Assembly: GCA_019695335.1 (NCBI GenBank)
Contig: JAIBAF010000043.1
Coordinates: 1 to 32,020 of the forward strand
Reading direction: 5' to 3'
DNA length: 32,020 bases
Origin: a bacterium
GTDB taxonomy: Bacteria; CLD3; SB21
Below the pieces are notes generated by a model. It was not told the DNA's origin, did not search any database, and saw only the letters and a program-made list of their open reading frames with translations. Of this stretch, positions 1 to 32,020 are shown in pieces (positions within the stretch are counted from its first letter, which is position 1; each line of letters begins with the position of its first letter). The translations under genes and the position numbers were made by a program.

Positions 1-179
1 CGATAAAAATAAAACCCAACCCAATTTAAATCCGGCAAAGCATAAAATAGCAATGAAGAAAAATTAGCGGCATTCGCGATCAAATCGGTTTCGCCTTCGA
101 GAAGATGGTGCACCTGTTTTTCTAAAGCGGCATATAATTCAGCTTTTGACGCGGTTTCGATTTTCTCGAGAGTAAACAT
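1..179 (-). CDS. Free methionine-R-sulfoxide reductase (GAF type), 5' part only
   Basis: This is the N-terminal 59 codons of a gene that runs off the left edge of the window. The encoded peptide contains the stretch ANFSSLLFYALPDLNWVGFY, which matches the opening of the GAF-domain family that includes E. coli YebR (msrC), where the corresponding region reads LANTSALLYERLTDINWAGFY. Family members reduce free methionine-R-sulfoxide in the cytoplasm with three conserved cysteines. Those cysteines lie outside the window, so activity cannot be checked. The ATG at 179-177 is preceded by AAGGAA at a normal distance. The gene follows the membrane protein gene by 18 bp and is probably in the same transcript. 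The family call is good; the rest of the gene is unseen. Confidence 0.8.
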   Translation of the reverse strand, partial: MFTLEKIETASKAELYAALEKQVHHLLEGETDLIANAANFSSLLFYALPDLNWVGFYFY

Positions 180-197
180 AAAGCTTCCTTTTCTTTT

Positions 198-857
198 TTA
201 AGAGCCGGCAAGAACATTTCTATTCCGATCGGACCAATAACCCCACAAAACTAAAAGCCATGTTGCATTGCCAACAACGGCAATGGCTTTTGAATCGGGC
301 GGTGGCGAACCGAAAAAATTACCGAGCCATACTGCAATTAAAAAAACGATCAGACTCCACAACGCCCATTGACCGATACGATTCGATGCGCTCGTAGTTT
401 TGAGATATAACCATAAACCCAACGCAAAAATTCCGAATTCCACAACCATGGTTCCTACCAAAGAATTCCACAAACCAAGGCCATAATAATTTGCGCCGTT
501 CGGCACTAAAAGTAAATCCGGTCGATGGGTAATCCAGTCGAGAAACCAGTGGCTCGTCACACAGCCGGCAATTACTAAAAATTGTTTGACATCTTTAAAT
601 TTCAAATAAAAAATTCCGCTAAAAAGAATTCCCCATACGATGGTCATCAATAAACTGTGACTGACCGGATAATCGTAAAAATCCAGCGGCGTGACAACAG
701 TGTTGCCCGGATCAATGCGCACGTGTTCAACACCGGTTAGCAACAACAACGGCCACAAAAGATCGATGAATTGCGCTCCAATGAACAGCGTTCCGAGCGA
801 CGTTTTGGGATGAATTTTTTTAGCGGCAAGCGCGACGCCGAAATGCCCGATGAACAC
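198..857 (-). CDS. Polytopic membrane protein, possibly a YdjM/DUF457-like predicted hydrolase
   Basis: The 219-residue product has about six hydrophobic segments and no signal peptide. Several polar residues recur in or near the membrane: the N-terminal GHFG, D-L-L-W-P near residue 33, Y-P-V-S-H-S-L near 65, and S-H-W-F-L-D-W-I-T-H near 104-113. This His/Asp pattern resembles the YdjM/DUF457 group, often listed as membrane-bound metal-dependent hydrolases, but the function of that group is poorly established and I make the link by eye. Translation starts at GTG (857-855), supported by GGAG five bases upstream. It lies 19 bp after the acyl-CoA synthetase gene and 18 bp before the sulfoxide reductase gene, so all three are probably cotranscribed. 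Substrate unknown. Confidence 0.6.
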   Translation of the reverse strand: MFIGHFGVALAAKKIHPKTSLGTLFIGAQFIDLLWPLLLLTGVEHVRIDPGNTVVTPLDFYDYPVSHSLLMTIVWGILFSGIFYLKFKDVKQFLVIAGCVTSHWFLDWITHRPDLLLVPNGANYYGLGLWNSLVGTMVVEFGIFALGLWLYLKTTSASNRIGQWALWSLIVFLIAVWLGNFFGSPPPDSKAIAVVGNATWLLVLWGYWSDRNRNVLAGS

Positions 858-876
858 TGTAACTCCAATTTCAAAT

Positions 877-2925
877 TTAATGCTTTTTCACACGTGCATC
901 CACTGCAACTATCCGTTCAGGCGCCGCGAGAAGCGGATTAATATCCATTTCGACAATCCAAGGCGCAGCCGTTACTAACGCCGATAATCGCACAAGAATA
1001 TCAGCCAGTAGATTTTCGTCGACAGGTTGTTGCCCGCGCGCTCCTTTGAGAATCGGATAAATTTTTAAAGAACGGATCATCCGCACGGCTTCTTCCGAAG
1101 ACAATGGCGCAAGTCCGTAAGTGATGTCTTTCAGGACTTCCACATAAATTCCACCCGCACCGCACACAATAATATGTCCGAAGCCTTCTTCATATTTTAC
1201 GCCTGCAAAAAGTTCAATCCCCGATATCATCGGCTGAACCAATACACCGCGCGCACCGGGAATAGACATTAAACGATCAAATTCGGATAACAATTTTTCT
1301 TCTGAGGTAATATTGAGTGCAACGCCGCCGACTTCCGACTTGTGCACCGGACCGACAATTTTTAAAACCAACGGATATCGTAATTCTTTTGCTGCAGACA
1401 AGAGTGAAACACGATCGGCAGTTTCGCGCTCTTTAACCCGTGGGATGTTCGCGCTATCCAATAAAGCTGCAACTAAAATCGGGCTGAGATATCCTTCAGG
1501 GATAGAATTGATATTCGGAATATTATCGAAACTTATTTTTGAAAATTGGCCATCAGAAACCGGTTGCGGCGTTTGATATATTTTTGTCAGCGCTTTGGCC
1601 ATCAAAACCTCATCGGGAAAAAATGTATGACCACGTTTTACAAATTCCTCAACTTCCCGGTGAGCGGTGATGACCGACGGTAATACCGGATAAATCGGTT
1701 TGGAACATGTTTGCATTTTTTCATGCAAGACCGCGTAGGCATCAAAAACTTCCACCAACCCCGGCGTTCCGAAAATCACCGCCATAGCGTCAATATCGGT
1801 AAAATATTTTTCGACATAATCGATAATGATACTCAACTGTTCCGCCGTACCGGTCGCGAGAAAATCAATCGGATTCGCTACTGAGGATCCGGGAAAGAGT
1901 TTGTTTAGCAATTCCTCCGCTTTCGGATGATCAATTTTTGGAACAGAAAATCCGCCTTTCGATAGAGCATCAGTCAGCATCACGGCCGGGCCACCCGCGT
2001 GCGTAATCACGGCAAACCGATTACCGCGAAGTTGATTATTATTGAACGCACACGCTACGGCGATCAAATCTTCACGGCCATCGCATCGCACGATACCGGC
2101 TTTTTTGAATAAGGCATCAACGGCCGTGTCGGAACTCGCCAGAGCGCCGGTGTGCGATGAAGCCGCACGGCTTCCAGCCTCAGAAGCGCCGGCTTTGACG
2201 GCCGCGATCCGGCATCCTTTGCGAATCAATGACGACGCATGCCTGAGCAATTTTTGAGGTTTGTCAATTTTTTCAATGTAAAGCAGTTTTACCGGAGCGC
2301 TGGACGCAGGATCGAATGTATTATCGAGATGTTCTAAAATTTCTTCCACACCTAACTGAGCGCTATTGCCAACAGAAAAAATATTTGCAAAACGTAAGCC
2401 TTTCGGAATGCCCGCTTCCAGAATAAACACCGCCGTCGCACCGGAACCTGAAATCAAATCGCATCCTTTCGGGTCAAGCGGCGGAACCGGTTCCGTAAAG
2501 ACACCGTGATAGGCGGGCGTTAATACACCGATCGCATTAGGTCCGATCAATGAAGCACCGTATTCATTGGCAATGGAAACCAATTGTTCTTCCAATTTCT
2601 TTCCGGCATGACCGGATTCGCTGAATCCTGCGGATAGTACAATGAATGCACGCGTGTTTTTTTCTCTGACCAATATACGCATTGTTTCCGGCACATATTT
2701 AGCCGCTATAGCGATAACAGCTAAATCCGTTTCCGGTAATGCTGCAACATCGTTATAACATTGCTGCCCTTGAACGGAAGCTTCTTTCGGATTGACTATG
2801 TAGAGAGACCCACGGTACTTTCCGTCAATCAGGTTTTTTAAAACTTTACCGCCGGGTTTATGGATATCGTTGGAGCCGCCGATAACGGCAATACTACGGG
2901 GATGGAGAAGGTAAGGATGAATCAT
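877..2925 (-). CDS. ADP-forming acyl-CoA synthetase (acetate-CoA ligase type), fused alpha and beta parts
   Basis: The 682-residue cytoplasmic enzyme joins the two parts of the NDP-forming acyl-CoA synthetase family. Residues 1-130 form a CoA-binding Rossmann-like domain (SIAVIGGSND), followed by succinyl-CoA synthetase-like domains containing the phosphorylated histidine in S-S-H-T-G-A-L (His258). The last 210 residues are an ATP-grasp domain (YPLVLKI, HKSEVGGV, E-M-D-I-N-P-L). Family members interconvert acyl-CoA, ADP and phosphate with acid, CoA and ATP, saving energy when acetate or branched acids are excreted, or activating acids in the reverse direction. The acid used here cannot be read from sequence. 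The ATG at 2925 has no obvious Shine-Dalgarno sequence. It follows the CsgG-HEAT gene by 69 bp. Length and order match full alpha-beta fusions. Confidence 0.9.
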   Translation of the reverse strand: MIHPYLLHPRSIAVIGGSNDIHKPGGKVLKNLIDGKYRGSLYIVNPKEASVQGQQCYNDVAALPETDLAVIAIAAKYVPETMRILVREKNTRAFIVLSAGFSESGHAGKKLEEQLVSIANEYGASLIGPNAIGVLTPAYHGVFTEPVPPLDPKGCDLISGSGATAVFILEAGIPKGLRFANIFSVGNSAQLGVEEILEHLDNTFDPASSAPVKLLYIEKIDKPQKLLRHASSLIRKGCRIAAVKAGASEAGSRAASSHTGALASSDTAVDALFKKAGIVRCDGREDLIAVACAFNNNQLRGNRFAVITHAGGPAVMLTDALSKGGFSVPKIDHPKAEELLNKLFPGSSVANPIDFLATGTAEQLSIIIDYVEKYFTDIDAMAVIFGTPGLVEVFDAYAVLHEKMQTCSKPIYPVLPSVITAHREVEEFVKRGHTFFPDEVLMAKALTKIYQTPQPVSDGQFSKISFDNIPNINSIPEGYLSPILVAALLDSANIPRVKERETADRVSLLSAAKELRYPLVLKIVGPVHKSEVGGVALNITSEEKLLSEFDRLMSIPGARGVLVQPMISGIELFAGVKYEEGFGHIIVCGAGGIYVEVLKDITYGLAPLSSEEAVRMIRSLKIYPILKGARGQQPVDENLLADILVRLSALVTAAPWIVEMDINPLLAAPERIVAVDARVKKH

Positions 2926-2994
2926 GTTCGTTTTGAATTTAAAGCAATGTCATCAACATAAGCTTTCATGATAGAATTAGATGGCCTGTTATAC

Positions 2995-4998
2995 TTATTG
3001 CATCGATTGCAATGCTGCTTCCAGGGCATATTTCACATCTTTATTGATCGTTTTTTGCAGCATCGCTTGCAGTACGGGAACGGCTTCTTTGGCGTCCTTG
3101 CCAATGCGCCCGAGAATTTCAATAATGATATATTGCAAACCGCCGTCGTGAATGGTTGTGGCTTGTAGTTTTGCGATCAGTGGTTTCACGGCCGGTTTGC
3201 CGATTTGCACCAACGCGTTTTTGGCATTATCGGAATAATAATAATCGAAGCTCATCAAGGACGCAATCATGTGATCGATCGCTTTAGGATTGGATGAACG
3301 AATATTGCCAAGCACCGCGAGCGCTATCGGCTGCATTTTTTTCAGATCGTCTTTATGATCGAGACTTTTTTTGTCCATGATCTTGATTAATGAACTTTCT
3401 AACGGTTTCGGCCTGTCTTTCATGCGCACAAGCAGTTTCAGGATTCGTTGTTGCTCTTCCCAATCTTCGCCGTCCAGAATTGTTTGTGCTTCCGGCATCG
3501 TGGGAATGGCGCCGGCAACCGGTACGTCATAATCGACGCAGAAATTAATCCGATCTTCTTTTTGGCTGTTGTACGGCGTCATTAAAGCGTACTCCGACAA
3601 TTTATCTTTACACAAACCAACCAACCGTTCCAAGTCGCTCTGCGGATATTCGGTCGCAATGCGTTTGTTAGTTTCTTTATTGGTCGTCGGAAGAAACGAG
3701 CGAACAAAATCATACGCCTGATCGGCATTCTTTTCATTGGATTCGTTTTGATTGATCCATTCGGCGATCCAATCAAGAATTTTTGTTTTTCTTGAACCGT
3801 CGGTCTCGTTTTTATACATCGATACCAATATGCTGTATATTTTTTTCGATGTTTCTTTATCGAGCGTAACATACCGGCTGTAATTTTCGTACAAATAAAT
3901 TCTCAATCGCTGATCTTTATCACTCTTCACGCCTTCCGCCATTTGAAAAAAAGCCGCGGTCATATCGATCGGAGTGGGCAATCCGACTTGATTGGCGCGT
4001 ACGAGCTCAAAAAACTCGTCCATCCGTCCGCAAATTTTATCGAGATTGGGCCCGATCGGTTCCGCTTGCAGCAAATACTTGATATGAGAGGCAAGACGGT
4101 AATTGCCAACTTTTTTCAGCGTTTTTAATCCTAATTTCCACTCCGAATTGTCAATGAGGCTGTCTCGCCCGAAAAAGCGAAAAATTTCATAAGCCCGATC
4201 GTCATTAGACGGATATGCAATCGTATCGAGAGTCTTGTTCAAAAATTGTTCGTAAGAAGCATTTTCAATCTTATAGCGTTTAAAACTATACAAGACGTCG
4301 AAGTGAACGGCTCCACATTGCACGTCAAACGGAATCTTGATCGCATCTTTCACGAGGTTTTGAACTTTATCGTCGGACGAAAGATCATTAAGTTTGGTTT
4401 TCAATTCTTTGGCCTGTTGCTTACAACGATCGAGTTCGCTTTCTTTATTGGCATTTGCCGTAACGGTTGTTTGATTCTCCTCCGGAAATAAACTGGCCAG
4501 ATCGTCAGTCATTTTAACCCGTCCTGAAAAACTCATTAAAATCTCGCCTGTCACAACATCAATCAATCGGCTATTGACGTCGATATAATTTTTCAGACGC
4601 GTATACGTTCCGGAAAACAAAATATCGATCGGCAGCAACTCGCCTACTTTCTGCGCCTGATTTTGATCGACAAGATCGCTGAGCATAAAATCGTTTTCCT
4701 TCAGTACGGCGTCGAGGCGTTTGCGTTCGAAAAGTTTGAATAAATTTTTCTTGGCCCCCACGGCGGAAATCAACGATTCGGTAATATACTCACCGAATTC
4801 GTTTTTCTTGTCAATATCGGCGGCTTTCGTGGGAATAAACGTCACAACGGCCAGACGCTGCGGTTTGCCGGTTTTGTTCGTCTCCTGCATGAGATCGACA
4901 ATTTCTTTGATGACGGTGGAGAAGTCTTTAGGTTCGCCGCTCCAGGCTGTGCCGGTTACTAACATGGCAAGAAGAAGCGTGGATAGAAGTCGCTTCAT
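2995..4998 (-). CDS. Secreted CsgG/FlgO-like protein with HEAT-like C-terminal repeats
   Basis: The 667-residue product begins with a signal peptide (MKRLLSTLLLAMLVTGTAWS) without a lipobox cysteine, so periplasmic export is likely. Residues about 45-170 look like a CsgG/FlgO-type domain: RLAVVTFIPTK, then L-F-K-L-F-E-R-K-R-L-D-A-V-L-K-E-N, then a segment ending in a G-T-Y-T-R-L strand. The middle is helical and of unknown type. The last 130 residues carry HEAT-like helical pairs such as ALVQIGKPAVKPLIAKL and EILGRIGKDAKEAVPVLQAM. CsgG-type domains occur in outer-membrane secretion pores and in periplasmic proteins of unknown role; without the lipid anchor, pore formation is doubtful. GAGGAAA lies upstream of the ATG. 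A shorter relative lies at 23539-24543. No function assigned. Confidence 0.7.
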   Translation of the reverse strand: MKRLLSTLLLAMLVTGTAWSGEPKDFSTVIKEIVDLMQETNKTGKPQRLAVVTFIPTKAADIDKKNEFGEYITESLISAVGAKKNLFKLFERKRLDAVLKENDFMLSDLVDQNQAQKVGELLPIDILFSGTYTRLKNYIDVNSRLIDVVTGEILMSFSGRVKMTDDLASLFPEENQTTVTANANKESELDRCKQQAKELKTKLNDLSSDDKVQNLVKDAIKIPFDVQCGAVHFDVLYSFKRYKIENASYEQFLNKTLDTIAYPSNDDRAYEIFRFFGRDSLIDNSEWKLGLKTLKKVGNYRLASHIKYLLQAEPIGPNLDKICGRMDEFFELVRANQVGLPTPIDMTAAFFQMAEGVKSDKDQRLRIYLYENYSRYVTLDKETSKKIYSILVSMYKNETDGSRKTKILDWIAEWINQNESNEKNADQAYDFVRSFLPTTNKETNKRIATEYPQSDLERLVGLCKDKLSEYALMTPYNSQKEDRINFCVDYDVPVAGAIPTMPEAQTILDGEDWEEQQRILKLLVRMKDRPKPLESSLIKIMDKKSLDHKDDLKKMQPIALAVLGNIRSSNPKAIDHMIASLMSFDYYYSDNAKNALVQIGKPAVKPLIAKLQATTIHDGGLQYIIIEILGRIGKDAKEAVPVLQAMLQKTINKDVKYALEAALQSMQ

Positions 4999-5056
4999 AA
5001 ACGGATTTCCTCAGGATTTAATGAACGAAATTTATTGTATCGGCAGGTTTAAAAAT

Positions 5057-5827
5057 CTATTTCGACGGCTGAAGGATCTTCAGCATTTCAATAGCATTCG
5101 TGTTATTGGGATTCAATTCAACGGACTTTTTGTAATGCTTGATGGCATTCGTTTTGTCGCCCATGGCCACACACGCTTCAGCTAAACTGTCGTACACATT
5201 GGACGAAGACGGAAAAACTTCGGCATTGAGTTTGAGTATTTCAATAGCGTCAAATACACGACCGGATTGAAGCAACTGATAGCCCAATGTATTCAACTGG
5301 GACTCTTTGAAATTATAATCGTTCGGCTTGGCTTGTTTTAATTCACGGTACACCTTAATCGCCTCAAAGACACCTTTTTGAACAATGAGCGGTGCAAGCA
5401 TTTGGGCGATGGAAACTTTGGGAGCGCTGACGGACAATAATTCGACATCAAAAAGCAACGTTGCATTCGGAGGAATGACATTGGGCACGCCGCGTTCACC
5501 GTACGCCAATTTCGCCGGTATGATAAAACGAAATTGATCGCCCGCATGCATCAACGCTACGCCTTCATCCCATCCTTTAATGACTTGCCCACTACCGAGC
5601 GTAAAATCAAATGTCTCGCCGCGGTCACGAGACGAATCAAACACTTTACCGTCCATCAGGAATCCGGTATAATGTACTTCCACGAATTGGCCTTTGGCTG
5701 CAGCAACGCCATCGCCTTTTTTATAAATGAGATACCGGAGACCGCTGGCCGTCGTAACCGTATCCGATGGAACGTCTTGTGCCCATAAAAAAGTTGGAAT
5801 AATCAGTAACCAAAAAAAGTGTTTCAT
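5057..5827 (-). CDS. Secreted FKBP-type peptidyl-prolyl isomerase with TPR tail
   Basis: The 256-residue product has a short signal peptide ending near LWAQ, so it should act in the periplasm. Residues about 26-133 form one complete FKBP domain with the usual landmarks: VEVHYTGFL, KVFDSS, G-Q-V-I-K-G-W-D-E-G, AKLAYGERG and N-A-T-L-L-F-D-V-E-L. The aromatic and Asp positions of the active pocket appear kept, so cis-trans proline isomerisation is expected. The remaining 120 residues form tetratricopeptide units (NVYDSLAEACVAMGDKTNAI, then H-Y-K-K-S-V-E-L-N-P), which probably bind a partner protein. A very similar TPR end is found in the two esterases at 6637-8981. The gene starts 4 bp after yebC ends and is probably cotranscribed with it. 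Confident for the FKBP domain; client unknown. Confidence 0.88.
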   Translation of the reverse strand: MKHFFWLLIIPTFLWAQDVPSDTVTTASGLRYLIYKKGDGVAAAKGQFVEVHYTGFLMDGKVFDSSRDRGETFDFTLGSGQVIKGWDEGVALMHAGDQFRFIIPAKLAYGERGVPNVIPPNATLLFDVELLSVSAPKVSIAQMLAPLIVQKGVFEAIKVYRELKQAKPNDYNFKESQLNTLGYQLLQSGRVFDAIEILKLNAEVFPSSSNVYDSLAEACVAMGDKTNAIKHYKKSVELNPNNTNAIEMLKILQPSK

Positions 5828-5831
5828 AGAT

Positions 5832-6539
5832 TTACTTCATGTTATGGTATACGTTTTGTACATCTTCGTCTTCTTCTACCGCCGCAACGAGTTTCAAAAC
5901 GTCTTCTTCCTGCTTTTCATTCAATTCATTGGTCGAATTCGGCACATATTGTAATTCCGCCGTGATGACGTTCAGCTTCTTTTCCTCAAGCGTTTTTTGC
6001 ATTTTCGCAAAATCGGTAAAGGAGGTGTATACATAAATTTCATTTTCATCCACGGCAAAATCTTCAGCGCCGTAATCGATCAACTCGAGTTCAAGTTCAT
6101 CCTGATTGACGCCTTCGGCCGATAATTTAAAAACGCCTTTACGTTCAAATAAAAACTGCACGGAGCCGCTCGCGCCCAATGAACCGTTGTATTTTGTAAA
6201 GTGCATCCGGATATTGGCGACGGTACGTGTCGGATTGTCCGTAGCGCATTCGACAATCATGCCGATGCCGTGCGGTGCATAGCCTTCGTACACAACTTCC
6301 TGCAGTTCTTTTTCATCCTTCGACGATGCGCGTTTGATCGCCGCTTCAATTCGGTCTTTCGGCATGTTAACGGCTTTGGCGTTTTGGATCGCCGTACGCA
6401 AACGCGGATTCAGATTCGGATCGGCGCCGCCGAGTTTAACGGAAATAGCAATTTCTTTTCCGAACTTTGTAAACTGTTTGGCCATGCGGTCGAACCGCGC
6501 AAACATTTTGTATTTTCGTTTCTCAAATATACGTCCCAT
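5832..6539 (-). CDS. yebC: YebC/PmpR/TACO1-family protein
   Basis: The 235-residue cytoplasmic protein opens with MGRIFEKRKYKMFARFDRMA, the form of the YebC start typical of Bacteroidetes and relatives rather than the MAGHSKW form. It continues with NPRLRTAIQNAKAVNMPKD, VYEGYAPHGIGMIVE and NGSLGASGSVQFLF, all hallmark segments. The family was long annotated as DNA-binding transcription regulators, while later work on YebC and mitochondrial TACO1 supports a role on the ribosome in relieving stalling at proline-rich stretches. The sequence alone does not decide between these. The C-terminus is acidic (EEDVLKLVAAVEEDEDV). The gene follows the esterase terminator by about 55 bp and precedes the FKBP-TPR gene by 4 bp, so it probably starts the transcript that covers the genes downstream. 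Length is normal for the family. Confidence 0.93.
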   Translation of the reverse strand: MGRIFEKRKYKMFARFDRMAKQFTKFGKEIAISVKLGGADPNLNPRLRTAIQNAKAVNMPKDRIEAAIKRASSKDEKELQEVVYEGYAPHGIGMIVECATDNPTRTVANIRMHFTKYNGSLGASGSVQFLFERKGVFKLSAEGVNQDELELELIDYGAEDFAVDENEIYVYTSFTDFAKMQKTLEEKKLNVITAELQYVPNSTNELNEKQEEDVLKLVAAVEEDEDVQNVYHNMK

Positions 6540-6593
6540 AATGTTCCGGAATTTTTGTTAAAATTAATAATTTTTCAGCTGGGGGAGTGTATG

Positions 6594-6620
6594 AAAAAAA
6601 TCTCTCAAATGAAAGATTTT
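6594..6620 (-). terminator. Rho-independent terminator after the esterase pair
   Basis: On the minus strand, AAAATCTTTC and GAGAGATTTT form a ten-pair stem with one G-T pair around the loop ATTT, followed by a short T run. It lies just past the stop codon of the esterase gene ending at 6637 and before yebC, so it separates the two transcripts. The stem is AT-rich, so termination may be partial. Confidence 0.6.
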
Positions 6621-6636
6621 CTTTATGAATGGTGGG

Positions 6637-7794
6637 CTACTTTTTTAATCTTTTTTGAATGGCCATCCAATGTTGCCGGAATAAATCCGTATTGGAATCG
6701 CCGATAACCTGGCTTTTATCAACTGCATATTGATATTGAATGGCTGCTTCATCTAATTTTCCGGCAACTTCCAACGCCAAACCGAGCTCATCATATCCGG
6801 TTGGCCATTCAGGGTTTTGAGTGGAATTGAATTGTAATACGGCAATGGCTTTTTCGAATTGACCCTTGACGCGAAGACGATTGCCTGTTGCGCTGAGAAC
6901 TTCGCGTTCAGTGACGATGGCATATCCGAATTTTTTTGCCATTTCTTGTGCATGCTTTTGTAGTTCAGCAAGGTTCATGGTTTCGTAATTCGCCGGCAGA
7001 AGCCAGCCTTGATACAGCCATTCCAATCCGTCATAGACAGAACGATGTGCGATCGATCCGTGATCTTCGTTGGCCATGACCGTATATTTCCACTGAAAAT
7101 GGCTTCTATGGTTTTGCAATGCCTTATGCAATGATTCATTGGAGCGGACCATGTCTTCTCTTTCATCGCCAATCGTAACATAGAGCGACGGAATAGTTTG
7201 TCCGTTATTCAAAAACACTTCCGATTCCCGGATCACACGCATACCGTTCCACCATAGCGACGGACTGATCGCAATATAAGCATTAAAAAGTTTTGCGCGC
7301 GAAGACCACGTGTGAACGGCAAATAAACCGCCCAATGAATGCCCGACAAGAATACGATAAGAGCAGACTCGATAGTTCTTTTCAATAAATGAAAATAATT
7401 CACTCTCCAAAAAATCAGTAAACCGGTCTGAACCGCCGGAGCCTGAAAATTTGTTCAATGAATCGGTTTCAGTTTTTGGAGTCAGATCGCGCATCCGTTT
7501 GGTATTAGTGATACCGACAAGGATCATTGATGGAATACGTTTCTGTTGGGAAAGAAATTCAACGATACCCGCCACATGACGGAAGTGCTCTTCAGCATCA
7601 AGCAAATACATCACAGGATAGGTCATCTCGCCTTTCGTATAACTATCGGGGACAGAAATCAGGATTTCACGTTCTTCATTTAAAATTTTCGACTGAATAT
7701 GTGTACGAATTCCTACGACGACAGAACTGTCTTGCGCGGACAAGTTGAAAACAATGAATATTATCAAAAATATAATTGCACGGTTCATTAACAT
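6637..7794 (-). CDS. Secreted alpha/beta-hydrolase esterase with C-terminal TPR, second of a tandem pair
   Basis: The 385-residue product has a signal peptide (MLMNRAIIFLIIFIVFNLSA), an esterase domain of the PF00756/COG2819 type (residues about 28-265) and a TPR tail (YDELGLALEVAGKLDEAAIQ). The nucleophile is Ser153 in GHSLGG; the catalytic His probably lies in N-E-D-H-G-S-I-A-H-R-S. Relatives cleave ester bonds in siderophores such as enterobactin or bacillibactin, or other secreted esters. No siderophore genes are seen here, so the substrate stays open. Its ATG overlaps the stop codon of the upstream paralogue as TAATG, and no strong ribosome binding site is visible, which suggests translational coupling. 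A second in-frame ATG two codons later is an equally possible start. A terminator follows. Confidence 0.85.
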   Translation of the reverse strand: MLMNRAIIFLIIFIVFNLSAQDSSVVVGIRTHIQSKILNEEREILISVPDSYTKGEMTYPVMYLLDAEEHFRHVAGIVEFLSQQKRIPSMILVGITNTKRMRDLTPKTETDSLNKFSGSGGSDRFTDFLESELFSFIEKNYRVCSYRILVGHSLGGLFAVHTWSSRAKLFNAYIAISPSLWWNGMRVIRESEVFLNNGQTIPSLYVTIGDEREDMVRSNESLHKALQNHRSHFQWKYTVMANEDHGSIAHRSVYDGLEWLYQGWLLPANYETMNLAELQKHAQEMAKKFGYAIVTEREVLSATGNRLRVKGQFEKAIAVLQFNSTQNPEWPTGYDELGLALEVAGKLDEAAIQYQYAVDKSQVIGDSNTDLFRQHWMAIQKRLKK

Positions 7795-8981
7795 TATTGC
7801 CCGAGTTTTTTCATCACATTATTATAATGAAGTCTGAAAATTGTAGTGTTGGGATCGTTGGCTGCCGAACCGCGCTCTACGGCAATCAGGTAATTGATCG
7901 CCGCTTGATCCAATTGTCCAGCCGCTTCCAATGCTTCGCCGAGACTGTCATACACATTAGGCGAATCCGGAAATCGGGTTATGTTATATTTTAATACCTC
8001 GATTGCCTGTGCGGTTTTTCCTTTTCCCATCAAAGCATAACCGACCGAATTGATCATTGCCTCCAAAGTCGTATATTCATATCCGAATTTGATTTTCATT
8101 TTTTCGTAATATTCCTCAATTCCTGCCACAGCAAGTGATTCATAATTTTCAGGTATTTGCCAATTCAGGTACATCCATTCAAGTCCGTCGTACAATGAAC
8201 GATGAACAATTGAGCCATGGTTTTCTTTTTCCATAAACGCAAACTTCCAATGAAAGTCTTTCGGAGCATTTTTCAGAATTTTACTCATAGCTTCATTCGA
8301 TTTAACCATGTCGTTGCCTTCATTGCCGATCGTAAAATAAAGGATCTTCGGGAAATTTTTTTGGTTTTTAAAAAAACTTTCTGCGGTACGAATTTCTCCG
8401 CGATTGTCCCACCACAATGACGCACTGATGGAAATAAATGCATCGAATAATTCAGGTTTATGCAGCATTGTATGAAATGCAAAAAGCCCTCCGAACGAGT
8501 GTCCGACCAAAAGCCTGAACGGTTGTGTGCGATAGGTGCTGTCCACGGATGGAATAAGTTCATTGGAAATAAATTCGGCGAAACGATCGGCTCCACCTGC
8601 CCCGGTCAGCTCGTCGTCATTTCCGATTTTGGGAGTCAGATCGCGCGTACGTTGCGTATTCGGTATTGCAACCACAATCATTGGCGGAATTTTATTTTGG
8701 CGAACTAAAAATTCAACGACACCGGTTGCATGGTGAAAATGCTCCTCACCATCCAGCAGATACATAACCGGAAACGACGCTTGCGTCGTAAAATATTGAG
8801 GCGGCAAATAAATCAACAGCGGCCGTTCTTCATTTAAAATTTTTGAGAAAATGGCCGTACGTTCACCGATAATAATCGGACTTTTCTGTGCCGCCAGATT
8901 CATGGTCATAACACACACGAAAGCGTTTAGCCAAAATAAAAATTTTATATAACAATAATGTCCTGAACCTGCTACTTTCAA
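7794..8981 (-). CDS. Secreted alpha/beta-hydrolase esterase with C-terminal TPR, first of a tandem pair
   Basis: This 395-residue protein is a close paralogue of the next gene, sharing S-K-I-L-N-E-E-R, P-V-M-Y-L-L-D, E-E-H-F-x-H and R-D-L-T-P-K at matching places. The nucleophile is Ser162 in GHSFGG and the likely catalytic His lies in K-E-N-H-G-S-I-V-H-R-S. The C-terminal TPR contains NVYDSLGEALEAAGQLDQA. The best start is TTG at 8981-8979: it has GGAG six bases upstream and gives an export signal running to about residue 32, while the next in-frame ATG would remove most of that signal. It is divergent from the cyclase gene, with 176 bp between them for both promoters. Like its twin it is probably a periplasmic or secreted carboxylic-ester hydrolase of the siderophore-esterase type; the substrate is unknown. 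Confidence 0.85.
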   Translation of the reverse strand: MKVAGSGHYCYIKFLFWLNAFVCVMTMNLAAQKSPIIIGERTAIFSKILNEERPLLIYLPPQYFTTQASFPVMYLLDGEEHFHHATGVVEFLVRQNKIPPMIVVAIPNTQRTRDLTPKIGNDDELTGAGGADRFAEFISNELIPSVDSTYRTQPFRLLVGHSFGGLFAFHTMLHKPELFDAFISISASLWWDNRGEIRTAESFFKNQKNFPKILYFTIGNEGNDMVKSNEAMSKILKNAPKDFHWKFAFMEKENHGSIVHRSLYDGLEWMYLNWQIPENYESLAVAGIEEYYEKMKIKFGYEYTTLEAMINSVGYALMGKGKTAQAIEVLKYNITRFPDSPNVYDSLGEALEAAGQLDQAAINYLIAVERGSAANDPNTTIFRLHYNNVMKKLGQ

Positions 8982-9157
8982 CGCATACTCCGGATAATGT
9001 TTAGCGCGATAACGTTTTCAAACTTTTTACAATATACTAAGTTTTTTCCGATACGGCATCCCTTATTAGGGTTAAAAAAATTGCAACTGCGGAATTTGTT
9101 TCATACATTTTCAACGACCCAATCGAATCCCTTGCTCTTACCATATGAGGTTTCCCG

Positions 9158-12100
9158 ATGTTCTCCAAAATTTTGCGCCCGTGGCTTTTAATGATTTTAG
9201 TTTTTTGGATGGCCGCGCTTTCATCAGTTTTTGCACTTGATCCTTCGAAATCTATTGCACAATACAGCCACAATACGTGGCAAACCGATGAGGGACTTCC
9301 ACAGAATACGATTTACTGTATTCTGCAAACGCATGACGGATTTCTTTGGCTGGGCACCCACGAAGGATTGGTGCGGTTCAACGGATTGACTTTTACGATT
9401 TTCGACAGAACTAATACCAAAGAAATTTTAAGCAATCAAATTTTAGCTTTGTTTGAAGACAAACAACACAATCTCTGGATCGGAACCGGTAACGGATTGC
9501 TGTCCATGAAAAACGGCCGATTCAAACGCTATTCAACCAAAGAAGGTTTGCCGCACGACGTTGTATCGGCGATCGCCCAGGATACTTCCGGTAATGTTTG
9601 GGCCGGAACCAATGCAGGTCTCGGCGCATTTGACGGCGAAAAGTTTACGGTGTACACCAAAAAAGAAGGCCTGTCCAACGATTTTATTAAAGCGTTATGC
9701 CTCGACCGGCAGGGTCGTCTTTGGATCGGCACCAACGGCGGAGGTTTGAATTTATTCAAAGACGGAAAATTTCGTTCTTATACGGTCAAAGACGGCATGT
9801 CCGGCGTTTTTGTCAGCGCCCTGCACGAAGGACCGAAAGGCGATTTATGGATTGGTACATTGGGCGGCGGCGTAACGCGATTGAAAAACGGGAAATTTTC
9901 TCATTATACAACTTACAATGGTTTGACCAGTAATGAAGTGTGGACCGTGCACGAAGATGCCGTTGGTTCCGTCTGGATCGGTACTGCCCTCGGGCTCAAT
10001 CGTCTACGCGACGAACGCGTCGCTAAATATACTTCCGCGGACGGATTGACCAAAGACGTTGTTTTGGCCATATTCGCCGATCGTGAACAAAGTTTATGGG
10101 TCGGTACTTACGGCGGCGGGCTCAACCGTTTCAAAGACCGTCGTTTTGTAACATTTACATCGGATCAAGGTTTGTCCAATGATTACGTGCGGTCCGTATG
10201 TGAATCACGCGACGGAAGTTTGTGGATCAGTACGGACGGCGGCGGCGTCAATCAACTGAAAAACGGAAAAGTGAAAGTATATTCGACAAAAAACGGGCTT
10301 TCGAATGATTTCGTACGTTCGGTTTTCGCCGATCGCCAGGGTAATGTATGGATCGGAACCAACGGCGGCGGATTGAATCGTATTCAGAATGGACGCATTA
10401 CCAAATATAGTACCAAAAACGGTTTGACGAACAATGATATTCTTGTTTTGAACGAAGATCGTGCGGGCGGCGTCTGGATTGGTACGAACGGCGGCGGCGT
10501 CATGAGGTTTTATAAAAACAGTTTTAATGCCTACAGCGTCAAAGACGGATTGGGCAGCGACATCGTTACATCGATTCTGCAAGATCACACGGACCAACTG
10601 TGGTTCGGTACCAATGGCGGTGGCGTGACGGCCTATAAAGACGGTAAAGCAAAAACTTTTACTACCGACGACGGACTATTGAGCAACGACATTCTCACGA
10701 TCTTTGAGGATTCACGGAATACGATTTGGGTCGGAACTTCGGGCGGCGGGATTGCGCGACTCGACGATGACGAATTTGTCAGTTATACCGTTGCACAAGG
10801 TCTATTTAATGATATTGTTTTTCAAATCCTGGAAGACGATCAGGGATATTTGTGGATGACATGCAGCCGCGGCGTCTTTAAAATTGCGCTCAAAGATTTC
10901 GATCAACTGGATAAAAAAGAAATTGCAACGCTTCGATACATCGCCTACGGAAAATCCGATGACATGAAAAGCAGCGAATGTACCGGCGGATCACAGCCGG
11001 CCGGTTGGAAAATGAAAAACGGTATGCTTTGTTTTCCTACGATCAAAGGGATCGCTATGATCGAACCCAAAGTCATCAAAACTAATATGGAGCCGCCGCC
11101 GGTCGCCATTGAAAATATCATCGCTGATAATGAAACCGTTGAATTGGGCGATGAAATCGAAATCGGACCGGGAACGGAAAAATTTGAATTTCATTATGCA
11201 GGCCTCAGTTATTTTGCTCCCGAAAAAGTTCGTTTTAAATACATGCTTGAAGGTTTTGATGATGAATGGGTTGACGCCGATACGCGTCGTACGGCTTATT
11301 ATACCAATATTTTTCCCGGTGAATACACGTTCAAAGTCATAGCATGCAATAATGACGGCATGTGGAATGAAGCCGGCTTGTCTTTGCCATTTTATTTCAA
11401 ACCGTTTTTTTATCAAACATGGTGGTTTTATAGTTTGTGTGTGATTGGACTGATCGCCGCTGGTTTCGGTGGATATAAATGGCGCGTCCGGCAATTGATC
11501 GAACACGAAAAAGAACTAACGCGTCTGGTAGACGAACGAACACGCGATTTAAAATTGGAGCGTGACAAATCGGAAAGATTGCTCCTTAATATTTTACCCG
11601 AACCCATTGCCGAGCGTTTGAAAACACAAGAAGAAACCATTGCAGACAGTTTTGCCGAGGTAACGGTATTGTTCGCCGACATTGTCGATTTTACCAAGTT
11701 ATCGGCGCGCATTTCACCTGAAGAATTAGTTGGTTTTCTCAATGATGTATTTTCGGCTTTTGACGGACTCGTGGAGAAACATCAATTGGAAAAAATCAAA
11801 ACCATCGGCGATGCATACATGATCGTCTCCGGACTTCCCAATCCTCGCCCTGACCATGCGCTGGCGATGGCCAATATGGCGCTCGATATGCAGAATGAGT
11901 TGAACAAATTGAACCAAGCCAAAAACACGTCCGTCCAAGTGCGGATCGGTATCAATACGGGCCCCGTCGTCGCCGGAGTCATCGGCAAGAAAAAATTTAT
12001 TTACGACCTTTGGGGCGACGCAGTAAATACCGCCAGCCGTATGGAATCGCATGGCGTTCCGGGATGCATTCAGGTTACCGAATCAACGTACACGGCTCTG

Positions 12101-12190
12101 AAAGATCAGTTTAAATTTGAAAAACGAGGTATGGTTACGATCAAAGGCAAAGGCGATATGATGACCTATTTGTTACAAGAAAGAAAGTAA
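9158..12190 (+). CDS. Periplasmic propeller sensor fused to a class III adenylate cyclase
   Basis: The 1010-residue protein starts with a signal peptide (residues 1-26). About thirteen two-component-regulator propeller repeats follow to about residue 580, with motifs such as WIGTNGGG; they probably form two beta-propellers. A Y_Y_Y domain spans about 670-745 (F-H-Y-A-G-L-S-Y-F, Y-M-L-E-G-F-D-D-E-W), then a membrane helix near 755-775 and a short coiled coil. The C-terminus is a class III nucleotide cyclase with all key residues: metal-binding Asp841 and Asp885, Lys881 and Asp950 that favour adenine, Asn957 and Arg961 for transition-state binding. It should therefore make cAMP in the cytoplasm when an external ligand binds. 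In most relatives this sensor is joined to a histidine kinase. TGAGGT precedes the ATG. The YihY gene follows after 13 bp. Confidence 0.9.
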   Translation: MFSKILRPWLLMILVFWMAALSSVFALDPSKSIAQYSHNTWQTDEGLPQNTIYCILQTHDGFLWLGTHEGLVRFNGLTFTIFDRTNTKEILSNQILALFEDKQHNLWIGTGNGLLSMKNGRFKRYSTKEGLPHDVVSAIAQDTSGNVWAGTNAGLGAFDGEKFTVYTKKEGLSNDFIKALCLDRQGRLWIGTNGGGLNLFKDGKFRSYTVKDGMSGVFVSALHEGPKGDLWIGTLGGGVTRLKNGKFSHYTTYNGLTSNEVWTVHEDAVGSVWIGTALGLNRLRDERVAKYTSADGLTKDVVLAIFADREQSLWVGTYGGGLNRFKDRRFVTFTSDQGLSNDYVRSVCESRDGSLWISTDGGGVNQLKNGKVKVYSTKNGLSNDFVRSVFADRQGNVWIGTNGGGLNRIQNGRITKYSTKNGLTNNDILVLNEDRAGGVWIGTNGGGVMRFYKNSFNAYSVKDGLGSDIVTSILQDHTDQLWFGTNGGGVTAYKDGKAKTFTTDDGLLSNDILTIFEDSRNTIWVGTSGGGIARLDDDEFVSYTVAQGLFNDIVFQILEDDQGYLWMTCSRGVFKIALKDFDQLDKKEIATLRYIAYGKSDDMKSSECTGGSQPAGWKMKNGMLCFPTIKGIAMIEPKVIKTNMEPPPVAIENIIADNETVELGDEIEIGPGTEKFEFHYAGLSYFAPEKVRFKYMLEGFDDEWVDADTRRTAYYTNIFPGEYTFKVIACNNDGMWNEAGLSLPFYFKPFFYQTWWFYSLCVIGLIAAGFGGYKWRVRQLIEHEKELTRLVDERTRDLKLERDKSERLLLNILPEPIAERLKTQEETIADSFAEVTVLFADIVDFTKLSARISPEELVGFLNDVFSAFDGLVEKHQLEKIKTIGDAYMIVSGLPNPRPDHALAMANMALDMQNELNKLNQAKNTSVQVRIGINTGPVVAGVIGKKKFIYDLWGDAVNTASRMESHGVPGCIQVTESTYTALKDQFKFEKRGMVTIKGKGDMMTYLLQERK
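9330..10880 (+). repeat. Tandem coding repeats of the propeller domain
   Basis: Within the cyclase gene, about thirteen repeats recur every 123-126 bp (41-42 codons). Each carries a Trp-Ile-Gly-Thr-like motif followed by Gly-rich residues, then a Tyr-or-Phe-Thr strand and a G-L-S-N-D-like turn. The DNA of neighbouring units is still very similar, for example around 10340-10380 and 10465-10505, so gain or loss of units by recombination is possible. Confidence 0.8.
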
Positions 12191-12203
12191 TCAAAAATAC
12201 CCA

Positions 12204-13178
12204 ATGAAAAAAACTACTGCATCTCTGATGAAACGCTTTCGCTGGCTGATTGTACTCTGGATCAAAATCACCGGCTATATTTTTAAATCACAGGTTTATT
12301 TTTATGTTACGACTGTACAGCGCCGGATTTTTGACCGTCATAAATTAACCACCAATGCTGCGGCCATTTCGTTTTTCTTTTTATTGTCAATGATCCCGAT
12401 GTTATTTATCGTCATCGCCATTATCTCATCATTTGTCCAATCGCCGGAAGAAGCTGAAGAATTTATGGTCAGCTACGTTACCCAACGAGTGCCCGAGAGC
12501 GCACGGGCGTTTATTATGGAAATAGTCATGCGCAGTAATCTCATTCACAACGTCAAATCACTGATGGAGAATAAAGGATGGGTAACCGTCGTTAGCGCCG
12601 CGTCGCTTTTGTGGACGAGCAGCGGTGCATTTGCAGCAATTGAAGACGCCATGACAACTATTTTCGGAGTGAAAGGCCGAAATTATTTCGTCAGCCGTTT
12701 GGTGGAAATAAGCATGGTGCTGATCACCGGTTCGCTGTTTATGATGTCGAATATGGTCAACGTGATCATTCAGACGTTAAAGCGCCAGGGCAGCGACGTG
12801 CTCGGAATTGATTTTTCAAACTTACCTTATGTATGGAACATCGCAACGACCATCATGCCTTATGTACTCACTATTGCAATGTTTTTCATCATGTATAAAG
12901 TCTTGCCCAAAACGATCATTTACGAAAGGGCTGCTTTACTCGGCGCTACTGTGGCCGGAGTTTTGCTGGAATTAAGCATCTTTGGTTTTGCTTATTACGT
13001 GGATAATTTTTCGAAGTACGATGCTTTTTACGGATCCGTCGCCGGCATCATTATTACGATTTTTTCAGTTTATCTTGCGTCGATCATTTTATTGATTGGC
13101 GCCGAAGTCACTGAAATTGCCAACACCAAAATCGAAAGCGCCAAAGAACTGGCGCTCACCATCAAAGAGCTCCAATAA
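12204..13178 (+). CDS. YihY/BrkB-family inner membrane protein
   Basis: The 324-residue protein matches the YihY/BrkB family: a cytoplasmic N-terminus, then H-K-L-T-T-N-A-A-A-I-S-F-F-F-L-L-S-M-I-P, a long helical part, L-L-W-T-S-S-G-A-F-A-A-I-E-D-A-M, and further membrane segments ending near residue 300. About six transmembrane helices are visible. The family was once annotated as ribonuclease BN or virulence factor; the first is known to be a misassignment and the true role is unsettled, with transport or envelope maintenance suggested. It lies 13 bp after the cyclase and 5 bp before the kinase-activator gene, so it very likely shares their transcript. Whether it takes part in the same signalling path is inference from position only. 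Confidence 0.88.
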   Translation: MKKTTASLMKRFRWLIVLWIKITGYIFKSQVYFYVTTVQRRIFDRHKLTTNAAAISFFFLLSMIPMLFIVIAIISSFVQSPEEAEEFMVSYVTQRVPESARAFIMEIVMRSNLIHNVKSLMENKGWVTVVSAASLLWTSSGAFAAIEDAMTTIFGVKGRNYFVSRLVEISMVLITGSLFMMSNMVNVIIQTLKRQGSDVLGIDFSNLPYVWNIATTIMPYVLTIAMFFIMYKVLPKTIIYERAALLGATVAGVLLELSIFGFAYYVDNFSKYDAFYGSVAGIIITIFSVYLASIILLIGAEVTEIANTKIESAKELALTIKELQ

Positions 13179-13183
13179 GTAAC

Positions 13184-16100
13184 ATGGCGAAAAAGACACT
13201 ACCGGTGCTGCATGCTCGTTATGATGTTCAGGAACTCATGGCCGAAGGCGGCATGAGCCTTGTTTACAAGGCGTGGGACCGCTTGACCGGAAGGCATGTG
13301 ATAATCAAAAAAAATTCTGGTACAAACGAACAATTTTTTGCACGGGAATATCGCCTTGTGTCGCCGCTCCATCATCCGAATATTCCCGAGATGTACACCT
13401 ATCATCGGATTGGCAACGATATATTTTTTTCAATGGAAACCATTGAAGGGAAAAGCCTCGCCGATAATATTGTGTCGAAACAAATGACGGCAAAGCTTTT
13501 TTATACAACCTTTTTGCAACTTTTGTCGGCACTTGATTATCTGCATCAACATCGCATCATTCATCACGATCTGAAACCGGCCAACATTTTATTGACTTCC
13601 GATCCGGATGCCAAGATCAAGCTGATCGATTTTGGCCTCGCCTTAACGGCCGAGGATAAACCAGACCATGTTCTGCAAGGCACCGTACAATATACCGCGC
13701 CGGAAATTTTGAAAAAAGAAACCTATGATCATCGCTCCGATTTATATTCGCTCGGTGTTATTCTTTACGAGTGGCTGACAGGCGCCAATCCTTTTGACGA
13801 TTTCAACGTCGTCAATATCGTGGTCAGTCACCTTGAGAAAAAAATCGAAACCATTGATTCACAATTCGGTTTCATTCAAGAATGGTTAAAAAAAATCGTT
13901 CTTAAACTGTTAATCAAAGATCAAAATTATCGTTATCAGAATGTAGGCGAAATTATTGCCGATCTACGACCTCATCAGACGGACATTGAATCCGCTCTCG
14001 GTCATCCGGCCGATTTTAATGAAGTTTATCTGAACGCATGTCTTCTCTGTCGCGATAATGAATTGTCTGCGCTTGAAAAAAGCCAGCCGCATCAGCCCGT
14101 TTTTATCATAGGCGACGAAGGCGTGGGTAAAACCGTTTTACTGAAAAAATTTGTCGAAAATCTTCAGTTAACCGGCCGGCACAATATTCATTTCACCATT
14201 TCCGGTTACTATCGTTCATTGGAAACGATGAAAGATTTTTTGAAAAGTGTTTTATTTTCGACGCCGAATCCTGTGGACGAGTCGAAGGAAGAAATTCAAT
14301 GGATCCTTGGAAAAACAGAATCGTTTTCCGTACATGATGAATCTTCTTTGTTTTCCATTATGTCCGATTTTGTAATCCAACGCATTGGCCTGGAATTCAC
14401 CTACATCGTGATTGATGATGCTGATCGTGCTGATCCTTTTTTACAAAATTTCTTTAAATACTTGATCAGAAAAATAAATTTACAACAAAACGTGACGGTT
14501 ACGTTTGTCCTTGCGGGCCATGACGATTCAATTGTTCAGCTCGCCTCCGATGAAACATCCCAATCAATTAAATTAGAAAGTTTTTCTGAACAACAAACCA
14601 CTGAAGTAGCCCGCCACTTGCTGAATACTGAAACTTTAGATGTTGATTTCCTCCGCTGGTTGTTTTCATCAACACGCGGCAATCCTTTTTTGATAGAAAA
14701 TACAATCAAAGCAGCCATCGAGCAAAACGCTTTGATTTTTAAAAATAAGGACTGGCGATGGTTTGCAGAACACATGAAAACAACGTCTCTGTCGATCAAC
14801 GAATTTGTTCTATCGAAGGTTCTGTATCTTTCGCCGACCGAGAAAAAAATAATCGAAGCGGCTTCACTGTTTCCCGGAGTTTTTTCCTACGATGCATTAT
14901 TGGCAACGGGTATCGCATTTGAATTTTCTTACGAACTTGACAAATTGCTTCGCCAAAACATCCTTGCTCGTGAGGGTAACGCTTTAATTTTTAACAACCG
15001 TTTTTTGAGGGAGCATATCTACGATCAGATCAAACCATCAGACAAAAATAAACTGCATAATTTCTTAGCCGTTTTTTATGAAACTCATTTTCCCGAATCT
15101 TTTGGAGATATTGCTTACCATTATTTTCGTAGCACGGAAAAAGCTAAAGCTTTGGACTTTTTGCAACGTTTGGCCGATTATCAAAAAAACAACTTCCAGT
15201 ATCGTGATTCTCTCCGGAGCTGCTTGGAGATTTGTGAAATTCTACAGGAAACTAAGCAGGACGAATTACTCGCCGAACAATTTTTCAGTATGGAAGCCTT
15301 ACAGGATCAACTCGGCGAGCGTCGAGCGCAAAAAGAAAGCATTGATGAAATCATCGGTATTGGCAAAAAGCATCCTGATAAAAAATTTTTAGTAAAAGGA
15401 TTACTGCGCGAAGCCAATTATTTCGAACGAATTTCCGACTACGAATCTTCACAAAAAACTTGTGAAGAGGCGATTGAACTTACTAAGAACCGTTGCAACG
15501 AATATTTACTCGGTCAATTGTACCGACAGTTAGGAAAGAGTTTTTATCGTCGAGCGAAGTGGGAACAAGCTTTGGAATGGTATCAGGAAACCCATCGTAT
15601 TGCCATTGAAACAAATGATCACCGCCTCGAGATGGAGGCCCATAATAGCATGGGAACGGTGTACGGTTCAAAAGATGATTTTGAAAAAGGCCGCCTGGAA
15701 TTTGAATCGGCTTTGAGTATTGCACTTAAACTGGGCGACTATGCTAAGCAAATTGACAGCTATTTTAACTTGGGCATTCTTTGTAAAAATTCGAACCGTA
15801 TCGAACAAGCATCCGAATATTTTCTGCAAGCCTTACCTGTTTTGAAATCGTATAAAGACAAGCAATTGGAACAGCGATACTTCTATTATCAAGGTTTGGT
15901 TTATTATGAAATATCTCAATTTGAAGATGCACATAATTATTTCAGTAAAACTTTAGACCTCAGTGTTGAACTCAATGACTTGGGAATGACGAACAAGGCC
16001 TTAAGCAATTTATCGCTGACCTTGATGCGGTTGGGGCAAGTCGATCAATCGATTTCTATCTTGGATAAAGTACTGAAAAGTGAAAAAAATAATGATGATC

Positions 16101-18250
16101 GTACGTTTGCCATTCATAGTTTGTTGATGGCCGAACAACTTTTTTTCATGAAGAAATATGCAGCGATCAGTAGCTACCTAGAAAATGGCGCATCTTTCTT
16201 CAAAAAAAATGCTCATCCGTTTTGGTCGGTATACACTAAAATACTTTTGATGCGTTTTGCCGTTGAAACAAATTTTGTTCTCATAAGTAAAGAACGGCTT
16301 AACGAAGAAACCGAAAGCATTGAGAAATTTGTAGGCGAAATTCAATCTTCTGATTCATCAATCCAAATCCTTGGTTTTTTTGTTTTGTCAAAATTGTTTC
16401 AAAAAAACGACACTCATCATGCAAAAAATTTACTTCTAAAATCTCTGCAACTGCTTGAATTAAGAAAGCATTTTGAATACTCCGCCCAAGAAATATGGTT
16501 TCAATATTATTTAATCGAGGATCCCCAAGAAAAAATCAAACGCTCGCATTATTTACAAAAAGCTTATCTGAAGATCAGAGAAGTTGAAAGCTTTTTGAAA
16601 CGTTCGGATTTCAAAACAAGTTATTTAAACATTCCACTCCATCAGGAAATTATTCAGGAATACAAAAAATTCTTCGATGAAGAACGTGAATCGGACATTC
16701 AATCGTTCCAACAACTATATGAAATAACTCAGGACATCAATTCCACGCTTGACAGTTCCATCGTTTTTGAAAAAATCATGGACAATGCCATCAAACATAG
16801 CCGGGCCGATCGTGGATTGATTATTCTGAACACCGGCCAAACCGACACGTTCGAAATCAAGGTCGCACGCAATATGGATCACGAGTCCTTGTCGGATATT
16901 TCCAATATAAGCCAAAGCATCGTCAAAGAAGTTTTTGAAAACGGCCAGTCGATCGTAACGGCCGACGCCAATATGGATGAGCGGTTTAAAGAGCGCAAAA
17001 GTATCGTGAATTATCATATCCGATCAATTATGTGCGTTCCATTACGTATAAAAAATAAAATAGCCGGCGCCGTGTATCTCGACAAGCAATTTGACACGTA
17101 CCATTTTGGAACTCCTCAATTGAAATTTCTTGAATCGTTTGCAAATTTAGCCGGTTTGGCGATTGACAACGCATCGATGTACGAAGCCGTTTACAATGAA
17201 AAAGAAAATCTCGAAAAAGAAAATGTCGACTTGAAATTGACGATTCAAGGCAAGTATATCACTCATAATATTGTCGGCCGTAGTAAACCCATGCGGCAAG
17301 TGTACCACCTGATTGAAAGCGCAGCCAATAACACCGCTACAGTCTTGATTGAAGGAGAAAGCGGAACCGGCAAAGAATTGGTTGCCCGCGCCATTCACTA
17401 TAACGGTAACAGAAAAAATCAAAAATTTATAGCCGTCGATTGCGGCGCGCTTCCGGAAAATCTGCTTGAAAGCGAGCTTTTTGGATATAAAAAAGGCGCT
17501 TTTACCGGTGCGAATCACGACAAAAAAGGATTGTTTGAAGAGGCTGATGGCGGAACGATTTTTCTGGATGAAATCACTAATACGTCGTTGAATTTTCAGG
17601 CAAAGTTATTACGTGTAATCCAGGAAGGGGAAATTCGCCCAGTTGGCGAAACCTTGTCGCGCAGGGTTAACGTACGGATCATTGCAGCGACTAATAAAGA
17701 TTTGGCGAAACAAGTTGAACAAAATTTATTTAGAGAAGATTTATATTACCGGCTGAATGTTATTCCAATCCGTTTACCTGCTTTACGCGAACGAAAAGAA
17801 GATGTGCCTTTTTTGCTTCAATTTTTTATAGAAAAATATTCCCAGGCGGAACGCAAGCACATCGAATCTGTCAGTAAAGATCTGGTTGACGCGATGATGG
17901 AATATTCATGGCCTGGCAATATTCGCGAATTGGAAAATATCGTTCAACGTATGATTATTTTTTCAAATTCCAAAAAATTGTCATTTGATAACCTTAATGA
18001 AGACGTTCGCTCACCATTCGAACGTAAACAATCTTTGCAATCAAAGATGATCGTTCATCTTGGCGGCAAACACGGCCATGATAAAAAATTAAAAAATCTT
18101 GGCGAATTTGAAGAGGAACTATTGGCCATCGAGCGGGGTTATTTCGAACAGATATTAAAAAACGCAGGTGGAAACAAATCAAAAGCTGCGGAAATATTAG
18201 GAATCAAACGCACGACTTTGAACGATCGACTGAAAAAACTGGGATTGTAG
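13184..18250 (+). CDS. Multidomain Ser/Thr kinase, ATPase, TPR, GAF and sigma-54 activator protein
   Basis: The 1688-residue protein joins six parts. Residues 12-265 are a Hanks-type kinase with Gly-rich loop (AEGGMS), Lys42, catalytic Asp129 in HHDLKPAN, DFG at 149-151 and APE at 172-174. A PknK/AAA_16-like ATPase follows, with Walker A GDEGVGKT at 310-317 and Walker B T-Y-I-V-I-D-D-A-D. TPR repeats fill about 640-1100. A GAF domain lies near 1185-1345. A sigma-54 activator AAA+ domain has Walker A GESGTGKE from 1391 and intact GAFTGA at 1438-1443, and a Fis-type helix-turn-helix ends the chain (N-K-S-K-A-A-E-I-L-G-I-K-R-T-T-L). It should phosphorylate proteins and also activate sigma-54 promoters from an upstream DNA site. 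It starts 5 bp after the YihY gene. The kinase HxD motif is HHD, not HRD, so it is a non-RD kinase. Confidence 0.93.
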   Translation: MAKKTLPVLHARYDVQELMAEGGMSLVYKAWDRLTGRHVIIKKNSGTNEQFFAREYRLVSPLHHPNIPEMYTYHRIGNDIFFSMETIEGKSLADNIVSKQMTAKLFYTTFLQLLSALDYLHQHRIIHHDLKPANILLTSDPDAKIKLIDFGLALTAEDKPDHVLQGTVQYTAPEILKKETYDHRSDLYSLGVILYEWLTGANPFDDFNVVNIVVSHLEKKIETIDSQFGFIQEWLKKIVLKLLIKDQNYRYQNVGEIIADLRPHQTDIESALGHPADFNEVYLNACLLCRDNELSALEKSQPHQPVFIIGDEGVGKTVLLKKFVENLQLTGRHNIHFTISGYYRSLETMKDFLKSVLFSTPNPVDESKEEIQWILGKTESFSVHDESSLFSIMSDFVIQRIGLEFTYIVIDDADRADPFLQNFFKYLIRKINLQQNVTVTFVLAGHDDSIVQLASDETSQSIKLESFSEQQTTEVARHLLNTETLDVDFLRWLFSSTRGNPFLIENTIKAAIEQNALIFKNKDWRWFAEHMKTTSLSINEFVLSKVLYLSPTEKKIIEAASLFPGVFSYDALLATGIAFEFSYELDKLLRQNILAREGNALIFNNRFLREHIYDQIKPSDKNKLHNFLAVFYETHFPESFGDIAYHYFRSTEKAKALDFLQRLADYQKNNFQYRDSLRSCLEICEILQETKQDELLAEQFFSMEALQDQLGERRAQKESIDEIIGIGKKHPDKKFLVKGLLREANYFERISDYESSQKTCEEAIELTKNRCNEYLLGQLYRQLGKSFYRRAKWEQALEWYQETHRIAIETNDHRLEMEAHNSMGTVYGSKDDFEKGRLEFESALSIALKLGDYAKQIDSYFNLGILCKNSNRIEQASEYFLQALPVLKSYKDKQLEQRYFYYQGLVYYEISQFEDAHNYFSKTLDLSVELNDLGMTNKALSNLSLTLMRLGQVDQSISILDKVLKSEKNNDDRTFAIHSLLMAEQLFFMKKYAAISSYLENGASFFKKNAHPFWSVYTKILLMRFAVETNFVLISKERLNEETESIEKFVGEIQSSDSSIQILGFFVLSKLFQKNDTHHAKNLLLKSLQLLELRKHFEYSAQEIWFQYYLIEDPQEKIKRSHYLQKAYLKIREVESFLKRSDFKTSYLNIPLHQEIIQEYKKFFDEERESDIQSFQQLYEITQDINSTLDSSIVFEKIMDNAIKHSRADRGLIILNTGQTDTFEIKVARNMDHESLSDISNISQSIVKEVFENGQSIVTADANMDERFKERKSIVNYHIRSIMCVPLRIKNKIAGAVYLDKQFDTYHFGTPQLKFLESFANLAGLAIDNASMYEAVYNEKENLEKENVDLKLTIQGKYITHNIVGRSKPMRQVYHLIESAANNTATVLIEGESGTGKELVARAIHYNGNRKNQKFIAVDCGALPENLLESELFGYKKGAFTGANHDKKGLFEEADGGTIFLDEITNTSLNFQAKLLRVIQEGEIRPVGETLSRRVNVRIIAATNKDLAKQVEQNLFREDLYYRLNVIPIRLPALRERKEDVPFLLQFFIEKYSQAERKHIESVSKDLVDAMMEYSWPGNIRELENIVQRMIIFSNSKKLSFDNLNEDVRSPFERKQSLQSKMIVHLGGKHGHDKKLKNLGEFEEELLAIERGYFEQILKNAGGNKSKAAEILGIKRTTLNDRLKKLGL

Positions 18251-18253
18251 TAC

Positions 18254-18287
18254 TGAACCTGTGAAGATTAATAACCCCACAGGTTCA
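18254..18287. terminator. Inverted repeat between convergent genes, probable terminator
   Basis: TGAACCTGTG and CACAGGTTCA form a perfect ten-pair stem with a 14-base loop, placed only 3 bp after the kinase-activator stop codon and 3 bp before the stop codon of the convergent lipoprotein gene. No T run follows on either strand, so it may stop transcription weakly or only protect message ends. Confidence 0.5.
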
Positions 18288-18290
18288 CAC

Positions 18291-19202
18291 TTAATTAACA
18301 ACCCTGAACGGAATCAACATCAAAAACGAATCATATGGCAATAACCGGCTGTAAATGGTCCCATTGGTAATAATGTCAATCGTTAATTGGTTAAATTCAG
18401 CCGGAGCATTATTGGGAATGCGAAACGTCCTGGCATAATGTTTCGGAGTAACTTGTGCTAATCTGAAAAAATTACGCCCATCCCGAATTTTATTTCTTCC
18501 CACAATAGCACGCCCGTACAAATTTTCATTGATATTAACTACATTATCGGCGACGATTTCGACTGTCACAAGATCGCCTCGTTTCAGTACTATGTGTTTT
18601 TTCTCAAGGAATACAAGGTCATATCGATTGTCTGCAACAATAGTATCATTCGGCGTTATAATAATCAGAGAATCAATGGCTAATTTACTGTTATCGGCTA
18701 ATCCGACAGCGGCCGAAACGCTGACACGGCTCCACTCTTCCTGCGTGATCGGATTTTCACGTCTTACAAACGTAACAAACCTTACGATAGTGTGAGTGAA
18801 ATTTTTGCTCAGACCATCACCATTGGGATAAATCGCCACGAACTGTCCATTTAATGAGTACGTTACCGTCGCAAAGGCTGTTGTATCGTTGATAAACTGA
18901 ATATCCGGGTTCACTTCCCTAACTTTGACAATTCGCCCAATCTTCAGACCGCCATCACCCACTAGCGCTTCAGCGTGATAGGTTTTGCCTAACATCGCAA
19001 ACGTTTTAGATACGCTGGTTGTCGTATCATCGTCGACGGCTTTAGCATCATCGGCAACTTCAACATTGAAAACAGCTTCTTGATCGTCTTTTATTATTTT
19101 CTTTAAAATGGCCGTATCGCTGAAATCTTCATCACCATGCCCACATCCAATAGCCACCCAGACCATTAAAAAAAGAAACGATTTAATAACATGATCTTTC
19201 AT
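18291..19202 (-). CDS. Putative lipoprotein of unknown function
   Basis: The 303-residue product begins MKDHVIKSFLFLMVWVAIGC; the cysteine at 20 follows a hydrophobic stretch and could be lipidated, though the lipobox (A-I-G-C) is not ideal. An acidic linker follows (residues 23-65, with a D-D-D-T-T-T run). The rest is rich in beta-strand sequence. Phrases such as F-A-M-L-G-K-T-Y-H-A-E-A-L, G-R-I-V-K-V-R-E-V-N-P-D and S-V-S-A-A-V-G-L suggest a domain of immunoglobulin-like or SH3-like type, but I do not recognise a family. It is monocistronic, convergent with the large signalling gene, and shares a 240-bp upstream region with the tRNA gene. It is probably a surface or periplasmic protein. No function assigned. 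Confidence 0.65.
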   Translation of the reverse strand: MKDHVIKSFLFLMVWVAIGCGHGDEDFSDTAILKKIIKDDQEAVFNVEVADDAKAVDDDTTTSVSKTFAMLGKTYHAEALVGDGGLKIGRIVKVREVNPDIQFINDTTAFATVTYSLNGQFVAIYPNGDGLSKNFTHTIVRFVTFVRRENPITQEEWSRVSVSAAVGLADNSKLAIDSLIIITPNDTIVADNRYDLVFLEKKHIVLKRGDLVTVEIVADNVVNINENLYGRAIVGRNKIRDGRNFFRLAQVTPKHYARTFRIPNNAPAEFNQLTIDIITNGTIYSRLLPYDSFLMLIPFRVVN

Positions 19203-19398
19203 ATGACACCTCTGGCCTAAGCTAAATCAATCTTTATGCCAGTTATAATCTATAATAAAAATATTTGTTTAAATTAAATTCGCCTATCACAAAACCCGTC
19301 ATTGACGGAAAAGCCGTCTACTATTTGTAGTTAACAATTTACAACATATTTTTGATAAAAAGAGCATGCGTGTTCAATCTTGTTTTCTAAAAAAAATC

Positions 19399-19427
19399 TT
19401 GACTTTATAGGTCTGAAATTTTATTTT
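19399..19427 (+). promoter_or_regulatory. Sigma-70-type promoter of the tRNA-Asn gene
   Basis: TTGACT at 19399-19404 and TATTTT at 19422-19427 are separated by 17 bp, and the tRNA starts 16 bp after the -10 box. The match to the E. coli-type consensus, and its place before a stable RNA gene, make this a good call. Confidence 0.7.
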
Positions 19428-19442
19428 AGTGCCCTTGAAAAT

Positions 19443-19514
<72 letters not shown>

Positions 19515-19520
19515 CATATA

Positions 19521-19556
19521 AAACCCGTTTTGGCCGTTTCGGTAAACGGGTTTTTT
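19521..19556 (+). terminator. Rho-independent terminator of the tRNA-Asn gene
   Basis: AAACCCGTTT pairs perfectly with AAACGGGTTT around a 13-base spacer, and the second arm runs directly into a T run ending at 19556. It starts 7 bp after the tRNA. The outer-membrane barrel gene begins 20 bp later, so that operon depends on readthrough or on a promoter hidden in this short space. Confidence 0.85.
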
Positions 19557-19576
19557 CATTATCCAAGGAGCCGGCG

Positions 19577-20827
19577 ATGCGAAAATATTTTTTCTGGATC
19601 ATCGTTATTCTTGCTGCGACACCTGCCGTTGCCCAGTACAATTTTTATCTCTACGAAAAAACGGATAAGTTCAATCTCGGTCCTTGGTTGCGTTATAATA
19701 AAGCCGATGGCGGTTTCACCGGAATAACCGGTCAGTATTTTTTCAATCGTGATTTTTATTTAATCGGACGTGCCGGTTATGCTTTCTCAGGAAAATACCC
19801 CCGATATGCAATCGAAGCAAAGAAAATTTTTCCTTCCGGCAATAATGAATATATTTTTTCAGCCGAGTATCACAGCCTCACGGCCAGTAAAGACGCCTAC
19901 GTTATTCAGGATATTCAGAATTCTCTCGGGGCATTGTTGTTCCGTTCGGATTTTTACGATCATTATGAGTCACGTGGCGGCTTAATCCGTTTTGGAAAAG
20001 ATTGGGGTGGTACGGTCAAAGTCAACGGCTTTGCAGGAATGGAACAGTATGAAAGTTTGCGAAACCGGACCAAGAAAAGCCTCTTCGATTGGGGCGGAGA
20101 CAAAATAAACGGAAAGAAAATATTTGCTTCCAGCCCGCTTGTCGCGGAAGGCAATGACTATTTTGTCGGAATAGATTACGAAATCGATTTTCGACCGTCG
20201 CCGCTAGCCTTTGTCAGCGCATGGTACTTTAAAGGAAAGCTCCAAAGTTCACGACTGGTTAAAAGTTCTTTCAACGGCGACTTTTCATACCATCGGACCG
20301 ACGTCACTTTCAAACGTTATCAAAAACTTTTTGCCCGGCATAAATTAGTCGTGGGACTTCGGCTGGCCTCTCATCAGGGAAAAACTGTATTTGAATCGGA
20401 TACTTCCGGCGTGACGTTGCCGCAAGACCAATTTCTATTTGACGCCGGAGGCATTTCAACTTTACGTGGATACCGCTATCGCGAATTTCAAAACGGAAAT
20501 CGTCTCGCGCTTTTGAATATCGATTATGCTTTCAATAATTCTTTTTTACCGAAAACACCACTGGCAAAAATGTGGGGAATCGGTTGGATTTTTAAAAATT
20601 TCGATTTGATTTTCTTTGCCGACGCCGGTTACGTGTGGCTTAATCGAGATAATAAAAACCTTGTTAATTTCGATGGTGTCCAATTAAAAGATTTTAAAGC
20701 CGACGTCGGTACCGGTTTGGCCATGGGCGACTGGATCCGTTTCGATTGTGCATGGGCATTGAAACGCGGTATCACTACAAAACGTGGCGATTGGCAATTT
20801 AATTTTAGAATCGTACAGAAATTGTAA
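19577..20827 (+). CDS. Omp85-type outer-membrane beta-barrel without POTRA domains
   Basis: The 416-residue product has a signal peptide (MRKYFFWIIVILAATPAVAQ) and then goes straight into alternating hydrophobic strands, beginning LGPWLRYNKADGGFTGITG. The C-terminal half carries F-D-A-G-G-I-S-T-L-R-G-Y-R-Y-R-E-F, the L/V-R-G-F/Y motif of the BamA/TamA surface-antigen fold, and further strands such as LALLNIDYAFN and FADAGYVWL. No POTRA domain is present, so this is the barrel-only form, closer to phospholipase- or lipid-linked Omp85 relatives than to BamA itself. A role in protein or lipid handling at the outer membrane is likely but not fixed. AAGGAG precedes the ATG. The TPR lipoprotein gene starts 12 bp later. 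Confidence 0.8.
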   Translation: MRKYFFWIIVILAATPAVAQYNFYLYEKTDKFNLGPWLRYNKADGGFTGITGQYFFNRDFYLIGRAGYAFSGKYPRYAIEAKKIFPSGNNEYIFSAEYHSLTASKDAYVIQDIQNSLGALLFRSDFYDHYESRGGLIRFGKDWGGTVKVNGFAGMEQYESLRNRTKKSLFDWGGDKINGKKIFASSPLVAEGNDYFVGIDYEIDFRPSPLAFVSAWYFKGKLQSSRLVKSSFNGDFSYHRTDVTFKRYQKLFARHKLVVGLRLASHQGKTVFESDTSGVTLPQDQFLFDAGGISTLRGYRYREFQNGNRLALLNIDYAFNNSFLPKTPLAKMWGIGWIFKNFDLIFFADAGYVWLNRDNKNLVNFDGVQLKDFKADVGTGLAMGDWIRFDCAWALKRGITTKRGDWQFNFRIVQKL

Positions 20828-20839
20828 AGGATCGTATTC

Positions 20840-21379
20840 ATGCGTTTGTTCTCATGTCTTTGGATGTTGGTAATTTTTTCTTGCACGGCCGGAAGTCGTA
20901 TCACGACTTCCGATGAAACTGAAAAAAATCATTGGGATCGTTTGAAGGCCGATGATATTTACCGTAAAGCTTTAAATTATATCGGCGAGGAAAAACCTCA
21001 GCATGCCGTAGACGGATTAACAATTCTCGTAGAAAAGTTTCCGGATTATCCCAAAAATTCCGATGCGTTGCTCTCCATGGGCAGAATTTATTGTGATCAA
21101 TTTCGTGAGTTTGACAACGCCATTGCCTGTTACACAAAGTTGATCGAACGATATCCGGCCAATCCTTTGACTGCTCAGGCTTACTTCATGAAAGGCTTTA
21201 TTTATTCGAATTACTTCCAGCAATTTGATTCGGCCAAAACTTATTACCATTCTTTCCTTAAAAAATATCCCAATCATGAGTTGGCGCCTTCCGTTCAATT
21301 TGAGTTGGACAATATGGGCAAAGACATCGAGATAACCGTTCCAGTTGAATCCGACACATTGTCTTCCGGAAAAGATTAA
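20840..21379 (+). CDS. TPR lipoprotein, BamD/YbgF-like
   Basis: The 179-residue product starts MRLFSCLWMLVIFSC; the cysteine at 15 after V-I-F-S is a good lipobox, so it should be anchored to a membrane from the periplasmic side. Three tetratricopeptide-like units of the BamD/YbgF/Tol-Pal type follow: A-V-D-G-L-T-I-L-V-E-K-F-P-D-Y, A-I-A-C-Y-T-K-L-I-E-R-Y-P-A-N and A-K-T-Y-Y-H-S-F-L-K-K-Y-P-N-H. It is shorter than BamD (about 245 residues), so it is probably a related scaffold and not the essential assembly factor. The gene lies 12 bp after the Omp85-type barrel and 11 bp before rsmE, so it may serve that barrel. That link is inference from operon order. Confidence 0.75.
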   Translation: MRLFSCLWMLVIFSCTAGSRITTSDETEKNHWDRLKADDIYRKALNYIGEEKPQHAVDGLTILVEKFPDYPKNSDALLSMGRIYCDQFREFDNAIACYTKLIERYPANPLTAQAYFMKGFIYSNYFQQFDSAKTYYHSFLKKYPNHELAPSVQFELDNMGKDIEITVPVESDTLSSGKD

Positions 21380-21390
21380 ACGAACTTCTT

Positions 21391-22134
21391 ATGCGCGATA
21401 GCCAATATTTTTTTGTACATCCTTCGGATGTATTTCTGGATCGTCAAATTTTAATTCTTAAAAATGAAGAAGCACATCACTGTGTAAAAGTCCTTAGAAA
21501 AAAAGTCGGCGATGAGTTTTTCGCCATTGACGGAATAGGACATGAATTTGAAGTGCAGTTGGTTAGCGCATCGAAAGACTGCGTTGAATGCACTATTCAA
21601 CGTACACACAATCGCCCAAGAGAATTATCGTATGCGATCACATTGGCCCAATCCATGATTACCAAAGATCATTTTGAATGGATCATTGAAAAAGCGACCG
21701 AGTTAGGCGTTTCTGAAATTATCCCGCTCCGAACACGTAGGAGTTTGATGGAACCAGGCTTAAGCAAAATTCAACGTTGGCAAAAAATTTTATTATCAGC
21801 AGCTAAGCAATCCCGTCGATCCATTATTCCAATGATCAAAGATATTCAATCGTTCGAGCACCTTCTTAAATCGATTTATGATATCAAAATCATTTTTCAT
21901 GAAAAATCCGATCATTCGGCATTGAGTTATGTATCGAGCCTGAAAGATCGTCCTGTTCAATCGATCCTGATATGTATTGGCCCTGAAGGTGGTTTTACCG
22001 ATGAAGAAATTAATGCCGTTCATGATGCAGGATTTGAAGTGCTTTCGCTGGGATCACGCCGGCTAAGAGCAGAAACGGCTGCTATTGCTGCGATGAGCAT
22101 TTTTTCAAACATCGAGTGCCCGCCATTCCTTTAA
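21391..22134 (+). CDS. rsmE: 16S rRNA (uracil-1498-N3)-methyltransferase
   Basis: The 247-residue cytoplasmic enzyme has the RsmE arrangement. The N-terminal PUA-like part contains H-H-C-V-K-V-L-R-K-K-V-G-D. The C-terminal SPOUT methyltransferase has the knot motifs ICIGPEGGFTDEEI and LSLGSRRLRAETAAIAA, where S-adenosylmethionine binds. The segment W-I-I-E-K-A-T-E-L-G-V-S-E-I-I-P-L is also typical. It methylates N3 of U1498 in the 3' domain of 16S rRNA within the assembled 30S subunit. It is the last gene of a three-gene transcript with the barrel and TPR lipoprotein genes, 11 bp after the latter. No terminator is clear after it; the HU promoter lies 69 bp downstream. Length is normal. Confidence 0.95.
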   Translation: MRDSQYFFVHPSDVFLDRQILILKNEEAHHCVKVLRKKVGDEFFAIDGIGHEFEVQLVSASKDCVECTIQRTHNRPRELSYAITLAQSMITKDHFEWIIEKATELGVSEIIPLRTRRSLMEPGLSKIQRWQKILLSAAKQSRRSIIPMIKDIQSFEHLLKSIYDIKIIFHEKSDHSALSYVSSLKDRPVQSILICIGPEGGFTDEEINAVHDAGFEVLSLGSRRLRAETAAIAAMSIFSNIECPPFL

Positions 22135-22202
22135 AATAAGGTCTCTTTTCCGCATAGTGTCTGTAAAACCCCAAAAAATCAGCGTCTTCAGCAAAATAGT
22201 TC

Positions 22203-22231
22203 TTGACAAAATTCAGACGTTAAATTATATT
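22203..22231 (+). promoter_or_regulatory. Strong sigma-70-type promoter of the HU gene
   Basis: TTGACA at 22203-22208 is a perfect -35 box and TATATT at 22226-22231 follows after the ideal 17 bp. Transcription should start near 22238, giving a leader of about 195 bases before the HU start codon. This E. coli-like form argues against Bacteroidetes-type promoters in this organism. Confidence 0.8.
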
Positions 22232-22237
22232 TACTGC

Positions 22238-22432
22238 GTTTGAATGACAGCGTTGCAATGAAATGCACGTCTGCTTAGCTTCCGGAAGAATTATCTTCCG
22301 ATGTTCTTATTTGATTTCATCCCTGTCTTTTCTCAAAGTGAGTGTCTGTTTACCCGCAGACGGAAATTTTACGAAGCACGTATTATAATTGTTTACGTTG
22401 CTTCGTTGGTTCAACAAATAGGAGTCATTGAA
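22238..22432 (+). other. Long structured 5' leader of the HU gene
   Basis: The region between the predicted start point and the HU ATG holds three hairpins. CGGAAG/CTTCCG lies at 22283-22300 and GTCTG/CAGAC at 22344-22361. The largest pairs ACGAAGCACGT at 22371-22381 with 22395-22406, with one bulged T. Its loop contains TATAAT (22384-22389), which could also serve as the -10 box of a second, weaker promoter. The HU ribosome binding site AGGAG (22420-22424) lies 14 bases past the last helix. An in-frame extension of HU into this leader has no ribosome binding site and no HU-like sequence, so I treat it as untranslated. Confidence 0.55.
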
Positions 22433-22711
22433 ATGACCAAAGCAGAACTCGTTGCCAAAATGGCAAAAGATGCCGGCGTACCCAAAACGAAAGCTGAAAA
22501 AGCGTTAGAGTCGTTTGTGGATGCCGTCACCATGTCTTTGAAAAAAGGAAAAGCCGTTACGTTAGTTGGTTTCGGAACCTTCGTTGTTTCGAAAAGGAAA
22601 GCCCGCATCGGAAGAAATCCCCAAACCGGCGCTACGCTGAAAATTGCCGCCGCTAAAGTACCGAAATTCCGTGCAGGTAAAGCATTGAAAGATGCTGTCA
22701 AGAGGAGCTAA
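22433..22711 (+). CDS. hup: DNA-binding protein HU
   Basis: The 92-residue protein is a standard HU/IHF-family member: [15 protein letters not shown] at the start, [12 protein letters not shown] in the dimer core, and [12 protein letters not shown] in the DNA-gripping arm, including the Asn-Pro pair that wedges into DNA. HU dimers bend and compact DNA and help replication and regulation. The start at 22433 is chosen because AGGAG lies eight bases upstream and the product then has normal family length. An N-terminal extension is possible in frame but lacks support. A strong promoter, a long leader and a strong terminator make it a single-gene unit, as expected for a highly made protein. Confidence 0.96.
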
Positions 22712-22757
22712 AATTTTTGGCTTCCCGCTTCGTAATAGGGTAAAAAAGCCGAAAATC

Positions 22758-22790
22758 AAGCCTTTCCGTTTCATCGGAAAGGCTTTTTTA
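22758..22790 (+). terminator. Rho-independent terminator of the HU gene
   Basis: AAGCCTTTCCG pairs with CGGAAAGGCTT around the loop TTTCAT, and the stem ends in a long T run. It lies 46 bp after the HU stop codon. Confidence 0.9.
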
Positions 22791-22865
22791 TTTTTCCTTG
22801 CGATAACACGACGATTCCTATAAATTAGACCACATTTACCTCCTTCAGATTATGTTGATCAAGCA

Positions 22866-23489
22866 ATGTCTGTGTTGAATCTTGCAGTATTTGCCTCCGG
22901 CCAAGGCACCAATTGTGCCGCTATTCATCAGGCCATTACTGAAAATAAATTGAAAGCTAAAATAGCCCTCATTGTGAGTAATCAAGCTGATGCGGGCGTT
23001 CTGGATTTTGCAAAAAAAAATACCATTCCATACTGCCATATTTCTTCGGAAAATTTTTCATCCAAAGATAAGTTTTATGAGGAGCTTTTTTTAGAACTTG
23101 ATACCTATAAAGTCGAATTTATTGTACTAGCCGGATATATGAAGAAAATCGGAACGCCGATTATTCGTAAGTATCCTAACAAAATTCTGAATATTCACCC
23201 TGCTCTTCTGCCTTCATTTGGAGGAAAAGGCATGTACGGTTTGCATGTACACGAAGCGGTGATCAATTACGGTGCAAAAATTAGCGGTATTACCATTCAT
23301 CTTGTCGATGAAGAATACGATCATGGTGCAATTGTTATGCAAAAATGCGTAGAAGTTTTTTCCAACGACACTGCAGGAAGTCTTGGAAAGCGTATACAAC
23401 AAATGGAATACGACACGTATTGGCAGGCGATCCAGTTGTTTGCAGAAAATCGTGTTGTAATTAATAATAGAAAGATTATTATCCAATAA
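22866..23489 (+). CDS. purN: Phosphoribosylglycinamide formyltransferase
   Basis: The 207-residue cytoplasmic enzyme transfers the formyl group of 10-formyltetrahydrofolate to glycinamide ribonucleotide in purine synthesis. It has the nucleotide-binding A-S-G-Q-G-T-N loop near the N-terminus and the catalytic N-I-H-P-A-L-L-P-S-F segment (Asn109, His111). The catalytic Asp is probably Asp152 in D-E-E-Y-D-H-G. The glycine-rich G-K-G-M-Y-G-x-H loop is also kept. Length is normal for the short bacterial type. The ATG has no clear Shine-Dalgarno sequence. A weak promoter-like pair (TTGCGA and TATAAA, 15 bp apart) lies upstream after the HU terminator. No other purine gene is nearby. The CsgG-like gene follows after 49 bp. 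Confidence 0.95.
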   Translation: MSVLNLAVFASGQGTNCAAIHQAITENKLKAKIALIVSNQADAGVLDFAKKNTIPYCHISSENFSSKDKFYEELFLELDTYKVEFIVLAGYMKKIGTPIIRKYPNKILNIHPALLPSFGGKGMYGLHVHEAVINYGAKISGITIHLVDEEYDHGAIVMQKCVEVFSNDTAGSLGKRIQQMEYDTYWQAIQLFAENRVVINNRKIIIQ

Positions 23490-23538
23490 TTGTTATGGCT
23501 TATTTACTAAACTGAAATCACTAACTTGGAGGAAGGAA

Positions 23539-24543
23539 ATGAAAAAGTTATTTCTTACTGCTGCGGTAATCCTATTATCCGCCAGCGCCGTCTTTGCGCA
23601 AGGTAAGACCAACATTGACGTTGAAAAATCTAAAATTGCGATCCTGCCTTTCGATGCCGTTAAGATCGCTGAGCAGTACGGCGCACGTCAGTCATGGAGT
23701 TGGCAACCGGGCAATGTAACTTGGCAAGCCCAACCTGAATCGCCCTTTGCCGATGCTGCCGCCTTAGTTGCCTTTGCTGAAGCTGCAACACAACGATCGG
23801 TCGATGCGTTTTTCAAGACAGGACGATTTACCGTGATTGACCGTACGGCAATGGAAAAAATCATGAAGGAACAAGATTTCCAGCTTTCGGATAATGTCGA
23901 CCCGAATTCTGTAGCACAGATTGGCGCCTTGCTGGGCGCGCAATATATCGTCAATGGGCAAATTCAACAGGTAAGCACCAATCCGTATTACGACCCGAAA
24001 GACAAAAGTAAATTGCTCGGCTATTCAGGCACAGTCGAATTGCAGATAACCCTGATTGAAGTCGGCACGGGTCAAGTAACCGGCTCCAAGCGCGTTAAAG
24101 GCAGCACGGAAGTTGAAGGCACTAAAATATTAGGAATGGCGTTATTGGATGCGTATGAATCAACGCCTTCCAAAGCTGCTTACAAAGGCTTGGATGAATG
24201 CTCAAAAGATCTTAAAAACTGGCTGCGCGATGCGTTTCCTGTCGAAGGAGAAATCTTTGAAATCGTCAAACAGACCAAAAAAGAAGGCGCTACACGCGTG
24301 AATATTACTTGCGGTAAAGATATCGGCGTAAAAAAAGGAGACAAATTTAAAGTCTACACTGAAACGGAAATGGAAGTTGCCGGTAAAATGCGTAAAAAAA
24401 CAACGGATCTTGGTTCACTCGAAGTTAAATCAGTTGGCGAAGACGGATGGTCATCAACCTGTGATGTTGAAAAAGGCGGTAAAACAATCGCGGATAAAAT
24501 TGCTGCGGGCGTGAAACTCAAAGTAGTTTCCGTTAAGAAGTAA
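23539..24543 (+). CDS. Secreted CsgG-like protein
   Basis: The 334-residue product has a signal peptide (MKKLFLTAAVILLSASAVFAQ) without a lipobox. Residues about 30-205 show the CsgG-type pattern: S-K-I-A-I-L-P-F-D-A, then G-R-F-T-V-I-D-R-T-A-M-E-K-I-M-K-E-Q, then I-G-A-L-L-G-A-Q-Y-I-V-N-G-Q-I, and a late strand T-G-Q-V-T-G-S-K-R-V-K-G-S. The last 100 residues form a separate beta-rich domain (DIGVKKGDKFKVYTE) that resembles domains seen after CsgG-like parts in other bacteria. CsgG itself is a lipid-anchored outer-membrane pore for curli; the missing lipid anchor suggests another role. Strong GGAGGAAGG lies upstream of the ATG. A bidirectional terminator follows. The 667-residue protein at 2995-4998 shares the same N-terminal domain type. 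Confidence 0.78.
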   Translation: MKKLFLTAAVILLSASAVFAQGKTNIDVEKSKIAILPFDAVKIAEQYGARQSWSWQPGNVTWQAQPESPFADAAALVAFAEAATQRSVDAFFKTGRFTVIDRTAMEKIMKEQDFQLSDNVDPNSVAQIGALLGAQYIVNGQIQQVSTNPYYDPKDKSKLLGYSGTVELQITLIEVGTGQVTGSKRVKGSTEVEGTKILGMALLDAYESTPSKAAYKGLDECSKDLKNWLRDAFPVEGEIFEIVKQTKKEGATRVNITCGKDIGVKKGDKFKVYTETEMEVAGKMRKKTTDLGSLEVKSVGEDGWSSTCDVEKGGKTIADKIAAGVKLKVVSVKK

Positions 24544-24560
24544 GATCGTATTGAAACAAA

Positions 24561-24596
24561 AAAAGGCTGTCAAAAACTGACAGCCTTTTCTTTTTT
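24561..24596. terminator. Bidirectional Rho-independent terminator
   Basis: AAAAGGCTGTCA and TGACAGCCTTTT form a perfect twelve-pair stem around the loop AAAAC. T-rich tails follow on both strands, so it can end the CsgG-like transcript from the left and the cupin transcript from the right. Confidence 0.9.
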
Positions 24597-24601
24597 CCGG
24601 A

Positions 24602-24931
24602 CTAAACGTGCTCTCCTCCGCTTGGTCCATAAAAAAACACCCACACTGTAAAGTCTTCAGAAAATTCAAAAAAACGGTGATGCACGCCGGCAGGAACAAA
24701 CAAAAAATCGCCGTCAGTTACCGCCATCGATGTGCCATCCAATTCAAACTTTCCCGAACCAATAGCTATTACGTAAATTTCATCACGATCATGCGGTTTT
24801 TGTTTATCGACCCGATCAGGCCTGTAAAGTTCGACGGACAAACTCCCACGCTCAAACAGCACCTTGAACTCGCGGTTGGATTCTTTTAACGAATGAGTCG
24901 CTTCAATGAGGGAAATTTTATGTCCTGACAT
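24602..24931 (-). CDS. Small single-domain cupin protein
   Basis: The 109-residue protein is one cupin barrel. The first motif appears as K-P-H-D-R-D-E-I-Y-V-I-A-I-G-S-G and the second as G-D-F-L-F-V-P-A-G-V-H-H-R-F. These give His, Glu and His metal ligands; the second ligand of the usual HxH pair is Asp-spaced (H-D-R-D-E), so the metal site may be slightly altered. Such proteins range from small-molecule isomerases and oxygenases to ligand sensors, and the sequence does not choose between them. It is the last gene of a minus-strand transcript with leuS and a lipoprotein, 3 bp after the latter, and ends at a bidirectional terminator. Cytoplasmic, since no signal peptide is present. Confidence 0.85.
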   Translation of the reverse strand: MSGHKISLIEATHSLKESNREFKVLFERGSLSVELYRPDRVDKQKPHDRDEIYVIAIGSGKFELDGTSMAVTDGDFLFVPAGVHHRFFEFSEDFTVWVFFYGPSGGEHV

Positions 24932-24934
24932 GAC

Positions 24935-25492
24935 TTACTTTAATTTTTTCTTCTCACGCATGAAATTTTCAAATTGACGCAACGATGCGTTAATTGCAAG
25001 TTCATTCGTCAAAACACTGTCGAGAATAGCTGACATATTGGCGAATTCACGATACTTGGAGATGATTTCGTAATTATTAATGAGTCGGTTATGTGATTGA
25101 ATCAGATCATCGTAGTAGGGTCGAAATTTTTTTTCGGGCGAATCAATAACTGAACGAAAGTTTTGCAAATAATTCAAATTGGCCGATTTGGCTTTTGTGT
25201 AATTATCTCTTTCCCAAACGGTTTCAATAACATTGATCCAACTTTTGTCCGGTGTATTGGCTGAAATAGTTAAACCGAGCCGTCGATTGAAATCGGTACT
25301 ACGCTGACCTAAATCGATCGAAAACGCCAACAACCGGTCTTCATACGACAATAGCTTAACGGAATCCAGATTACGTTCATGAAGCAATGGCAGATCCAAC
25401 TCCAACGGCTTCACATCCGTCTCAATATCCGGCTGTTTTTTTGAACAGGATAAAAAAATGAAAAACAGAATTAATAAAATATACTTATACAT
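24935..25492 (-). CDS. Small lipoprotein of unknown function
   Basis: The 185-residue product starts MYKYILLILFFIFLSC; Cys16 follows F-L-S, a good lipobox, so it should be a membrane lipoprotein. The mature part is mostly helical and charged, with segments such as ETVWERDNYTKAKSANLNYL and N-A-S-L-R-Q-F-E-N-F-M-R-E-K-K-K-L-K at the end. I do not recognise a family. It lies 13 bp after leuS and 3 bp before the cupin gene, so it is probably translated from the leuS transcript. This position gives no clear hint of its role. Confidence 0.7.
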   Translation of the reverse strand: MYKYILLILFFIFLSCSKKQPDIETDVKPLELDLPLLHERNLDSVKLLSYEDRLLAFSIDLGQRSTDFNRRLGLTISANTPDKSWINVIETVWERDNYTKAKSANLNYLQNFRSVIDSPEKKFRPYYDDLIQSHNRLINNYEIISKYREFANMSAILDSVLTNELAINASLRQFENFMREKKKLK

Positions 25493-25505
25493 GGTGAACA
25501 GATTT

Positions 25506-27962
25506 TTATTTTACGACAATGTTAACTAACTTATTAGGCACAACTACGACTTTCAGCAATTCCTTACCAGCTGTCCATTGAACAGCTTTTTCAAGAGCCG
25601 ATTCCTCAAGCACAGCTTTATCGGTTCCTTTTTTAACTAACAGTTTATCGCGCAGTTTCCCATTCACCTGAATGACAACCGTAACTTCATCATCGACTGT
25701 CAGAGCTTCATCGTAATCAGGAAAAGATTCGTGTGCCAATGACTTAGTATGGCCAAGCTTATACCAAAGCTCTTCCGCCAAATGTGGAGCAAACGGTGCG
25801 AGAACCAAAACAAACTGTTCAATAATTTTTTTCGGACGAACAGCAAGCGGCGTCATTTCATTTACAAAAATCATCATTTGAGAAATCGCCGTATTGAAAT
25901 CAAGCGACTCGATATCGTGAGCAGCTTTTTTAATAGTCTTGTGTAGCACACGAAGCGATTCTATCGAGGGTTCGACGTCTTTCACTTGCTCGCTGAGTTT
26001 CCCGTCCGCATCGATGGCCAATCGCCACACACGCTGCAAAAAGCGGTAAACACCTTCAACGCCGTTGGTGCTCCACGGCTTCGTTGCCGTCAATGGTCCC
26101 ATAAACATTTCGTACAATCGAAGAGCATCGGCGCCGTATTCTTTGATAATGTCATCCGGGTTGATCACATTACCGACCGACTTGGACATTTTCTGAGAAT
26201 CTTCACCGAGAATTGTTCCCTGATTGATGAGTTTCATAAAAGGTTCAGGCGTCGACACAAGTTTCAGATCGTACAATACTTTGTGCCAAAAACGGGCGTA
26301 CAACAAATGCAAAACTGCGTGTTCGCCGCCGCCAATGTACATATTCACCGGCATCCAGTATTTTTCTTTTTCAGGGTCGCAAAACATTTTTTCATTTTTC
26401 GGATCGAGGTAGCGTAAATAATACCAGCAAGAACCTGCCCATTGCGGCATCGTATTGGTTTCTCGCCGGGCTTTTTTGCCGGACGCTGGATCGATGGTGT
26501 CAACCCAATCTGAAATCGTTGCAAGCGGTGATTCACCGGTTCCTGCGGGTTTATAAGACTTCACTTCCGGCAATGTAATCGGCAAAACGGATTCATCGAT
26601 GAGTTTTATTTCACCGTTTTCTGTATGAATGATCGGAAACGGTTCGCCCCAATAACGTTGGCGGGAAAAAAGCCAGTCACGCAGTTTATAATTAATTTTG
26701 GAATGACAGATTTTTTCTGATTCCAGCCACGAAATAATTTTATTCTTAGCTTCGTCGATATTCAAGCCATTGAGAAAATCGCTGTTAATCGCAGGGCCAT
26801 CACCGGTATAAGCTTTACCGGAAAAATCGGCGGGAGGCTGCACGGTACGAATAATAGGAAGATTAAATAATTCGGCAAATTCCCAATCCCGTTCGTCCTG
26901 CCCGGGCACAGCCATGATTGCGCCGGTACCATAACTGACCAGAACGTAATCGGCAATCCAGATCTGAATTTCTTTTTGATTCGCCGGATTGACAGCAAAA
27001 GCGCCAGTAAACACTCCGGTTTTTTCTTTGGCCAGTTCCGTCCTTTCCATGTCGCTTTTCAATGCAGCTTTTTTCTTGTAATCGTCAACAGCCGCTCGCT
27101 GCGATGAGACTGTTATCGCATCTACAAGCGGATGTTCTGGAGCCAACACCATGTAAGTTGCACCAAAGATCGTATCAGGACGCGTCGTAAAAATGCGAAG
27201 GCTGTCAGCCAAGCCTTTGATTGGAAAATTAATTTCGGCGCCTTCGCTGCGCCCGATCCAGTTGCGTTGCATTTCTTTGATATTTTCCGGCCAGTCGACT
27301 AATGCAAGATCATCCAGCAGCCGATCGGCATACGCCGTTATCTTTAGCATCCATTGACGCATTGGCCGCCGAACAACGGTAAATCCTTTTTCAATTTGTT
27401 CCGGAACTTCTTCATTGGCTAAAACAGTTCCTAATTCGGGACACCAATTGACAGGAACTTCTGCGAGGTAAGCAAGACCGCGTTTGTATAATTGAATAAA
27501 AATCCATTGTGTCCATTTAAAATATTTCGGATCGGTCGTATCGACTTCACGATCCCAATCGTAGGAAAATCCAACTAATTTTAATTGTCTTCTAAAATTG
27601 TCGACATTTTGTTTGGTTGTAATGGCCGGATGAACTCCGGTTTTTACGGCATATTGTTCGGCAGGAAGACCGAAAGCGTCCCATCCCATCGGGTGAAGGA
27701 CATTAAATCCTTTCATGCGTTTATAACGCGCCAGTATATCCGTCGCGGTATAACCTTCCGTGTGTCCTACGTGTAATCCCGATCCGGAAGGATAAGGAAA
27801 CATATCCATGACATAATAACGTTTTTCTTTTGGAAATTTCGGATCTTCGATAGCGTGAAAGGTTTTGTTTTCTTCCCAGTATTTTTGCCATTTCGGTTCG
27901 ATTTCGGCAAAATCGTAGCGGGCAACATTCGATTCGGTTTTTGACTCAATTTTACCGGACAT
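25506..27962 (-). CDS. leuS: Leucyl-tRNA synthetase
   Basis: The 818-residue class I synthetase charges tRNA-Leu with leucine in the cytoplasm. The HIGH signature appears as HVGH at 64-67 within [12 protein letters not shown], and KMSKS at 591-595. The CP1 editing domain is present between them ([11 protein letters not shown], and [16 protein letters not shown] with the editing Asp at 356). Many bacterial enzymes have His where Gln355 stands. The C-terminal part includes the anticodon-binding domain and ends with the usual [12 protein letters not shown] region. The ATG at 27962 has AAGGAA upstream, and a TTGCAT/TATAAT promoter lies 45 bp before it. No T-box leader is visible. It heads a transcript with a lipoprotein and a cupin gene. 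Confidence 0.98.
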
Positions 27963-28260
27963 GCATCATTCCTTGAGCGATTCGTTGTTTCTCATAAGTT
28001 GCGTGAATTATAAAAAAACGGCAGGCGAAATGCAATATATTGATTAGAAGAGTGTTGATAAAACCCTGAAAGATCCTAAACGCAGTAATATTATTCGTTC
28101 ACAAAAATCCTTGTGTTTTCACCGGCCTGTTTTTATATTTCATGCGTCTTCTTTACACTTCTTTTTGACAAATCTGGTCATAAGTTTTGGCTCATATCCA
28201 ATCTGAGTTGAAACGAATTTATCAAACTACTCTACCATCCAATAACCGAAGGAGACTTCT
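27963..28260. other. Divergent intergenic region between leuS and icd
   Basis: These 298 bp hold the leuS promoter on the minus strand. On the icd side a TTGACA at 28165-28170 is visible, but no good -10 box lies at 16-18 bp from it, so the icd start point is not fixed. A short imperfect hairpin (GTTT and CTCA against TGAG and AAAC, about 28184-28214) lies in the probable icd leader. I see no RNA gene or repeat here. Confidence 0.5.
28007..28035 (-). promoter_or_regulatory. Sigma-70-type promoter of leuS
   Basis: On the minus strand, TTGCAT at 28035-28030 and a perfect TATAAT at 28012-28007 are 17 bp apart. The leuS start codon lies 45 bp downstream of the -10 box, leaving a short leader. 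Confidence 0.6.
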
Positions 28261-29556
28261 GTGTATCAGCAACTCCAACCTCCTAAAAATGGTGAAAAGA
28301 TCGTTATTCAGAACGGCCAATTAAAAGTTCCGGATAATCCGGTTATTCCTTTCATCGAAGGCGACGGCACCGGCCGTGATATCTGGCGTGCATCTCAACG
28401 TGTATTTGATGCGGCTGTACAAAAAGCGTACGGCGGAAAACGTACAATCGTGTGGTTCGAAGTTTTCGCCGGTGAAAAAGCGTTTACGCAATTCAATAAC
28501 TGGTTGCCGGACGATACTATCACCGCGTGCAAAGAATATTTAGTCAGCATCAAAGGGCCGTTGACAACCCCGATTGGCGGCGGTATTCGCAGTCTGAATG
28601 TGGCTTTGCGTAAACTACTCGATCTGTATGTATGTTTGCGCCCCGTGCGGTATTTTCAAGGCGTTCCCTCTCCCGTCAAACGTCCGCAAGACGTCGATAT
28701 GGTGATCTTCCGTGAAAATACCGAAGATATCTACACCGGTATTGAATTCGAAAACGGAACGGATGATAACAAACGGTTCAAAGTATTATTAAAAGAACAG
28801 TTTCCAAAAGAATATGCGAAAATCCGATTCCCTGACTCCGCCGGTATCGGCGTCAAGCCGGTGTCTGTCGAAGGGTCCGAACGTTTGATCCGTGCGGCGA
28901 TTCATTATGCTATCCAGAATAAACGCAAGAGCGTAACCTTTGCGCATAAGGGCAATATCATGAAGTATACGGAAGGCGCGTTCCGCAATTGGGGATACGC
29001 CTTAGCGGAAAGGGAATTTGCCGACAAAGTGTACACGTGGGATCAGTGGGAACGCACGAAAAAAGACAAAAGCGAAGAGGCGGCCAATGCAGAACAGAAA
29101 GCTGCGCTTGCGTCCGGAAAAATACTGATCAAAGACGTTATTGCCGATATTGTTTTCCAGCAAACGATCACGCGCGCCACGGAATTTGACATCATTGCAA
29201 CGATGAACCTTAACGGCGACTACTTGTCCGACGCTTTAGCCGCACAAGTTGGTGGCATTGGCATCGCACCCGGCGGTAATATTAATTATGTTACCGGTCA
29301 TGCTGTTTTCGAAGCAACGCACGGAACCGCCCCGAAATATGCCGACCTCGACAAAGTTAATCCCGGTTCTGTCATTCTTTCCGGCGACATGATGTTTCGC
29401 TACATGGGTTGGACGGAAGCCGCAGATCTGATTATCAAAGGCCTCGAAAAATCGATTGCTAATAAAACCGTGACGTACGATTTTGCGCGTTTGATGGACG
29501 GCGCCAAAGAAATCAAATGCAGCGAATTCGGCGACGAAATTATCAAGAATATGTAA
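28261..29556 (+). CDS. icd: NADP-dependent isocitrate dehydrogenase
   Basis: The 431-residue enzyme closely follows the E. coli Icd type and oxidises isocitrate to 2-oxoglutarate in the citric acid cycle. It shares [27 protein letters not shown] and [18 protein letters not shown]. Ser111 corresponds to Ser113 of E. coli, the site phosphorylated by AceK; no aceK gene is in the window. Lys359 and Tyr360 in APKYA match the pair that selects NADP, and the later Y-D-F-x-R motif is also kept, so NADP use is expected. Translation starts at GTG, supported by GAAGGAGA upstream. It lies 46 bp before a small membrane-protein gene with no terminator between. Confidence 0.97.
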
Positions 29557-29602
29557 ATCCCTAATTAACCGTATTTCATAACCCATTAGAGGAGGACGTG
29601 TT

Positions 29603-29950
29603 ATGTCGGAACAAACTACTTCAGGAACGCCGGGCGGAAGACCGATGCCGACCGCAGAAGATATCGAAAAAGGTAAAGTCATGGCAATTCTCGGTTATCT
29701 GTGCTGCTTTTTGATTCCGTTATTGGCGGCCAAAGACAACCGCTTCTGCCAGTACCACCTCGAACAACAAATTCTGTTGTTCATCGTATTCCTGATCGGC
29801 GGCGTATTGTCGATCGTTCTGGTCGGCTATTTGATCCAATTATTTGGTTTCGTATTGTGGGTTATCGGAATTATCAATGCAGCGCAAGGAAAAGTTGCCG
29901 CGTTGCCAGTGATTGGTCAATACGGTGAAAAACTCAACATGGTCAAGTAA
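29603..29950 (+). CDS. Small membrane protein, DUF4870-like
   Basis: The 115-residue protein has a polar N-terminus rich in Ser, Thr, Gly and Pro, then G-K-V-M-A-I-L-G-Y-L-C-C-F-L-I-P-L-L (first membrane segment), a polar loop D-N-R-F-C-Q-Y-H-L-E-Q-Q, and two closely packed hydrophobic segments ending V-I-G-I-I-N-A-A-Q-G-K. The pattern of a His-Gln-Gln loop between helices fits the DUF4870 family, whose role is unknown. GAGGAGGA lies upstream of the ATG. Its stop codon overlaps the ATG of the next short frame as TAATG, suggesting that a coupled gene once followed. Such proteins often sit next to DUF2752 genes, and one lies downstream here. Confidence 0.75.
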   Translation: MSEQTTSGTPGGRPMPTAEDIEKGKVMAILGYLCCFLIPLLAAKDNRFCQYHLEQQILLFIVFLIGGVLSIVLVGYLIQLFGFVLWVIGIINAAQGKVAALPVIGQYGEKLNMVK

Positions 29951-30024
29951 TGATCGGTTTTTTTAAAGCCTTGACTGACGAAGAAAAAGGGAAATTGAAA
30001 TATATTTCCCTTTTCTTCTATTGA
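29950..30024 (+). pseudogene. Probable truncated 5' end of a DUF2752 gene
   Basis: A 24-codon frame starts at the ATG overlapping the stop of the preceding gene. Its peptide contains L-T-D-E-E-K-G-K-L-K-Y-I-S-L-F-F, which matches L-T-A-D-D-K-V-K-L-K-Y-I-S-L-F-F at the start of the DUF2752 protein encoded at 30762. The last 28 coding bases before divergence are identical in DNA. The frame then ends in TGA. I read it as the original start of the DUF2752 gene, cut off when the segment with the peptidase gene entered. The same bases also form a long hairpin (GAAGAAAA-A-GGGAAAT with ATTTCCC-TTTTCTTC, about 29980-30018), so a terminator is an alternative reading. Confidence 0.5.
29992..30019 (+). 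repeat. Left copy of an exact 28-bp direct repeat
   Basis: This 28-bp sequence, starting AAATTGAAATATATTTCCC, is repeated exactly at 30804-30831. The two copies bracket the peptidase gene and are 812 bp apart start to start. Both are read in the same frame as K-L-K-Y-I-S-L-F-F. Identity stops at both ends, although similarity at protein level extends further to the left. Confidence 0.9.
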
Positions 30025-30041
30025 CTCAAATGTAAAATGAT

Positions 30042-30758
30042 ATGATGAAAAAAATCGTACTTTATACTGCTGTTTTATCCAATATAATTGCTTTAGTTTA
30101 TACCATACTGCTTATATTTCCACAGCCATTATTTTCAAACGAAGTCCAAATTAAAAATTTTCAGATATATTCCCATCAGGCTATATCGGTGGAAAAAATA
30201 ATCGACAATGTTGACAAACAATTAAAAAAAATCCGAGATTTCGATGAAAACGACACTTACACCATTTTCTTTTGTGACTCCTATTTTGAGTATTTGATGC
30301 TGTATCCAATAGGTCCAAATTCTTTTGGTTCGACCAGCCCGTTGACGAATTATATTGTTCTTTCAGTCGCCGATTGGAATGAAGAAACAATCGTCGCTCG
30401 CAATTCACTTTCCATGAAGATCAAATCGGTATTGACACATGAAATCGGACATGTTTTAATTGACAAAAAATTCGGTAAGATTAGAAGTTTGTCTATTCCA
30501 AAATGGAAAGAGGAAGGCTATTGCGATTTCATCTCCAAAGATAGTTCTTTCGATATTAAAAAGGGAATTGCCCTGCTGAAGGCCAATCAACGAGAGGATT
30601 CTTATTCTTTCAAATATTTTGAATACAGGTTATGTGTGACTTATTTGTTTGAAATTGAAAAAGTAAATATGGAAACTTTCTTTGAAGGTGAGTATGATTT
30701 TGAGACTGTAAAAGCTAAAGCTCTGAAAGCAGTTCTTAATCAACAAATACAATTATAA
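30042..30758 (+). CDS. Membrane-anchored zinc-peptidase-like protein
   Basis: The 238-residue protein has an N-terminal hydrophobic segment (residues 4-26) that could be a signal anchor, followed by an external domain. It carries H-E-I-G-H in V-L-T-H-E-I-G-H-V-L, the zinc-binding HExxH motif, and further on W-K-E-E-G-Y-C-D-F, where a Glu would supply the third ligand as in gluzincin peptidases of the MA clan. Substrate and exact family are unknown. No Shine-Dalgarno sequence precedes the ATG. The gene is visibly richer in A and T than icd or its neighbours, and it is bracketed by the 28-bp direct repeats, both signs of later arrival. DUF2752 starts 3 bp after its stop codon. Confidence 0.7.
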   Translation: MMKKIVLYTAVLSNIIALVYTILLIFPQPLFSNEVQIKNFQIYSHQAISVEKIIDNVDKQLKKIRDFDENDTYTIFFCDSYFEYLMLYPIGPNSFGSTSPLTNYIVLSVADWNEETIVARNSLSMKIKSVLTHEIGHVLIDKKFGKIRSLSIPKWKEEGYCDFISKDSSFDIKKGIALLKANQREDSYSFKYFEYRLCVTYLFEIEKVNMETFFEGEYDFETVKAKALKAVLNQQIQL

Positions 30759-30761
30759 TCA

Positions 30762-31217
30762 ATGTTAATTCTCAACAATACATTAACGGCCGACGATAAA
30801 GTAAAATTGAAATATATTTCCCTTTTCTTCTTTGTTTTAGCTGTCAGTCTTCTTGTGGAACCTTTTGAAAAAGGTCGATTCGAAATTTGTATTTTTAAAA
30901 ACCTGACGAATTTACCCTGTCCGGGTTGCGGTTTCACTCGAAGTTTCGTTTATCTCGCTCACGGCGATCTCTGGAATTCACTGCGAATGAATCCGTTTGG
31001 CATTATTGTTTTTGGGTTTTGGGCGTGGGTGACGATAAAAGATTTGATATGGATTTTCTGGAGAAAATCTTTTCCTTTTTTGCCGGACCCGATTTGGTCT
31101 AAATCAAAAACCGGGTTTATTCTAGCGCTTCTGGTTTTTGGCATTATTCGGATGGCTACTCATTTTGATGAATTTCAGCCGATGCCAATTGTTCAACATT
31201 TATTGGCAATATTGTAA
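30762..31217 (+). CDS. DUF2752 membrane protein
   Basis: The 151-residue protein has the DUF2752 hallmark C-P-G-C-G-F-T-R-S-F (near residue 50) followed by H-G-D-L-W-N-S-L-R-M-N-P, with three or four membrane segments. The family is widespread in bacteria and of unknown function; the Cys pair and Arg are its conserved core. The ATG lies 3 bp after the peptidase stop codon and has no clear ribosome binding site, so translation may depend on coupling. Its first 23 residues resemble the 24-codon remnant at 29950, and its DNA contains the right copy of the 28-bp repeat. This suggests the present N-terminus came from a foreign copy. Confidence 0.88.
   Translation: MLILNNTLTADDKVKLKYISLFFFVLAVSLLVEPFEKGRFEICIFKNLTNLPCPGCGFTRSFVYLAHGDLWNSLRMNPFGIIVFGFWAWVTIKDLIWIFWRKSFPFLPDPIWSKSKTGFILALLVFGIIRMATHFDEFQPMPIVQHLLAIL
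30804..30831 (+). repeat. Right copy of an exact 28-bp direct repeat
   Basis: Identical to 29992-30019. This copy lies inside the DUF2752 gene and encodes part of its first membrane segment. Unlike the left copy, its flanks do not complete a long hairpin. Confidence 0.9.
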
Positions 31218-31228
31218 GCAGCGGTATT

Positions 31229-31253
31229 GTCAGTTCGAGCTTGTCGAGAACTG
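31229..31253. repeat. REP-like palindrome, first of a facing pair
   Basis: GTCAGTTCGAGC is followed by a short turn and GTCGAGAACTG, giving an imperfect palindrome with arms CAGTTC and GAACTG. Its reverse complement aligns along its whole length with the palindrome at 31265-31291. It lies 12 bp after the DUF2752 stop codon and may end that transcript. Confidence 0.6.
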
Positions 31254-31264
31254 TATTATCAACC

Positions 31265-31291
31265 GTCACTTCTCGATGAACTCGAAGTGAC
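31265..31291. repeat. REP-like palindrome, second of a facing pair
   Basis: GTCACTTC and GAAGTGAC form an eight-pair stem around TCGATGAACTC. Compared with the reverse complement of the first element, the core TTCTCGA and CTCGAA are kept, while the stem pair G-C is changed to C-G on both arms, so pairing is conserved. It lies 11 bp past the pepE stop codon on the convergent side. Confidence 0.6.
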
Positions 31292-31302
31292 ATGGCATAC
31301 AA

Positions 31303-31995
31303 TTACAATAAAAAATCCAACGACGATCCTGCCTGGTATTCCTCCGGAGCTTGTGTTTTTCTGAAAATTCGCGCGCTATTGCCTTTCAGCATCACGGCTT
31401 TATTCTCAATTCTCAGCATTCCTCCTTCTCGCAATCCGACAACAACCTGATCATTCATTTCATGAAATTCCATAATACGTTGTTCGCGCGTTTCTCCTTT
31501 ATGCGTTGAATTCGGATCCGGATCAAGATAGTGCGGATTGATATTGAACGGCACCAAGTTTAACGCATCAAATGACGGCGGATAAACAATCGGCATATCA
31601 TTGGTGGTTTTAATCGAGATGGTCGCCACATTGGTCCCGGCGCTTGCGCCGATGTATGGCATTCCGTTTTTAACTTTTTCGCGAATAGCCTCAATCACGT
31701 CTTCGTCGTACAGCCGTTTAAGAAGCCGGAATGTATTACCGCCTCCGATGTGAATCGCTTCGGCATTTTTTACAGCTTGTTTCGCGCTGTTGAATTCATG
31801 AATGGATTCGACTTGTATACCCATTTGCGTATACCGATCGCGGGTCTTTCCGGCATAACCATTCAGATCGTTCAACGCATACGGTACAAATAATAAATTT
31901 TTAACAGTACCCAGAAAATCTTTAATCTCACCGGCACAATGATCCAGATAGCCTCCGCCGTGTTGAGTTGAGTTACTGATCAGAAGAAGACGCAT
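31303..31995 (-). CDS. pepE: Dipeptidase E (peptidase family S51)
   Basis: The 230-residue cytoplasmic enzyme matches alpha-aspartyl dipeptidase PepE, which cleaves dipeptides with N-terminal aspartate. The serine nucleophile is Ser118 in G-A-S-A-G-T-N-V-A, with His155 in NPHYLD and Asp133 in T-N-D-M-P-I at the places matching Ser120, His157 and Asp135 of the enterobacterial enzyme. I-H-I-G-G-G-N-T-F-R-L-L is also typical. Length is normal. The ATG at 31995 has AAGGAG nine bases upstream. It is convergent with the DUF2752 gene, with a pair of REP-like palindromes between them. Confidence 0.95.
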   Translation of the reverse strand: MRLLLISNSTQHGGGYLDHCAGEIKDFLGTVKNLLFVPYALNDLNGYAGKTRDRYTQMGIQVESIHEFNSAKQAVKNAEAIHIGGGNTFRLLKRLYDEDVIEAIREKVKNGMPYIGASAGTNVATISIKTTNDMPIVYPPSFDALNLVPFNINPHYLDPDPNSTHKGETREQRIMEFHEMNDQVVVGLREGGMLRIENKAVMLKGNSARIFRKTQAPEEYQAGSSLDFLL

Positions 31996-32020
31996 GCTAG
32001 TGACTCCTTAAATTAATCTG

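Follow-up and report, generated by a model that had tools for sequence, protein, structure and literature searches.

How did a 24-codon reading frame carrying one copy of an exact 28-bp repeat come to lie between a small membrane protein gene and a putative peptidase gene, and does the repeat record how the peptidase gene arrived? We addressed this in a 32,020-nucleotide stretch of bacterial DNA (the window), which is one whole contig of its genome (G000:C43). The preliminary description had proposed that a resident DUF2752 gene was entered, through recombination, by a segment carrying both the peptidase gene and a divergent DUF2752 start. The features concerned are, in order:

28261..29556, + strand: isocitrate dehydrogenase (icd), the upstream syntenic anchor; 97% identity in G001 and 70-80% in G004; named by sequence resemblance.
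29603..29950, + strand: DUF4870-like small membrane protein; 97% identity in the congener; sub-threshold match to PF09685.
29950..30024, + strand: 24-codon stub, a likely relic of a DUF2752 5' end; its start overlaps the DUF4870-like stop (TAATG); gapless 12/22 to the DUF2752 start; start codon lost in G001.
29980..30018, + strand: hairpin of terminator-like form, GAAGAAAAAGGGAAAT-loop-ATTTCCCTTTTCTTC, T-rich on its 3' side; indicated by fold z, terminator scans and synonymous recoding.
29992..30019, + strand: 28-bp repeat, left copy, which sits inside the hairpin.
30042..30758, + strand: HExxH putative membrane-anchored zinc peptidase, gluzincin-like, a probable insert; HEIGH ... WKEEGY; AT-rich; without a Pfam family.
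30762..31217, + strand: DUF2752 gene, intact (PF10825).
30804..30831, + strand: 28-bp repeat, right copy, equal to DUF2752 codons 15-24; a hairpin there is not beyond expectation.
31303..31995, - strand: peptidase E-like gene (pepE), the downstream syntenic anchor; 77% identity in G004; named by sequence resemblance.

The observations from which the preliminary description started hold: the 28-mer (AAATTGAAATATATTTCCCTTTTCTTCT) is present in two exact copies on either side of the HExxH gene, the left one within a short frame that begins by TAATG overlap with the preceding gene. The repeat is the longest exact direct repeat across the whole 32 kb. In 300 Markov sequences of 3.5 kb no such repeat exceeded 16, and none of the window shuffles matches the 28-mer within three mismatches. 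The gene labels fared unequally. The DUF2752 protein scores 71.4 bits against PF10825 (cut-off 27), whereas the DUF4870-like protein reaches 11.3 bits against PF09685 (cut-off 25), as does the G001 protein, and this second label is weak. DUF4870 is the HOTT family, related to Tic20 (PMC11628618). A literature search returned no paper on DUF2752.

The stub frame encodes 24 amino acids (MIGFFKALTDEEKGKLKYISLFFY). From its start codon to codon 23 it aligns without gaps with the start of the DUF2752 protein of the window, and 12 of the 22 residues after the methionine are identical (p < 1e-5). The likeness extends to the DUF2752 start of the congener, G001 (11/22), and recurs within that genome, between its own stub and its own DUF2752 protein (12/22). 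The distance from the start to the end of the common KLKY is 18 codons in both stub and DUF2752. Similarity ends leftward at the start codon (13/45 identical upstream) and rightward at codon 23-24 (6/30 beyond). The likeness that had been noticed beyond the exact repeat thus runs to the first codon, which makes the stub look like a true DUF2752 start rather than a mere 28-bp match. No Pfam family matches the stub, nor does it have the CPGCG core; it holds the N-terminal 23 codons only and therefore falls outside PF10825, whose profile begins at residue 43. The best reading of these comparisons is a DUF2752 gene, once presumably coupled to the DUF4870-like gene, whose 5' end was severed or duplicated to leave the stub. 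The genome has a second DUF2752 gene (on C78), which we rejected as the source of the stub: it is an old family gene behind a conserved 251-aa gene, with 37% core identity.

Among the nine genomes of the phylum in our collection, the block is present in one relative alone, the congener G001 (contig JABWBZ010000079.1, isolate MAG_43, 13,249 bp), with identical order between icd and pepE. Since the layout is common to both genomes, the rearrangement predates the divergence of the two species. A recent event confined to this genome is ruled out, as is an assembly artefact, the G001 layout having been assembled separately. In a related genus (G004), icd adjoins pepE: the roughly 100 bp that separate them contain a terminator-like hairpin, and all three block genes are absent; G006 agrees with this adjacency on partial data. 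We therefore take G004 to represent the empty site for the entire three-gene block. The gap between DUF2752 and pepE in the window (31226-31300) contains a palindromic hairpin (GTCACTTC/GAAGTGAC) that matches in position the terminator-like hairpin between icd and pepE in G004 (GTCACCCT/AGGGTGAC, L062:2617-2660), which places the block apparently upstream of the hairpin.

The comparison suggested at the outset was with a relative in which DUF4870 runs directly into an unbroken DUF2752 gene at this locus; none of the nine phylum genomes has this arrangement. The unrelated genome G139 (L087) does have DUF4870 followed directly by DUF2752, two bases apart and uninterrupted, and several other DUF2752 genes sit behind small membrane proteins, TM2-like or similar by eye. 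Together, these neighbourhoods make an ancestral coupled pair plausible, though unproven for this locus. In another unrelated genome (G069; L086 and L108), DUF2752 lies, as judged by eye, in a run with TM2-like, DUF4870-like and M48-like HExxH peptidase genes, and zinc peptidases may recur beside the DUF4870-DUF2752 pair.

GC content is 0.33 in the HExxH gene and averages 0.42 over the window. The surrounding genes leuS, icd (0.48), DUF4870-like (0.46) and pepE range from 0.44 to 0.48, and DUF2752 is intermediate (0.38). HExxH DNA differs by ~20% between the window and G001, and we found no relative of the gene among the other seven genomes of the phylum. Its AT-richness compared with its neighbours and its patchy distribution fit an acquired gene, and it was probably inserted. 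The protein combines a hydrophobic anchor at its N-terminus with the motifs HEIGH and WKEEGY, which in a distant homolog from an unrelated genome align with HEMTH and WKREGY. Judged by these motifs, it is a putative peptidase. It matched no Pfam family, had no credible match among solved structures and has no family members in viral contigs; two structure models both reached a pLDDT of 55, which is low confidence. Two distant relatives, L103 (G280) and L104 (G196), have a common (F/Y)PQ(P/S) motif right past the hydrophobic anchor, and together with the HExxH protein they look like an unnamed family for which Pfam has no model. The insertion of a peptidase segment into a resident DUF2752 gene is thus favoured by the stub homology, the G139 pair and the AT-rich HExxH gene, while the presence of the same layout in G001 and the lack of an uninterrupted ortholog count against the original form of the proposal.

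Does the exact repeat mark the insertion itself? The 49-nt block that includes it is 86% identical between its two copies in the window. Identity goes from left to right from 14/21 to 28/28 and then to none, a sharp switch. This switch, along with the uninterrupted pair in G139, is what one would expect if the peptidase gene, on one segment with a divergent DUF2752 start, had entered the resident gene by homologous exchange, the exact 28 bp being the crossover region. However, G001 has the identical layout and its stub matches its own DUF2752 start at 20/28 positions of the 28-mer (eight differences), so the 28 bp need not be a crossover tract. Moreover, no outside donor with HExxH beside DUF2752 was found, and L103, the best outside relative, has neither a DUF2752 nor a DUF4870 neighbour. 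We consider homologous exchange of this kind unlikely. Because the exact repeat is absent between the G001 copies, its exactness neither dates nor explains the insertion, and the earlier view of it as the trace of homologous exchange is weakened.

The same 28-mer occurs in three copies (the window stub, the window DUF2752 gene and the G001 stub), and the G001 DUF2752 gene alone deviates, at 8/28 positions. In the window, diverged codons 2-14 adjoin the perfect 28-mer. This 8:0 asymmetry of changes and the adjoining diverged codons favour conversion in the window lineage over simple retention; the asymmetry is moderately significant, as the changes are clustered in about 5-6 codons. The perfect identity in the window lineage is thus most likely the result of a later gene conversion with the live DUF2752 start. 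With two genomes to compare, conversion is the better explanation, and retention of the ancestral 28-mer without conversion a less probable one.

What has been kept at the stub in the congener is a hairpin, and no tiny protein. The position of the stub ATG reads ACG in G001, with one base missing in addition, and the frame there has no ATG, GTG or TTG start, which rules out the stub as a short conserved gene. Between the two species the 28-bp core is identical (28/28), against 14/24 (58%) in the flank comprising stub codons 1-8 and 8/25 (32%) from the core to the peptidase start; just 0.5% of 28-nt windows in neighbouring genes reach 28/28. Loop and 3' arm are 100% conserved in G001, and the 5' arm is kept through A-to-G changes that turn A-U into G-U pairs. 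The preliminary description had counted a hairpin conserved where the coding frame is not as evidence against itself, and this is the situation in G001. The survival of the hairpin after loss of the frame refutes a functional short gene and leaves the origin as a gene start standing. Three changes in or beside the 5' arm all fall on third codon positions (GAC/GAT, GAA/GAG, AAA/AAG), possibly reflecting an old coding constraint.

The hairpin is also more stable than the encoded peptide would require. Its fold has a z of -4.84 against shuffles in the window and -3.01 in G001, and at -17.5 kcal/mol it lies well below synonymous recodings of the same peptide (-6.6, sd 2.5; p 0.001). Excess structure over synonymous recoding is seen in the stubs of both species and in neither of the DUF2752 copies. 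The stem of 15-16 bp, with three G-C pairs in its core, is followed by T-rich sequence and stands 34-35 nt past the DUF4870-like stop in both species. Its form is like that of others at gene ends within the window, and terminator scans identify it as a stem-loop trailed by T-rich sequence where a gene ends, as in intrinsic terminators. It is most likely a transcription terminator or attenuator, as predicted from its fold and position, between icd-DUF4870 and peptidase-DUF2752. The stub has weak further DNA matches in the phylum, and the one inspected (L046, G004:C25:42228-42263) is a terminator-like hairpin (AAAAAGGGAAAT..ATTTCCCTATTATTATTT) past an unrelated, patatin-like gene, with a sequence close to that of the stub hairpin.

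Its terminator-like form and its conservation in G001 without a start codon would also suit a simpler case, namely that icd-DUF4870 simply has its intrinsic terminator here and that the DUF2752 likeness is a short segment copied between sites, with no stranded gene start. This seems improbable to us, given that the homology reaches the start codon at an equal codon distance and that the overlap of the ATG with the upstream stop is what a real coupled gene would show. Still more doubtful is a leader peptide, in which ribosomes would reinitiate at TAATG and translate the 24 codons through the hairpin, relieving termination before the peptidase gene: the overlap, the mere 17 nt that in the window separate the stub stop from the peptidase ATG, and the third-position changes near the left arm agree with it, but the frame lacks a start codon in G001. 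Target-site duplication by a transposon, earlier judged a poorer fit, finds no support: a repeat scan showed no inverted ends that would convincingly bound the insert, the insert is one HExxH ORF with no second gene of transposase size, and the two copies remain homologous, though diverged, outside the repeat.

The reading we prefer is that of a stranded gene start. An ancestral operon would have run icd - DUF4870-like - DUF2752, with DUF2752 translationally coupled at 29950. Before the split of the two known species, the AT-rich HExxH gene would have come in after codon ~23, on a segment that also brought another, divergent DUF2752 start, and the original start would have been cut off from its gene; the common layout shows this timing, and the mechanism is inferred. 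In the congener the stranded start, its start codon lost, is no longer a gene. Purine-rich Lys/Glu codons would pair with pyrimidine-rich Phe/Leu codons to give the conserved hairpin and the T-rich sequence after it, which may then serve as a terminator or attenuator separating icd-DUF4870 from peptidase-DUF2752. Gene conversion would later have made the two 28-mers of the window identical. Against this account, the locus is seen in two genomes alone, a pre-insertion ortholog was not found, and G004 has nothing between icd and pepE, so that a resident DUF4870-DUF2752 pair at this site has to be deduced. On balance, we regard the account as a whole as reasonably probable. More tentatively, a severed gene start may have been recruited as a predicted terminator or attenuator that splits its former operon, while exchanging sequence with its living parent by conversion.

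The rearrangement is old and fairly ordinary in kind, and the conserved hairpin is its interesting twist. If the reading is true, the locus would be a small, clean case in which breaking up an operon made a regulatory RNA structure out of coding sequence. In a membrane protein, the codons for the charged N-terminus and the Phe/Leu-rich first helix are partly self-complementary and would already be partway to a terminator. An exact repeat beside an insert, moreover, is not necessarily the insertion scar.

The locus can be compared with three known arrangements. As in operon insertions that leave a gene remnant at the junction, the order was probably broken by an AT-rich, patchy gene, with a truncated 5' copy of the next gene left behind; here, in contrast, the two species share the hairpin core of the remnant but differ in its flanks. 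As in DUF4870 (HOTT) - DUF2752 pairs, exemplified by the direct adjacency in G139, both families are represented, but the peptidase gene and the stub lie in between and the DUF4870 match falls short of the cut-off. Like a Rho-independent terminator, the stub has a stem-loop with an A-rich 5' side and a T-rich 3' side, about 35 nt past a stop codon; unlike the usual case, its sequence apparently derives from a protein-coding start, its core stem has few G-C pairs (three), and termination is predicted.
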